This document shows positions 1-64,000 of a DNA stretch of 64,000 bases, piece by piece. The DNA lies in contig JANQGQ010000001.1 in the NCBI GenBank assembly GCA_028277185.1, forward strand, positions 1 to 64,000, written 5' to 3'. How positions within the stretch are numbered: position 1 is the first letter of the stretch; each line of letters starts with the position of its first letter. Position numbers and translations under genes: made by a program. Under the pieces are notes generated by a model. The model ran no database searches and was not told the DNA's origin. It worked only from the letters and a program-made list of their open reading frames with translations. This stretch comes from Woeseiaceae bacterium (GTDB lineage: Bacteria > Pseudomonadota > Gammaproteobacteria > Steroidobacterales > Woeseiaceae).

Positions 1-75
1 GGGAGCCATACAGCCTCTTCCCTTCCCCGGCGCTTTGAATCATCCCGATTCGCAGCAACTAAGAACATACAAGGG

Positions 76-195
76 AGCCATTCCGGCAGAGGGCACCCCG
101 CCGCCGGCCGCTGTATGAGCGTGCGCCAAAACCAGACGCTAAGAGACTCAACGCACAGAGAATGTAAAGCCGGGCTTCCGCGGAGCACTACCGGA
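76..195. repeat. 120-bp dispersed repeat, copy A
   Basis: This 120-base stretch matches 25495-25614 closely over its full length, including AGCCATTCCGGCAGAGGGCA at one end and GCCGGGCTTCCGCGGAGCA at the other, with scattered substitutions and small indels in the middle. It lies downstream of the djlA stop codon. Unlike copy B, it has no matching inverted arm beside it. I see no coding signal in 1-276 on either strand. It could be a decayed miniature element or a structured intergenic element; its function is unknown. Confidence 0.75.
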
Positions 196-276
196 CAAGG
201 AAGCCATCCTGACAGCAAAGCCGCAAACGCCAGGACAAAACCACCGCCAGGCAACGAACTGTTTTTACGACCGCTT

Positions 277-1071
277 CTAGCGGATCGTGCGACGGGTCTT
301 GAGCAGCTCGTAGGCACTGCGCACTTCACGGGTCCGCTTCTCGGCCTTTGCAAGCGCTTCCGCCCCGGGGTTGTCGCCGGCGATCTTGTCCGGATGATTC
401 CGGTTCATCAGACGTCGGTAGGCCCGCTTGATCTCGTCGTTGCTGGAATCGGGGGTGACGCCGAGGGCCCGGTACGCGGCGCCGACGCGGTCACGATCTG
501 CGTCCCCCGCGGGCGACTGCCGAAAACCCTTTTGGGCCCGCAGCATCGCTTCGAGCTGCGCGAGCTCGACCCGACCGATGTCGAGTTCGCCGCATATCTG
601 CCACACCAGTTTGCGTTCCGCGGCCCGCATGCGGGGCTTGGACAAACCGACCTCGAGCAGCAAACGCACGAATAGCTGCCGGTGATCGCCGCGCCTGAGC
701 GCCGACTTGCGGAGATTCCTGACGGTCTGAAGCAGGGGAAAAGCCGGTGCTTTGCCCTGTTCGAAGTTCGCGATCGCCCGCCTGACCGCGCCCGGTGCGA
801 GATTCAGCCGCTGCATCACAGTGCGCGCGGCACGAATCTCGTCCTCGGTAACGCGGCCGTCGACCTTGGCGAGATGGCCCATGCACTGAAACAGCGCCGC
901 GGTAAACGCTTCCGGAAGCTGGCCGGCACGCACGCCGGCATCGTCGAAATCACGAGAGTGCCGCGCGAAGCCGCGATCGAACTGGTGCCCCAGGATCAGG
1001 CCCAACAGTGCCAGCCACGGCTTGAGAGTCGCTGCGCCGAGCAGCGTGCCGATGACTTTGCCCCAGTACAC
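277..1071 (-). CDS. djlA: DnaJ-like membrane co-chaperone DjlA
   Basis: The 264-aa protein is the usual size for DjlA, a type III J-domain co-chaperone that is anchored in the inner membrane and stimulates DnaK. A hydrophobic N-terminal segment (about residues 5-28) is followed by a TerB-like helical domain (about 55-165) and a C-terminal J domain (about 195-262) with the HPD motif (NRNHPDK). The start MYWGKVIG is typical of the family. It is divergent from purC, with about 170 bases between the two starts. The TerB-like fold reappears in the gene at 62030-62500. Family assignment is firm; the client pathway cannot be read from the sequence. Confidence 0.93.
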   Translation of the reverse strand: MYWGKVIGTLLGAATLKPWLALLGLILGHQFDRGFARHSRDFDDAGVRAGQLPEAFTAALFQCMGHLAKVDGRVTEDEIRAARTVMQRLNLAPGAVRRAIANFEQGKAPAFPLLQTVRNLRKSALRRGDHRQLFVRLLLEVGLSKPRMRAAERKLVWQICGELDIGRVELAQLEAMLRAQKGFRQSPAGDADRDRVGAAYRALGVTPDSSNDEIKRAYRRLMNRNHPDKIAGDNPGAEALAKAEKRTREVRSAYELLKTRRTIR

Positions 1072-1241
1072 GTGGCCTCCAGCGAAAGCGACAGGCGTAT
1101 CCTAGGGCCTGTTAGCAATTGCTTCCACCGTCCTGCCGGATGCCGGTCTCGGCTAAGCTCGCGGTCGTGCGCAAAGCACCGCGCTTGCCACGCCAGACAC
1201 GACAGGCCAATATGCCGCGTTGTCCTGCCCGCGCCCGTACG

Positions 1242-2138
1242 ATGAATTCCGCCGACGCTCTGTTCGAATCCTCCGTGCCCGGACTGCCGCTGCTCGGCCG
1301 CGGCAAGGTGCGGGACATCTACGGCGTCGATGACGATCACCTGCTGATCGTGACGACGGACCGCCTGTCGGCCTACGACGTCATCCTGCCCGACCCGGTG
1401 CCCGGCAAGGGAGAGCTGCTCACCCGGATATCGCTGTACTGGTTTCGGAAGACGAGCGACATCATCGACAACCAGCTCACCGCGCTGAGCGTGGACGACG
1501 TCATCGATGACGCCGCGCTCGCCGAGCGCCTGCGCGGGCGATCCCTCGTCGTCAAACGCCTCAAGCCGCTGCCCGTCGAGGCCGTCGTCCGCGGCTACCT
1601 GATCGGCTCGGGATGGCGCGACTATCGGGAGACAGGCGCTGTCTGCGGGATCGATTTGCCCGAAGGTCTGAAACTGGCGGAGCGGCTTCCGGCACCGCTG
1701 TTCACGCCCGCAAGCAAAGCCGAGGCGGGCGCGCACGACGAGAACATCAGTTTCGCCGCCGTGGAGGACCTGATCGGCAGCCGGCTGGCTGAGAGAGTCC
1801 ACGACACGAGCGTCGAGATCTACCAGCGCGCCGTCGAGCACGCCGCCGACCGCGGCATCATCATCGCCGACACCAAGTTCGAATTCGGCCTCGACCGCGA
1901 AGGCCGTTTGCACCTGATCGACGAAGTGCTGACACCGGATTCTTCACGCTTCTGGCCGACCGGCAGCTATGCGGTGGGCAGCAGTCCGCCAAGCTTCGAC
2001 AAGCAGTTCGTTCGCGACTACCTGGATCGGCTCGAGTGGGACCATAAGCCGCCCGGTCCGCATTTACCGGCCGACGTCATCGAGCAAACGGCGGCGAAGT
2101 ACCGCGAAGCTTACCGGCGCCTCACGGCCCCGCTCTGA
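1242..2138 (+). CDS. purC: Phosphoribosylaminoimidazole-succinocarboxamide synthase
   Basis: The 298-aa protein is SAICAR synthase, which joins CAIR and aspartate using ATP in de novo purine synthesis. The frame is open further upstream, to 1119, but the conserved N-terminus ([13 protein letters not shown]) follows the ATG at 1242, so I chose that start. Family landmarks are [17 protein letters not shown] near the N-terminus, [10 protein letters not shown] in the middle and DTKFEFGLD toward the C-terminal half. This is the longer SAICAR synthase form, larger than the roughly 237-aa E. coli enzyme. The 3' end overlaps the convergent gene at 2122-2955 by 17 bases. purE and purK lie 5 kb downstream, so the pathway genes are dispersed. 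Confidence 0.95.
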
Positions 2139-2955
2139 GCGCCGCACCCGCCTGCTGCCCGGCCCACGCCGCGAAGAGTTCGTGCATCTGCCGGACGCCC
2201 TCGGTCAGCGCGGCAGGCCCCGGCTGCAGGATGACGGCCGATTTGATCTCGTAGATTTCGCCGTCCCGCACGGCGGGGACAGCCTCCCACCCGGGTCGTT
2301 CGCAAACGCGCTCGGGGCGGAACTTCTTGCCGCACCAGGATCCGACGATGATGTCGGGCGCCCGGCGCGGTACCTCCAGCGGATCGGCGATGATCCGGTT
2401 CTTACCCAGCGACTCGGCAGCCAGTTCCGGAAACACGTCGTCGCCGCCGGCGATGCCGATGAGCTCCGACACCCAGCGTATGCCGCTGATCTGCGGATCG
2501 TCCCATTCCTCGAAGTAGACGCGCGGGCGCCGTTCGAAGCGCGCGGCCGCATCGCGGATCGCCGCTATGCCCGCCTCGAGCTCACTGGCATATGTGTCGC
2601 CGCGTTCCGCCGCGCCGACCAGCGCGCTGACGGTTCGGATCATTCGGAAGATTCCCGCGACCGATCGGTGATTGAACACATACACGTCGACGCCCTGGCG
2701 AATCAGCTCCGCCGCAATATCGGCCTGCAGATCGGAAAAACCGAGCACCAGGTCCGGCTCGAGCGCCAATATCCGGTCGATCTTCGCGCTGGTGAACGCG
2801 GACACGCGCGGCTTCTCCTTGCGCGCGCGCGGGGGCCGTACGGTGAATCCCGAAATGCCGACGATCCGGTCTTCCTCGCCGAGCGCATACAGCGTCTCGG
2901 TGGTCTCCTCCGTCAGGCATACGACGCGCTCCGCGTAGCCTCTCCTCGCTGACAT
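2122..2955 (-). CDS. Helical-backbone metal/corrinoid-binding protein, BtuF-like
   Basis: The 277-aa protein has the bilobal periplasmic-binding fold of the cobalamin/iron substrate-binding group: [17 protein letters not shown] at the start, then [37 protein letters not shown] and a C-terminal lobe with [12 protein letters not shown]. No signal peptide or lipobox is visible from either possible start (2985 or 2955). I prefer 2955 ([14 protein letters not shown]) because the family domain begins just after it. Cytoplasmic members without a signal are common as cobalamin-binding annotations. No ABC permease or ATPase is nearby, so transport cannot be assumed and the ligand is unknown. Confidence 0.75.
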
Positions 2956-3034
2956 GTACAAGCCCTTGTGCCCTGCTGCCGCCATTGTCGGGGAAGCTGT
3001 GACCGAGATCCAGACGCGACCCGGAGTTCAACCT

Positions 3035-3040
3035 GTACAA
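3035..3040 (+). promoter_or_regulatory. Candidate -10 hexamer TACAAT close to a start codon
   Basis: TACAAT ends 7 bases before the ATG at 3048. A promoter here would start transcription at or within a base of the ATG, giving a leaderless message. No good -35 hexamer is seen at the expected distance and no Shine-Dalgarno sequence precedes the ATG, which agrees with leaderless translation but does not prove it. Confidence 0.3.
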
Positions 3041-3047
3041 TCGCGCC

Positions 3048-4370
3048 ATGGCCGTCGACGGAAAAACCCTGTCCCTGAGCATCGAGCAGCGCGTCGATCA
3101 TATCGTGTGGGGCGACGGGCTTGCGCGTCACGGTTTGGCAGGGCGAGTCGCCGCGACGGCTCTGCGCTATACCTTCGCCGTGCTGCGCGATCTCTTGTCC
3201 GGACAGCTCACGCTCAGGGCCATGAGCCTCGTCTATACGACGCTGCTGTCGATCGTGCCCCTGCTTGCGTTCAGCTTCTCGGTCCTCAAGGGCTTCAACG
3301 TCCACGAGCAGCTCAAGGAACAGATGTACGTGTTCCTGGAGCCCCTCGGGGCCAGAGGCGTCGAGATTACCGACGAGATCATGAAGCGCGTCGAAGACGT
3401 GAACGGCGGCGTGCTTGGCGGGATCGGGCTTGCCTTCTTCGTCTACACGGCAATCTCGATGGTTCAGAAAGTCGAGGAGGCGTTCAACTACGTGTGGAGC
3501 GTGTCGCAGCCGCGCAGTTTTGCGCGCCGCTTTTCCGAGTACACGGTCGTGCTTCTCGTCGGGCCTCTCGCCATCGTCGTAGCCCTCGGCATGATCGCGC
3601 CGATCGAACGCGAGCTCTCCGAGTTCGAGACGGTCCGCTTCGCGATCGAGGAAACCAGCAAGATCATGCCCTACCTGATCGTCTCCTCGGTCTTCGCGTT
3701 CCTCTATGTCTTCATGCCAAACACGCGGGTCACCCTTCGCGCGGCCGCCATCGGCGGCCTGGCCGGCGGCTTCCTGTGGGCCAGCGTGGGCGTCTTCTTC
3801 ACGCAGTTCATCGCCAACTCGGCCAACCAGCAGGCGATCTATGCCGGCTTCGCCGTGGCGATCGCGGCGCTGATCTGGCTCTACCTGAACTGGATCGTGC
3901 TCCTGATCGGTGCGCAGGTCGCCTACTACGTACAGAACCCTGCCTACCTGCGTATCGGGCGCCGGGAGCCGCGTCTGTCGAACGCCATCCGCGAGCGGCT
4001 GGCGCTCAATCTCATGCTGCTGATCGGGCGCGCGTTCCGCAAGGGCGATGAGGCCGAAACGATCCGAAGTCTCGCGGGCAGTCTCCGAATGCCCTCGGTT
4101 ACGCTGGCACCGATACTCTCGGGGCTCGAGCAAGCCCGGCTCCTGTCGGTCACCGATGCGGGTCACTACGTGCCTGGACGAGACATAAACCGGATTCAAC
4201 TGACCGACATCCTCGCCGTCGTCCGGCGCGCGGGCGAGACCGGCTCGCTCGAGGAGCCAAGCTGGTCGCCGGGGATCGCCGACCTCGGCGAATCGCTGGA
4301 CGTTGCCGTGACCGAAACCGTCAAAGATCGCACTCTGGCGGACCTTCTCGATCAGCTGGATACGGCCTGA
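3048..4370 (+). CDS. YihY/BrkB family inner membrane protein with C-terminal extension
   Basis: The 440-aa protein belongs to the YihY (formerly RNase BN-like) family of polytopic inner membrane proteins. About residues 40-300 form the membrane domain, including MSLVYTTLLSIVPLLAFSFS, LGGIGLAFFVYTAISMVQKV and ALIWLYLNWIVLLIGAQVAYY, all characteristic. After residue 310 comes a soluble region of about 130 residues that looks like a winged-helix domain (SLAGSLRMPSVTLAPILSGL, VPGRDINRIQLTDILAVVRR), seen in a subset of the family. The biochemical role of the family is not established. It is the first gene after the divergent BtuF-like gene and lacks a visible ribosome binding site. Confidence 0.88.
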   Translation: MAVDGKTLSLSIEQRVDHIVWGDGLARHGLAGRVAATALRYTFAVLRDLLSGQLTLRAMSLVYTTLLSIVPLLAFSFSVLKGFNVHEQLKEQMYVFLEPLGARGVEITDEIMKRVEDVNGGVLGGIGLAFFVYTAISMVQKVEEAFNYVWSVSQPRSFARRFSEYTVVLLVGPLAIVVALGMIAPIERELSEFETVRFAIEETSKIMPYLIVSSVFAFLYVFMPNTRVTLRAAAIGGLAGGFLWASVGVFFTQFIANSANQQAIYAGFAVAIAALIWLYLNWIVLLIGAQVAYYVQNPAYLRIGRREPRLSNAIRERLALNLMLLIGRAFRKGDEAETIRSLAGSLRMPSVTLAPILSGLEQARLLSVTDAGHYVPGRDINRIQLTDILAVVRRAGETGSLEEPSWSPGIADLGESLDVAVTETVKDRTLADLLDQLDTA

Positions 4371-4444
4371 GTTCCCGGCATCTCCGCGCGCGCGGGAATG
4401 TGAGATACTACGATCTGTTCGAACGTTCCGACGCCATTTTTCGA

Positions 4445-4473
4445 TTGACCCGCATCGGCACGGTCCGTATAAA
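4445..4473 (+). promoter_or_regulatory. Sigma-70-like promoter
   Basis: TTGACC (4445-4450) and TATAAA (4468-4473) are separated by exactly 17 bases, a near-consensus promoter. It points at the secreted protein gene starting at 4507, which has AAGGA 8 bases before its ATG. The terminator at 5204-5230 closes this as a one-gene unit. Confidence 0.75.
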
Positions 4474-4506
4474 GCCGCTTCCCCCAATGATCGAAGGAAT
4501 ACCGTC

Positions 4507-5121
4507 ATGATGCCAGCGATCCAATCGTCGTCATTTTTCTCCAATGCTCAGCGTGCCGTAAAATCGCACCTGGCTGCTCCCGCCGTAATGGCCGCCGCAC
4601 TTCTGTGTGCTCCCGCGCTACACGCCGATGAGTTCGCGGATCACTTCGGCTTCCTTCCGGAAGGTCCGACCATCACCAGTGAAGACGTCAAGAAAGCGCA
4701 GAAAGCGTGGGGTGAAGCCGTCGTCACGATCGGCAAGAGCGGCAATCGCGCCCCCGCCGTCGCCGAGGAAATAGCCCGTTCGGCCTACGCCTTCGATCTC
4801 GGCCCGATCCAGTTCAAGCCGACGCTTGCCGCCGAGAAGCCGTTCCGCCCTGACCTCGAGGGCACGCTCAGCTACTTCGTGTCGGGCAACAACAAGTACA
4901 AGGAAGACAGCGGTTTCGCACTGCGGCCCTGGTCCAACGTACGTTTCGACAACCACACCGTGAAGATCCAGGGCAACATCGCGATTGCGATGGGGCACTA
5001 CTACTTCACCGGTCCGGACGGTTCGGAAACGAAGGTCGAGTACACGAAGGGTTACGTGAAGACGCCCGACAATCGCGTCCTGATCTTCCTCCAGGACTCG
5101 TCGCTTCCCTACTCACCGTAA
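4507..5121 (+). CDS. Secreted conserved protein, probable NTF2/SnoaL-like fold
   Basis: The 204-aa precursor has a Sec signal: a basic/hydrophobic region about residues 15-40 ending in CAPALHADE, with likely cleavage after ALHA. The mature part has a helical start (ITSEDVKKAQKAWGEAVVTIG, AVAEEIARSAYAFD) followed by beta-rich sequence (GTLSYFVSGN, ALRPWSNVRFDNHTVKIQGNIAIAMGHYYF, VEYTKGYVKTPDNRVLIFLQDSSLPY). This order resembles SnoaL-like proteins of marine bacteria, where a loss-of-activity pocket protein is common. Such proteins are sometimes misnamed phosphoribosyl-AMP cyclohydrolase; nothing here supports that activity, and a real HisI lies at 25673. It has its own strong promoter and terminator, suggesting high independent expression. 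Function unknown. Confidence 0.8.
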   Translation: MMPAIQSSSFFSNAQRAVKSHLAAPAVMAAALLCAPALHADEFADHFGFLPEGPTITSEDVKKAQKAWGEAVVTIGKSGNRAPAVAEEIARSAYAFDLGPIQFKPTLAAEKPFRPDLEGTLSYFVSGNNKYKEDSGFALRPWSNVRFDNHTVKIQGNIAIAMGHYYFTGPDGSETKVEYTKGYVKTPDNRVLIFLQDSSLPYSP

Positions 5122-5203
5122 GGAATCTGTCGCAATCGTCTTAGCCGCCTGACCGATTCGTCAGACTGGCGACGGACGAAGCTCGGCAACAGGAAGCACG
5201 AAG

Positions 5204-5230
5204 ACGCCCCGCAAATCGCGGGGCGTTTTT
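5204..5230 (+). terminator. Rho-independent terminator
   Basis: ACGCCCCGC (5204-5212) pairs perfectly with GCGGGGCGT (5218-5226) around a 5-base loop and is followed directly by a T run. It lies about 80 bases after the stop codon of the secreted protein gene. Confidence 0.9.
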
Positions 5231-5235
5231 CGTTT

Positions 5236-5341
5236 CAGGGGTCAACGCCGAAAACCCCAGTCCGTTCAGGCCCCAGCTATCGTCATCGCAGGGTTCAGAG
5301 CCGAAAACCCCGGTCCGTTCAGGCCCCGGCTATCGTCATCT
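5236..5341. repeat. 53-bp tandem duplication of the pmbA 3' end
   Basis: Two head-to-tail units (5236-5288 and 5289-5341) share a 41-base core (5247-5287 and 5300-5340) with only two differences. The second unit contains the last codons and stop of pmbA; the first repeats the same codons, including an in-frame TGA, downstream of the gene. It is a local slippage or unequal-crossing-over duplication and probably has no effect on the protein. Confidence 0.85.
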
Positions 5342-6659
5342 CGCCTACGAGCAGCGAGCCGCAGCGGATGCCGCCGCGCTCATCCCGGTCGTCGCCGATC
5401 CGCTCTACACGGGAATAGAGGTCCCGCAGGTTCCCGGCGATCGTGATCTCGTGGACCGGCTGACGGATTTCCCCGTTTTCGACCCAGTGGCCGACGGCGC
5501 CGCGCGAATAGTCGCCGGTAACGGTGTTTACGCCATGCCCGATGAGTTCCTCGACGAGCAGACCGGTACCCATCTCGCGCAACAGCTCTTCCAGACCGCC
5601 CGCGTTGGCCGACACGACCAGGTTCTGCGGTCCGCCGGCGCTCCCTGTCGTCTTCAGATTCAGGCGCCGCGCCGCGTAGCTCGACAGAAAGTAGTCCTCG
5701 ACGATGCCGTTTTTCACGATATCGCGATCCCAGGTGCCGACGCCTTCGTCGTCGTACGGCGCACTGGCCATGCCGCGCGGGATCAGCGGCCGCTCGGCGA
5801 TTTCGACGAATTCCGGAAACAGCCGTTCGCCGCGCGCACTCAGAAGAAACGAGGCCTTGCGGTACTGAGCGCCGCCCATCAGTGCACTGATCGCGTGACC
5901 GACGAAACCGCGTGCAAGCTCGGGCACGAACAGCACCGGGGCGTTTCTGGTCGCAAGCTTCCCGGCCCCGAGGCGCGCCAGGGTACGGCGAGCCGCCTCG
6001 CGGCCCACTGCTTCCGCGGGCTCGAGTTCGTCGGCGGAGCGAGCCGCCGTGTAATGGTAGTCGCGTTCCATCGTGCCGTCCTGCCCGGCCAACAGGACGC
6101 AGGTAATGCTGTGGCTGGTCTTCGCGTACTCGCCGTAGAAGCCGTGTGAATTGCCGTAAGCCTGAATACCCCGGCTGCTCGCGACCGTCGCGCCTTCCGA
6201 GTTGTCGATGCGGGTATCGCTGTCGAGACCGGCCGCCTCGCAGGCCACGGCCAGCTCTATTGCGGTCGTAGCGTCCAGGTGCCAGGGATGATCCAGATCG
6301 AGATCGACCGGGTCCGCCGCCATCAGCGCCGCATCAGCAAGTCCGCCGCACGCATCGGCCGCCGTGTACTTCGCAAACGATGCCGCTTTCCTGACCGCTT
6401 CCCGAACGGCGTCCGGATCCAGCTCCGACGTACTGGCGCTCCCCTTGCAGTGCTCGCGATAGACCGTGATCCCGATGCCACGATCGTCCGTGTACTCGAG
6501 GTTCTCGACATCGCCGAGCCGCGCCGTCACCGAAAGGCCCGTATCGACGCTGGCGGCAACTTCCGCCTCGTCGACGCCGAGACGCCGCGCCTCGTCGAGA
6601 GCGGTCTCTATGACGGTTTGTAGATTCGGGCTTGGGTTTTGACGGTCTGTATCGTTCAC
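5319..6659 (-). CDS. pmbA: Metalloprotease subunit TldE (PmbA)
   Basis: From the GTG at 6659 the protein is 446 aa, close to the 450-aa E. coli PmbA. The frame is open upstream to 6884, but that part overlaps yjgA in antisense and is unlike the family. TldE pairs with TldD, which carries the zinc site, to form a peptidase that trims unfolded peptides and matures peptide natural products. Family features include the N-terminal NLEYTDDRGIGITVY, VLFVPELARGFVGHAISALM and SSYAARRLNLKTTGSAGGPQNLVV. The tldD gene is at 10782-12251. pmbA is divergent from yjgA, the usual arrangement in gammaproteobacteria. Confidence 0.93.
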   Translation of the reverse strand: MNDTDRQNPSPNLQTVIETALDEARRLGVDEAEVAASVDTGLSVTARLGDVENLEYTDDRGIGITVYREHCKGSASTSELDPDAVREAVRKAASFAKYTAADACGGLADAALMAADPVDLDLDHPWHLDATTAIELAVACEAAGLDSDTRIDNSEGATVASSRGIQAYGNSHGFYGEYAKTSHSITCVLLAGQDGTMERDYHYTAARSADELEPAEAVGREAARRTLARLGAGKLATRNAPVLFVPELARGFVGHAISALMGGAQYRKASFLLSARGERLFPEFVEIAERPLIPRGMASAPYDDEGVGTWDRDIVKNGIVEDYFLSSYAARRLNLKTTGSAGGPQNLVVSANAGGLEELLREMGTGLLVEELIGHGVNTVTGDYSRGAVGHWVENGEIRQPVHEITIAGNLRDLYSRVERIGDDRDERGGIRCGSLLVGEMTIAGA

Positions 6660-6736
6660 TGCGATGCCGGTTTCTGGGGCCGGAAACGGCCACGTGGTAG
6701 ACTCCGCAGCCTTTGGCGGGACCCGTAGCTTAGCCG

Positions 6737-7249
6737 TTGAACGAAGCGAAACCCAGCAAAAGCGCATCGAAACGTGCCGAGAAATCGCTGAAGGCACTGG
6801 GCGAGGCGCTAATCGAACTCGCGCCCGCGGAACGGGACCGCCTGCCGCTCGACGAGGGACTGCGTGACGCAATCGAAACGGCAAGCGGCATTCGCGCCCA
6901 TGGGGCGCTGCGCCGGCAGCGGCAACTCATCGGTAAACTCCTCCGTGCCGCCGACGTAGACTCGATTCGCCGCGCGCTGGCTAACGTGACGCGGGACAGC
7001 GTCGGGGAGAAGCGCCGCTTCCGGACCGCCGAGCGCTGGCGCGACCGCCTGCTCGCCGAAGGCCAGAGGGCGCTCGATGAATGCGTCGCGGCCACCGGGG
7101 CAGACGGCGAAGCGCTCGAGCGAACGCTGGAACAGATCGCCCACGCAAGCAACGAGAAATCGGAGAAGACCGCGAGACGCACGCTGTTTCGCCTCGTTCA
7201 CGAAGCGCTTGAGCGTAGCGTCAGACAATCGGAAGGAACGCAAGGATGA
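6737..7249 (+). CDS. darP: YjgA/DarP 50S ribosome biogenesis factor
   Basis: The 170-aa protein is a DUF615 protein: [49 protein letters not shown] and [10 protein letters not shown] are all family blocks. DarP associates with late 50S precursors in E. coli. The start is TTG at 6737, 78 bases from the divergent pmbA start; no better ATG exists upstream in frame. The stop codon overlaps the purE start (ATG at 7246) by 4 bases, so it is translationally linked to purE-purK. Confidence 0.9.
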
Positions 7250-7734
7250 CAACCCGCATTGGAATCATCATGGGCTCGCAGTCGGATTGGGAGACCATGC
7301 GACATGCCAGCGAAACGCTCGACGACCTCGGCATCGGGCACGAGCTGCGGGTGGTGTCGGCGCACCGGACACCCGATCTTCTGTTCGAGTACGCCGAGAC
7401 GGCCGTATCGAGGGGCCTCGCCGTCATCATCGCAGGCGCGGGCGGCGCGGCACACCTGCCCGGAATGACCGCGGCCAAGACCCGCGTTCCGGTACTCGGC
7501 GTGCCGGTCGAGTCGAAAGCGCTTCGCGGCCAGGACTCCCTGTTGTCCATCGTGCAGATGCCCAAGGGAATTCCGGTAGGCACACTGGCGATCGGTACGG
7601 CGGGTGCTATCAATGCCGCTCTGCTCGCGGCCGCCATTCTTGCGAACGACGATCCGGCGGTTGCGGCCGCACTCGACCGCTACCGCGAGGAACAGACGGC
7701 CCGCGTACTCGCAAATCCCCGCCCCGATGCCTGA
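7246..7734 (+). CDS. purE: N5-carboxyaminoimidazole ribonucleotide mutase
   Basis: The 162-aa protein is class I PurE, converting N5-CAIR to CAIR. The conserved start [15 protein letters not shown], the catalytic region VVSAHRTPD, the glycine-rich [12 protein letters not shown] and the GVPVESKAL loop are all present. GGAAGGAACGCAAGG precedes the ATG. It overlaps darP upstream by 4 bases and purK downstream by 8 bases, forming a three-gene unit. Confidence 0.97.
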
Positions 7735-8851
7735 CAAGCTCCGCGTCGGCGTTATCGGCGGCGGACAGCTGGGACAGATGCTCGGCTTCGCCGGACGCAC
7801 GCTCGGCATCGAGTGCGAGTATCTCGATCCTTCGGCCGAGCCGCCCGCCGCCGCGGCCGGCCGCGTGGTCCGCGCAAGCTTCGACGACGACGCGTCGATC
7901 CTCTCACTGGCCAGCCGTGTCGACGTGCTGACCTATGAGTTCGAAAACCTGTCCGTCGAGGCGCTCGAACCCGCCCTCGGGATGTGCCCGGTTTTCCCTC
8001 CACTCGCTGCGCTGGCGGCAGCGCAGGACCGGCTCGCCGAGAAACACCTGTTCGAGAAGCTCAAGATTCCCCTGCCCCGGTGGCACGCGGTGTCGGAACG
8101 GTCCGACCTCAGCGCTGCCGCCGAAGTACTCGGGCTGCCTTTCGTCCTCAAGACGCGTCGCTTCGGTTATGACGGTAAAGGACAGTTCGTCCTGCGCACA
8201 GACGACGATCTCGACGCGGCGTGGCGCACTCTCGGCGACGCACCGCTGGTCGCCGAGCAATGGGTGACGTTCGACCGCGAAGTCTCCGCGATCGGCGCTC
8301 GCGGCACCGACGGCATGACGGTGTGCTATCCGTTGACCGAGAATCTGCACGCCGACGGCATCCTGCGCTACTCGCGCGCGCCCGTGAGCGGCAAACGGCT
8401 CGAGACCGCCGCTCACGACTACCTGTCGCGCCTGCTCGACAGCCTCGACTACGTCGGTGTGCTTGCGCTCGAGCTCTTCGCGGTCGGCGACGCGCTGCTG
8501 GCCAACGAGTTCGCACCGCGCGTACACAACTCCGGTCACTGGACGATCGAGGGCGCCGATCCGAGCCAGTTCGCCAACCACCTGCTCGCGATCACCGGCC
8601 AGCCACCGCGTGAACCCGCGCTCTGCGGTCATGCCGGCATGCTGAATCTCATCGGCGGGATTCCGGCGGCAGCACGCGCCCCTGACCTTGCCCATGCTAC
8701 GCTGCACGATTACGGAAAATCGCCGCGTCCGGGCCGCAAGCTCGGTCACATCACGCTGCTTGCAGAGGACGCGGCCTCCCGCGACCGGGCGCTGGCCGAA
8801 CTCGGCAATACTGTGACGGGGTTGGCACCGGACTTCGGAACCAGAGAATAG
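7727..8851 (+). CDS. purK: N5-carboxyaminoimidazole ribonucleotide synthase
   Basis: The 374-aa protein is the ATP-grasp enzyme PurK, which carboxylates AIR with bicarbonate and ATP and feeds PurE. The start at 7727 ([20 protein letters not shown]) was chosen over the longer open frame because the Rossmann-like GGGQLGQM motif follows at once. [13 protein letters not shown] and [17 protein letters not shown] are family signatures for nucleotide and substrate binding. It overlaps the purE stop by 8 bases, as is common for this pair. Confidence 0.97.
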
Positions 8852-8923
8852 CGGGCACGCCGCGAAAGCGGGTAAACTGGTCGTTGGGCCTCAATAAGAC
8901 CCGGGGCATCACTCCGACACTCC

Positions 8924-10150
8924 ATGTCCTACCTCGAGCACTTCAAACTGGATGAGCAGCCGTTTCGGCTGACGCCGGACCCGGGCTTTGTCTACTGGTC
9001 AAAGCAGCATGCCCGGGCCAAGGCCTATATGGAGTCGACGATCTGGCTTGCCGACGGCTTTGTAGTAATTACAGGGGAAATCGGTTCGGGCAAGACTACG
9101 CTGCTGCAGTCCTTCCTGACCGAGCTCGACGACGACGTCGTCTACGCCGTCGTATCGCAGACCCAGCTCAACGCGAAGGAGTTCATCCAGGCCGTCCTCA
9201 CGGAATTCGGCTTCAAGCCCTTCGAGAAAGACAAGGTCGAACTCCTCGACATGCTCAATATGTTCCTGATCGAGCAGTACTCCAACGGCAAGAAGGTCGT
9301 TCTGATCGTCGACGAAGCTCAGAATCTTTCGCGCAAGGTCCTCGAGGAAATCCGCATGCTGTCGGGGATCGAAACGCACAAGGAAAAGGTGCTGCGCATC
9401 ATTCTGGCCGGCCAGCCGGAACTGAAGGAAACACTGGAACTGCCGGAGCTCAAGCAGCTGTTGCAGCGCGTCCGCCTGCGCTTTCACATCGGACCGCTGG
9501 ACAGGACCGAGATGCGCGAGTACATCGAACACCGGCTGAGCATTGCCGGGCATGCGCCGAACGACCTGTTCGACGATAGCTGCTTCGAGGTGATACACCG
9601 CTACTCGGGAGGCATTCCGCGGCTCATCAACACACTGTGCGACACGGCACTATTGTGCGCGTTCGCGGACGAAAAAGAGACGATAAGCGATCAGGAAATC
9701 ATGGCGGCGGTCAAGGAACTCGACTGGAAGGAGCACGAGAACAACACGGGTGTGTTCCACAAGGTCAATCGCCCGGTATTCACGCCAGGATCTCCCGAGG
9801 ACGTCACCCAAATCGAGGTGCGGTCGGATGGCGAATCGCTCAACACCCTGAGTTTCGCGCCGGGACGGGTGATCATCGGCCGCTCGCCCGACAACGAAGT
9901 CTTCATCAACAGCAAGTTCGTCAGCCGGCACCACGCCCAGCTCGTGTCGGACGAGCGTGGCGCATTCGTCGAGGATCTCAACAGCACGAACGGCGTCTTC
10001 GTGGGTGAACAGCAAATCAAGAAGTATCGTCTGAAAGACGGCGACGTCATCTCCCTGGGCGTACACGAACTCGTGTACCGGGATTTGCGGGACTATCGGG
10101 ACGACGATACGGTGGTGAACGACGACGAAGCGTCGGCTATCGCCGAGTAG
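8924..10150 (+). CDS. ExeA/GspA-like AAA+ ATPase with C-terminal FHA domain
   Basis: The 408-aa protein begins like ExeA (LDEQPFRLTPDPGFVYWSKQH). It has Walker A GEIGSGKTT (about residues 51-59), Walker B VVLIVDEAQNL (about 125-135), an arginine-rich sensor segment (QRVRLRFHIGPL) and GGIPRLINTLCD near 230. ExeA proteins help insert secretin through the cell wall. Instead of the usual peptidoglycan-binding tail, residues about 305-390 form an FHA domain: IIGRSPDN, FVSRHHAQL and LNSTNGVFV are the phosphothreonine-binding strands and loops. No secretin or type II secretion gene is near. The fusion suggests ATPase action controlled by a phosphorylated partner, which is inference. No transmembrane segment is seen. 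Confidence 0.85.
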   Translation: MSYLEHFKLDEQPFRLTPDPGFVYWSKQHARAKAYMESTIWLADGFVVITGEIGSGKTTLLQSFLTELDDDVVYAVVSQTQLNAKEFIQAVLTEFGFKPFEKDKVELLDMLNMFLIEQYSNGKKVVLIVDEAQNLSRKVLEEIRMLSGIETHKEKVLRIILAGQPELKETLELPELKQLLQRVRLRFHIGPLDRTEMREYIEHRLSIAGHAPNDLFDDSCFEVIHRYSGGIPRLINTLCDTALLCAFADEKETISDQEIMAAVKELDWKEHENNTGVFHKVNRPVFTPGSPEDVTQIEVRSDGESLNTLSFAPGRVIIGRSPDNEVFINSKFVSRHHAQLVSDERGAFVEDLNSTNGVFVGEQQIKKYRLKDGDVISLGVHELVYRDLRDYRDDDTVVNDDEASAIAE

Positions 10151-10160
10151 TCGCTTTGTC

Positions 10161-10370
10161 TTAGCGGTTGCGCCGGTTACCCAACCGCGCGTCGCGTCTT
10201 TTCAACAGCAGGACGACGCCGCCGGTGAGACAGGCCAGCCCCGTGGCGAACGCCACGCCGGGCCAGTAACCGTGATTCACGTAGAGGGCGCCGGCAAGCG
10301 ACAGGACGCCCGCCGTCAGATAGAAATACGGCAGGCTCTCGTACACCGGTTTGGCAATCCACATGGACAA
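10161..10370 (-). CDS. Small two-helix membrane protein
   Basis: The 69-aa product has two hydrophobic segments (about residues 15-32 and 36-55: YFYLTAGVLSLAGALYV and WPGVAFATGLACLTGGVVLLL) and a basic C-terminus (KRRDARLGNRRNR), which predicts the tail on the cytoplasmic side. It converges on the ExeA-FHA gene with a 10-base gap. Not recognised as a named family. The membrane-protein pattern with positive-inside tail makes it likely to be real. Confidence 0.6.
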   Translation of the reverse strand: MSMWIAKPVYESLPYFYLTAGVLSLAGALYVNHGYWPGVAFATGLACLTGGVVLLLKRRDARLGNRRNR

Positions 10371-10507
10371 AGTCTCGCCCCTTCATCGAGTGGGCCGATC
10401 ATTTTGTCCGTCCGGGCACACCGCGTCCAGTCCGCCGGCGTCCCGGGGCCGCGGAGATTCGTGTATTTCCGAATGAATTCAGTTGCTTGTGGGAGTTTTG
10501 CCGATGC

Positions 10508-10666
10508 TCAGGCAAGCCGGAACAGGCGCAGGAGCCGCGCCAGCAGCGAGTCGGAAAGCCCGTCGACAGCCAGATCGGGTTCGCTCTCGGACGCGTTGAA
10601 TCCGGCGACCAGTGTCCGGGCGTCCTGATCGAGATCGCTCTCGGTGATCGTGTTGTCGAATGCCAT
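10508..10666 (-). CDS. Possible 52-aa small protein
   Basis: An ATG at 10666 opens a 52-codon frame reading MAFDNTITESDLDQDARTLV at the start and ending in LLARLLRLFRLA. GGGAAGG lies about 7 bases upstream on the coding strand. The composition is protein-like: an acidic N-terminal two thirds and an amphipathic leucine/arginine helix at the C-terminus. It lies downstream of tldD in the same orientation. No family recognised; it is short enough to be missed by ordinary gene finding. Confidence 0.5.
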   Translation of the reverse strand: MAFDNTITESDLDQDARTLVAGFNASESEPDLAVDGLSDSLLARLLRLFRLA

Positions 10667-10781
10667 GCCCGCCTTCCCCGTTGTCGAAAACGCGCCCAGG
10701 ATATCGCATCGTCGCTTGCGTCGCAGTGAGGTGCCTCACAGACTATGCCGAGACCTCACCATGGGCTTATGTCCAACCGCG

Positions 10782-12251
10782 TCAGGCCGTACCGCCAACC
10801 GTGAGTTCGTCGATCTTAAGCGATGGCTGACCGACGCCTACCGGAACGGACTGGCCTTCCTTGCCGCAGGTTCCGACGCCGGAATCGAGTTCGAGGTCGT
10901 TGCCCACCATGGAAATCCGCGTCAGCGCCTCGGGGCCGTCGCCTATCAGCATCGCACCCTTGACCGGCCGCGTCACTTTGCCCTTTTCGATCAGATAGGC
11001 TTCGCTCGCCGAGAACACGAATTTTCCCGATGTAATGTCGACCTGGCCGCCGCCGAAATTGGGCGCGTAAAGGCCCCGATCCACCGACGCGATGATCTCT
11101 TCCGGCTCATGCGGACCGGCAAGCATGTAGGTGTTCGTCATGCGGGGCATCGGTATGTGGGCGAAGGACTCCCGGCGGCCGTTGCCTGTCGGCGCGACGC
11201 CCGTCAGCCGGGCATTGAGCTTGTCCTGCATGTAGCCCTTGAGCACTCCGCCCTCGACGAGGACGTTGTACTGTCCGGGCGTTCCTTCGTCGTCGATGGC
11301 CAGTGAACCGCGGCGATTGCTAAGCGTGCCGTCGTCGACGATCGTACAAAGCGGCGACGCCACCGATTCGCCGATCCGGCCGCTGAACGCCGACGTGCCC
11401 TTGCGGTTGAAGTCCCCTTCGAGCCCATGGCCTACCGCCTCGTGCAGCAGCACGCCGGGCCAGCCGGGACCGAGCACCACCGGCATGCTGCCGGCCGGTG
11501 CGGCCACGGCGTCGAGCTGCACCGTTGCCTGCCGGACCGCTTCCCGCGCGTACTCGAGCGGCCGGTCGCTCTCGAGGAAATAATTCAGGTCCGTGCGCGC
11601 GCCGCCGCCCGCATAGCCCTGTTCGCGGCGACCGTCGTGGTCGAGGATGACAGTGACATTGAAGCGCACCAACGGGCGTATGTCGGCAGCAAGCGTGCCA
11701 TCCGAGGCCGCGACGAGAATCAGGTCCTGACCGCTCGACAGGCTCAGGATCACCTGCTCGATCCGGGAATCCAGGTCGCGCGTCGCCGCATCGATCCGCG
11801 TTAACAGAGCAGTCTTCTCCGCGTCGCCGATGCTCGCGATCGGGTCGATCCGCGGATAAAGCGGCACCGCTGACGGGCGCTGCCACGCACTTACGCGGCG
11901 CTCCGCACCCTGCTTCGCGATGGCTCTCGCCGCGTCGGACGCTCGCTTGAGTGCAGGCGGAACGAACTCGTCCGAGTAGGCGAAGCCGGTCTTCTCGCCG
12001 CTCACGGCACGCACGCCGACGCCCTGATCGTGGCTGAAACTGCCTTCGCGAATCCGACCGTCTTCGAGCGACCAGCTCTCCTGTCGACTCACCTGGAAGT
12101 ACAGGTCCGCGTAGTCTACCGAACCGCTCAGTACGCTCCCGAGCGTACGGCTCAGGTGTTGTTCGTCGATACCGGCCGGCCCGAGCATCCGGTCCATGAC
12201 CGTCTCGACGGCCGTGTTGCTGCTGTCTGTCACATCAAAGCCTGTTGCCAA
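10782..12251 (-). CDS. tldD: Metalloprotease TldD
   Basis: The 489-aa protein (E. coli TldD 481 aa) is the zinc-bearing partner of TldE/PmbA. The HEXXXH metal site is HEAVGH at residues 270-275, inside [45 protein letters not shown] and [17 protein letters not shown] are further family blocks. Its start overlaps the end of the upstream nitrilase gene by 17 bases, and it is the last clear gene of the long minus-strand run that begins with cysS. The order rng-yhdP-nit-tldD is classic. Confidence 0.96.
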
Positions 12252-13104
12252 TGATTTCGCCGCCGTCGCGACTCCGTAGGTTCCCGGCCAGCCTGCGATT
12301 GGACAGCGCGGGGAACTCCCGACGCAGCTCGGCTACGCGAGCGGGCTCGATATCGGCGAGAGCCAGCCCTTCGCCGGATTCGCATTCGGCGAGAATCCGC
12401 CCCCAGGGATCGACGATCATCGAGTGGCCCCAGGTCGAGCGGCCGTCCGGGTGGCGGCCAGTTTGCCCGGCCGCGATGACATACGCCAGGTTTTCTACTG
12501 CCCTGGCTCTGAGGAGCGCTTCCCAGTGCGCCCGCCCGGTCGTCTCCGTGAACGCCGACGGAACCGTAAACAGCGTCGCACCGGCATCGACGAGCGCGCG
12601 ATACAGTTCCGGGAAACGCAGGTCGTAACAGATCGTGAGACCCAGCTTGCCGAACGGCGTGCTCAGAGCGACCGGTTCGTCGCCGGGGTACATACTGTTC
12701 GATTCGCGATACGACTCGTCGCTGTCCGCGAGATCGACGTCGAACAGGTGAATCTTGCGATAGATATCGCGGCGCCGGCCGCTTGCGTCGTACACGATCG
12801 AGGCACCGTAGGTGCGCCGCGGATCCGGCGACTTGAGAGGCAGACTCCCCGCGACGATCCATAGCCCGTGTCGCCCGGCCGTTTCCGCGAGAAAGTCCTG
12901 CAGCGGCCCCTCACCGGGTATCTCCGCGATCCCGGTCTTCTGCCGTGCCGACGTCGCCATCAGCGCAAAGTTCTCGGGCAGTACGGCAAGCTGGGCGCCC
13001 CGACCGGCCGCGTCTGCAATGAGGCTTTCCGTGCGCTCGAGGTTGTCCGCTACCGAATCCGTGCTGTTCATTTGCACGGCTACGACCTTGTAGGTCTGTG
13101 TCAT
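12235..13104 (-). CDS. Carbon-nitrogen hydrolase, probable deaminated glutathione amidase
   Basis: From the ATG at 13104 ([12 protein letters not shown]) the protein is 289 aa and shows the nitrilase triad: E44 (VLPENF), K117 (YRKIHLFD) and C159 ([11 protein letters not shown]). The [26 protein letters not shown] and [20 protein letters not shown] blocks match the Nit1/YbeM branch, which repairs deaminated glutathione. The chosen start overlaps the yhdP stop in an ATGA, which decides against the longer frame from 13146. Exact substrate is inferred from the family branch. Confidence 0.88.
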
Positions 13105-16100
13105 CGTCGCGCGCTCTCCGTTTCCGCGGGGCTTGAGTTCAGACAACCGGCCAGTTCGCTGCTGACCGCGAAACGCTCCGCGTCGGCCGGCGCGAGCACC
13201 GGCTCGCTCCAGCTTCCGTCGATAGAATAGTAGACCTGACTGAGGCCCTGCAGCGGTTTCTTGAAGATCTGCGAGAAGATCAGCGCGGCGACTGCCGCCT
13301 GCGGGCCCGCCGCGGCGGCGACCACGACCGGCAATGCGTTGCCGACGTTTGCACCGATCAGCGCTGTCTGCTCGTAGTCGCTGTCCACCAGGCCGGCGCG
13401 GCCGACAATCGCGATGTCCGCCGCGGGCGCCTCCAGCGACAGATTACAGGTGTAGGTTTGGCCGTCGTCGAGCCGGAACGTTCCTTCAATACTATCGAAG
13501 CCGAAGCCGTCGCCGAAGACATCGGAGAAGTCCAGCGAGAGGCGCCGCGGCAGCGCGACGACGCTCATCAGGCCGAAAACCCGGCCGGCACCGGGTTCGA
13601 CTTCGTCCAGTTGGCCGGTACCGAGGCGCAGCTGGACCTCGCCGTCGAGCGTAGGCAGGAAGTCACCGCCCGGCCCGCCCGACCAGCCGACATCGAGAAG
13701 AACGTTCATGTCGTCGCTGACGAGCCCCGGTGAGTATCCAAGACGCCCGAGCGTCGTGGCGACGTCCGTGCTCCTCAACGTGGCGCTGACCCGGGTTCGC
13801 GAGCCCAGAGGATCCGCGTCGTCGGCAAGCCAGCTGGCGTTGGCGACGATCTCGAAAGTCTCGTCCTCGGCAATGATTTTCGTGCTCTCGAGGCCCGCCG
13901 GTACTCTGGCGAACTCCGCCTCCACAGCGCCGAAGAAACGATCGCCTAAACCGAACTCCGCGGTACGCAGGGTGATTGCGGGAAGCTCCCGCGGATCGGT
14001 CCCGCCGCCGCTCCCGGGCACGGCAGTCGCGTCGCCGGGCAGCACGAGGCGCTCCATGTCGAGGACCAGCGGACGCTCGCCGCTCAGTTCGTACGGCACA
14101 AAGACCGAGCCTTTGACGTCCGGACCGTCGAATTGCACGAGCCAATCGCGCGCACTGCGATCGAGGCGGACACGGTGATCGACGAGATGCTGCCCCAGGA
14201 GGCGGAGATTGGTGACCGCGACGTCCACGGACCGGATACGTTCGACGACATCGGCGTTGCCGCCGGCCCCGGCGCTCGTCCCGATGTCGGCACGACGGCC
14301 CAGCGCCAGCCATTCCTCGAGGACCACGTCGCTTGCGTGACCGCGGATGTGAAGACCGCGGGTATCGGCGGGCGCCGGCGACTCCGGGCCGAGCGAGAGT
14401 ACGCCGCGGTCCAGATCCCAGGACTCGCCGCTACGCAGGAAGGCCAGCCGCCAGCGCAAATCGTCGTCGAGCCCACCCTGGGCGTCGATGCGCTCACCGC
14501 CCGGGGCGAACCGCAACTCGCCGGCGAACGTGAGCGGCTCGTCCGGCGCCTTGGCGAACGGCTCCGGCAGTGCGACCCCGATCCCGACGAGATCGCTGGC
14601 CGCCTCGACGGCAAGCGGGACCGGAGTTTCGGCATTCGCATCGGGAAACAGCACCGACACCACGTACTCGGTTTCGCCGCTCAGCAAGCCGCGCGCCGGC
14701 AGTCCGAGGCCGTCGACCAAACCGGTGTCGTCCACCCGGCCGTTAGCGTTGAGGACGATACTGTAGCCGTCGAGTTCGTCCGGCGCCGGCTGGAGCTCGA
14801 AGCGCACGGGCTCCCCGAGAAACATCCCGGTCAGCGATTCGCTCGAGATCGTGCGTCTTTCGATCGTCACCGAACCGGCGACCTCCGTGACCGGTGGATC
14901 GAGACCCGGAACGGATACCGTACCGTCCGCCGTCCGGATTCGGGCGGATACTTCGAAATCGCGCGCGCGGAGGAGGGGCACGTCGAGATCCAGAACCAGA
15001 CTGGCATCGCCCGAAACGCCGATCCTGTCGAGCTGGCCGGCGAAGAGTCCGGCAAGCGGGCTTTCCGCGGCGAATCGGCGCAGCGTATCCAGCGTGCCGG
15101 TCGCGCTGCCGTCGATCGTCAACACCGGCTGACGAAGGTCGCGGATGTCGACGCGCGCATTGACGATGCTGTTCCCGACGCTCTGCGACTGATTGCGGCG
15201 CGTGTACAGGTGCGTGCGGTCGAGCACGACATCGACGTCGAGCATCTCGGCGGCGGGCCACCTGGGCAGGTACTTGAACTCGGTGTCGCGAACGTTGGCC
15301 TCGATCCGCATCCGGCCTTCGTCGTTGTCGAAGGGAAAAGCATCGAGCGGGCCGGACAGGACAGCCCGGCCGCTCGGGATGCTTCCCGACAATAGTGCAC
15401 TCTGGAACCAGTCGTAGAGCATGGGGCCCAGCAGGCCGTCCGGAATGAAGCGCTTGACGGAGGCTATGTCCGTTACGCTGAAGCGCGACACGAGATCGAC
15501 GACCGGGCTTTGCAGAGGCTCCAGCGCCAGTTCGACGCTGCTGCTGATGGAGAAGTCGGCATTGCGGAGCACGACATTGTCCGACAGTACCGTGGTCCGC
15601 GTATCGCTGTGCCGCCAGATCAGCGTTCCGTAGAGGTCGTCGAGTGGCAGCGGGATACTGAGGTAGTCAGGCAGCCGGATCTCCACTTCGGTCGAGTCGA
15701 GATCGAGCAAACCGCCGGACGGCTCGGCGCGCACCGATCCCGAGAGATTGCGGATTCCCGGCAGCTTGCCGTGAGGCTGAAATCCGAAACCCGAGAACTC
15801 CGCATTCACTGCAAGCCCGGCGGCCGGCTGATCGACATCGCCGACAGTGAGACTGGCATCACGCAGCACGCCCTCGAGGCCGAAGCGCCGCAGCGTATCG
15901 GCAAGCCCGGTATCGAGCCATGGCAGCGCCAGCGCCAGGTCGGCCAGATTGAAATAGTCCGCGCGAACGTCGAGCGTATCGACAGCGCCATCCGCCCCGA
16001 CGCCGGCCTGCACGAACAGGGAGGACTCCGGCCACTCACCGTGTTCGCTCGAGAGCGAGAACTCGTCGAAGGCCAGCAGCCAGCCCCCCGCATCGCTCCG

Positions 16101-16988
16101 GTATTCGAGGCGGCCGGCGGTCGTCAGCGGTTCCAGGGCGGCCGCATGCAGAAGCGCGTTCGTCACGTCAAACTCGATCGCTGCCTGCTCGACTGCGGCG
16201 GAACGCGCTCTGAGCGACAGCTCGATACTCGCTTTTCCACCCCGGATTTCACCAAGCGGTTCACCGACGAACGCCGCCCACCCGCCGAGCTCCAGATCGC
16301 GCGCGTCGACCATGACGTCCCAAACCTCCGCGTCGCCCTCGGGCGTCGTGAGTTGCGTCGCGGTCACCGTCATCTGACGACCGAGTTCCCCGGGCAGGCG
16401 AACCACAGAATCGAGCGCGATCCGGTCGGCGTTGCGATCGACGACCAGACGCGGGATGCCGACATAGGTAGGTCGCTCATCGCCCGGCCGCACTATCTGC
16501 AGCTCGACGTCCTCGGCGGTGATCTCGATGTCGCCCCCGGCGGCGTCGCCGCGATCCATCGCGGTGAGCGCGCTCAGCGGCGCGCCCTGCAGCCACCAGC
16601 TACCGTCCTCGCGCTGACGAACGTCGAGCGCCGTGCTGGAGATTCCGATCCGGTCGACGACAACCGTGCGGTCGCGCAGCAAACGCAGCGCCGCGACACC
16701 GACCGAGACCTCCTCGGCGGCCAGCAGGCGGGTCTCATCCTCCTGACGGATCAACTCGGCGTCGAAGAAGTACAGCTCCGGGCCGCGCAGACCCCAGCGA
16801 GCGTCCATGCCCGAGAACTCGACTTCCATGCCGATCGCGGTGCTGGCCCAGGCTTTGAGCTCGTCCTGATACTCGGGCAGCCGCGGTAGAAACAGGCGAA
16901 ACAGGCCGACCGCAACGGCAAGCAGTATCACCACGCCGGCCGCCGAATACGCCAGTACCTTGACCAGTTTTCTCAAAAATTGCCGCAT
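13101..16988 (-). CDS. yhdP: YhdP-type AsmA-like envelope protein
   Basis: The 1295-aa protein (E. coli YhdP 1266 aa) has one N-terminal membrane anchor (about residues 8-31, LVKVLAYSAAGVVILLAVAVGLF). A very long periplasmic beta-rich region follows, with repeated AsmA/DUF3971 motifs such as LRGPELYFFDAELI and LLDLDSTEVEIRLPDYLSIPLPLDDLYG. The C-terminus ends with a hydrophobic stretch (GNALPVVVAAAAGPQAAVAALIFSQIFKKPLQGLSQVYYSIDGSW). This bridge-like family is implicated in phospholipid transfer to the outer membrane. It sits between rng (18-base gap) and the nitrilase gene (4-base overlap). Confidence 0.92.
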   Translation of the reverse strand: MRQFLRKLVKVLAYSAAGVVILLAVAVGLFRLFLPRLPEYQDELKAWASTAIGMEVEFSGMDARWGLRGPELYFFDAELIRQEDETRLLAAEEVSVGVAALRLLRDRTVVVDRIGISSTALDVRQREDGSWWLQGAPLSALTAMDRGDAAGGDIEITAEDVELQIVRPGDERPTYVGIPRLVVDRNADRIALDSVVRLPGELGRQMTVTATQLTTPEGDAEVWDVMVDARDLELGGWAAFVGEPLGEIRGGKASIELSLRARSAAVEQAAIEFDVTNALLHAAALEPLTTAGRLEYRSDAGGWLLAFDEFSLSSEHGEWPESSLFVQAGVGADGAVDTLDVRADYFNLADLALALPWLDTGLADTLRRFGLEGVLRDASLTVGDVDQPAAGLAVNAEFSGFGFQPHGKLPGIRNLSGSVRAEPSGGLLDLDSTEVEIRLPDYLSIPLPLDDLYGTLIWRHSDTRTTVLSDNVVLRNADFSISSSVELALEPLQSPVVDLVSRFSVTDIASVKRFIPDGLLGPMLYDWFQSALLSGSIPSGRAVLSGPLDAFPFDNDEGRMRIEANVRDTEFKYLPRWPAAEMLDVDVVLDRTHLYTRRNQSQSVGNSIVNARVDIRDLRQPVLTIDGSATGTLDTLRRFAAESPLAGLFAGQLDRIGVSGDASLVLDLDVPLLRARDFEVSARIRTADGTVSVPGLDPPVTEVAGSVTIERRTISSESLTGMFLGEPVRFELQPAPDELDGYSIVLNANGRVDDTGLVDGLGLPARGLLSGETEYVVSVLFPDANAETPVPLAVEAASDLVGIGVALPEPFAKAPDEPLTFAGELRFAPGGERIDAQGGLDDDLRWRLAFLRSGESWDLDRGVLSLGPESPAPADTRGLHIRGHASDVVLEEWLALGRRADIGTSAGAGGNADVVERIRSVDVAVTNLRLLGQHLVDHRVRLDRSARDWLVQFDGPDVKGSVFVPYELSGERPLVLDMERLVLPGDATAVPGSGGGTDPRELPAITLRTAEFGLGDRFFGAVEAEFARVPAGLESTKIIAEDETFEIVANASWLADDADPLGSRTRVSATLRSTDVATTLGRLGYSPGLVSDDMNVLLDVGWSGGPGGDFLPTLDGEVQLRLGTGQLDEVEPGAGRVFGLMSVVALPRRLSLDFSDVFGDGFGFDSIEGTFRLDDGQTYTCNLSLEAPAADIAIVGRAGLVDSDYEQTALIGANVGNALPVVVAAAAGPQAAVAALIFSQIFKKPLQGLSQVYYSIDGSWSEPVLAPADAERFAVSSELAGCLNSSPAETESARR

Positions 16989-17006
16989 GCCGCTCCGGAC
17001 CCGGTG

Positions 17007-18491
17007 CTACACGAGCACCACGTCGAACTGATCCTGCAGGTACAGCGACTCCGTCTGTAGCCCGATGGTCTTTCCGGTCTGCTCGGCAAGCTCGGCCAGC
17101 GCAGGCGCCTGCTCGTCGAGCAGGAGCTCGATGACATCCTGCTGCGCAAGCACGATGAGTTCATCGAAATCGAATTGCCTCGCCTGGCGGATGATTTCCC
17201 GGAAGATCTCGAAGCAGACGGTCTCGGCCGTCATGACGAAACCGCGACCCGCACAGGTTGGACACTCTTCGCACAGAATATGCTGCAAACTTTCCCGGGT
17301 TCGCTTGCGCGTCATCTCCACGAGTCCGAGCGGCGATACCGGCGTGATCTGGTGCCGCGCGTGGTCCGAAGCCATAGCCTGCGTCAGCGCGGCAATTACC
17401 CCCTCGCGGTGGTCCGCCTCCTCCATATCGATGAAATCGATGATGATGATCCCTCCGAGGTTCCGGAGCCGGAGCTGCCGGGCGATGGCGACCGCCGCCT
17501 CGAGGTTCGTCCGGTAGATCGTCTCCTCCAGGTTGCGGTGGCCGACGTACGCTCCCGTGTTGACGTCGATCGTCGTCATCGCCTCGGTCTGGTCGAAGAT
17601 GAGATAGCCGCCGGACTTGAGCGGAATGCTGCGCTCCAGGGCCTTCTGGATTTCGTCGTCGATCCCGTGCAGGTCGAAGATCGGCCGGCGCCGCCGATAG
17701 AGCTCGAGCAGACTCTCGATATCCGGTAGGTAGGTCTTCGCAAACTCGCGCATTTCCTCGCAGTCCGGTGCCGAATCGACGAGGATATGATCGACGTCGC
17801 TCGTGACCATGTCGCGCAGGACCCGGAGCGGCAGCGATAAATCCTCGTGGATGAGCGATTTTGCCCCGGCATTGCTTGACCGCTGCTGAACGACCTCCCA
17901 GAGCCGCAGGAGATAGCGCAAATCCGCCTCGAGCGCGTCCCGCTCAGTGCCCTCGGCAGCCGTCCTGACGATGGCACCGACCTCGACGCCGTGCGCTCCG
18001 AGGAGTTCTTCGACGAGGCCGCGCAGCCGCTCACGCTCGCCCTCGTCTTCGATCCGCGCCGAGACGCCGACGCTGTCCCCTTTGGGCAGCAGCACCAGAT
18101 GGCGCGCCGGGAGCGTAATGAACGTCGTCAGTCGCGCCCCTTTGTTGCCGAGCGGATCCTTGACGACCTGAACGAGAAGGTCCTCGCCCTCGCGCACGAG
18201 CTCGCGGATACCCGGAAGCTCGTCTTCCGGAGCAGTACTGCGACCGTTGACGCGCGTGATGTCCGACGCGTGCAGGAACGCGGTGCGCTCGAGCCCGATA
18301 TCGACGAAGGCCGCCTGCATTCCCGGCAGCACTCTCGAGACGCGACCCTTATAGATATTGCCGATGACGCCGCGCCGGCCGGCGCGCTCGACATACACTT
18401 CCTGAAGCACGCCGTTTTCGAGCAGCGCCGCGCGCACTTCGCCCGACGTGACGTTGATCAGGATTTCTTCTTTGGTTTGTTCGTCAGTCAT
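17007..18491 (-). CDS. rng: Ribonuclease G
   Basis: The 494-aa protein matches RNase G (489 aa in E. coli), a single-strand endoribonuclease maturing 16S rRNA. An S1-type domain comes first (VIGNIYKGRVSRVLPGMQAAFVDIG), then the catalytic DNase I-like part with LIFDQTEAMTTIDVNTG and IIIDFIDM carrying the metal-binding aspartates. The zinc-link CEECPTCAGRG follows near residue 410. It lacks the long C-terminal scaffold of RNase E. The start overlaps the maf stop by 4 bases. Confidence 0.95.
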   Translation of the reverse strand: MTDEQTKEEILINVTSGEVRAALLENGVLQEVYVERAGRRGVIGNIYKGRVSRVLPGMQAAFVDIGLERTAFLHASDITRVNGRSTAPEDELPGIRELVREGEDLLVQVVKDPLGNKGARLTTFITLPARHLVLLPKGDSVGVSARIEDEGERERLRGLVEELLGAHGVEVGAIVRTAAEGTERDALEADLRYLLRLWEVVQQRSSNAGAKSLIHEDLSLPLRVLRDMVTSDVDHILVDSAPDCEEMREFAKTYLPDIESLLELYRRRRPIFDLHGIDDEIQKALERSIPLKSGGYLIFDQTEAMTTIDVNTGAYVGHRNLEETIYRTNLEAAVAIARQLRLRNLGGIIIIDFIDMEEADHREGVIAALTQAMASDHARHQITPVSPLGLVEMTRKRTRESLQHILCEECPTCAGRGFVMTAETVCFEIFREIIRQARQFDFDELIVLAQQDVIELLLDEQAPALAELAEQTGKTIGLQTESLYLQDQFDVVLV

Positions 18492-19090
18492 GTCCTGTCT
18501 GTCGTGTCGCGGGCCGCCGGCAACCGGACGCCTGCCCGTCCAAGAAGTGCCGCGGTCTCGAATACCGGCAGCCCAACCACCCCCGAGTAGCTGCCGGCGA
18601 TGCGTTCGACGAAAACCCCGCCCAACCCTTGAATGCCATAGCCGCCGGCCTTATCGCGCGGCTCTCCACTGTGCCAGTAATCGAGCGCCTCGTCGCGACC
18701 GATGTCGCGAAACAAGACGGTCGTGCGGGAAACGGCGGTGTCGATACGTCCGTCCGTCGACACGGCGACTCCGGTCACGACCCGGTGCTCGCGGCCCGAA
18801 AGACGTTCCAGCATGCGCAAGGCATCGTCGCGGCCGCTCGGCTTGCCGAGAATCCCGCCGTCGACGACGACCGCGGTATCCGCCGCCAAAACGACGGCGT
18901 TGGGCTCCCTGGCCGCGACTGCTTTGGCCGTTGCAAGCCGCACGACCATTGCTTCGGGCGTTTCGCCGCTTAGGGGAGTTTCGTCCACCGGGACGCTCCG
19001 GACCTCGAACTCGAGGCCCAGCGCCGTCAGGATCTCGCGGCGACGCGGCGAGGACGATGCCAGCAACAGTCCGGGGCCTTTAGACGCCAC
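18488..19090 (-). CDS. maf: Maf-family nucleotide pyrophosphatase (YhdE type)
   Basis: The 200-aa protein has the Maf signature LLLASSSPRRREIL at the N-terminus and VLAADTAVVVDGGILGKP and GKAGGYGIQG-like sequence (RDKAGGYGIQGLGGVFV) of the dTTP/UTP pyrophosphatase group, which cleans non-canonical nucleotides. It sits in the usual place before rng. The mreBCD shape genes that often precede it are absent; rlmH is directly upstream instead (9-base gap). Confidence 0.93.
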   Translation of the reverse strand: MASKGPGLLLASSSPRRREILTALGLEFEVRSVPVDETPLSGETPEAMVVRLATAKAVAAREPNAVVLAADTAVVVDGGILGKPSGRDDALRMLERLSGREHRVVTGVAVSTDGRIDTAVSRTTVLFRDIGRDEALDYWHSGEPRDKAGGYGIQGLGGVFVERIAGSYSGVVGLPVFETAALLGRAGVRLPAARDTTDRT

Positions 19091-19099
19091 GACTCCGCC

Positions 19100-19567
19100 T
19101 CAGGCCCGATGGTAGGGGTGACCGCTCTGCAGCGACCAGGCGCGATACAGCTGCTCTGCGCAGAGAATTCGCGCAAGACCGTGCGGCAGGGTCAGCGATG
19201 AGAGGCTCCACACGAAATCGGCCCGCTCGCGAAGCTCGGCCGTCACGCCGTCGGGGCCGCCGATCAGAAAGCAAAGATTGCGGCCGTCCCGCTGCCAGGC
19301 GGACAGTTTCGCCGCCAACGCGCTGCTGGACAGGCTCTTGCCCTGTTCATCGAGCAGCACGCGGAACTCATCGCTCGTGCGGGCAAGAAGCGACCGGGTT
19401 TCGGCTTCGCGCGCCCGCTTCGCGCCGTCGGCTTTGGCGCGTTTTGCCGTCGGCAAGCTGTCGACGCGAAATCGCCAGTCCGGGGGCAAGCGGGAAGCAT
19501 AGTGATCGACGGCCTCCCCGACCCACGCCGGCTGCCGATCGCCGACGGCCAGTATCCGCGTGTGCAC
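19100..19567 (-). CDS. rlmH: 23S rRNA (pseudouridine1915-N3)-methyltransferase
   Basis: From the GTG at 19567 the product is 155 aa, exactly the E. coli RlmH length. The start overlaps the rsfS stop by one base (TAGTG), which decides the start against the open frame running to 19693. The SPOUT knot motif LCFLIGGPDGV and the C-terminal SSLTLPHGLARILCAEQLYRAWSLQSGHPYHR are diagnostic. RlmH methylates Psi1915 in helix 69 of 23S rRNA on 70S ribosomes. Pairing with rsfS is conserved widely. Confidence 0.96.
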   Translation of the reverse strand: MHTRILAVGDRQPAWVGEAVDHYASRLPPDWRFRVDSLPTAKRAKADGAKRAREAETRSLLARTSDEFRVLLDEQGKSLSSSALAAKLSAWQRDGRNLCFLIGGPDGVTAELRERADFVWSLSSLTLPHGLARILCAEQLYRAWSLQSGHPYHRA

Positions 19568-19920
19568 TACTGTTCGGTGGCGGCGGCTTCGCCCGCCCGA
19601 CCGAGCGACCAGAGCTTCTCCAGATTGTAGAACTCGCGCACCTTGGGCAGCATGACGTGCACCAGCGCATCCCCGAGGTCGAGCAGCACCCACTCGCCGC
19701 TGTCCTCGCCCTCGACACCCGCCGGACGATGACCCGCCGCCTTGGCCTTTTCCGCCACGTTGTCGACGAGCGCCTGCACGTGACGGCTCGAGGTGCCGCT
19801 GGCGAGAATCATGTAGTCGGTGACGGTGGTCATTTCACGGACGTCGAGCCTGACGACGTCGAGGCCCTTGATGTCGTCCAGCGCATCAACCACCAGCTCG
19901 CTGAGTTGCTCACTGTTCAT
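19567..19920 (-). CDS. rsfS: Ribosomal silencing factor RsfS
   Basis: The 117-aa protein binds uL14 on the 50S subunit and blocks subunit joining in stationary phase. TVTDYMILASGTSSRHVQALVDNV, EGEDSGEWVLLDLGDALVHVM and REFYNLEKLW are the family hallmarks. It is linked to rlmH by a one-base stop/start overlap and follows nadD by 30 bases. Confidence 0.96.
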   Translation of the reverse strand: MNSEQLSELVVDALDDIKGLDVVRLDVREMTTVTDYMILASGTSSRHVQALVDNVAEKAKAAGHRPAGVEGEDSGEWVLLDLGDALVHVMLPKVREFYNLEKLWSLGRAGEAAATEQ

Positions 19921-19950
19921 AGGCGGAAAGCGTACTCCATCGTTGTGTAT

Positions 19951-20595
19951 TCATCGAGCTTCTTCCTGGTAGCAGCCGAATTCCCGCATCACTTCGATGA
20001 CCGGATCCGGGACCAGAAATCGGGGACTGCGGCCGATCCCGATCAATTCGCGAATGTCGGTAGACGCGATTTCGAGCTGCGTGACCGCGTGAATATGCAC
20101 CAGGCCAGCAGGCGCCCCGTGCAGCTTTTCCATCTTGTGCGTGCCGTACTCTGCAAGCAGCTGGCCGAGCGGACCGTAGTCGGGTGCACGCCAGCCGGGC
20201 CGATGCGCCACGACGATGTGGGCGAAGTCGAGAATCTCTCTCCAGCGATGCCAGCTCGGCAAGTTGATGAACGCGTCCATTCCCACTATCAGACCGAGGG
20301 GGTGCTGCGGAAATTCCCGGCGCAGCGCATCGAGGGTATCGACCGTATATGACGGACCGTCGCGGCGTAGCTCCCGGTCGTCGACGACGAAGCCGGGCTG
20401 CCCGGTCGTCGCGGCCGCAACCATTGCAAGCCGTTGCTCCGCGCTCGCGAACGTGCTGCCGCGATGCGGCGGATCTCCGCAGGGAATGAACCGCACTTCA
20501 TCGAACGCGAGGGCCTCGAGCATCTCGAAAGCGGTTCGCAGGTGACCATAGTGAATGGGGTCGAAAGTCCCGCCGAAAACGCCGATTGGCTTCAA
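19951..20595 (-). CDS. nadD: Nicotinate-nucleotide adenylyltransferase
   Basis: The 214-aa protein transfers AMP to nicotinate mononucleotide in NAD synthesis. The nucleotidyltransferase motif GGTFDPIHYGHL is at the N-terminus, FIPCGDPPHR follows, and the C-terminal IASTDIRELIGIG is the ISSTxIR-type motif. It stands in the usual holA-nadD-rsfS-rlmH order, 25 bases after holA. Confidence 0.96.
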   Translation of the reverse strand: MKPIGVFGGTFDPIHYGHLRTAFEMLEALAFDEVRFIPCGDPPHRGSTFASAEQRLAMVAAATTGQPGFVVDDRELRRDGPSYTVDTLDALRREFPQHPLGLIVGMDAFINLPSWHRWREILDFAHIVVAHRPGWRAPDYGPLGQLLAEYGTHKMEKLHGAPAGLVHIHAVTQLEIASTDIRELIGIGRSPRFLVPDPVIEVMREFGCYQEEAR

Positions 20596-20620
20596 ACCGC
20601 GCTGTCCCCGCAGAGCCGGC

Positions 20621-21646
20621 TCATGCGACTCGTCGCCCGGCAGAGCCGCCGGCCAGCTCGACGATCGCCGTCGACAACATCTGCCAGGGGTCGCCGGCCG
20701 CCTGGCCCTTGGCGCTGGCGTCGGCCCGGCCGAGCAGCTTCAGCAGGCGATAGGTTCCGGCAAGCGAGTGCCGCTGGAGTGCCGCCTTGACGAGCCCCTG
20801 GCGGTTGCGCCAGACGCCGAGTTTCTGCATCGCGGCCGACGGATTCCTGCTTCCTTCTGCCGACTCCCTGAGCCGGGCGAGGATGCGCGCTTCGCGAGTC
20901 AGAGCCCAGACGGCCAGCACGGGCTCCACACCCTCGATCCGGAGGCTCCGGAGCATCGAAACGGCCCGCGCGGCATCGCCGGCCAGCGCCGCATCGGCGA
21001 GTTTATAGACGTCGAACCGGCTGCTGTTCGCGACGGCGGCGGCGACCGCGTCACCGGTGACCGGTCCTGCGCCGAGTACCAGCCTGAGCTTCTGAATCTC
21101 CTGGCTGGCTGCAAGCAGGTTGCCTTCGACCCGATCGGCAAGCAGCGCGATCGCATCCCGGTCGGGCTCGAGATCGACGGCGCGCATCCGCGCGGCGATC
21201 CATCGTGGAAGATCGCGGCGTTCCACCGGCCAGATCGGCACGAACGTCCCGACTTTTTCGAGCGTCTTCGCCCATTTGGCATTCGCCGCAGAACGATCGA
21301 GCCTGGCGCCCGTAACGATCAGCAGGGTATCGGCGTGCAGCGTTTCGGCAAGCTCGACGAGCGCTGCCCCGCCATCGCGGCCCGGTTTCCCCGTCGGCAG
21401 CACGATCTCGACGATACGGCGCTCGGCGAACAGCGACAGGTTGGCGCTGGCGTCGCGCACGGCGGCCCAGTCGAAACCGGGGCCGGTCACGTGCAGATCT
21501 CTGGCAGTAAACCCCTGCCCGCGCGCGGCTGTGCGAATCGAGTCGAGCGCTTCGGCCACGAGCAGATGCTCGTCGCCGGTGACCAGGTAGCAGGGCGCGA
21601 GACCCTGCTCGAGGGCTGAGGAAAGCTGGTTTGCCTGGATCTTCAC
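20621..21646 (-). CDS. holA: DNA polymerase III subunit delta
   Basis: The 341-aa protein is the clamp-loader delta subunit, which opens the beta clamp. The N-terminal LAPCYLVTGDEHLLVAEALDSIR, the middle VEGNLLAASQEIQKL and RFDVYKLADAALAGDAARAVSML are typical. In many gammaproteobacteria leuS-lptE stand immediately upstream; here they are at 26.7-29.6 kb, and the Trm112-like gene is upstream instead. Confidence 0.94.
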   Translation of the reverse strand: MKIQANQLSSALEQGLAPCYLVTGDEHLLVAEALDSIRTAARGQGFTARDLHVTGPGFDWAAVRDASANLSLFAERRIVEIVLPTGKPGRDGGAALVELAETLHADTLLIVTGARLDRSAANAKWAKTLEKVGTFVPIWPVERRDLPRWIAARMRAVDLEPDRDAIALLADRVEGNLLAASQEIQKLRLVLGAGPVTGDAVAAAVANSSRFDVYKLADAALAGDAARAVSMLRSLRIEGVEPVLAVWALTREARILARLRESAEGSRNPSAAMQKLGVWRNRQGLVKAALQRHSLAGTYRLLKLLGRADASAKGQAAGDPWQMLSTAIVELAGGSAGRRVA

Positions 21647-21676
21647 GCAGCCTTCACGTCGGCGCCCGGCACGGCC

Positions 21677-21931
21677 TCAGGCACTCTGTTCCAGCTTGAT
21701 GGCCGCGGTCTCGAGCAACACCGGAATCCCGTCGTCGATCGGGTAACCGAGCTTGCCGTCGTCCGTGATCAGCGCTTCCGCAAGCGGCCCGGTGACGGGC
21801 TCCCCGCCGCGATTGCGCAGTTCGCCGCTTTCGATCGCCGCATTGAGCGCTTTGAGGGCATCGCGGCGCATCAGCGACAAGCCTTTGTGCGTAACCGGAC
21901 AGCGCAGTATGGGCAACAGATTCTTGTTCAT
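21677..21931 (-). CDS. Trm112/YcaR family protein
   Basis: The 84-aa protein begins LLPILRCPVTHKGLSL and ends with KLGYPIDDGIPVLLE, the two halves of the Trm112-like small domain. Bacterial members are thought to stabilise partner methyltransferases; only one cysteine of the zinc ribbon (in LRCP) is present, as in many proteobacterial forms. It lies between the unknown membrane protein gene and holA. Confidence 0.88.
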   Translation of the reverse strand: MNKNLLPILRCPVTHKGLSLMRRDALKALNAAIESGELRNRGGEPVTGPLAEALITDDGKLGYPIDDGIPVLLETAAIKLEQSA

Positions 21932-21974
21932 CGGGGGAAGGCTAGCACGACAGTCGCACGACCGAAAAGGGGTG

Positions 21975-23012
21975 TCAGCGCCGCGTCAGCCAGGCTTCGA
22001 GGTCGGGATTGCCCGCCTCGCGCACGGCGGAAAGCGCCGCATCGGTGGAAGCGGCGTGCGGACGGAACTCGGGATTGACGTGGCGACAGCGCAGCATGAG
22101 CTTGGCGGCGGCGCGATGTTCGCCCGCCGCAAGCAGCAGATCGAGGTACTCCTGGGCAAGTCGCAGCGCGGGATACGTATCGTCCCAGCGGAGCATTGCA
22201 TCGAGGAACCATGGCCACGCATCGCCGGGATACGCTTCGTCCTGGCGAATCCACGCCGTGACGTGTTGCAGCGCACCGTCGACGCTGCCGCGGCTCGCGA
22301 AGCCGTACGCATGGTTCAGCACGCCGTTACGCTTCCTGTCGAGTTCGCTGACGACTTTCCCGGGCTCGGGCCCGGCCGGGGTTTCGATGTCGATCTCCGC
22401 GAACAGATCATGAGGCCGGACCACGCCGCCGATGACTGCGAACAGCGCAAACAGCAAATACAAATCGACGAAGGCCGCAAGCCATCCCGGCAAGCCGTCT
22501 ATCCGGCTCAACAGCAGCGCGACGAGCAATACGGCAACCGGCGCCGCCCAGTAGCTCCTGCCCAGCTTCCCGATGACCCTGCCGATCGTCAGAGGGTTCA
22601 GGCTTTCCAGCGGCGACCTCGTCACGGCGAGAACGGCGAACGCGGCTGGCAGCAACGCGGCCAGCAGAACCCCGGCGACCAGCGAAGCGCCTCTGCCAAG
22701 CAGGTTTTCGACCAGACCCACGACGCTCACGGCGATGAACACGTGGACCGCGGCAAACAGGCTCCACGCGTTACCGATGAAGGAGAACTCCTCGATGCCG
22801 GGGGGCGCCGGGTCGACACCGCGGGCCCGCGCTTCGAGCAACAGCATCAGATAGCGAAGCACGGCCGGCGCGAGAACTATGATGAGCCAGATGCCCATCC
22901 AGCCGGCACTGTTCGCGAGAAGCCACAACAGGCACAGGACGATCAGGGTCACGGCCGGCGCCGGATGGCGCACGGGATACGTGAACTCCAGGACGAACTC
23001 GCGGAAGCTCAC
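21975..23012 (-). CDS. Membrane protein of unknown function with helical C-terminal domain
   Basis: The 345-aa protein has six or so hydrophobic segments in its first 200 residues ([93 protein letters not shown]). A soluble tail of about 120 residues looks TPR-like ([62 protein letters not shown]). The start overlaps the yidD stop (ATGA). I do not recognise the family. Its place between yidD and the Trm112-like gene within a translation/envelope run is the only context clue. Confidence 0.8.
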
Positions 23013-23308
23013 GGCGCTTCGGGCTTTCCGGCCTCTCGGGGCGGCACGGGATCGTAGCCCGACCCGCCCCAGGGATGGCAGCGGCCGATACGCCTGAGCG
23101 TGAGCCAGCCGCCACGAAGAACGCCGTGGCGCTCGAACGCCTCGATGGCATACGCCGAGCAGGTCGGCTGGAAACGACAGTTACTGCCCAGCCACGGAGA
23201 GATGGCCAGTTGATACAGCCGAATCAGGCCGACGAAGGGCACGGCGGCGACGCGCGCGGCGCGGCCGCGAGTGCCGCTGGTATCCGTTTCAGGCGGCCTC
23301 GAGCGCAT
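23009..23308 (-). CDS. yidD: Membrane protein insertion efficiency factor YidD
   Basis: The 99-aa protein contains the full YidD core: [30 protein letters not shown] and [23 protein letters not shown]. YidD is a membrane-surface protein that aids YidC-dependent insertion. It is normally found between rnpA and yidC; here it is embedded in the cysS-sufE run, overlapping sufE by 20 bases and the next gene by 4. The N-terminal 20 residues are extra and poorly conserved, so a later start is possible. Confidence 0.9.
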
Positions 23309-23711
23309 CCGCCGCGAAACCCCGAATCGCTTTGAGCATCGACGCCAGGCCGTTGCTGCGAGTCGGGCTCAGGTGGCTTTCGAGGCCCAGAGCCGCAACG
23401 AAGTCCGGCGGCGTCGCAAGAATATCCGCCGGCCGGCGGCCGCTGTAGATGCGCAGCAGCAGCGCGATGAGTCCGGATACGATCGCGGCGTCGCTGATCG
23501 CGCGAAACGTCAGCCGCTCGCCGTCGGGCTCGACAACGAACCACACCTGCGACTGACAGCCCTTGATCTTGTTTGCCTCGATGCGGTCGGCCGCGGGCAG
23601 TTCCGGAAGCTGCCGGCCCATGTCGATCAGGTACTGATAGCGATCCATCCAGTCGTCGAAGAAGGCGAACTCCTCGATGACTTCCTGCTGTGCCTGTGCG
23701 ACTTCGTTCAT
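23289..23711 (-). CDS. sufE: SufE-family sulfur acceptor
   Basis: The 140-aa protein has the SufE active-site region [13 protein letters not shown] with the sulfur-accepting cysteine, and the N-terminal [16 protein letters not shown]. SufE takes sulfane sulfur from a SufS or CsdA desulfurase; none is in the window. The sufE start overlaps the cysS stop by one base (TAATG). The pairing with cysS is a link through cysteine, possibly accidental. Confidence 0.9.
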
Positions 23712-25090
23712 TACGCGCTCCTTCGCCAGCTCGTGCCTTCCGGCCCGTCCTCGATGACGATGCCCGCCGCGGCCAGCTCGTCGCGAATCGCGTCGGCGCG
23801 CGAGAAGTCCCGATCGGCGCGCGCGGCCTGCCGTTCTTCGAGCAGCGTTTCGATCGCCTCAGGCGAATAGCCGTCCGCACCGTCACCGGCAAACCAGGCG
23901 TCCGGATCTTCGCCGAGAAAACCCATGAGTTCGCCGGAAGCGTACATGACTGCGGCAAGGCGCTGTCGCTCGGCAGGATCTTTGGCTTTGTTGAGTTCGC
24001 GCGCCACGGCGAAGAACTCGGCCATCGCCTTCGGCGTGTTGAGATCGTCTTCGAGCGCCGCCACGAGTGTCGCGGGCGGCTCGGCCTTCTCGATGGCGGC
24101 TCGGGGAACGTCGATTCCTCTGACGGCACCGTAGAGCCGGTCGAGCATGCGCCGCGCCGCGTCGAGGGTTTCGTCGGACCAGTCGAGCGGTTGGCGGTAG
24201 TGCGCCGACAAGAGGGCGAGTCGGATCACCTCGCCGGGCACGGTCTCGATCAGATCGTGCACCAGCAGCACGTTGCCGAGCGACTTCGACATCTTCTCGT
24301 GATTGATGCTCAAGAAACCGTTGTGCAGCCAGTAGCGGGCAAACGGGGCCCCGCCGTGCGCGCAGGTCGACTGCGCCATTTCGTTTTCGTGGTGCGGAAA
24401 GACCAGGTCCTGACCGCCGGCGTGGATGTCGATCGTCTCGCCGAGATGCTTCCCGGCCATTGCCGAGCATTCGATGTGCCAGCCCGGCCGGCCGCGGCCC
24501 CAGGGTGAGTCCCAGCCCGGCAGCTCCGGCGTCGACGGCTTCCACAGCACGAAGTCGTGCGCGGCCTTCTTGTAGGGCGCCACCTCGACGCGGGATCCCG
24601 CGATCATCTCCCGGAGATTGCGCTTCGACAGTGCGCCGTAGTCGGGATGCGAGCCAACGTCGAAGAGCACGTGCCCCTCGGCCTCGTAGGCGCAGCCGTT
24701 ATCGATCAACGTCTCGATCATCGCGATCATTTCAGCGATGTGCTCGGTCGCCCGCGGCTCGACGCTCGGCGGTTCGACCCCGAGCACGCCCATGTCGGCG
24801 TTGTAGGCGTCGATGAACCGCGCGGTGATTTCGGCGATCGGCTTACCGGTCTCGATCGACGCCTGATTGATCTTGTCGTCGACGTCCGTGATGTTGCGCG
24901 CAAACGTGAGCGTGTAGCGGCGCCTGAGGACGCGCGCAAGAAGGTCGAACACGACGGCCGGCCGCGCGTTGCCGATGTGCGCGTAGTTGTACACGGTGGG
25001 GCCGCAGAGGTACATCGTGACCTCCCCCGGTTTCAGGGGCTCGAAGGGCACTTTCCGGCCCCGGCGCGTGTCGTGCAGGGTAATCGTCAT
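23711..25090 (-). CDS. cysS: Cysteinyl-tRNA synthetase
   Basis: The 459-aa protein is a class I synthetase with the HIGH-type motif [11 protein letters not shown], the KMSKS motif [10 protein letters not shown] and the zinc-ligand region with C29, WHIECSAM and [11 protein letters not shown]. It is the first gene of the minus-strand run reaching tldD. The region upstream (25091 onward) holds a weak TAGTAT -10-like element but mostly repeats. Confidence 0.97.
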
Positions 25091-25190
25091 CAGGTGTAGT
25101 GGGGAATCGCCGCGCGAAACAGGGAAATCATACTAGACAGAGGCGATCTTAAAATAGTTCGTGGCCGGGTGGTGGCGTTTGCTGCCTCGC

Positions 25191-25259
25191 ATGGCGGGGT
25201 TGCACGGTAAAAGGTGTCAGACTCCTTTTTGCTGGTGAACCGCCCCCAACCCCGCCATA
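25191..25259. repeat. REP-like GGTGTCAGACTCC element within a 12-bp inverted repeat
   Basis: ATGGCGGGGTTG (25191-25202) and CAACCCCGCCAT (25248-25259) are perfect complements. Between them lies AAAAGGTGTCAGACTCCTTT, the same core found at 29698-29821, 45214-45259 and 47232-47300. Here only one copy of the core is present, so this is the single-arm form of the family. Confidence 0.75.
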
Positions 25260-25445
25260 CTATCCTCGGCGGTGGCCGACACACGTCCCGCCGCGCGATT
25301 GACCTGAAGAATAGACATTGTCTTTACGTCGGCATCGCTGACGGTGCGTCACTGCGTGGATGCCGTTCCGGACTGAGCGATCTTGAGGCAGCACCGATTC
25401 CGGAAAATGGCGCCATCGAACGGCCGCGGGACTAAACGACGCGCC

Positions 25446-25530
25446 GCGACTGGTGGCTGGGTGCCCTCTGCCGGAAATAAAGCGGACCGCAGGCAGCCAT
25501 TCCGGCAGAGGGCACCCAGCCGCCGGTCGC
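25446..25530. repeat. 31-bp-arm hairpin overlapping dispersed repeat copy B
   Basis: The arms 25446-25476 and 25500-25530 are complementary over 31 bases, with only two transition differences that would still pair as G-U in RNA. The loop is 23 bases. The right arm contains the first bases of the 120-bp dispersed repeat, and the left arm is a reversed copy of them. This could be a folded-back miniature element or the stem of a structured transcript. Confidence 0.8.
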
Positions 25531-25614
25531 TCCATGAGCGTGCGCAAGGCCCAACGCCGAGAGACTCAACGCACAGACAATACAAAAGCCGGGCTTCCGC
25601 GGAGCATTGCCGGA
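25495..25614. repeat. 120-bp dispersed repeat, copy B
   Basis: This matches 76-195 along its length with a small compensating indel in the middle. Most conserved are the first 20 bases and the block around GAGACTCAACGCACAGA and AAGCCGGGCTTCCGCGGAGC. It ends within the hisI promoter, so the element or its remnant contributes the -35 region of hisI. Confidence 0.75.
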
Positions 25615-25635
25615 GCGGGCGGCGCCCTGTATTCT
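25607..25635 (+). promoter_or_regulatory. Sigma-70-like promoter of hisI
   Basis: TTGCCG (25607-25612) and TATTCT (25630-25635) are spaced by 17 bases and lie 38 bases before the hisI ATG at 25673. The -35 hexamer falls in the end of the dispersed repeat. Confidence 0.5.
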
Positions 25636-25672
25636 GCCTCGCCCGCGATTCGAGCAGCCCACAAAAGATATT

Positions 25673-26182
25673 ATGACCGACACCACTGCCCAGTCTCCGG
25701 TTCAGTTCAAGGCACGGCAATCGATCGAACAGGTCGAGGAAGGCCATGATCTCGCACCGAAATTCGACGATCGGGGCCTGATCACGGTCGTTACCACGGA
25801 CGCCGACTCAGGCGAACTCCTCATGCAGGGCTACATGAACGCCGAGGCGCTGTCCCGCACGATCACGACCGGGGAAGCGCACTACTTCAGCCGCAGCCGG
25901 CAGGTGCTGTGGCACAAGGGCGCGACGAGCGGCTTCGTGCAGCGTGTCCGTGAGCTGCTGATCGACGACGACCAGGATTGCATCTGGCTGCGCGTGGACG
26001 TCGAGGGCGGCGCAAGCTGCCACGTCGGCTATCGCAGCTGCTTCTACCGGCGGGTGCCGACGGGCAGCGAGTTCACCGCCGCCGCGCCGGAAGGCGACGT
26101 CGAACTGGTGTTTACCGACAAGGAAAAGGTTTTCGACCCGGAAGACGTCTACGGCGACGCGCCGAACCCGACGCAGCTCTAG
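25673..26182 (+). CDS. hisI: Phosphoribosyl-AMP cyclohydrolase
   Basis: The 169-aa protein opens the adenine ring of phosphoribosyl-AMP in histidine synthesis. [44 protein letters not shown] is the signature region, with DCIWLRVD and the zinc-ligand cysteines in [15 protein letters not shown]. It is a stand-alone HisI, without the HisE domain that is fused in E. coli, and no other his genes are nearby. The start at 25673 gives the normal domain boundary. Its end overlaps the convergent zincin gene by 4 bases. Confidence 0.93.
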
Positions 26183-26694
26183 CGCGTCTTCCCTACGGGC
26201 TCTCTGAACTCCCGCCTGCCGTTCGTCACGGCGCCGCTGGCGTCGAGCAGATCGTGCTGCCGCAGCCAGCGCCGCGCATCGTCGGCATCGTTTTCGAACC
26301 AGGCCTGCGTGCTCCCCAGACGAAAGCTGTAACCCCACGCATCCATGTCGCGCATCAGACGCTTCCGGCCGACGCCGGGCAACTCGTCGGCCAGCAGTAG
26401 CTGCAGATAGCAAACGGCGGCCTCCTCCAAATCGTCGCCGCCGGCGTCGCGCTCGAGGCGCGAGCGCCGCTCCGGGTCCATGCAGATAACGTGACATGCC
26501 TCGTGCAGAACGGAATGGACCGGCGTATCGCCGCGCGCGTACACCTTGCAGCCGGACACGCCGGCCTCGGGTTCGCCCCAGTAGCTCGCGGGTATCGGCG
26601 CTTTATCCGGAACCGTCACGAGGTCGAGACCGTAGCGTCCCAACAGCGTTTCGAGCGGTTTCGCCGTCGTTACTGCGACGGTCAGCACACTCAT
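26179..26694 (-). CDS. Predicted zincin-like protein (HEXXH)
   Basis: The 171-aa protein has HEACH at residues 64-68 within [12 protein letters not shown] and acidic residues E90/E91 in [13 protein letters not shown], about 22 residues later. This spacing fits a gluzincin-like metal site. No signal peptide is visible. It follows lptE by 3 bases, at the end of the miaB-to-lptE run. I do not recognise a named family; the protease idea rests on the motif alone, and the protein may only bind metal. Confidence 0.75.
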
Positions 26695-26697
26695 GGG

Positions 26698-29636
<2,939 letters not shown>

Positions 29637-29697
29637 TTACGGGTGCTTAGAGAGTCGGAAAGGGCGCAAGCCTACCCGAAGCTGCCCCCCGGCGCAG

Positions 29698-29821
29698 CCA
29701 AAAAGGTGTCCGGCTAAAAAAAGGTGTCAGACTCCTTTTCGCTATGAAGGTGTTGCGGACGTGTAGCCAGGTCGCAGCGAAAAGGAGTCTGACACCTTTT
29801 TTTAGCCGGACACCTTTTTGG
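29698..29821. repeat. Perfect 46-bp inverted repeat with REP-like core
   Basis: The arms 29698-29743 and 29776-29821 are exact reverse complements over 46 bases around a 32-base loop. Each arm carries two related cores, AAAAAGGTGTCCGG and AAAGGTGTCAGACTCC. It fills the gap between the lnt stop (29826) and the leuS start and should form a very stable hairpin, likely to affect transcription or RNA stability between the two co-oriented genes. Confidence 0.92.
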
Positions 29822-29825
29822 TAGC

Positions 29826-31352
29826 TCAGAAGGCGCTGCGGACCCGTATCCAGGCTCCGGCAAGGAGCAACAGGCTGAGCGCCACGACGGGCACGTTGCC
29901 CATCTCGACGTAGGGCGTCGCACCCCGCCGCGGCTGCACCTGCCGCGTCATCACGACCGGCTCGAACTGGGCACCGCGTTCGAGCAGCTTGCCGCGATGA
30001 TCGATGAACGCGCTGATACCGGTGCTGGTCGCGCGCAGCGTATCCCGCCCCGCTTCGATCGAGCGCATCCGCGCAATCTGCAGATGCTGCATCGGCGCGA
30101 TGGAGTCGCCGAACCAGGCGTCGTTGCTGACGTTGATGAGCAGTCTGGCCTCCGGAAGCGCGTAGAGCTGCTCGGCTCCATAGGCGTCCTCGTAGCAGAT
30201 TGCGACGGCAAGCGGCGTATCGGTCCCATGGACGAGCAGCGGCTGTTCCGCGGCGCCCGGCTCGAGGTTCGTGCGGGGAACGAAGGTCATGTCGAAACGT
30301 TCGCGGATGAACTCGGGCACCGGAAAGTACTCGCCGTAAGGTACGAGGTGCCGTTTGCGATAGCTCTGCTGCTTGCTGCCATCGACCAGAAACATCGAGT
30401 TGAAGACCCGAATCGCGTCGCGATCCCGTTCGCGCTCGAGGATGCCGAACAACAGGGTCTGGTCCGCCGCGCGGGCGTCAGCGGCAAGCTGGTCGATGAA
30501 CGGCTGCATGACGTCGTTCACGGAGGGTATCGCCACTTCCGGCCATAGCACGATGTCGCTGTCCCGCGCCTTCAGGGTTTCGCTGCGGTAGAAATCGAGC
30601 GTGGGCCGCAGCATGTCGTCGCGCCATTTCTGATCCTGCGAGATCCCGTACTGTACGAGCGTCGCCGTCAGCGGCGGTCCGTCCGCTTCGGTCCAGTCAA
30701 TGCGTCCCAGAATGCCGCCCAGAAGAAACGGCAGCACCGCAAGAACGGACGCGAAAATGCGTTGGCCCTTGTGCGACAGCAGCGCAACGAGCAGCGCGGT
30801 CGCCGTCAGCACGGCCATGAAGGAGACGCCGTAGACGCCGAGGATCGGCGCCCAGCCGGCGAACCAGGAATCGGCATGCGCGTAGCCGACGGCCATCCAG
30901 GGAAAGCCGGTGAACAGCCAGCCGCGAAGCCATTCGATCAGCACCCATGCCGCGGGCGCGACGCCGAGCAGCAGCCAGTGCTCGCCGTAGGAAAGCCGGG
31001 CGATCAACAGCCCGGTGACAGCCAGGTACCCGGCCATGATCAACACGAGGCCGACGAGAAGCAGCACTGCGACGTACCAGGGAGCACCGCCGAAGCCATG
31101 CACGGAGATGTAGATCCAGTAGGTGCCCGTGAGAAAAACGCCGATACCGAACCAGAAACCGTGTCCCGCTGCGTCGCGCGGCGACACGGTGTGGAAGACG
31201 TAGAGCAGGGGCACGAGCACGACGACGACGAGTAAGGACAGGCCGAGGGGAGCGAAACCGGCCGTATAGAGCGCGCCGGCGAGGACCGCGAGTATCCGCG
31301 TGAGGATCGGCCTGTCCGCCGGCCACTGCAGGAAGGAGCCCTTGAGTTCCAA
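29826..31352 (-). CDS. lnt: Apolipoprotein N-acyltransferase
   Basis: The 508-aa inner membrane enzyme adds the third acyl chain to lipoproteins. A block of transmembrane helices spans about residues 15-215, then the nitrilase-like domain carries E272 (VLWPEVAIP), K333 (YRKRHLVPYGEYFP) and C386 (AICYEDAYG). The start is TTG at 31352, 4 bases after the corC stop. Order lnt-corC-ybeY-phoH-miaB is conserved. Confidence 0.95.
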   Translation of the reverse strand: MELKGSFLQWPADRPILTRILAVLAGALYTAGFAPLGLSLLVVVVLVPLLYVFHTVSPRDAAGHGFWFGIGVFLTGTYWIYISVHGFGGAPWYVAVLLLVGLVLIMAGYLAVTGLLIARLSYGEHWLLLGVAPAAWVLIEWLRGWLFTGFPWMAVGYAHADSWFAGWAPILGVYGVSFMAVLTATALLVALLSHKGQRIFASVLAVLPFLLGGILGRIDWTEADGPPLTATLVQYGISQDQKWRDDMLRPTLDFYRSETLKARDSDIVLWPEVAIPSVNDVMQPFIDQLAADARAADQTLLFGILERERDRDAIRVFNSMFLVDGSKQQSYRKRHLVPYGEYFPVPEFIRERFDMTFVPRTNLEPGAAEQPLLVHGTDTPLAVAICYEDAYGAEQLYALPEARLLINVSNDAWFGDSIAPMQHLQIARMRSIEAGRDTLRATSTGISAFIDHRGKLLERGAQFEPVVMTRQVQPRRGATPYVEMGNVPVVALSLLLLAGAWIRVRSAF

Positions 31353-31356
31353 AGTC

Positions 31357-32211
31357 TCAGGTTCCCTGTCGCTGGACCTGCAGTGAGTCGATACGACGCT
31401 TGTCGGCCTTCGTCACCGCGAACTCGAAACCCTCGAAATCGATCCGCTCTCCGCGACGCGGCAGGCGGCCGAGCTCGTGCATGACCAAACCGCCGATGGT
31501 GTCGTAGTCTTCGTCGCTGAGCTCGCAGTCGAAGTACTCGTTGAAGTCCTCTATGCGCGTCAGTGCCCGTACCGCAAAACAGGGCCGGCCGTTTCGGTCG
31601 CCGTCGGGCCGGATGAACTCGGCTTCCTCGGGATCGTGCTCGTCGTCGATGTCGCCGACGATCTCTTCGAGCACGTCTTCGATCGTCAGAAGCCCGGCCA
31701 CGCCACCGTACTCGTCCACCACGATCGCCATGTGATTGTGGCTGTCGCGGAACTCCTTGAGAAGCGCGTTGAGACGTTTGGACTCGGGAATCACGGCAGC
31801 CGGGCGTAGCAGCCGCCGTATCGAAATGTCTTTCGCCGAGTCGCTGCCGAAGTAGCGCAGGAGGTCCTTTGCAAGCAATACGCCCAGCACCTCGTCGCGA
31901 TCCTCGCCGATCACGGGGAAACGCGAATGTCCGGACTCGACGATGACGGTCAGCATTTCGTCGAAACTCTGCTCGATGTCGATGACCACCATCTGCGAGC
32001 GCGGAATCATCACGTCGCGAACCTGCGTTTCGGACACTTCCAGGACGCCGGCGAGCATGCTTTTCTCGTCGGCGTCGATATCTAGCTCGGACTGTTGAAG
32101 GAGATCCTGGATTTCGTCGCGGCTCAGGGGCTCACCGCTGAACGCGCGCTTCAGTCGCGCGAACAGGCCGGTAGCACCCGTGCCGCTGGTACTTGGCGGT
32201 TTATCGCTCAT
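31357..32211 (-). CDS. corC: CorC/HlyC-type CBS-domain protein
   Basis: The 284-aa soluble protein has two CBS domains starting at VRDVMIPRSQMVVIDIEQS, an acidic linker and the C-terminal CorC_HlyC domain (FNEYFDCELSDEDYDTIGGLVMHELGRLPRRGE). It is linked to magnesium/cobalt efflux in enterics; in this conserved cluster (ybeX) a role connected with ribosome homeostasis has been suggested. No membrane DUF21 domain is present. Confidence 0.93.
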   Translation of the reverse strand: MSDKPPSTSGTGATGLFARLKRAFSGEPLSRDEIQDLLQQSELDIDADEKSMLAGVLEVSETQVRDVMIPRSQMVVIDIEQSFDEMLTVIVESGHSRFPVIGEDRDEVLGVLLAKDLLRYFGSDSAKDISIRRLLRPAAVIPESKRLNALLKEFRDSHNHMAIVVDEYGGVAGLLTIEDVLEEIVGDIDDEHDPEEAEFIRPDGDRNGRPCFAVRALTRIEDFNEYFDCELSDEDYDTIGGLVMHELGRLPRRGERIDFEGFEFAVTKADKRRIDSLQVQRQGT

Positions 32212-32236
32212 TTGAAGGAATTGTAGCGCAAGCGCT

Positions 32237-32722
32237 TCACGCGTCGATAGCGGCGTAGGGATCGCTGATTCCGAAAGTGCCGAGAACCTGCGTCTCGAGC
32301 GCCTCCATGCGCTCCGCCTCGTCCGCTCTGATGTGGTCGTAACCGCCGAGATGGAGCGCGCCGTGGACGCACAGATGCGCCCAGTGACTGTTCACGGGCC
32401 GCCCGGCGGCGTCGGCCTCGGCCGCGACAACCTCCGCGCACAGCACGATATCGCCGAGAAACAACGCCCCGCCGTCCGGCATCCCGGCCACGCGATCGGC
32501 CGGAAAAGACAGCACATTGGTCGGCCGGTCGCGGTGCCGGTAGCGCCGGTTGAGATCGCGAATCGTCTCCCCGGCGACGACGGCGACGGCCACCTCGACA
32601 TCGCGGCTTGCATGAACCTTACCTGCGTCGAGCGCAGCCTCCACCCAGCCCGCGATCTCCTCGGACGCGGGTGAGGAGGCCGCGACCTCCGAGCTCACGT
32701 CGACGTTTACCTGGCGCGACAT
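32237..32722 (-). CDS. ybeY: Endoribonuclease YbeY
   Basis: The 161-aa protein carries the zinc motif HLCVHGALHLGGYDH (H-x3-H-x5-H). YbeY matures 16S rRNA 3' ends and takes part in ribosome quality control. GTG at 32728 two codons upstream of the chosen ATG at 32722 is an equally possible start. It follows phoH by about 20 bases. Confidence 0.93.
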   Translation of the reverse strand: MSRQVNVDVSSEVAASSPASEEIAGWVEAALDAGKVHASRDVEVAVAVVAGETIRDLNRRYRHRDRPTNVLSFPADRVAGMPDGGALFLGDIVLCAEVVAAEADAAGRPVNSHWAHLCVHGALHLGGYDHIRADEAERMEALETQVLGTFGISDPYAAIDA

Positions 32723-32745
32723 CCCCACACCCCGAACGCTTGCCG

Positions 32746-33729
32746 TCAGGTCTCGTCGGCGTCTTCGTAAGCCTGGACGATGCGCTTGACGAGAGGATGG
32801 CGGACCACGTCCCGCCGCGAGAAGAACGTGAACCCTATACCCTCGACACCGTCGAGAATCTCCACGGCGTTTCGCAATCCGGACCGCTGCCCTGACGGCA
32901 AATCGATTTGCGTGATGTCCCCGGTCACGACGGCCCGCGAACCGAAGCCGATACGCGTCAGGAACATCTTCATTTGCTCTACGCTCGTGTTCTGCGCTTC
33001 GTCGAGCAGGACGAAGGATTCGTTTAGCGAGCGCCCCCGCATAAACGCCAGCGGCGCGATCTCGATGACGTTGCGCTCGATCATGCGCATGACGTGGTCC
33101 GTACCCATCATGTCGTAGAGAGCGTCGTACATCGGCCGGAGGTAGGGATCGACCTTCTGCGACATGTCGCCCGGCAGGAAGCCCAGCCGCTCGCCCGCCT
33201 CGACGGCCGGGCGAACCAGGACGATCCGGCGCACCTCCTCGTTGTCGAGCGCTTCGACGGCCGCCGCTACGGCGAGATAGGTCTTGCCCGTGCCGGCCGG
33301 ACCGATGCCGAAAGCGAGATCGTGCTTATAGACGCTTTGGACGTAGGCGGCCTGATTGGCGCCGCGCGGCCGGATCAGCTTGCGCCGCGTCTGGATCGTC
33401 AGTTCGTCCGCATCCAGTTCAACATCGGCGCCTGCCACGGGTTCGTCGTTCATCACAGTCTCGGTGAGCAGCATGTGCACTCGCTCCGGATCGAGTCGTT
33501 CGCGCGCCGCCAGATCGAAGAGCGACTCGATGACGTCGCTGCCGATCTGCGCCGCGCCCGGGCGGCCCGTAATCCGGAAGTGATTGCCCCGGCTCGCAAT
33601 CTCGATATCCAGTCGGTCCTCGATTTGTCGCAGATGCTCGTCGAACTGACCGCAAAGGTTGGCCAGGCGCTGATTATCCGCCGGCTCGAGAACGACGTCG
33701 CGGGAGATGTCGGCAAGCGCGTCGGTCAC
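32746..33729 (-). CDS. ybeZ: PhoH-like ATPase (YbeZ)
   Basis: The 327-aa protein has Walker [12 protein letters not shown], Walker B VLLDEAQN and a PhoH domain over residues about 110-315, preceded by a KH-like N-terminal region ([16 protein letters not shown]). It is a partner of YbeY in RNA metabolism. The GTG start at 33729 overlaps the miaB TGA. Confidence 0.93.
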
Positions 33730-35063
33730 GCGGCGCGGCTGCTCTCTAACCGGCCCCGCAGCGAATTCGGCAGGGCTTCGGTAATGCGCACATCGACGAA
33801 CTCGCCGATCAGCGATTCATCCGCGTCGAAATTCACCCAGCGCATGTTTTCCGTGCGGCCGGCAAGCTGTCGGACGTCCTTTTTGGACGTCCTCTCCACG
33901 AGGACGCGCTGCGTCGTTCCGACCATACCGCGACTGATCGCCATTGCCTGCTGGTTGATGCGGGCCTGCAGAATCCTGAGTCGCTCCTTCCTGACCTCGG
34001 ACGGCGTGTCGTCCGCGAGGCTTGCAGCCGGCGTGCCCGGCCGCGCACTGTAGATGAAACTGAAGGACTGATCGAAACCGACGTCGGCGATGAGCTGCAT
34101 GAGCGCCTCGAAGTCCGCGTCGGTCTCGCCGGGGAAACCAACGATGAAATCCGAGGACAGAGAGATGTCCGGCCGAACCTTTCGCAGCTTGCGAATCTTG
34201 CTCTTGTACTCGAGCGCCGTGTGGCCCCGCTTCATCGCGGCGAGGATCCGATCCGAGCCGTGCTGCACCGGCAGGTGCAGGTAGTTGGCGAGTTGCGGTA
34301 CCTCCGCGTATGCCTCGACCAGGCTGTCGGTGAATTCGACCGGGTGCGACGTCGTGAAACGAATCCGTTCGATTCCGTCGATCGCCGCGACGTAATAGAT
34401 CAGCGTCGCGAGATCCGCGATCGCGCCATCGTGCGTAGGACCACGGTAAGCGTTGACGTTCTGCCCCAGAAGATTCACTTCGCGCACGCCCTTTTCGGCG
34501 AGGACTACGATCTCCGCGACCACGTCGTCGAGCGGCCGGCTGATCTCTTCGCCGCGCGTGTACGGCACGACGCAGAAACTACAGTACTTGCTGCAGCCTT
34601 CCATCACGGAAACGAACGCCGTGGGTCCGTCGGCCCGCGGCTCCGGCAGACGATCGAACTTTTCGATCTCCGGAAACGACACGTCGACGACCGGGCGTTT
34701 CGTCGCTGCCGCCGCGTCGAGCATTTCCGGCAGGCGGTGCAGAGTCTGCGGTCCGAACACGAGATCGACGAAGGGCGCACGACGCGAGATCCCGTCGCCT
34801 TCCTGACTCGCGACGCAGCCGCCGACGCCGATTACGATGTCCGGATTGGCGCGCTTCAGCGCCCGCCACCGGCCGAGTTCGGAAAACACTTTTTCCTGGG
34901 CTTTCTCGCGTATCGAGCACGTGTTGACGAGCAGCAAACCCGCGTCCTCGGGACGCTCGGTGAGCTCGTAGCCATGCGACGCCCGGAGGATGTCCGCCAT
35001 CTTCTCCGAGTCGTACTCGTTCATCTGGCAACCCATGGTCTTGATGTAGAGCTTCTTGGTCAC
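33726..35063 (-). CDS. miaB: tRNA-2-methylthio-N6-dimethylallyladenosine synthase
   Basis: The 445-aa radical SAM methylthiotransferase has three N-terminal cluster cysteines ([27 protein letters not shown]), the radical SAM motif [16 protein letters not shown], and a C-terminal TRAM domain ([12 protein letters not shown] to [17 protein letters not shown]). It modifies A37 of tRNAs reading U-starting codons. It heads the miaB-phoH-ybeY-corC-lnt run. Confidence 0.97.
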
Positions 35064-35119
35064 GGATCGGTAACGGTCGATTTTGAGAGAGGTTCTAGTT
35101 TAACCCATCGCCAAAGCGC

Positions 35120-36832
35120 CTAGCGGATATACCCCAGACTCTCGAGCTTGACCAGAATCCGGTGCGCGGCGAGGTCCGGCGTTATGTCCGTCGTGTCGAT
35201 GACCATCTCCGCGTTCCCGGGCACCTCGTACGGATCGCTGATCCCCGTAAACTCCTTGATGATCCCGGCGCGCGCCTTTGCGTACAGGCCCTTGCGGTCG
35301 CGCTCTTCGCAGACCTCGAGCGGCGTGGCGACGTGGATCTCGACGAAGCCGCCGACCGGCGAAATCGTTTCACGCACGATCCGGCGGGTCGCCGCATAAG
35401 GCGCGATCGGCGCGCATATGGCGATGCCGCCGTTTTTGGTGATCTCGCTCGCCACATAGCCGATTCGCGTGATGTTCAGGTCCCGGTGCTCTTTCGAGAA
35501 GCCGAGTTCGCTCGACAGGTTCTTGCGAACGATATCTCCGTCCAACAGCGTGACGTTGCGCCCACCGACTTCCATGAGCTTGCTCATCAGCGCATTCGCG
35601 ATCGTGGACTTGCCGGAACCCGACAGGCCCGTGAAGAACACGGTAAAGCCCTGACGGTGCCGCGGCGGATGCGTTCGCCTGAGCTCCGTGACCACCTCCG
35701 GGAACGAGAACCATTCCGGGATGTCGAGCCCCTCGGCCAGACGCCGGCGGAGTTCCGTTCCCGAGATGTTCAGCACCCGGTCGTCCTCGCCGGCGTCGTC
35801 GGCCACGATGTACTGCGCGCGATTCTCGGCGTACACCATCATCCGGAAAGGCACCATGGTGATATCCAGCTCTTCCTCGTGCTCCTTGAGGAGCTCCTGC
35901 GCATCGTACGGACCGTAGAAGTCCTGACCGTTCGAGTCCTTACCCGGACCGGCGTGGTCCCGGCCGACAATCAGGTGTGTACAGCCGTAGTTCTTGCGAA
36001 TGATCGCGTGCCAGAGCGCTTCGCGCGGTCCGCCCATCCGCATCGCCAGCGGAAGGAGGCTGAGCATCGTCGTTTGCTCAGGGTAATGCTTGAGTACGTG
36101 CTCGTAGCAGCGAACGCGCGTGTAGTGGTCGACGTCGCCCGGCTTCGTCATGCCGACCACCGGATGAATCAGCAGATTGGCCTCGACGTCGCGGGCTGCG
36201 CGAAACGACAGTTCCTGGTGCGCGCGATGCATCGGGTTCCGGGTCTGAAACGCCACGACCTTGCGCCAGCCGAGCTTCTGAAACAGCGCTCGCATCTCCT
36301 CAGGAGCGTCGCGCAGGTGCTTGAAGTCGTAGTGTACCGGCGGCTCGATGCCCTTCAGCCGGCCGCCCAGGTAGACCGGGTGAGCGATGTTATTGAGGTA
36401 GTGGACGGCGGGATGCGCCTCGTCTGTCGTGCCGTATACGCCGCTGGCTTCAGCCGCCTTGTCCGGACGAAAGACGTCCCCGACCTCGAGCGTCGCGATC
36501 ACCACGCCCTCGAGGTCGCGCAGCGCGACGCTCTGACCGGGTTCGAGCGTCCCGGCGAACGCCTCGCTGACGTCGAGCGTGATCGGCATGGGCCACAGCA
36601 CGCCGTTCTTCAGGCGCATCGTGTCGACGACCGACCGGTAGTCGGCTTCCGTCAGGAAGCCCTCGAGCGGTGAGAAAGCGCCGTTCAGCAGCAGCTCGAT
36701 GTCGCACAGCTGGCGTTCGGTCAGATCCCAGGAAGCGTAGTCCCGGGCCGCCGTCTTCTCCGCGGCCGCGTCGGCGGCGGAGAGGTAGAGGTTCTTTAGC
36801 TCACCGCCGTGGGGTGTCTTGAAGGCTCCCAT
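35120..36832 (-). CDS. Bifunctional sulfate adenylyltransferase/adenylylsulfate kinase
   Basis: The 570-aa protein joins an ATP sulfurylase (residues about 1-385; FQTRNPMHRAHQEL and GRDHAGPGKDS active-site motifs) to an APS kinase (about 390-570; Walker [17 protein letters not shown], then TLLDGDIVRKNLSSELGFSKEHRD). It makes PAPS from sulfate in two steps. This homomeric Sat-CysC fusion differs from the CysDN/CysC system of E. coli. No reductase or sulfotransferase genes are adjacent, so whether it serves assimilation or sulfation is open. It stands alone between miaB and ssb. Confidence 0.93.
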   Translation of the reverse strand: MGAFKTPHGGELKNLYLSAADAAAEKTAARDYASWDLTERQLCDIELLLNGAFSPLEGFLTEADYRSVVDTMRLKNGVLWPMPITLDVSEAFAGTLEPGQSVALRDLEGVVIATLEVGDVFRPDKAAEASGVYGTTDEAHPAVHYLNNIAHPVYLGGRLKGIEPPVHYDFKHLRDAPEEMRALFQKLGWRKVVAFQTRNPMHRAHQELSFRAARDVEANLLIHPVVGMTKPGDVDHYTRVRCYEHVLKHYPEQTTMLSLLPLAMRMGGPREALWHAIIRKNYGCTHLIVGRDHAGPGKDSNGQDFYGPYDAQELLKEHEEELDITMVPFRMMVYAENRAQYIVADDAGEDDRVLNISGTELRRRLAEGLDIPEWFSFPEVVTELRRTHPPRHRQGFTVFFTGLSGSGKSTIANALMSKLMEVGGRNVTLLDGDIVRKNLSSELGFSKEHRDLNITRIGYVASEITKNGGIAICAPIAPYAATRRIVRETISPVGGFVEIHVATPLEVCEERDRKGLYAKARAGIIKEFTGISDPYEVPGNAEMVIDTTDITPDLAAHRILVKLESLGYIR

Positions 36833-36978
36833 TCGTTTGGTCCTCGAAATACGTAGCTTTGGAAAGGCGCGGAGCGTGTCGTACCGCCGCGCACCGGGCC
36901 GCGGCGGCGGTCACAGCCCAAGCTGTGACGCGGCGCGAGACGACCGCAGCGGCGCGCCCTTATAGAGAGGTGGTTTGT

Positions 36979-37425
36979 CTAGAACGGTATGTCGTCGTCG
37001 AAGTCGTCCGGTCCGCTCTGACGCGGCGGGGCGCTACCCGGCCCCGGATCACCGCCTGACGGACCGCCGCTCATGCCGCCACCACCGCCGCGGCCGCCGA
37101 GCATCTGCATCTCGTCGGCAATGACTTCCGTCGTGTAGCGATCGTTGCCGTCGCGATCCTGCCATTTGCGCGTGCGGAGCTTGCCCTCGATGTACACCTG
37201 AGATCCCTTGCGCAGGTACTCCGCCGCGATCTCCGCAAGCCGATTGAACATCGCGACCTTATGCCACTCGGTACGCTCTTTCTGCTCGCCCGTCTGCTTG
37301 TCCTTCCACGACTCGCTGGTGGCAAGCGACAGATTGGTGACCGCACCGCCGCTCGGCATGTAGCGCGTCTCGGGGTCCGCGCCGAGATTGCCGACGAGGA
37401 TGACTTTGTTGATTCCGCGGGCCAT
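36979..37425 (-). CDS. ssb: Single-stranded DNA-binding protein
   Basis: The 148-aa protein has the OB-fold start [22 protein letters not shown], a glycine-rich linker and the acidic C-terminal tail DDFDDDIPF that recruits repair and replication proteins. It usually sits beside the MFS/uvrA pair; here 3.5 kb with a pseudopilin and a GGDEF/EAL gene separate them. Confidence 0.97.
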
Positions 37426-37684
37426 GGTGGCTCCTGTTTTTATCGGTCGAAAAGCCCCCGGCGCGCCCGCCCGGCGGTCAGGGGAACGCTATTGTAGAGC
37501 CTCGAAAACCGATTGCCAGCCGGATTTCCGGGCGGCCGGCCCGGTAACGGCCGCGCACCCGCCCGGCCAGGGGATTCGGGAAAAAGACGAGAAACGGCCG
37601 TCGGCGTGCGACGCGCGCCAGCGACTCGCCGCAAATCACTAAATTATTTGCAACTGTTACCGATAGTGCGGGAGGACCAGCAGC

Positions 37685-38215
37685 TTGCCGGGCGCGCAGA
37701 GGCAAGACTGCAAGCCCTTGTTTACACTAATGAAAAATTGTTACCAAATGAAGTGCTCCGGGCCGCCAGAGCAACGCGGCGTCTCACTGGGCGAACTCGT
37801 GATCGTGCTGGCGGTCGCGTCGTTGTTCGCCGCTGTCGCCGTTCCGGCGTATCAGGGCTACACAGAACGCGCCAAGGTCAGCGCCGCCATCGCCGACATG
37901 GGCAAGATCGAGATCCGCATCGAGGAGTTTCTGCTCTACAACCGAACGGGCGTGCCCGACTCTCTCGCCGACATCGGCATGGCCGATCTCGAGGACCCCT
38001 GGGGCAATGCGTATCAATACCTGAATATCGAGAGCGGCGCGAATCGCGGCGCCGTCAGAAAGAACCGCAATCTCGTGCCGCTCAACACGGACTACGATCT
38101 GTACAGCATGGGTAAGGACGGGGCGTCGCGGCCGCCGCTGACGGCCCGGGCGAGCCGCGACGACATTGTCCGCGCGAACAACGGTGGCTACCTTGGCCGG
38201 GCCGACGAGTACTGA
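37685..38215 (+). CDS. Orphan GspG-like type IV pseudopilin
   Basis: The product has a prepilin-peptidase site RG^VSLGELVIVLAVASLF with glutamate at mature position 5, one N-terminal helix, and a GspG-like globular end (DPWGNAYQYL, then DYDLYSMGKDGA). A TTG at 37685 has GGGAGGA 8 bases upstream and gives a 176-aa precursor with a 32-residue leader; ATGs at 37730 and 37748 give shorter leaders but no ribosome binding site. GspG is the major pseudopilin of type II secretion, but no other gsp or pil genes are present. It overlaps the GGDEF/EAL gene by up to 50 bases. Confidence 0.8.
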   Translation: MPGAQRQDCKPLFTLMKNCYQMKCSGPPEQRGVSLGELVIVLAVASLFAAVAVPAYQGYTERAKVSAAIADMGKIEIRIEEFLLYNRTGVPDSLADIGMADLEDPWGNAYQYLNIESGANRGAVRKNRNLVPLNTDYDLYSMGKDGASRPPLTARASRDDIVRANNGGYLGRADEY

Positions 38216-40952
38216 CGAAGAGCATCTCCTGAACGCGGCCGCGGCGTTGCGCCCGCGAATGGGCCGGCGGGTCTTCGGCTCCCTCGCCGTCACCGCGATC
38301 GTACCGGCCCTGCTCGCCATGCTGCTGGCATTCCGATCGGTGAGCGGCCAACTCGAAGACGGTGCCTACGACCGGCTGCACGTCGAAGCGCAAAACTACA
38401 GCCTGAGTGTATACGCGCGTCTCGAACTTGCGCAGCAGCTGCTGGAGCGAGCGGCCGCCACGGGCGCGGTCGACGGCGGCCTCGACCGGTACTTCGATCG
38501 CATCGAACCGTCCGGGAGCAGCGTGCCGAAACTCCTGCTCGAACGAAATGTTGCCTCTGTGGACCCCGCGTCCGCCGCCTCGACTGTCTGGCTGGGTCTT
38601 GCAACCGAGCGCGGCAGCGTTCGTGGCGCCGTTTCGAGTTCTTTCCTTTTCGGCGCGCCGGATCTCTTCCCGCACGGGCTGAGCTTCTGCATTTCGACGA
38701 ACGCCGGAGGCACCGTGTTCTGTCCCGCAGAACTCGATGCGAACGCGCGCGAAGCCTGGCAGTTTGCGGCCCGGCAAAACAGCAGCGGGCGCTTTTCGTG
38801 GCAGGCCGATGACGGCGAGCATCTTGCCGCCTATTTCACGATACCTCTGTTCGACAAGTTCGACACGGAAGGAATCCGGATTGCAGCGGTGCAGCAGAAG
38901 GCAGCCGCGATGGCGCCGGCCGATGGATTCAAGCAGGCAACCCTGCCCGCAATCGCCATCGTCGTGCTGACGACCCTCTGGTTCGGCTACCGGCTCGTTC
39001 GCGGACGGCTGGCAGTCCTCGGCCTGCTGACGGAGAGCGCGTCACGCATGTCGCGGGGCGATCTGGCGACGCCGGTCGAGGTCGAATCCGACGACGAGTT
39101 CGGCACGATCGGCCGGGCATTCGAGCACGCACGCGTCGCCCTCGCTTCGCAGTTCTCCACGCTGAACGCACTGTCGGAGCTGGACAGGGCCATTCTCAAG
39201 GACGCGGACATTGACACGATCTATCGTGCCTGCCTCCGGTACATGGCCGAGATCTTCTCCTGTACGAGCGCCTACGTCGTAGTGCTGCATCACGGGACGA
39301 AGGCCCCGCCGTTCCGCGTGACGTTGACCGGAGAACGCAACACGCAACGCACCGAACTGCCGCATTCGCCGAGCTTCGAGCGACTCGACCAAACCGGCGT
39401 TTCGATACTGGACGACCAGGCCGCAACCGCGATCATTGGCGAAAAAGCCGCCGCAGACCGACCGGCAGGAGCCTACGCCGCCGCACGAGTCGCAAGCCCC
39501 GAAGGAATGGAGACTGCCGTCGTCCTCGGTTTTGCCGACGCTGACGCCGCAACTGCGATTCGACGAAGAATCCTGAGTGACTTTCTCGATCGACTGGCTG
39601 TCGCCCAGCACTCGTTCGAGCGGTCGAAGCGCCTGTATCGGCAAGCGCACTACGACGAGTTGACCGGGCTGCCCAATCGGCAGCTCTTTCTCGATCGACT
39701 CGAACGGCTGGTTGCGCTGGCGGAGCACGGCAGCCAGCAAGCTGCACTCCTGTTCATCGACCTGGACGACTTCAAGTCCGTCAACGACAGTCGGGGGCAC
39801 CCGGTCGGAGATATTCTCCTGCGCCTGAGCGCGCAGAGAATTCGGCAACGGATCACCCGGCGCGACACCGCGGCGAGACTGGGCGGCGACGAATTCGGCG
39901 TCGTGCTTGCCGACGTCGACTCGGCAAGCGACGTGCAGGACATCGCCAACGAGTTCGTCGCAGCGCTTTCCGCTCCGTTCGAAATCGACGGCATTGAACA
40001 CTTTCTCGGCGCCAGCGTAGGTATCGCCATTTCGCCGACGGACGGCACGGATGCCGATACGCTGCTCCGAAAGGCCGACACGGCGATGTACAAGGCCAAG
40101 AGCGACGGTAAGGGGCGGCCGGCCTTCTACGAGGAGAAGCTCAATGCCGAGATCAACGAGCATGTGCGAATCAATACCGATCTCAGACGCGCAATAGAGA
40201 ATGGCGAGTTCGAACTCTATTACCAGCCCAAGCTCTGCCTCGAGAGCGGCCGGATTCACAGCGCGGAAGCCCTGATCCGCTGGCATCATCCGGCTCGGGG
40301 CTTCATTCCCCCGGACCGCTTCATTGGGGTTGCCGAGCGATCCCATCTGATCGTCGATATCGGCGAGTGGGTTGCCGGGGAGGCCGTTCGCCAACTCGCA
40401 AAATGGCAGGCCGACGCGAGGCTGGAGCGGGTCGCCATCAACGTGTCCTACCGGCAGCTCCACGACAGCAACCTCGAAGACCTGCTACACCGACAGGTGT
40501 CGGTCCATGGCCTGAATCCCGCCAGTTTAGAGCTGGAGTTCACGGAATCGATCGCGGCAAGCGGTGTCGATCGCGCGACGGAGGTATTTGGCAGGCTCCG
40601 CTCGAGGGGCTTCCGCGTCGCAATCGACGATTTCGGCACCGGGTACTCGTCGTTCGGCTACCTGACGGACATGACGTTCGACGTCATCAAGATCGACCGC
40701 ATGTTCCTCGAGGATTTTCCTCACAATCCACAAAAACACGCAGTCGTTGCCGGTATCGTTCAGATGGCAAAGAGTCTGGGTAAGGAGACGGTTGCCGAGG
40801 GCGTGGAGCAGCGCGAACAGAGCGAGGCGCTGCGCGATCTGGGTTGCGATACGGTGCAGGGCTACCTCGTCGGCGCTCCGATGTGCGCGCGTGATTTTGA
40901 GGTATACGTCGATGAGTTCGCCCGGGCGGCACCGAGGCGCAAGACAGGCTAG
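38166..40952 (+). CDS. Membrane sensor with GGDEF and EAL domains
   Basis: The protein of up to 928 aa has TM helices near residues 35-56 and 258-277 flanking a periplasmic sensor domain of about 200 residues. HAMP follows to about 325, then a GAF-like region (about 330-480), GGDEF (intact LGGDEF near 573) and EAL (EALIRW near 700, NVSYRQL, DDFGTGYSSFGYL near 820, KIDRMF, ETVAEGVEQ, GYLVGAPM). Both cyclase and phosphodiesterase motifs look complete, so direction of c-di-GMP control is open. The start is uncertain: TTG at 38166 or 38193 or ATG at 38259. It overlaps the pseudopilin gene, suggesting coupled expression. Confidence 0.9.
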   Translation: MSARTTVATLAGPTSTDEEHLLNAAAALRPRMGRRVFGSLAVTAIVPALLAMLLAFRSVSGQLEDGAYDRLHVEAQNYSLSVYARLELAQQLLERAAATGAVDGGLDRYFDRIEPSGSSVPKLLLERNVASVDPASAASTVWLGLATERGSVRGAVSSSFLFGAPDLFPHGLSFCISTNAGGTVFCPAELDANAREAWQFAARQNSSGRFSWQADDGEHLAAYFTIPLFDKFDTEGIRIAAVQQKAAAMAPADGFKQATLPAIAIVVLTTLWFGYRLVRGRLAVLGLLTESASRMSRGDLATPVEVESDDEFGTIGRAFEHARVALASQFSTLNALSELDRAILKDADIDTIYRACLRYMAEIFSCTSAYVVVLHHGTKAPPFRVTLTGERNTQRTELPHSPSFERLDQTGVSILDDQAATAIIGEKAAADRPAGAYAAARVASPEGMETAVVLGFADADAATAIRRRILSDFLDRLAVAQHSFERSKRLYRQAHYDELTGLPNRQLFLDRLERLVALAEHGSQQAALLFIDLDDFKSVNDSRGHPVGDILLRLSAQRIRQRITRRDTAARLGGDEFGVVLADVDSASDVQDIANEFVAALSAPFEIDGIEHFLGASVGIAISPTDGTDADTLLRKADTAMYKAKSDGKGRPAFYEEKLNAEINEHVRINTDLRRAIENGEFELYYQPKLCLESGRIHSAEALIRWHHPARGFIPPDRFIGVAERSHLIVDIGEWVAGEAVRQLAKWQADARLERVAINVSYRQLHDSNLEDLLHRQVSVHGLNPASLELEFTESIAASGVDRATEVFGRLRSRGFRVAIDDFGTGYSSFGYLTDMTFDVIKIDRMFLEDFPHNPQKHAVVAGIVQMAKSLGKETVAEGVEQREQSEALRDLGCDTVQGYLVGAPMCARDFEVYVDEFARAAPRRKTG

Positions 40953-42145
40953 AGCGGGTCCCGGTCGGCGAGCGGCTTGCGCTCCGGACCGAAACCGGCC
41001 AGAAGCAGCCACCCGACCGCAAGCGCCGCGCACAGCAGGAATACGGCATCCGGACCCGCGGCGAGAAACCGTCCGCCGAGCAAACCGCCGGCGAAGATGC
41101 CGAGAAACTGCGCCGTCGAGAACACACCCAGCGACGCGCCGCGGACCGCCTCGTTGGCCTCGGTAGAGAGCCGCGCCGGCAGTCCCGCCTCGAGAAAGTT
41201 GAAGCCGCCGAAGAACAGGGCAAGCGCAATGATGACGGCGGCGACCGAGGAGCCGCCGAACGCGAACATCAACTCCGCTACGACGATCAGGGCGATCGCA
41301 AACTTGAGATGGACGCTTCGGCCCTGCCGGTCGTCGCGGACGATCAGCCGCACGGTTATCGCCAGCGACACGGCAAGCGCCGTCAGATAGACCATCCAGT
41401 GCTTCGTCAGCGGCAGGTCGAGCTGCTGACTCAGAAGAAACGGCAGCGCGACGAAGCTTGCCGTCAATATGGCGTGCAGGAGAAAGACGTACAGATCCAG
41501 CCGCAACAAGTCCGGCTTCAGCGCGGGTTTCAGCGAATACGTCGCCCGCGGGACGGGCTGTTCGACCCTGGGCAGGGCGAACAGCAGCAGCACCGCAAGC
41601 AGGGCCGCCACGGCCGCCGCGAAGAACACGCCCTGCACGCCCGCGCTGGCGGCAATCACGGGCCCGGTAATCACCGCGATCATGAACGCGACGCCGAAGC
41701 CGATACCGTAGACGGCAAGCGAGCGGGTCCGCACGCTGTCGCGGGTCGCATCGGCAATGAACGCAACGAGCGCGGCCGATATGGCGCCGGCGCCCTGCAT
41801 CAGGCGGCCGGCGATCACGCCGTAGATGGAATCGCTCGTCGCCGCGACGATGCTGCCCGCCGCCAGCAGCAGCAACGCCGCCGCGATCACCGGTACCCGG
41901 CCGATGCGGTCCGACAGAATACCGAGCGGTATCTGCATCCCCGCCTGCGTCAGGCCGTAGGCGCCAACCGCCAGCCCGATCAGAAGCGGCGTGGCGTCGT
42001 CGAAGCGAGCCGCATAGACCGACAGCACGGGCAACAGCGCGAACACACCGAACATGCGCAGCATCGCGATCAGCGCCGCGAGGAAGACGACGCGCTTTTC
42101 GACCGGCAGAAAACCGGCAAAGAAGCCCTTGCCGCCTTCGCTCAT
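40949..42145 (-). CDS. MFS transporter
   Basis: The 398-aa protein has about 12 hydrophobic segments and the MFS loop motif GILSDRIGRVPVI between helices 2 and 3. It resembles the YajR/arabinose-efflux-like drug transporters that sit divergently from uvrA in many gammaproteobacteria. Substrate unknown. It converges on the GGDEF/EAL gene with a 4-base overlap and is divergent from uvrA. Confidence 0.9.
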   Translation of the reverse strand: MSEGGKGFFAGFLPVEKRVVFLAALIAMLRMFGVFALLPVLSVYAARFDDATPLLIGLAVGAYGLTQAGMQIPLGILSDRIGRVPVIAAALLLLAAGSIVAATSDSIYGVIAGRLMQGAGAISAALVAFIADATRDSVRTRSLAVYGIGFGVAFMIAVITGPVIAASAGVQGVFFAAAVAALLAVLLLFALPRVEQPVPRATYSLKPALKPDLLRLDLYVFLLHAILTASFVALPFLLSQQLDLPLTKHWMVYLTALAVSLAITVRLIVRDDRQGRSVHLKFAIALIVVAELMFAFGGSSVAAVIIALALFFGGFNFLEAGLPARLSTEANEAVRGASLGVFSTAQFLGIFAGGLLGGRFLAAGPDAVFLLCAALAVGWLLLAGFGPERKPLADRDPL

Positions 42146-42257
42146 CCGCCCACCGCGTTGGCCGTTAAGCGTTCCGGAATCAGTGACTTGTCCATGTACT
42201 CAATTCAGTCCTGAAAAGCGGTGCCGCCGGCGCCGCCTGTATCCGTATGTAACGCCT

Positions 42258-42287
42258 TTGCAGTGTCTGGCGGCGGCCGCGTATATT
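42258..42287 (+). promoter_or_regulatory. Candidate uvrA promoter
   Basis: TTGCAG (42258-42263) and TATATT (42282-42287) are 18 bases apart, 59 bases before the uvrA ATG. I see no clear LexA site (CTGT-N8-ACAG) overlapping it, so SOS control of uvrA cannot be supported from this sequence. Confidence 0.5.
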
Positions 42288-42346
42288 AGCAGGTTGGTTC
42301 TCGCTGACCCTCCCCCATATCCGGTTTCTTTGACGCAGACTCTCCG

Positions 42347-45193
<2,847 letters not shown>

Positions 45194-45213
45194 CCCGTCA
45201 GGCCACCCTAAAT

Positions 45214-45259
45214 GGTGTCTGACACCTTTTTGCGAAAAGGCAAAAAGGTGTCAGACACC
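45214..45259. repeat. 20-bp-arm palindromic REP-like element between uvrA and ATP-grasp gene
   Basis: GGTGTCTGACACCTTTTTGC (45214-45233) pairs exactly with 45240-45259 around a 6-base loop. Its right arm contains the last codons and TGA stop of the convergent ATP-grasp gene. With T runs on both strands it can act as a bidirectional terminator. Confidence 0.92.
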
Positions 45260-46123
45260 GGCCGACGTCCGGTGCGCCGCGTCGAGTGCGCGGGCGAACC
45301 GCCGCGGCGATTCCGGATCGAGGCGAAAATAGAGGGACGGTTCGATGAGCTCCAGTTCCATGAGCCAGAAGCCGCCGTCGTTGCCGCGGACATAGTCGGC
45401 CCGCGCGTACACCGGCGCCGGGGACAGGTCCGCCAACGCCGATCCGGCGAGGCGACGCAAATCGGCGGCGGGCTCCACGGCGGCATGTTCGGCACCATGT
45501 TCTTCCTGCGAGCGAAAATCGCCCGCCTTCGGCCGCTTGAGTATCGCGTGGCTGTAGTCGCCGCCGAAGTAGAACAGCGAGTATTCTCCCTCGCTCCGGA
45601 TCGACTCGGCGAACGGCTGGACGAAGAGCGGCCGGTCGACGAAGCTCTGCGCGATCCCGTCCGCGGGCGCATCGCGCCCGAGTACGTAGGTGTGGTCGGC
45701 GTTGGCGCCAACCTGCGGCTTGACCACGACACGGCCTGTGTCGAATGCGTCGAGCGCCCGCTCGACGAGACCGTCTTCCCAGCGTTCGAACCAGAGGCTC
45801 GGCACGATCGCCACGCCGCGCTCCCCGAGTTCCGCGAGATAGCGCTTATCCAGGTTCCACCGCACGAGCGCCAGCGGGTTGACGAGCAGCGCGCGGGACT
45901 CTTCGATGCGCGCAAGGACCTCGAGGAAGCCGTTCGGATCGTCCTGGTAATCCCACGGCGTCGCGATATACACCAGGTCGTAAGCATCCCAGTCCGCGTC
46001 CCGCGCGCGCCACGAAACGCTTTCGACCCGCCAGCCGAGCGCCGCAAGCGGCGGAATCGACAGCTCCGCATCGCTCACGAACGCGGACAGATCGTCCATG
46101 GTCAGGTAGGCACAGCGCTTCAT
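45251..46123 (-). CDS. ATP-grasp domain protein
   Basis: The 290-aa protein has an N-terminal region with DLVYIATPWDYQDDPNGFLEVL, a middle with GRVVVKPQVGANADHTYVL (ATP-binding lysine) and a C-terminal metal-site region YFGGDYSHAILKRPKAGDFR and WLMELELIEPSLYF. This pattern matches the RimK/DcsG-like ATP-grasp proteins that ligate carboxylates to amines, of which many have no assigned substrate. It is divergent from the YeiH gene. The C-terminal codons GV-stop come from the palindromic repeat, so the end of the protein was shaped by that element. Confidence 0.8.
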   Translation of the reverse strand: MKRCAYLTMDDLSAFVSDAELSIPPLAALGWRVESVSWRARDADWDAYDLVYIATPWDYQDDPNGFLEVLARIEESRALLVNPLALVRWNLDKRYLAELGERGVAIVPSLWFERWEDGLVERALDAFDTGRVVVKPQVGANADHTYVLGRDAPADGIAQSFVDRPLFVQPFAESIRSEGEYSLFYFGGDYSHAILKRPKAGDFRSQEEHGAEHAAVEPAADLRRLAGSALADLSPAPVYARADYVRGNDGGFWLMELELIEPSLYFRLDPESPRRFARALDAAHRTSAGV

Positions 46124-46231
46124 CGGGTCGGTCTCTTACGGTCGGACGGCGCGATGATACCTTCAGAGCCGGTGACAGCGCGCACCCCGCCCGCGTAGAC
46201 TCTCGCGCGCGCGTTGGGGGAAGAATTGCGA

Positions 46232-47233
46232 ATGAGAGTCCCGGTCATATCGAAAGAGCTGCTGGACCGTCTGCTGCCGGGTCTGATGCTGGCCGTCATG
46301 ATCGCGCTGGCGGTGCGCTTCGTCAGCGAGCATCTCGGCGGTCCGGCCATGCTCTATGCACTGCTGTTCGGCATGGCCTTCAACTTTCTGTGCGAAGACG
46401 AACGCTTCACCGGCGGCATCCGCTTCGCAAGCCGCACGTTGCTGCGCCTCGGCGTCGCACTGCTCGGTCTGCGGATCACGGTTGCCGAGGTCGCCGACCT
46501 CGGCTGGCCCGTCGTGGCCCTCGTGGTCGCCGGCGTGCTCGTGACGATACTCGGCGGCTGGGCGATCGGCCGTGCCTGCGGGCTCGGCAACGAGCACTCG
46601 GTGCTGTCGGCGGGTTCGGTGGCAATTTGTGGCGCGTCCGCGGCGCTGGCCATCTCATCGGTGCTGCCCGAACACAAGCATCGGGAGCGCAACACGATCC
46701 TGACGGTCGCCGCCGTGACCGCGCTGAGCACGGTGGCGATGGTCGTCTACCCCGTGTTCGTCACGACCCTGGAACTCGACCACCAGACGGCCGGCGTGTT
46801 CCTCGGCGCGACGATTCACGACGTCGCCCAAGTCGTGGGCGCCGGCTACATCATCTCGCCCGAAACCGGCGAGACCTCGACGCTCGTCAAGCTCATGCGC
46901 GTCGCCTGTCTGGTCCCGGTCGTGCTCGTGCTGTCGCTGATATTCGCGAAGCGAGCGTCCGCGGACGGCAATCGCGAACCGCTGCTGCCGCTGTTCCTGA
47001 TCGCCTTCGTCGCCCTCGTGATCGTCAACAGTCTGGGCTGGGTGCCCGACCCCGTCCATGCAGTCGTCACCCCGCTCTCGAGCTGGTGCCTGCTTGCGGC
47101 CGTGGCGGCGCTCGGCGTCAAGACCTCGCTCAAGGCGCTGGCCGAGGTCGGCCCGGCGCCGATCGCCGCCATCGTCCTGCAGACCCTGCTGATCGCCGCG
47201 TTCGTGCTGGCCGGGCTCCTGCTGCTGCGCTAG
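46232..47233 (+). CDS. YeiH-family putative sulfate exporter
   Basis: The 333-aa membrane protein has about 10 hydrophobic segments. LRLGVALLGLRITVAEVADLG, SVAICGASAALAISSVLP and GVFLGATIHDVAQVVGAGY are PF03601 signatures. The ATG at 46232 has GGGGGAAG 7 bases upstream and is preferred over the TTG at 46214. The family is annotated as putative sulfate export; direct evidence is thin. The stop codon overlaps the start of the palindromic element at 47232. Confidence 0.88.
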   Translation: MRVPVISKELLDRLLPGLMLAVMIALAVRFVSEHLGGPAMLYALLFGMAFNFLCEDERFTGGIRFASRTLLRLGVALLGLRITVAEVADLGWPVVALVVAGVLVTILGGWAIGRACGLGNEHSVLSAGSVAICGASAALAISSVLPEHKHRERNTILTVAAVTALSTVAMVVYPVFVTTLELDHQTAGVFLGATIHDVAQVVGAGYIISPETGETSTLVKLMRVACLVPVVLVLSLIFAKRASADGNREPLLPLFLIAFVALVIVNSLGWVPDPVHAVVTPLSSWCLLAAVAALGVKTSLKALAEVGPAPIAAIVLQTLLIAAFVLAGLLLLR

Positions 47234-47300
47234 TGTCCAAAAAGGTGTCAGACCCCTTTTTGCTTAAGGCAAAAAGGGGTCTGACACCTTTTTGGACACT
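47232..47300. repeat. Perfect 32-bp inverted repeat with REP-like core
   Basis: The arms 47232-47263 and 47269-47300 are exact reverse complements over 32 bases around the loop TTAAG. The core is AAAAAGGTGTCAGACCCC. It fills the gap between the convergent YeiH gene and the large membrane protein gene and should terminate transcription from both sides. Confidence 0.93.
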
Positions 47301-47308
47301 TTCCTGGG

Positions 47309-50300
47309 CTATGCCTGAACGCGCTCCCGGCCGCGCCACAGACCGTCCCGCGCGAACACGGACCACACCCATGGCAGCCAGCGAAGCAGCGCCAGGCTGA
47401 GCCACAGCGCCCAGCCGAGGATCAGCGCCTTGTAGGTCCACAGCGGCAGCGAGATCGCGCTGCCGGTCGGCAGCACGCCGGCGACACGATCCGTGAACCA
47501 GCGAAGTTCGAACGCGTTCGAGCCGTTGCCCGCTACGTGCATGTCCGGCGTCCCGAGCAGACCTCCGGGCAGGCTTGCGAGGATCGACCCGAGCGCAATG
47601 ACGGTCAACAGCGCGAACGCGATCTGCAGCAGGTCGAAACGCCACCACGACAGATCGGGCGACCAGCGCTCTCGCAGGGCCGTCAACAGCAACCACCCCG
47701 CGACGACCGCGAGAACCGGCCAGTTGAAGGTACTGAAGCCGAGGCCGAGCAGCAGCCAGTGACGCGTCTTGAGCGGCGTCAGGCCGGTCCGACCGAGCAG
47801 TACGGCAAGCAGTGCCAGCACCAGGAGTTCCGACCAGTACAGCACGGCCGGTCCCAGCCTCGGCCCGGTCGTCAGAAGCAGCCAGCGGCTCTGGTCGGGC
47901 GCAAGCGTTACCTCGACGTTGCCCGCCGGCGCGCCGAGATCGACCTCGGGCGTCGCCGTGACGAAACCGGACCCGCGCGGCTCGCGAAACCCGACGGCCA
48001 CGGAATGCGCGCCCGGCAGGATCGGCAGCGTCAGCGTGCCGTCGACGAGCTCGAGCGGCTCCTCGTCGCCGTCCACCGCCACCGAGACGAGTTCGGCACC
48101 CGCCGGAAGCCGCAGGACGTGCTGATCGCCGCGCGTCGCCCGGTAGTCGATCTCGAGTCGCGACTCGACGAGGCGCCGCCCGGCGCGGGACACGAGGGTC
48201 GCCGAGTCGATCGCGAGGACGTCGCCTTCGGCGGCTTCCGGCCGGCGCGCGGCGAGAGTCACGGACTCGCCGGGCCGCGGGCGAAACTCCACGAGCCTCG
48301 CCCCCGAGGACTCGCTGCGATTGAGCGTCTCCGGCAGTCCCTCGAAGTCGACGTTCCAGATGGCGCCGATCGCAAACACCCAGGTCTCGGCCGCACTCTG
48401 TCCGTCGCCCGACTCGAGCGTAAGCGACGCCGTCGACGGCAGCCGGGACTGCCAGCTGACCTGCCTCTGCCCCGGCCCCATCGCGACGCTGGCAACGCCC
48501 TCGTCCACGCGGAGCGATTCCGTCAGCACGGACTCGCCGTTGATGAGCGGCAACGACACTTCCAACGCACCGCTGCCCGGCGCCACGCGGGTCACCGTCG
48601 TAGTTGCAAGCCAATCGATGCCCATGTCGATACGACGCTGGACCCGGACGAAAGCCGGAAAGCGGCTGCTCTCCCAGACGACGTCGGGACTGTCGTCCGT
48701 CCGAATCCGATCGAGCGTGAGGCTGCCGCCGGCGAGGCGCCTCTCCGTCACGCCGGCAACCGACCAGCCGTTCGCCGTCACGTCGATCGAGCGCGGCGGC
48801 TCCGGGAACGGCACCGTGACGCTGTTGGCCGCCGGCAGCGGCCCGGAGAGTCTCAGCGTATGCTGGCCGGGCGGCACGATAACGGTAAGGCGGTTCCGTT
48901 CGCGCGCCATCGCGTCGACGTTCCGACCGTCCAGCGTCAGCGCGACGGGACGCCAGTCGCCGTCCAGACCCGGCACCGGGAGCGCCGCCTCGACGCTTGC
49001 GTGCACGTCGAGTTCGATGCTCAGCGAACCGGGCTCCGCTGCCACGCGCGCCGCAACGATGTCGGCGCAGCGAGGCTCGCACGGTAACGGCGCCGTCAAG
49101 CGCTGACGCAACTCGTCGAGGAGGTTGCGGTCGGGAATGTCCGCGGCGGCCGGTGCCGGCGCGAGGGCCGCGCCCAACATCGTGGCAAGCACGGCAAGCG
49201 GCAGAATCGCGGCTGCCTTGCGGCCGAACTCGAGACCGCCGGGAAGGCGCCAGCGTCGGTTGGCCGCTTCGGCGACGAAATACGCCGCAAAGAGCCCCAG
49301 AAGCCCCACCGCCGCAAACCGCCACAGCGACACCAGCCACTGCGGCATCACAATGAGTCGAAACGCCTGGCTGGTTTCGACCGGCCCGCTCCACTCGAGG
49401 TCGTAACGGTTCCAGGACCACTCAGGGATTCCCGGCCCGGCCTGCACGAGCGCGCCGGGCTCGTAGCGGCTGAACACCCGGCCAGGCGCGAGCATCGAGC
49501 CCGTGACGACGATCTCGTCGAGACTGTCTGCCAACACCGCGGCATCTGTCGGCTGCTCGCGCCGCAGGTATTGACGTGCCTCTTCGAGCTCCATCTCCGG
49601 CGCCGCCGCCGGAAACACGGGAACGCCGGGCATCGCGTACAGGCCCCGATCGAGCTGCGGATACAGTCCGGCGCGCAGCTGCTCGGCGGCGAACGGCACT
49701 AGCGCGATCGCGAGCGCCAGCAAGCCGACGTAGAAGTAGCCGCGAAGCAGTGCGCGCAGCCGACCGGCGGGAGCGACCCGCAGCAGCGCAAGCGTCGCGA
49801 GCAGGTTGAGCCAGAGCCAGGCCGGCGACCCGGTCTCGTGATAGCTCAGAACGAGACCGGCTCCCGCGACGACGCCGCCCGCCGGGCCGAACAGCTTGAA
49901 GGCCGCCGCCGCGATGATCAGCACGAGGAAGATGTCGAGTAGCTGCCACTCGCCGATCCAGCTGCCGCGGGCGACGTCGGCGCCAGGCGCTGCAAGCAGG
50001 CGCTGACCGGGCGGCAGGTTCAGCTGGGTCGCGACACTCGCGAAGCGGCCTTCCCAGCCGGTTACGGGCAGCCTGCCCTGGCGGTCGATGCGTGCGAGCG
50101 ACTCGACGTCGATGTGAGTCTGCCGGATCTCGATCCCGCGGCCGGCGTCCGAGACGGTCACGAGCAGCTCCTCGTCGTCGCTCCGGGCGGCAAGCAGCTC
50201 GAACGGCGGCGGCATGTCGAGCCGCCAGTCGCGGCGCATCTCGCCGCCGATCCGGTCGCGGACCAGCATGCCGTCGCCGTCGAAGTCCAGCCACAGCCGT

Positions 50301-51355
50301 CGGTTGAGCCGCAGCTCGTTGTCGGCAGCGGCAACCCCGCGGCTGCGTTCCGCGATGCTCAAGACGTCGCCCGCGGCAACGCTAAAGGCCGGCAGCTGCC
50401 ACCATTCCGGCGGAACGTCGGCGCGTTCCGGATCGACCGGCGTCAGGCCCTCGGCCGCCGTGACGCGCAAGCGCTCGATCGCCTCGTAGCTCAGAATCTC
50501 GGTTCCGGGGAGGTTCTCACCGCCAACGGGCAGCGCCAGCGAGTCGATGCTGCCCGGCGCGCGCGCCGCAAGCGCAAGCTCCCAGCGACCGGGGCGAACC
50601 TGTACGCGCAGCCGGCCGTCGGGCTCGAAGCGGGCCGGCAGCGGTCCGGACAGCGACGTCGGCACATAGCCGTCCGGAAGCAGCGGGCCGAACAGGGCTT
50701 CGCGCACGCTGCCGGACACGTCCAGACGGATGCGGGTGACCAAACGAGCGGGGATGTCGTCGCTCAGCAGGCGATACACCTCGGTAGTCAGCTCGTCGCG
50801 AGCCACGGCGGCGCTGCGCCGCTCACCGAGAAACAGCCGGTCGCCGTTGAGCGCCGGGCGCTCGATTCGCCGGCCGTCGACCTCGAGTTCGATCAAGCCG
50901 GTCGGCGCCGGGATCGCGAGGAAACCCGGCCGCTCCTCCCAGCGAATCACACCGCGGACGACATGCCGCCCCGCCGCGAGTTCCAGCACCGGGCGGTCGC
51001 CCGCCGCAAGCACCAGCGCCGTGGCGCCGTCGGCGCTGACCGCTTCAGGCCAGAGACCCGCGCCGCCGGGCAGCGGCACCTGCGTCGTCTTGCCGAACAC
51101 CTCCCAGCGCTGTTCGAAGCGGGCGCCCGCCGCCGTAACCTCGAGCCGGAGCGTGCCGGGCCAGACGCACAGGCGGTTGTCGGGGTTCGAGGACCCACCG
51201 TCGAAGCGCTGCGGGCACTGCCGCCACTCCTGTCCGTGGAGTACCCAGTCCCGCCACTCCTCGAGGGCGGGCGGCACGTAGGGACCCGTCGCGGCCGCGG
51301 TCAGCGGCAGCAGCGACGCAGCGAGAAGGATCAGACGGCGAATCGCCTGGCTCAT
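47309..51355 (-). CDS. Very large internally duplicated membrane protein, unknown
   Basis: From the ATG at 51355 (GGGGAGAC upstream) the protein is 1348 aa. It begins with a signal sequence (LILLAASLLPLTAAATG), then a beta-rich periplasmic region to about 460, a cluster of three helices (about 470-560), a loop, two helices (about 680-735), a second beta-rich region (about 740-1150) and four terminal helices (about 1170-1340). The two halves resemble each other: each has a hydrophobic segment ending in an AxA-like site, a C-x(n)-C start, a VPLPG/LPVPG...PV block and a GRH/GQH...LRG turn. Near residue 615 lies DEIVVTGS, the plug signature of TonB-dependent receptors. No family recognised. Confidence 0.8.
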   Translation of the reverse strand: MSQAIRRLILLAASLLPLTAAATGPYVPPALEEWRDWVLHGQEWRQCPQRFDGGSSNPDNRLCVWPGTLRLEVTAAGARFEQRWEVFGKTTQVPLPGGAGLWPEAVSADGATALVLAAGDRPVLELAAGRHVVRGVIRWEERPGFLAIPAPTGLIELEVDGRRIERPALNGDRLFLGERRSAAVARDELTTEVYRLLSDDIPARLVTRIRLDVSGSVREALFGPLLPDGYVPTSLSGPLPARFEPDGRLRVQVRPGRWELALAARAPGSIDSLALPVGGENLPGTEILSYEAIERLRVTAAEGLTPVDPERADVPPEWWQLPAFSVAAGDVLSIAERSRGVAAADNELRLNRRLWLDFDGDGMLVRDRIGGEMRRDWRLDMPPPFELLAARSDDEELLVTVSDAGRGIEIRQTHIDVESLARIDRQGRLPVTGWEGRFASVATQLNLPPGQRLLAAPGADVARGSWIGEWQLLDIFLVLIIAAAAFKLFGPAGGVVAGAGLVLSYHETGSPAWLWLNLLATLALLRVAPAGRLRALLRGYFYVGLLALAIALVPFAAEQLRAGLYPQLDRGLYAMPGVPVFPAAAPEMELEEARQYLRREQPTDAAVLADSLDEIVVTGSMLAPGRVFSRYEPGALVQAGPGIPEWSWNRYDLEWSGPVETSQAFRLIVMPQWLVSLWRFAAVGLLGLFAAYFVAEAANRRWRLPGGLEFGRKAAAILPLAVLATMLGAALAPAPAAADIPDRNLLDELRQRLTAPLPCEPRCADIVAARVAAEPGSLSIELDVHASVEAALPVPGLDGDWRPVALTLDGRNVDAMARERNRLTVIVPPGQHTLRLSGPLPAANSVTVPFPEPPRSIDVTANGWSVAGVTERRLAGGSLTLDRIRTDDSPDVVWESSRFPAFVRVQRRIDMGIDWLATTTVTRVAPGSGALEVSLPLINGESVLTESLRVDEGVASVAMGPGQRQVSWQSRLPSTASLTLESGDGQSAAETWVFAIGAIWNVDFEGLPETLNRSESSGARLVEFRPRPGESVTLAARRPEAAEGDVLAIDSATLVSRAGRRLVESRLEIDYRATRGDQHVLRLPAGAELVSVAVDGDEEPLELVDGTLTLPILPGAHSVAVGFREPRGSGFVTATPEVDLGAPAGNVEVTLAPDQSRWLLLTTGPRLGPAVLYWSELLVLALLAVLLGRTGLTPLKTRHWLLLGLGFSTFNWPVLAVVAGWLLLTALRERWSPDLSWWRFDLLQIAFALLTVIALGSILASLPGGLLGTPDMHVAGNGSNAFELRWFTDRVAGVLPTGSAISLPLWTYKALILGWALWLSLALLRWLPWVWSVFARDGLWRGRERVQA

Positions 51356-51447
51356 ATTCGTCTCCCCCGGTTCATACGGTTGGTTCGCTCGGATTCTTCT
51401 CAACGATCAACGCAGCACGACGTCCCGACGGGTTAGTCGCCGCCCGT

Positions 51448-51651
51448 TCAGTAGTGCGGCGGGCGTTCGTCGACCGCCGTGTCGTCCGGTCCCTCACCGA
51501 GCGCTCTGAGCCTCTCGAGCAGCGCGTCGCAGCGCTTTTCGAGCGCGTCGATCATGGCCTGCTGCCGGGTCACGACCGCGTTCAGCTCGTTGAGCGTTTG
51601 CTCCTGCCAGGCAAGCCTGACCTCGAGATCCTCGAATCGCCGTTCCGACAC
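51448..51651 (-). CDS. slyX: SlyX-like coiled-coil protein
   Basis: From the GTG at 51651 the protein is 67 aa and reads as one amphipathic helix (ERRFEDLEVRLAWQEQTLNELNAVV, then QQAMIDALEKRCDALLERL) ending in a PPHY tail. The DLEVRLAWQEQTLNELN block and final PPHY are typical of SlyX, a small protein of unknown function. The frame extends upstream to 51942, but that part is antisense to uup and unlike the family. Confidence 0.88.
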   Translation of the reverse strand: MSERRFEDLEVRLAWQEQTLNELNAVVTRQQAMIDALEKRCDALLERLRALGEGPDDTAVDERPPHY

Positions 51652-51754
51652 CCGAACGCTCCGTCTGGATTGAACCACGCGCCATGCTACCGTATCGCGT
51701 CGTCCAATCGGTTCCATGTATGCTTCCGGCCCGCGCGCGCATTCGTCTCCAACC

Positions 51755-53662
51755 ATGTCACTGATCCGATTCGCCGAAATCGGTCTCGAGTTCGGCGAGC
51801 AAAAAATCCTCGTCGACGCCGAGCTCGCCATAGAGCCCGGCGAGCGCGTGTGCCTGATCGGCCGTAACGGCGCGGGCAAATCGACGACGCTCAAGCTCAT
51901 CTCCGGCGAACTCGAGCCCGACCGCGGTGAGATCACCCGCAAGGCCGATCTCGTCGTGGCGGAACTCGCGCAATCCCTGCCCGATGCGGTCGATCTCGAC
52001 GTGCGCGACGTCGTCCGCAGCGGCCTCGCCGAAGTCGAGCGGCTGCTCGAACGCTATCAGGCGCTGTCGAAGCAGTCGCTCGATGCGAGCGGCCTGGAGG
52101 AGCTCGAAGCCCTGCACGCACGCATCGACGCGCGCGACGGCTGGCACATCGAGCAGCGTGTCGATGCGATCGTCACCGAACTCGATTTACCCGTCGACAA
52201 GAAGATAAGCGAGATTTCCGGCGGCTGGCGACGCCGCGTCGCACTCGCGAAGGCCCTGGTCCGGAAACCGGACCTGCTGCTGCTCGACGAACCGACGAAC
52301 CACCTCGACATCGCCACGATCGCGTGGCTCGAGGATCGCGTCTACGCCTGGCCCGGAGCGGTGCTGTTCATCACCCACGACCGGGCTTTTCTGAGGAAGC
52401 TTGCGACGCGCATCGTCGAAATCGACCGGGGTCGCCTCGTGAGCTGGCCCGGCAACTACGACAACTACCTCAAACTCAAGGAAAAAGCCCTCGAAGACGA
52501 AGCCGCCGCGAACGCCAGATTCGACAAAAAGCTCGCCGAGGAAGAGGTCTGGATTCGCCAGGGCATCAAGGCGCGCCGCACCCGCAACGAAGGCCGCGCC
52601 CGGGCCCTCGCCGCGATGCGCGAGCAGCGCGCGGCCCGGGTGTCCGTCGAGGGCAAGGCCCGCATTCACATCGAAGAAGCCGAGCAGTCGGGGCGCAAGG
52701 TCATCCGTGCCCGCAACGTGGGCTTCCGCTACGGCGAAGAGGCATTGATCGGGAATTTCTCAATCAAGATCATGCGCGGCGACCGCATCGGTCTGATCGG
52801 CAACAACGGGGTCGGCAAGTCCACGCTGCTGCGCCTGCTGCTCGGCGAACTCGAACCGCAGACCGGAACGATCAAACACGGGACGAATCTCGAGATCGGA
52901 TACTTCGACCAGCTGCGCCAGGCACTCGACCTCGAAAAGTCCGTGGCATACAACGTCGGCGAAGGCCGGACCTACATTCCGCTGAACGGCAAGGACCGGC
53001 ACGTCGTCGGCTATCTCAAGGGTTTCCTGTTCAGCCCGAAACGCTCGATGATGCCGGTCAAGGCGCTGTCGGGCGGCGAACGGAACCGGGTGATACTCGC
53101 CAAGCTGTTTACGCGACCCGCAAATCTGCTCGTGCTCGACGAACCCACGAACGATCTCGACATCGAAACGCTCGAAGTGCTGGAACAGAAGCTCTGCGAG
53201 TACACCGGCACGCTGATCGTCGTCAGCCACGACCGCAACTTCCTCGACAACGTCGTCACGAGCACGATCGTGTTCGAGGCGGGCGGTCAGGTGCGCGAAT
53301 ACGTCGGCGGCTACTCGGACTGGGCGCGCCATGGGAAAGAACTTGCGGAAACCGAAAGCCCGCACGCCGCAGCGCGGAAACGCGAACGTGAACGACAGCG
53401 CCGCGAAAGCCGTCCCGCCAAGCTCAGCTACAAAGACCAGCGCGAGCTGGATCTCCTGCCCGGCGAAATCGAACAGCTGGAAGCGGAACTCACCGCACTG
53501 CAGAAACGCGTGAGCGCAGCGGACTTTTACGCCCAGGATCCGCAGATCGTGCAGACCGGGCTCGAGGAACTGAAAACGGCGGAAGCGCTGCTCGAAACCC
53601 GCGTGGAACGCTGGGGTGAACTCGAGGCGCTCAAGGACGCAATCGAACGACAGGGGCGCTAG
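51755..53662 (+). CDS. uup: ABC-F ATPase Uup
   Basis: From the ATG at 51755 the protein is 635 aa, exactly the E. coli Uup length. It has two ABC ATPase domains (Walker A GRNGAGKSTTLK and GNNGVGKSTLLR; ABC signatures ISGGWRRRVALAKAL and LSGGERNRVILAKLF), the P-site linker between them, and a C-terminal coiled coil (KLSYKDQRELDLLPGEIEQLEAELTALQ) that binds DNA in E. coli. It acts on stalled ribosomes or replication intermediates; there are no membrane domains. Confidence 0.95.
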   Translation: MSLIRFAEIGLEFGEQKILVDAELAIEPGERVCLIGRNGAGKSTTLKLISGELEPDRGEITRKADLVVAELAQSLPDAVDLDVRDVVRSGLAEVERLLERYQALSKQSLDASGLEELEALHARIDARDGWHIEQRVDAIVTELDLPVDKKISEISGGWRRRVALAKALVRKPDLLLLDEPTNHLDIATIAWLEDRVYAWPGAVLFITHDRAFLRKLATRIVEIDRGRLVSWPGNYDNYLKLKEKALEDEAAANARFDKKLAEEEVWIRQGIKARRTRNEGRARALAAMREQRAARVSVEGKARIHIEEAEQSGRKVIRARNVGFRYGEEALIGNFSIKIMRGDRIGLIGNNGVGKSTLLRLLLGELEPQTGTIKHGTNLEIGYFDQLRQALDLEKSVAYNVGEGRTYIPLNGKDRHVVGYLKGFLFSPKRSMMPVKALSGGERNRVILAKLFTRPANLLVLDEPTNDLDIETLEVLEQKLCEYTGTLIVVSHDRNFLDNVVTSTIVFEAGGQVREYVGGYSDWARHGKELAETESPHAAARKRERERQRRESRPAKLSYKDQRELDLLPGEIEQLEAELTALQKRVSAADFYAQDPQIVQTGLEELKTAEALLETRVERWGELEALKDAIERQGR

Positions 53663-53697
53663 CGCGCTGTCCGACCAGGAGGAGGAATTCCGACATC

Positions 53698-53979
53698 ATG
53701 ACTGTCTTCTTCGCGGTCTTCGCGACCGTTTTTCTCGCCGAGCTCGGCGACAAGACGCAACTGGCAACCATTCTGTTCGCGTCCGACGGCAATACCCACC
53801 CTCTGCTTGTCTTTTTTGCCGCCGCGTCGGCCCTCGTCTCTGCGACGGCCGTAGCCGTCTTTCTCGGGGTCGCGGCCGAGAAATGGCTGTCGGCCTTTCC
53901 GCTGAAACTCGTGGCGGGTCTGGGCTTCGTCCTTATCGGGCTCTGGACAATCGCCGGCCACTTCGCGGAGAGCAATTGA
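53698..53979 (+). CDS. One-domain GDT1/UPF0016 cation transporter
   Basis: The 93-aa protein has three hydrophobic helices and the family motif E-x-G-D-K-T (AELGDKTQLATILFAS, E15 to T20). Classical GDT1/MneA proteins carry this motif twice in two homologous halves; here there is only one half, so it must act as a homo-oligomer or with another half-size protein. Family members move Mn2+ or Ca2+. AGGAGGAGG precedes the start, 35 bases after uup. No manganese riboswitch fits in this short gap. Confidence 0.88.
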   Translation: MTVFFAVFATVFLAELGDKTQLATILFASDGNTHPLLVFFAAASALVSATAVAVFLGVAAEKWLSAFPLKLVAGLGFVLIGLWTIAGHFAESN

Positions 53980-54110
53980 CAGCTCAGCCGATCTCGCCCT
54001 CGAAGTCCACCGTTGTCCCAAGCCCGAACCTGTCTCTGGCGACTGTCAGCCGTAGGTGACAACACGTAGTGCCCGCGCGGACCGTTGGCATTAATGTGTG
54101 CATCGATCAA
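53980..54110 (-). pseudogene. Possible short gene remnant
   Basis: On the minus strand, a stretch ending at a stop near 53988 reads RLTVARDRFGLGTTVDFEGE. Just upstream another frame reads LVLIDAHINANGPRGHYVL. Both look protein-like and together suggest the frameshifted end of a degraded gene, cut off by the ferritin upstream region. I do not recognise the family. The evidence is composition only. Confidence 0.25.
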
Positions 54111-54147
54111 CACAAGCCCATCTCGCCAGAGGATCCTGGAGCCAGCC

Positions 54148-54645
54148 ATGCCTTTACCGTTGAACGAGAAGGTTGCCGATGCCCTGAACGGGCAATTGAA
54201 TACCGAGCTACAAGCCAGCCATGTGTATCGTGCGATGGCGGCATACTTCGACTCACAGGAATTGCCCGGGTTCTCCTCCTGGTTCATCGCTCATTCGCGG
54301 GAAGAGACGGAGCATGCGATGCGCATTTACTCCTATCTCGTCTCGCGGAATGCCCGGGTCGCTCTGACGGGTATCGACCAACCCGCGACCGACTATTCGA
54401 GTCCCCAGGCGGCGATCGCCGCGGCGCTCGAAACCGAGACCGACGTCACGAAAAAGATCAATCAGTTGTTCGAACTCGCTCACGAGAGCGGGGAATACGG
54501 TACGCAGCCGCTCATGCACTGGTTCCTGGAAGAACAGGTCAAGGAAGAAGACCTGTTTCGCCGTTTGTCGGACCAGGTAGAGGCCGCCAAAGACAGCCGG
54601 TGGCATCTTCTGGCGCTCGACGGGCAGCTGGCTCAGCGAGTATAG
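54148..54645 (+). CDS. Ferritin (FtnA-like)
   Basis: From the ATG at 54148 the protein is 165 aa, the usual non-heme bacterial ferritin size. The ferroxidase ligands are visible in order: TELQASHVYRAMAAYF (first glutamate), HSREETEHAMRIY (E and H), the glutamate around ALETETDVTKKIN and LEEQVKEEDLFRRL (Q). No heme methionine of bacterioferritin is seen. It stores iron next to peroxide-detoxifying and iron-uptake genes. The frame is open to 54085, but that extension is not ferritin-like. Confidence 0.93.
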   Translation: MPLPLNEKVADALNGQLNTELQASHVYRAMAAYFDSQELPGFSSWFIAHSREETEHAMRIYSYLVSRNARVALTGIDQPATDYSSPQAAIAAALETETDVTKKINQLFELAHESGEYGTQPLMHWFLEEQVKEEDLFRRLSDQVEAAKDSRWHLLALDGQLAQRV

Positions 54646-54890
54646 ACCCGAGGTGCTTCTGCGCCCTTGAGCGCCGCGAGCATAGTGTCGGCGTCGTTTA
54701 CCAACAGAGTGTCGGCGTCGTTTACCAACAGACGGCAGAGTTCGTCGACGCCGAGTGCTTTGAGTTCATCGCAAAACTCAGCGATGCGCGGCGCGCAGTA
54801 GACGAGCAGGTCGGCGTGACGGCGCCAGGGACTGCCGATGGCAGCTTCCGAAACGGTCGCGACCAAACGAGCCCGTTGAGCATCGTTGTT
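54633..54890 (-). pseudogene. Decayed peroxiredoxin copy (frameshift and deletion)
   Basis: Reading the minus strand, one frame gives PGAVTPTCSST and a second frame gives APRIAEFCDELKALGVDEL followed by VNDADTM and LAALKGAEAP. These line up in order with [34 protein letters not shown] and the [15 protein letters not shown] end of the intact peroxiredoxin at 55660-56229. A frameshift separates the first two blocks and about 80 residues are deleted before the C-terminal block. A 24-base tandem duplication (54685-54708 and 54709-54732) repeats VNDADTLL. It overlaps the ferritin 3' end. Confidence 0.85.
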
Positions 54891-54966
54891 TCGACGCCGA
54901 ACGAAGTGAACCCGAATCAAACCCGACGGAACCAGCGGCTGAGGAATAGAATCCAACAGAGGCTCA

Positions 54967-55656
54967 ATGCTTCGAAGATATGTCCTTGCGTGTGTTGCGG
55001 CGTTACTGGTAACGATAGCGTTACTGCTCGTGATGACACAGTTGATTCTGCCAGGCGACGACGACCCGGTCGTGACGCGGATGCTTCTGGAGTGGGAATC
55101 TCGACGTAGCTCACCTCCGGAAGCAGAACGCGCGGTCCGGGTCTTCGAGCGCCCGCCGGAACGAGAGACTCAGGATACGCCGGACGATCCAGAGGTCGAA
55201 AGCGGGCGGCCACGACGCCCCGAGAGAGCGGAATACGCAGCGGGAAGCAATGAGGAACCCATCGAGGCTGCAGAGGAGCGGAACACAGACTGGTGGGCCG
55301 AGGCGCGTGCGGTCATCGAAGACCTTGGCGACGAGGAGTACGAGAATTGGCTCGAGTCGCTCGGACGGAGGAGGTATGTGTCGATCATGCAGGGACCGAT
55401 GCCAGCCTCCGGTGATCCGAAGACACCATCGAGCCTGGGTTGGGCGGGCGCGGGTTACACGAGCGTCTACGGCGATCTGGAAGTGGCAATCGGTGAAAAC
55501 TGCGTAATGCAGATGCGATCGCGGCCTTTCGACTATTCGGATTTCGCAAAAAACATCCCGCCGCTCATCGTGTGCAAGCTTGCTCCCGAAACAGACTTCT
55601 CCGGCCTGGACACGAAGCGCCGACGCCCGAGCAGGGTGGAACGTCGGCGCCGTTGA
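54967..55656 (+). CDS. Membrane-anchored protein of unknown function
   Basis: The 229-aa protein has an N-terminal anchor (about residues 5-28, YVLACVAALLVTIALLLVMTQLI), an acidic/proline/arginine-rich linker (about 33-110), a globular part (about 110-205) with two cysteines (GENCVMQM, PPLIVCKL), and a very basic tail (KRRRPSRVERRRR). The anchor plus charged linker recalls short TonB-type energy transducers, but the TonB C-terminal domain is not recognisable. It lies between the decayed and the intact peroxiredoxin genes and ends 3 bases before the latter. Function unknown. Confidence 0.65.
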   Translation: MLRRYVLACVAALLVTIALLLVMTQLILPGDDDPVVTRMLLEWESRRSSPPEAERAVRVFERPPERETQDTPDDPEVESGRPRRPERAEYAAGSNEEPIEAAEERNTDWWAEARAVIEDLGDEEYENWLESLGRRRYVSIMQGPMPASGDPKTPSSLGWAGAGYTSVYGDLEVAIGENCVMQMRSRPFDYSDFAKNIPPLIVCKLAPETDFSGLDTKRRRPSRVERRRR

Positions 55657-55659
55657 CGA

Positions 55660-56229
55660 TTAGCCCACGAAAGCGCGCCGCTCGGGTTTCTCTGCCGGAG
55701 CTTCGCCACCCTTGAGCGTTGCAAGCATGGTGTCGGCGTCGGAGACCTCGAAAGGATCTGTCGGACAGTTGTCGCTGAACTCGGGCTCCACGAACAGGTG
55801 TTCAATCGCTCCGTCGTTGACGAGCATCGAGTAACGCCAGGAACGCATACCGAAACCCAGGTTGTCCTTGTTGACGAGCATGCCCATCTTGCGCGTGAAC
55901 TCGCCGCTGCCGTCGGGCAGCATCCTGACGTTCTGCAAGCCCAGATGCTTGCTCCACTGGAACATGACGAAGGCATCGTTCACCGACAGACAGTAGATCT
56001 CATCGACCCCGAGCGCTTTGAACTCGTCGTAGAGTTCATCGAAACGCGGGGCATGCGTCGACGAACACGTGGGCGTGAAGGCGCCGGGTAGCGCAAACAC
56101 GATGACCTTTCGGCCCTTGAAGATATCGTCCGTTGTCACATCCTGCCAGCGAAACGGGTTGTCTCCGCCGATGCTCTCGTCGCGTACGCGGGTCTTGAAG
56201 GTCACTTGGGGTACGTTATTGGGGTGCAT
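55660..56229 (-). CDS. Peroxiredoxin (Prx5/PrxII type)
   Basis: The 189-aa protein has the thioredoxin-fold active site [20 protein letters not shown] with peroxidatic C55, then [23 protein letters not shown] and [26 protein letters not shown]. This subgroup is often fused to glutaredoxin; here there is no glutaredoxin domain, only a short C-terminal tail ending in KPERRAFVG. It reduces peroxides with glutathione/glutaredoxin or thioredoxin. A Fur-box-like sequence lies about 60 bases upstream. Confidence 0.93.
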
Positions 56230-56287
56230 GTCTTGTCCTTGTTTCTTTTCGGAAAACCGGCCTGCCCAGGTACAACACCGTATTTTA

Positions 56288-56306
56288 AATGAGAATGCGT
56301 CGCATT
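56288..56306. promoter_or_regulatory. Fur-box-like site upstream of peroxiredoxin
   Basis: AATGAGAATGCGTCGCATT contains the perfect left half AATGAGAAT of a Fur box and a degenerate right half. It lies 59 bases before the peroxiredoxin start, beside a TAAAAT -10-like element on the minus strand (RC of 56281-56290). Confidence 0.5.
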
Positions 56307-56363
56307 AGCTTTTGTGTTCGATGATACACAGCACGAACGGGCAAATGAAGCGCAGCGCGAGAC

Positions 56364-56567
56364 GTGCGCTTCCCACCGGTTTCGATGTTGTGTTGGGGCC
56401 TGCAAGCGACTACGGAGGACGATCTGGTCGGAGTCGCCTTCGTGGCAACCAGTTTCGGTATCAACTACGTGTTTGCGGCGAGGCCCCTTCGTCTGTACCT
56501 GATCGATGCGGGCTACATGGTGGCGTTGCTGGCCGTAATGGGTGCTGTCCTCGGTGGATGGCGCTAG
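56364..56567 (+). pseudogene. C-terminal fragment of a DUF1761-type membrane protein
   Basis: The frame ending at 56567 reads FVATSFGINYVFAARPLRLY and then LIDAGYMVALLAVMGAVLGGW, like the last two helices of DUF1761 proteins (normally about 130-140 aa). The first half of the domain is missing: sequence before about 56410 is not membrane-like. The fragment sits between the peroxiredoxin and receptor promoters and probably is a relic. A small real protein of 67 aa cannot be excluded. Confidence 0.5.
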
Positions 56568-56648
56568 CGGCCCGACTCGCGAATGCTCCGCGCCGCCTGC
56601 GTTTCTTTATGTTCAATTCCGCCAGGCGAGTGCCCGGCCCCTATTGTG

Positions 56649-56700
56649 AATGATTCTCATTTGCATCATTTGGTGATAAATTAAGAACGATAATCATTCG
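56649..56700. promoter_or_regulatory. Two Fur-box-like sites upstream of the TonB-dependent receptor
   Basis: AATGATTCTCATTTGCAT (56649-56666) and GATAATCATTCG (56689-56700) both match the TGATAAT-N-ATTATCA pattern in most positions, separated by an AT-rich stretch likely to hold the promoter. They end 52 bases before the receptor ATG. This arrangement fits iron repression of the receptor and the following PepSY gene. Confidence 0.75.
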
Positions 56701-56751
56701 CACCAGCTAACCAAGCCGGCGCAGTGTGTACCACCAAGGGGAAAACCATTC

Positions 56752-58890
56752 ATGCAATCCACCATGCGAACAGCGCTTTGCGCTGTCGGTCTGACGATGT
56801 CGTCCGCAGGCATCGCTCAGGAGACCGTAGACACAACCACCGACGTAGCGATCGAAGAACTCATCGTCAGCGCGACGAGAACCGGGCAGCCGGCCACCGC
56901 AATCGCGGGCACCGTCAATGTCATCGATAGCGAGACGCTTCGCCAACAGGCCGCCATCAGTGACGACCTGGCCAGCGTGCTGTCGAGCACGATTCCAGGA
57001 TTCGCGCCGAGCTCGCAAAAACTCGCCGGTCGCGGCGAAACGCTGCGCGGTCGAAACCCCCTGTACCTGATCGACGGCGTGCCGCAACACAACGCGCTTC
57101 GGGACGGTCAGCGCGACGGTCACTCGCTGGACCTGGACTTCGTCGAGCGCATCGAGGTCATTAACGGCTCCAACGCGATCCAGGGCGTCGGTGCAACCGG
57201 AGGGGTCGTCAACACCGTTACGGCATCGCCGGTAGCCGGCGACGAGTGGCAAACGATCACCCGCGCGCGTTTCATGTCAGCAGACGATTTCGAGTCCGAT
57301 GCATTCGGCTACAAGCTCAGTGTGCTCACGGGACGCGGCAGCGACAGCGTCGATTTTGTTGCAGGCATCTCGCTGCACGAGCGCGGCCTGTTTCTCGACA
57401 GCGACGGCAATCCGGTCGGGCTATACCCCACTCAGGGCGACATCATGGATTCGACGGCCCTGAGTCTGTTCGGCAAAGTCGAATGGCGGCCGTTCGATAC
57501 CGCCTCTCTGACAGTCATGGTCAGTGACTTCGACCTCGAAAGAAACGGGGACTTCCGCAGTGTCGCCGGCGACCGCGATCTCGGCATCCCGACCGGTACG
57601 GTTGAAGGCAGCCCGGCCGCCGACGTCGGCGATCCGGCGCGCAACGAAGTCACCACCGTTTCCGTAACCTATCGTCAGGACGAAGTACTCGGCGGAAGCA
57701 TCGAAGCACAGGTATTCGACAACAGCTTTCGCGCACTCTTCGAGGGTGGCACGTTCGGCGGATTCTTCCGGCTGACGCCCGACGGCGACCCGTTTCTCGA
57801 TCAGTCGGCGGTCGTTTCCGACAAGAACGGCATCAAGTTCACGTTCAACCGCGACTTCGCGGACGCGGCCGTCAACCTCTCGGCAGGCCTCGACCTCTTT
57901 CGCGACGAGTCCGCGCAGGAACTCGCGCAGAGCGGCAGGGAATGGGTCCCCGAGACGAGCTTTGAGACGATCTCGCCGTTTCTGCAGCTTGGCTGGACAC
58001 CGGTCGACAGCCTGACGCTATCCGGCGGCGTGCGCCACGAAAACGCGACCTTGAAGGTCGATGACTATACGACGATCGCATCGGCCAACAGCACATTCGT
58101 TGCGGGCGGCGAGCCGGACTTCACCGAGACGCTGTTCAACGTCGGCGTCATCTGGCGTATCACGGACACCTGGTCGGTATACGCTGCAAGCAGTGAGGGC
58201 TTTACGATGCCCGACGTCGGGCGCGTACTCCGCGCCGTGTCCGTGCCGGGAGAGGACGTAGACAGCCTCGTTGCGGTTGAACCGATCGTGACGGACAACG
58301 TCGAGTTCGGCGTCGAGTTCGACAACGGTCCGGTGAGAGGCCGGCTGACCTACTACGAGTCCACGGCCGACAACGGCTCGCGATTGTTCAGCAACCCTGA
58401 AGGCATTTTCGAAGTTCAGCGTCAGCGTACGGAGGTCGACGGCTTCGAGGCGACCCTCGACTACAGATTCGGCGATGCGCTCGCCGTCGGCGGCAACTAC
58501 AGCCGAACCGACGGTCAGTTCGACTCGACGGGCGACGACAGCGTCGACAGCGACCTCGATGGCCTCAACATCGGCCCCGACCGCCTGAACCTCTATGCCT
58601 ACGGAAGCATTGCCGACACGTACCGCTGGCGCGTACAAGTCTCCAATCTCGAGGACCGCAATTTCGACGGCCCCGCCGCACCCACGGACCGCAACTTCGA
58701 CGGCTACACGAAAGTGGATGTCTTCGGCGGCTGGATGACCTCGTTCGGCGAGTTCTCGATAGCAATCGACAACTTGCTCAACGAAGAGTACTTCACCTAC
58801 TTCGCGCAAACGGAACCTGCCGCACGCGCCGACACCTTCTTCCGCGGCAACGGTCGCACATTGACGTTTGGGTGGCAAAAGCAGTTCTAG
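56752..58890 (+). CDS. TonB-dependent outer membrane receptor
   Basis: The 712-aa precursor has a signal peptide (cleavage after SSAGIAQ), the plug domain start EELIVSATRTGQPATAI, plug blocks LRGRNPLYLIDGVPQHNALRDG and VERIEVINGSNAIQGVGATGGVVNTVT, a C-terminal NLLNEEYFTYF block and a terminal phenylalanine (WQKQF) for BAM recognition. The barrel has strongly alternating strands with Asp-rich loops. The Fur-like sites upstream and the PepSY gene 3 bases downstream suggest uptake of a ferric siderophore. The ligand cannot be told from sequence. Confidence 0.95.
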   Translation: MQSTMRTALCAVGLTMSSAGIAQETVDTTTDVAIEELIVSATRTGQPATAIAGTVNVIDSETLRQQAAISDDLASVLSSTIPGFAPSSQKLAGRGETLRGRNPLYLIDGVPQHNALRDGQRDGHSLDLDFVERIEVINGSNAIQGVGATGGVVNTVTASPVAGDEWQTITRARFMSADDFESDAFGYKLSVLTGRGSDSVDFVAGISLHERGLFLDSDGNPVGLYPTQGDIMDSTALSLFGKVEWRPFDTASLTVMVSDFDLERNGDFRSVAGDRDLGIPTGTVEGSPAADVGDPARNEVTTVSVTYRQDEVLGGSIEAQVFDNSFRALFEGGTFGGFFRLTPDGDPFLDQSAVVSDKNGIKFTFNRDFADAAVNLSAGLDLFRDESAQELAQSGREWVPETSFETISPFLQLGWTPVDSLTLSGGVRHENATLKVDDYTTIASANSTFVAGGEPDFTETLFNVGVIWRITDTWSVYAASSEGFTMPDVGRVLRAVSVPGEDVDSLVAVEPIVTDNVEFGVEFDNGPVRGRLTYYESTADNGSRLFSNPEGIFEVQRQRTEVDGFEATLDYRFGDALAVGGNYSRTDGQFDSTGDDSVDSDLDGLNIGPDRLNLYAYGSIADTYRWRVQVSNLEDRNFDGPAAPTDRNFDGYTKVDVFGGWMTSFGEFSIAIDNLLNEEYFTYFAQTEPAARADTFFRGNGRTLTFGWQKQF

Positions 58891-58893
58891 GGA

Positions 58894-59781
58894 ATGCTCG
58901 TCCGGCTGCACCAATGGCTCGGCGTTGCGCTTTCGGCCTGGCTGGCCATTGCGTGTCTGTCGGGCATGCTACTGCTCTGGAAAGACGACTACTACGAGGA
59001 CGGAAGTGAAGCGCTGCTGCACCCGGAGACCGCCGACGTCATTGCTGACTGGACGTACCTGGATGCGCTACCGGCATTTCTCTTCGAGCTGCACGTTCAC
59101 TTGTTGCTGGGTGATGCCGGCCACACGCTCGTCGGCTGGCTTGGCGTTCTGGCAATGACAAACATCCTGCTTGGCATCGCTCTCTGGGTACGAAAACGGC
59201 AGATATTCCGCGCGAGGTTCTTTCTGCCCAGGGCGACAAACAGAGCACGGCTCATGCGGGCGCATGCCGCCCAGGGCAGCGTGCTGGCGACAGCGCTTCT
59301 CGTACTCGTCTTCTCAGGCGTCGCTGTCGTCTTCGCAGGTCCCGTGCAGGCCGCCTTCAATGCCGCGCTGGGAGCAAGCGAGGAATTGCGTCCGGCACCG
59401 GTCAGGACCGATGGGCATGACGAAAAAATCGACTGGCCCGCAGTCATCGAGACGAGTCGGATTGCCCTGCCCGCCGCGGACCTGAGATTCATTTACCTGC
59501 CTGCCGATTCGTCATCCGGGATCGTCCTCAGACTTCGCAACGCGGGCGAACTGCATCCCAACGGACGTAGTTACGTAGTCACCACGCCAACCGGCCACGC
59601 CGCTCTGCAGACAATCGACGCAACGCAGACGGATCTGGGGCCGAGCGCATTCGATTCCCTTTATCCCCTCCATGCCGGCAAGACCGGTTGGCCCGGCTAT
59701 CGATTGGTCGTCTTCGTCGTGGCACTGTCTTTCGCCTACATCGCCGCGAGCGGTGCATACTTGTTCGTAACGAGGCCGTGA
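58894..59781 (+). CDS. PepSY-associated membrane protein
   Basis: The 295-aa protein has four membrane helices (WLGVALSAWLAIACLSGMLLLW with the HQWLG start, then LVGWLGVLAMTNILLGIALWV, VLATALLVLVFSGVAVVFAGPV and YRLVVFVVALSFAYIAASGAYLFV), and a periplasmic loop region with a PepSY-like part. Members such as the pyoverdine-linked reductases reduce ferric siderophores in the periplasm. HxxxH-like histidines are in ELHVHLLLGDAGH. It is 3 bases after the receptor stop and clearly co-transcribed. Confidence 0.88.
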   Translation: MLVRLHQWLGVALSAWLAIACLSGMLLLWKDDYYEDGSEALLHPETADVIADWTYLDALPAFLFELHVHLLLGDAGHTLVGWLGVLAMTNILLGIALWVRKRQIFRARFFLPRATNRARLMRAHAAQGSVLATALLVLVFSGVAVVFAGPVQAAFNAALGASEELRPAPVRTDGHDEKIDWPAVIETSRIALPAADLRFIYLPADSSSGIVLRLRNAGELHPNGRSYVVTTPTGHAALQTIDATQTDLGPSAFDSLYPLHAGKTGWPGYRLVVFVVALSFAYIAASGAYLFVTRP

Positions 59782-59800
59782 GTGTTTTAGAGACGAGTGC

Positions 59801-60706
59801 CTAACGCAGCTTGCGCCAGGCCGCGTCGTAGTCGACCGGCTGCCCGGGCAGCGTCCTGAGGTACGCCAGCAGATCGTCGAGTTCCTGCTCGGTGAAGTAG
59901 GCGAAGCGGTCTCTCGCGACCATCGTCATCAGGCGGAGATCGTCCCGCCCACCCATCGCCTCGCCCTTCGCCATGAGCCTCAGAAAATCCTCGTCCGTGT
60001 AGGCCTCCAGTACCGCGAGGTCCGGCATCGTAAGGTCGATATCGACCTGGCCCCTCAGATCGAAGCCATGGCACTCGTTGCAGGTCGTCTTCGCCAGATA
60101 CTCGCCGCGCGCGAGCGGGTGGCGGGCGTCGAGGATCAACGGCGGCATCGCATCCGCCCAGTCCGCCATGTGCTGCGCTTGTCCACGGAACAGCCGAAAG
60201 CGCGCCTGCCAGCCAAGCCGCGGTTTGGGTAAAGCCTTGTCGACGACCGGTGCGGACTTCAGGAATGCGATCACCGCCGATACGTCTTCGTCGGTTAGCA
60301 GAGCATAGTTATACGAGGGCATGGACCAGAGCGCGCGGCCGTCGTGGCCTATCCCCTGCCGCACCGCGGCCTCGATCGTCGCGGCGTCGTGGCGCTTCGC
60401 GTAGGCCGCGAGATTGGGCGCGACGGCGCGTTCGACCCAATCCCACTCCTCGTCGAACACCTGCCCCTCCAGGTTCTGCCCGTGGCAGCCGAAGCAGCCC
60501 CGCGTCCGCGCGATATGTCTGCCGCGCTCGACGAAACCTGCGTCGTCCCGATCGATCGCCACGAAATCCGGGCCGGGAACGACCGATGCGAGGCGGCGCT
60601 CGCTCTCGAAGTAGACCATGCCCGCGAACGCGAGACCGGCTATCGGCACCAGCATCAGCAGCGCTGCAAGCGTTTTGTTTATCGTTGTTATTGTTGTTGT
60701 CTGCAT
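59801..60706 (-). CDS. Diheme cytochrome c
   Basis: The 301-aa protein has a signal/anchor (LAALLMLVPIAGLAFAGMVYF) and two cytochrome c heme sites, CFGCH (71-75) and CNECH (209-213), each with its own cytochrome domain. Downstream helices include MPSYNYALLTDEDVSAVIAFLKS and FTEQELDDLLAYLRTLP, which carry the typical methionine and terminal helix. It is likely a periplasmic electron carrier. The 5' codons are a short AAC/ACA-rich run. It follows the alpha/beta hydrolase in the same direction with 5 bases between. Confidence 0.92.
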   Translation of the reverse strand: MQTTTITTINKTLAALLMLVPIAGLAFAGMVYFESERRLASVVPGPDFVAIDRDDAGFVERGRHIARTRGCFGCHGQNLEGQVFDEEWDWVERAVAPNLAAYAKRHDAATIEAAVRQGIGHDGRALWSMPSYNYALLTDEDVSAVIAFLKSAPVVDKALPKPRLGWQARFRLFRGQAQHMADWADAMPPLILDARHPLARGEYLAKTTCNECHGFDLRGQVDIDLTMPDLAVLEAYTDEDFLRLMAKGEAMGGRDDLRLMTMVARDRFAYFTEQELDDLLAYLRTLPGQPVDYDAAWRKLR

Positions 60707-60711
60707 AATCT

Positions 60712-61644
60712 TCAGGGAACGGCGTCGAGGAAGTCCCGATAGATCGCCGCGCTATCCGCCGCCCTTTCGAGTATCGGCAGGTGCCCGGTCTCGTCGAGTA
60801 TTTCGTAGCGGGCGTCCGGCAACAGCGTGCGCATGACGTCCACGGCGCTGACGTCGATGAAGCGATCCTCGCGGCCCCAGAGGACCAGCGTCGGTACCTC
60901 GAGGGTCGCGAGTACGGGTTCGAGCGGCGCTTCGCGTCTGTTGCCGCGCCGGCGTATCAGCTCTGCCTTGAAATCCGTGTCGGCAATCGACTCGTCGGCG
61001 AGGACGTTGCCGACGGGCCAGGGGATGAACGGCGGTTCGTGGGACGCCCATTCGATGAGCCTTCGGTACTCTTCCCGGCTACGCGGCAGCGTTACGTCGT
61101 CACCCGCGGCTCGTCTGCGATCGATATCGCTCTGGACGGGGGTACGGATGCCACTGTTCGTGACGAGCATGAGCGAACGAAGTCTTTCGGCATGCGTGTG
61201 CGCGTACCAGCCCGCGATGTGCCCGCCCATCGAGTGCCCGGCGAGGTGCACGGACGCATCGTCGGACACGGCGACGATGAAACGATGCACGCGCCCCGTC
61301 TGCGCCGCGACGCCGTAGTCGAGCGACAGATCGCGCGGCGTCTGCCCGAAACCCGGCAGATCGGGCACGAATACCCGGTAGTCGTCCGTCAGGCGCGCCG
61401 CGAACCGCAACCAGTTGTCCTTGTCGCCGCCGAAGCCGTGCAGCAGAACGATCGTCTCGGCGCCCTCGGGCCCGCCTTTCAGATAGTGCCAGGTTTCACC
61501 GTCGACTGTCCGCGATGCGTAGGTCAGGCCGCTGCGGCCGCGCTCGGTATCGACAAGAAAGCTCGCCACTTCCTGCGGGAAGATCGCCCCGGCCACCGCC
61601 GCCAGCAGCAACGTGACCGCGAGGGCGATACCGAGTTTTTTCAT
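60712..61644 (-). CDS. Alpha/beta hydrolase, secreted or anchored
   Basis: The 310-aa protein has an N-terminal signal/anchor (LGIALAVTLLLAAVAGAIF), the oxyanion region IVLLHGFGGDKDNWLRFA, nucleophile elbow AGHSMGGHIAGWYAH (serine), the acid region LWGREDRFIDVSAVD and histidine in LDETGHLPILERA. It belongs to the lipase/esterase or dienelactone-type group; the substrate is unknown. Its start overlaps the VOC gene stop (ATGA). Confidence 0.88.
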   Translation of the reverse strand: MKKLGIALAVTLLLAAVAGAIFPQEVASFLVDTERGRSGLTYASRTVDGETWHYLKGGPEGAETIVLLHGFGGDKDNWLRFAARLTDDYRVFVPDLPGFGQTPRDLSLDYGVAAQTGRVHRFIVAVSDDASVHLAGHSMGGHIAGWYAHTHAERLRSLMLVTNSGIRTPVQSDIDRRRAAGDDVTLPRSREEYRRLIEWASHEPPFIPWPVGNVLADESIADTDFKAELIRRRGNRREAPLEPVLATLEVPTLVLWGREDRFIDVSAVDVMRTLLPDARYEILDETGHLPILERAADSAAIYRDFLDAVP

Positions 61645-62021
61645 TCGTCGTCCCAGGTGTTCGCGGTTGCTTCGAAATGGGCGTTGGTCACCTGGACGAC
61701 ACAGAATCGCTGGCCGGTGGGCGCCTCCATGACGACCCAGGACCGCACGGCACCCAGCCGCTTCGCGCCCAGCGCCTCGAGACGCGACACCTCGGCATCG
61801 ATATCGTCGGTCTCTATGTCGAGATGGACGCGACTAGCATGTTTCACGGCCTGTACCGCCGCATAGGTTTCCCCGTCCGGGACGTCGAGCGATACGTAGC
61901 GGCCGTCCGATTCGGGAGGACCCGCGGGATAGCCAAGGGCCTCCGACCAGAACCGTCCGGCCGCCTCGATATCCTCGGTCTGACAGTCGATGATGATTCC
62001 TGCGAAACGGCTGCGGTGCAT
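61641..62021 (-). CDS. VOC-fold (glyoxalase-like) protein
   Basis: The 126-aa protein has the two beta-alpha-beta-beta-beta modules of the vicinal oxygen chelate fold: FAGIIIDCQTEDIEAAGRFWSEALGYP and RVHLDIETDDIDAEVSRLEALGAKRL, ending VMEAPTGQRFCVVQ. It is typical of the small bacterial VOC proteins without assigned substrate. It lies 8 bases after the TerB-like gene and overlaps the hydrolase by 4 bases. Confidence 0.88.
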   Translation of the reverse strand: MHRSRFAGIIIDCQTEDIEAAGRFWSEALGYPAGPPESDGRYVSLDVPDGETYAAVQAVKHASRVHLDIETDDIDAEVSRLEALGAKRLGAVRSWVVMEAPTGQRFCVVQVTNAHFEATANTWDDE

Positions 62022-62029
62022 GTGGGCCC

Positions 62030-62500
62030 CTAGCTCCTCGGCATCGTTTCCTCGAAGTAGCGATCGAACGCCCGGTGAATCGTCGCCGGCGCGGTGCCAA
62101 TGGCGTTCAGCGCCATGTTGAAGTGCTCCATTTCGGAGGCTTCCCGGCGCCCGTCAGCGGCGATGACCTTGAGCGCCATGACCGCGATGTCTTCCTTTTC
62201 CGCTTCCGCAAGCGTCTGTCCGAGCTTCGCCAGTTCGGGTGCGAGTCCGGCCTCGTCGGCCAACTCGCTCATCGCACGCGTCAGGAGGCTCAGCGATTCC
62301 GCACTTTCGATCCGGAAGTGGTTTTGTATCTGCGCGATCATCTGCGCCGATTCCTCAGGCTCGATCCGGCCGCTGCCGCGCGCGACGAAGATCAGGAGCG
62401 CGGCGACGAGAAAACGGGAATCGTAGACCCTGACGCCGTCGCGCGTTTCGACGATCAGCTCGTTGCCGTCCAGACGCGATGTTCGGATGGTATCGCTCAT
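62030..62500 (-). CDS. TerB-like helical protein
   Basis: The 156-aa protein has the TerB-type acidic helical pattern: VAALLIFVARGSGRIEPEESAQM and KEDIAVMALKVIAADGRREASEMEHFNMAL. TerB-like domains bind metal or serve as adaptors. The same fold is part of DjlA at the other end of the window. The N-terminal 30 residues are beta-like and extra. Function unknown; tellurite resistance should not be assumed. Confidence 0.8.
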   Translation of the reverse strand: MSDTIRTSRLDGNELIVETRDGVRVYDSRFLVAALLIFVARGSGRIEPEESAQMIAQIQNHFRIESAESLSLLTRAMSELADEAGLAPELAKLGQTLAEAEKEDIAVMALKVIAADGRREASEMEHFNMALNAIGTAPATIHRAFDRYFEETMPRS

Positions 62501-62506
62501 GGCACG

Positions 62507-62701
62507 TCAGTCGGTTTCGTAGCGATACTGGTAGCGGCCGTAGCCGACGATGCTGGCCTCCCAGAGCTTTGCGCGCTTGCCGGTGGCGCGCCGCATCATG
62601 GCGCCGATCTTCTTTGCGGCGCGCCGTTTCTCCGGGTCGTCGATACCGGCGAGAAACGTCGCTACGCTGGCCTTGGTCGGCTGGGTTTTATTCTTCGCCA
62701 T
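62507..62701 (-). pseudogene. Truncated DUF1801 gene
   Basis: The 64-aa product (MAKNKTQPTKASVATFL start) matches the first half of DUF1801/YdhG-like proteins: FLAGIDDPEKRRAAKKIGAMMRRATGKRAKLWEASIVGYGRYQYRYETD. Family members continue for about 70 more residues after this point (GEWFL...); here a stop follows and the TerB-like gene begins 6 bases later. No frame shows the missing half, so it is a deletion rather than a frameshift. The remnant may still be expressed. Confidence 0.7.
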
Positions 62702-62771
62702 CAAGCCTCCGCGCGCGTCGTGGACGATGCCATGATACGCGGGAAACGCCGCAAAATCAGGGTCGTATCCG

Positions 62772-63395
62772 TTACGAACTGGTTCCGAAGAGGCGGTCGC
62801 CGGCGTCGCCGAGACCGGGCACGATGTACTTGCGCTCATTGAGATGACTGTCGACCGACGCCGTATAGACGACGACGTCCGGGTGAGCCGCTTCGACCGC
62901 GGCGAGACCCTCGGGACAGGTGACGATACAGATCACGACGATGTCCGTGGCGCCGTGACGCTTCAGAAGGTCGACGGCCGCGTTCGTGGATCCGCCGGTT
63001 GCCAGCATCGGATCGATGATGATGCACGTACCCCCGTTGGTCTGCGGCGGAAAGCGATCGTAATAGCTGATGGGCGTGGCCGTCTCTTCGTCACGGTACA
63101 GGCCGACGAAACCGACGCGCGCCGTTGGCAGGAGATCGAGGATACCATCGAGCATGCCGACGCCGGCCCGCAGGATCGGCACGACCACAATGTCCGTGTC
63201 GATCTTCCGGCAATTTGCCTCGGCCACCGGCGTCATCACGCTCACCTCCCGCGTGCGCACGTTCTTCAGCGCCTCGTAGCACAGGAACTGGGTGATCTCG
63301 GTCGCGAGTTCGCGGAAGCGTTTGTGCCCGGTCTCGCTGTCGCGGATGATCGCCAGCTTATGCTGGACGCAGGGATGTTGAACTTCTTCGTGCAT
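62772..63395 (-). CDS. upp: Uracil phosphoribosyltransferase
   Basis: The 207-aa protein makes UMP from uracil and PRPP for pyrimidine salvage. The PRPP-binding motif CIIIDPMLATGGSTNAAV, VPILRAGVGMLDGI and the uracil-binding C-terminal YIVPGLGDAGDRLFGT are diagnostic. It precedes the truncated DUF1801 gene on the minus strand; no uracil permease is adjacent. Confidence 0.96.
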   Translation of the reverse strand: MHEEVQHPCVQHKLAIIRDSETGHKRFRELATEITQFLCYEALKNVRTREVSVMTPVAEANCRKIDTDIVVVPILRAGVGMLDGILDLLPTARVGFVGLYRDEETATPISYYDRFPPQTNGGTCIIIDPMLATGGSTNAAVDLLKRHGATDIVVICIVTCPEGLAAVEAAHPDVVVYTASVDSHLNERKYIVPGLGDAGDRLFGTSS

Positions 63396-63438
63396 TGCTT
63401 CTGCTCCGGGCTCTCGCGTGCGATCCCGCCGCGGCCTG

Positions 63439-63840
63439 TCAGTGCCCGCTCAGCGCGAGGACCGGCCGTTCGGCTTCCAGCGTGATCCGGCCGAACCGGC
63501 CCTCGATTTCGTAAACACCTTCTGCGTAAACGCAGAGATTTGCAAGCTTGCCGGTGCCGAGGGCGGCCAGCCCGTCAGCGGTATCGAGCAGCCCGCGCTC
63601 ATCGTGCGTGACGGACTCGCAGCGCGGAAACTCCAGTGTCGCTGCCCGTATGCAGACCTTCTCGGAAGGCCTGGGGCGCTCGTAGAACGGATGCTCCGGC
63701 AACAACAGGACGTCGAGATCGACGAGCAGCGACCCGCGATCCAGCGCCCAGCCAAGGACGTAGGACCCCGAGAGGTCGACACCGCGGAACTCACGGAGGT
63801 CGCGCCACGAAGTCGCGTCCTCGCGCTCCTCGTCGGTCAT
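63439..63840 (-). CDS. Conserved-looking protein of unknown function
   Basis: The 133-aa protein starts MTDEEREDATSWRDLREFRG and alternates beta strands (SGSYVLGWALDRGSLLVDLDVLLLPEHPFY, FGRITLEAERPVLAL). The start overlaps the stop of the cupin gene (ATGA), and upp follows 44 bases later. I do not recognise a family; the regular strand pattern suggests a small all-beta domain. Confidence 0.75.
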   Translation of the reverse strand: MTDEEREDATSWRDLREFRGVDLSGSYVLGWALDRGSLLVDLDVLLLPEHPFYERPRPSEKVCIRAATLEFPRCESVTHDERGLLDTADGLAALGTGKLANLCVYAEGVYEIEGRFGRITLEAERPVLALSGH

Positions 63841-64000
63841 CGGTCATCCCAGGGCAGGTCTTCGCGATTTTCCGTGCCCTCGCCCGGCGTGATGAACCAC
63901 ATCGACGATGGCACCCGCACCCGCGCCGTGTGCCAGGTACCGCGCGGTACGACCAGGTAGTCGCCGGGTTCAGTCAACCGGCAGGAAGTCTCGCGTTGCG
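63837..64000 (-). CDS. Cupin-domain protein (5' end outside window)
   Basis: The last 53 codons read LTEPGDYLVVPRGTWHTARV followed by VPSSMWFITPGEGTENRED and a stop at 63837. The PGDY...PRGTWHT sequence is the second cupin motif with a metal-type histidine. The gene is cut by the window edge, so its length and substrate are unknown. It overlaps the next gene by 4 bases. Confidence 0.8.
   Translation of the reverse strand, partial: QRETSCRLTEPGDYLVVPRGTWHTARVRVPSSMWFITPGEGTENREDLPWDDR

Follow-up and report, generated by a model that had tools for sequence, protein, structure and literature searches.

The window analysed here is a 64,000-nucleotide stretch of DNA from a Woeseiaceae bacterium. 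On its minus strand an open reading frame at 47309–51355 encodes a 1348-aa membrane protein, P0001, exactly where the original prediction had placed one with no strand stated, and its homologues are mostly open along the entire length. A terminator-like inverted repeat (47239–47293, bidirectional, its 20-pair-stem structure at 47244–47288) lies between the gene and its convergent neighbour, and slyX (51448–51690) adjoins it upstream on the same strand, 92 nt apart; the gene had been described as lying alone between two boundaries, which is correct on the side of the repeat and not on that of slyX. When the ORFs around 23 loci were clustered, no conserved neighbours were found outside closely related genomes among the 24 largest clusters. 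The P0001 gene and antisense frames aside, neighbour clusters joined four or three of the 23 loci, and the four-locus clusters comprised the window, L013, L136 and L137, all from the window's own family of genomes. No multi-gene apparatus is therefore visible, and the envelope "machine" that had been envisaged stays a conjecture. The neighbouring genes gave no hint of function, PADLOC returned no defence system and Rfam returned no RNA element at gathering score within 44000–55000.

A search of Pfam with an E-value limit of 10 gave P0001 no match, and neither NCBIfam nor the PDB sequences had one. Its homologues are spread across Pseudomonadota and the majority are full-length (the search covered Pseudomonadota, with viral collections and other phyla covered by one contig scan, one locus). 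P0001 is a member of a large undescribed and unnamed family of envelope proteins, as had been proposed, a full-length match to a known family having been sought and none found. Alignment A1 held 12 of 13 loci (L013 omitted as a duplicate of L002), the 58-row homologue set omitted nine duplicate and three partial loci (L068, L069, L071), and structure alignments used 57 of the 58 rows (L043 omitted). A 104-row set contained 13 duplicate loci, which were removed by hand to leave the 91 rows used for linker counts and the tree.

AlphaFold2 models of the separate halves (mean pLDDT 85.5 and 88.4, values that concern each unit and not the relative packing of the two) share one plan: a signal sequence, three periplasmic beta domains (D1–D3) and four transmembrane (TM) helices, followed by two strands and a fifth TM helix. 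This agrees with the beta-rich region and membrane-helix block foreseen for each unit, and the two hydrophobic segments ending in AxA-like sites were also found, at about residues 1–24 and 714–739. In unit 1, on the minus strand throughout, the signal sequence (about residues 1–25, 51281–51355, read by eye, with a model helix at 2–22) precedes D1 (about 60–186, 50798–51178, matching D1 of unit 2), D2 (about 187–330, 50366–50797), the first part of D3 (343–463, 49967–50329) and the four-helix membrane block (472–564, 49664–49942). A linker follows (569–640, 49436–49651), variable in the alignments and with pLDDT block means of 35–55, then the late strands (650–670, 49346–49408) and TM5 (672–697, 49265–49342). 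Unit 2 repeats the order on the same strand, with a second signal-like segment (714–739, 49139–49216), D1 (about 759–891, 48683–49081, with Cys759 and Cys763), D2 (about 897–1029, 48269–48667), the first part of D3 (1040–1165, 47861–48238), the membrane block (1173–1266, 47558–47839), the late strands (1283–1304, 47444–47509) and TM5 (1305–1335, 47351–47443).

By model and fold comparison, and in unit 2 also by profile, the two late strands appear to complete D3 in each unit. As the four-helix block lies within D3, that domain would be completed only after four membrane crossings of the chain, an unusual build in which membrane helices stand amid a beta domain, twice. Positive residues occur at the stretches that the models make cytoplasmic, namely residues 526–538 (RVAPAGRLRALLR), 699–713 directly after the first TM5 (NRRWRLPGGLEFGRK), 1189–1199 (RTGLTPLKTRH) and 1336–1348, all read by eye, and they place the linker on the periplasmic side.

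The two halves are homologous, a duplication far beyond chance. Alignments of the N and C halves (58 rows each) matched over 466 columns in hhalign, with a probability of 97.9 and E 5.5e-13. When the profiles were restricted to the periplasmic parts (57 rows each), the score was 90.0 (E 4.2e-11); 60 shuffles of the columns reached no more than 24.7 and the reversed profile 16.2. D1 of unit 1 matched D1 of unit 2 with a probability of 97.1 and E 7.5e-11; no sequence homology was found between the TM blocks alone. The predicted duplication is confirmed by these scores, as are three of the four block pairs proposed to recur in both halves (VPLPG/LPVPG, GRHVVRG/GQHTLRL and EVYRLL/FVRVQRR), whereas the pairing of GDVLSIAERS with GDVLAIDSAT failed, GDVLSIAE aligning to GESVTLAA instead.

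The two units also exist apart in nature. Genome G679 encodes the N unit (713 aa) and the C unit (685 aa) as two genes on different contigs; both proteins start with a signal-like sequence, that of the C unit corresponding to the second signal-like segment of P0001, and the N-half protein stops just after TM5. It is the sole clean two-gene case among the split cases examined. Those of G032 and G869 were rejected as natural fissions: each is a frame change near profile positions 777–788, and the second signal sequence stays with the first of the two frames. In G933 the halves lie at contig ends.

In structure comparisons D3 of both halves shows the N-terminal (saddle) domain fold of M1 aminopeptidases, so that the absence of a recognised family holds for Pfam, NCBIfam and PDB sequences but not for fold. 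M1 aminopeptidases, for example PepN and LTA4H, are marked by this saddle domain, an HExxH zinc motif and GxMEN. Sequence support for the likeness comes from unit 2 only: its D3, with the membrane block excised, aligned to an M1N profile (built from 12 of 13 matches, the partial L215 omitted) with a probability of 76.6 and E 2.1e-5 over 122 columns in hhalign, covering both flanks of the insertion and scoring 37.4 against at most 16.3 over 40 shuffles, while no sequence similarity to the profile was found for D3 of unit 1. Unlike the M1 enzymes, P0001 has no detected peptidase domain and carries a four-helix membrane block inserted in D3. GxMEN was found in none of the 104 homologue rows and HE..H in one (L050, HEEIH, without GxMEN), so no HExxH is conserved.

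The linker holds LDEIVVTGS at residues 612–620 (DEIVVTGS, 613–620, 49496–49519, minus strand), the receptor-like motif already noted in mid-protein. TonB-dependent receptors consist of a plug domain and a 22-strand barrel, with a TonB box near the mature N terminus, and the proton-motive pull of TonB opens them in the outer membrane. P0001 shares the DEIVVTGS motif class with them, but neither plug nor barrel was found by Pfam or in the models, and its motif sits mid-way in an inner-membrane protein. The pattern occurs in this genome 47 times: in 43 outer-membrane receptors, one thioesterase, two frames without a Pfam family above cut-off (L099 and L102) and P0001. Plug was detected at E up to 0.001 in 42 of the 43 receptors, the other (L083) having OMP_b-brl_4 and a weak Plug, and in the thioesterase-fold protein (L110) the match lies inside the folded domain.

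Across the family the motif is both concentrated and patchy. Of the 33 same-genus linkers 21 had a relaxed form, where 500 shuffles gave a mean of 0.30 and a maximum of 3; of the 58 other linkers six had it (shuffles: mean 0.38, maximum 3), leaving 52 without it; a looser pattern reached nine of the 58, slightly above shuffles (mean 1.49, largest 7). Outside linkers the strict motif was found nowhere in 117,928 homologue residues. In the tree of 91 rows the motif was called by the loose pattern, L146 (LVSSS) being struck out by eye, and a supported split placed 28 of the 29 motif rows together on a side of 47 rows.

We propose, with a probability of roughly one in three, that P0001 is a stand-alone two-unit inner-membrane protein, a non-catalytic scaffold on which TonB can dock, and TonB binding is what we infer from the motif. 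Each of the two homologous units would expose three beta domains to the periplasm; a four-helix block would split the last of these (M1N fold), and a fifth helix would close the unit. Its primary role would be to scaffold or present, and in the motif-bearing clade TonB would supply energy or regulation. TonB binds the TonB box of receptors through strand augmentation, according to the available text of PMC12905483, and in keyword searches we found no literature on TonB boxes or TonB-box-like motifs in inner-membrane non-receptors. If the linker binds TonB, the Ton motor would serve beyond outer-membrane uptake. A more specific form, which we consider rather unlikely, makes P0001 an inner-membrane client of TonB, whose pull on the linker would unzip or re-seat the strands completing the M1N-like periplasmic domain; if true, the Ton motor of Gammaproteobacteria would have a second output, hitherto unknown.

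The same scaffold might equally act in the periplasm independently of TonB, with a functionless motif that arose in a tolerant linker through recombination with a receptor gene, or else through drift, and we regard this possibility in a similarly tentative way. It is favoured by the absence of the motif from most of the family; even among the 33 same-genus members, 12 lack it or have a decayed version, ranging from close misses like EEIVTTG down to EEAAATG. The at least 12–14 gains or losses that the tree requires also speak for it. Furthermore, genomes with a motif-less homologue retain receptors (receptor-type matches per genome: mean 15.8, median 11, n = 12; with motif, mean 18.4, median 16.5, n = 20), hence the motif is not strictly required. 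In further support, the linker of homologue L138 contains, by reading, a plug-like run (ITREDIDKSGV); Pfam found no Plug domain there. A relic would, however, not be expected in every main branch of a 44-row clade in which most of the linker is unalignably variable, nor as a conserved island, the most conserved stretch of that linker with differing synonymous codons.

Some receptors share the wording of the motif in their own genome, which favours TonB docking: the homologue in G464 reads ERIEVTSSR and two of the four receptors sampled there ERIEVTGSR. Overall, however, the local tie in other genomes is thin, and this counts against docking. By one pattern a box was seen in only 12 of 30 sampled receptors of eight genomes (none of four in G964); a further match in this sample, L192, was judged spurious. 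Exact-variant patterns returned only the P0001 homologue when run on G651; on G596 they matched at one other place, and G464 gave no match.

That the motif class is that of this genome's receptors would also suit a brake or reservoir, in which the linker holds or balances TonB at the inner membrane in competition with receptors. We regard this as improbable; family members without the motif keep the architecture unchanged, so it cannot be the main role.

A docking scaffold can further be set against a bacterial counterpart of ribophorin I/Ost1, a substrate presenter beside an inner-membrane glycosyl- or acyltransferase, which we judge still more doubtful. For each half the Foldseek list is headed by oligosaccharyltransferase complex chains (E 6.6e-7 for one half, 1.3e-8 for the other), the yeast chains among them presumably being Ost1, and the C half also matches the human chain 6s7o_E, which the PDB copy labels subunit 1, at E 6.7e-8. 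The match spans the tandem extracytoplasmic beta domains up to the next TM helix, and on the models ribophorin I is the closest whole-architecture fold to the P0001 family; the likeness is one of fold only, with an rmsd of 11–21. Ribophorin_I was not among the Pfam families listed for 57 N-terminal and 57 C-terminal half-proteins (E up to 1), and the neighbour survey found no conserved transferase gene beside the homologues. P0001 differs in being duplicated, in its third beta domain and inserted TM block, and in ending 13 residues past the last TM helix, whereas ribophorin I/Ost1 has a cytoplasmic ribosome-binding domain there (PMC11417166, available text). The same text reports Ost1 from eukaryotes and from TACK and Asgard archaea, which speaks against a bacterial counterpart; given that reported distribution, the P0001 family may bear on the origin of the architecture. 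In keyword searches no literature was found linking ribophorin I/Ost1 with M1 aminopeptidases or leukotriene A4 hydrolase.

Highly improbable is a reading in which the duplicated 5-TM block forms the core of a transporter or an enzyme, acyltransferase-like if Lnb-type matches are taken at face value. In its favour, PF25221 (5TMH_Lnb) matched four of 57 N halves weakly (best E 0.031), one match being located at residues 503–576 of the L008 N half. Against it, this located match falls under the curated cut-off, the three others are without location, other families match single members equally strongly (Nucleoside_tran in L048, E 0.0014), and no catalytic motif was identified. The half-protein search at E up to 1 listed 11 and 12 families, including BiPBP_C, a weak match of the C half alone (E 0.064, under cut-off).

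P0001 is encoded by a single ORF of 1348 aa at the originally predicted coordinates, 47309-51355, on the minus strand; no family was recognised for it at first. The family proved real and undescribed: P0001 matched nothing in Pfam or NCBIfam (E up to 10) or in PADLOC (E up to 1), and PDB sequences gave no relative better than E 1.2. Its domain fold and its TonB-box-like motif are each already known separately. We count P0001 as a new kind of protein because no known kind was found to share the whole architecture, which is duplicated, with a membrane block within an M1N-like domain (the N-terminal fold of M1 aminopeptidases) and a TonB-box linker; its function is putative.

In the named genome collection a scan found a single homologue, in a Woeseiaceae MAG (58% identity in the best segment). 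Counting the window's genome each time, homologues, most of them full-length, occurred in 21 of 40 relatives, 65 of 246 genomes at order level, 55 of 369 at class level (one of these, G700, with a 66-position match at E 5e-4 that is probably chance) and 28 of 398 at phylum level. Distribution was patchy even inside the genus (16/24 genomes, some incomplete). Among 72,556 plasmid records a single homologue was found, on Azoarcus pAZKH and annotated as a hypothetical protein; at this locus (L043, 7905-12913) it has a 4-nt same-strand overlap with an isoaspartyl peptidase/asparaginase gene.

The internal duplication noticed in the original prediction was borne out by profile comparison. Alignments of residues 1-711 and 712-1348 matched with a probability of 97.9 (E 5.5e-13, 58 rows each), and with 57 rows at 97.6 (E 2.7e-12). 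The periplasmic parts alone scored 90.0, against at most 24.7 for 60 column shuffles and 16.2 for the reversed profile. D1, the first periplasmic beta domain, gave the strongest domain pair (E 7.5e-11); D2 and D3 alone were weak (probabilities of 26 and 25), and the TM blocks compared alone showed no sequence similarity. Structure models of both halves predict a common set of helices in a common order. Three of the four recurring block pairs listed earlier aligned between the halves, but the fourth was shifted. Genome G679 encodes the two halves by genes on different contigs, the N-half protein (713 aa) ending a few residues past TM5 and the C-half protein (685 aa) having its own signal-like start, hence the units are separable and both are kept. 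Two further homologues, in G032 and G869, show frame changes at nearly coincident positions of the profile (about 777-788), immediately past the second signal sequence; these may be due to chance, assembly error or something else.

The receptor-like motif seen mid-protein (DEIVVTGS, residues 613-620) was confirmed as such, the pattern being otherwise almost confined to receptors in this genome. The strict pattern EE[IV]VVTG had 12 matches in the source genome, all followed by receptor-like sequence. The relaxed pattern, which covers P0001, had 47 (reversed control 0): 43 receptors, P0001 itself, a thioesterase-fold protein matching within its folded domain, and two frames (79 and 351 aa) for which no Pfam family exceeded its cut-off. 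Plug was found in 42 of these receptors at E up to 0.001, and the remaining one combines an outer-membrane barrel domain with a weak Plug. The window's own 4.4-Mb genome thus has at least 43 receptor genes with this TonB-box wording. Across eight other genomes the box pattern was seen in 12 of 30 sampled receptors, including ERIEVTGSR in two of four in G464 and ERIDVTGSR in one of four in G596, and in none of four in G964. Exact-variant patterns, with 0 or 1 control matches each, found the P0001 homologue alone in G651, a single further site in G596 and no site in G464.

In homologues the motif sits in the linker of unit 1 (the N-terminal half), after TM4 and ahead of the completing strands. 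The relaxed motif was present in 21 of 33 same-genus linkers, where 500 shuffles gave a mean of 0.30 and a maximum of 3, and in 6 of 58 others, where they gave a mean of 0.38 and a maximum of 3. The strict motif occurred in 14 of the 33 and one of the 58, and 0 times in 117,928 residues outside linkers. Within the genus the motif is a conserved stretch of a linker that otherwise varies. Recent copying from a receptor gene is disfavoured, because the motif's codons vary between species of the genus. A quick midpoint-rooted tree, made without the linker and with SH-aLRT as its only support measure, gave one long-branch warning. In it, 28 of 29 motif rows fell on one 47-row side of a supported split, and each main branch of the 44-row core held at least one. 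The label was clustered (14 changes versus a shuffled mean of 24.6; 0 of 500 shuffles as low), and the 14 changes imply repeated gain or loss. The one motif row outside, from G964, is perhaps an independent gain; its linker carries LAEIAVTGSR plus MESVMVTERK. Other lineages' wordings include VTVTGSR, ERIEVTASK and ERIEVTSSR. One linker, in G047, has LIEVTGSRI and a run, ITREDIDKSGV, resembling part of a receptor plug, with no Plug by Pfam.

PMC12905483 describes receptor boxes as bound by TonB through strand addition and pulled. In P0001, about 30 residues separate the box end from the strand pair by which the M1N-like domain of unit 1 appears to be completed, and a TonB pull, or mere occupancy of the box, might act on these strands, paralleling the pull on a receptor plug. 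A scaffold role is suggested by the fold together with the lack of catalytic residues. We give a probability of about 0.35 to P0001 being a TonB-coupled scaffold, and hold it equally plausible that the motif is a relic, because it is missing in some same-genus members and most of the wider family and TonB binding is a prediction. Of 33 same-genus members 12 lack it, some narrowly (EEIVTTG) and others through clear decay (EEAAATG, EEFTDAG), as does most of the family outside the motif clade. Receptor-type matches persist in 12 motif-less genomes (mean 15.8, median 11), compared with a mean of 18.4 and median of 16.5 in 20 genomes with the motif.

P0001 works either on its own or with unlinked partners, since no neighbours are conserved beyond closely related genomes. 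Upstream by 92 nt on the same strand is slyX (51448-51690, minus; Pfam SlyX E 5e-23), possibly co-transcribed with it. Downstream lies a convergent PF03601 membrane protein gene, and the inverted repeat between them (20-pair stem) resembles a bidirectional terminator. Between genes, a sequence around GGTGTCAGAC(C/T)CCTTTTT, with some copies as inverted pairs, recurs at 25208-25230, 29718-29801, 45209-45231 and 47239-47293 (8 matches when 3 mismatches or fewer are allowed, against a chance expectation of none) and resembles a repeat family of REP or terminator type in the source genome. A 290-aa minus-strand ORF at 45251-46123, which matched no Pfam family at E 0.01, is related to a 288-aa ORF at the locus of another homologue, L136.
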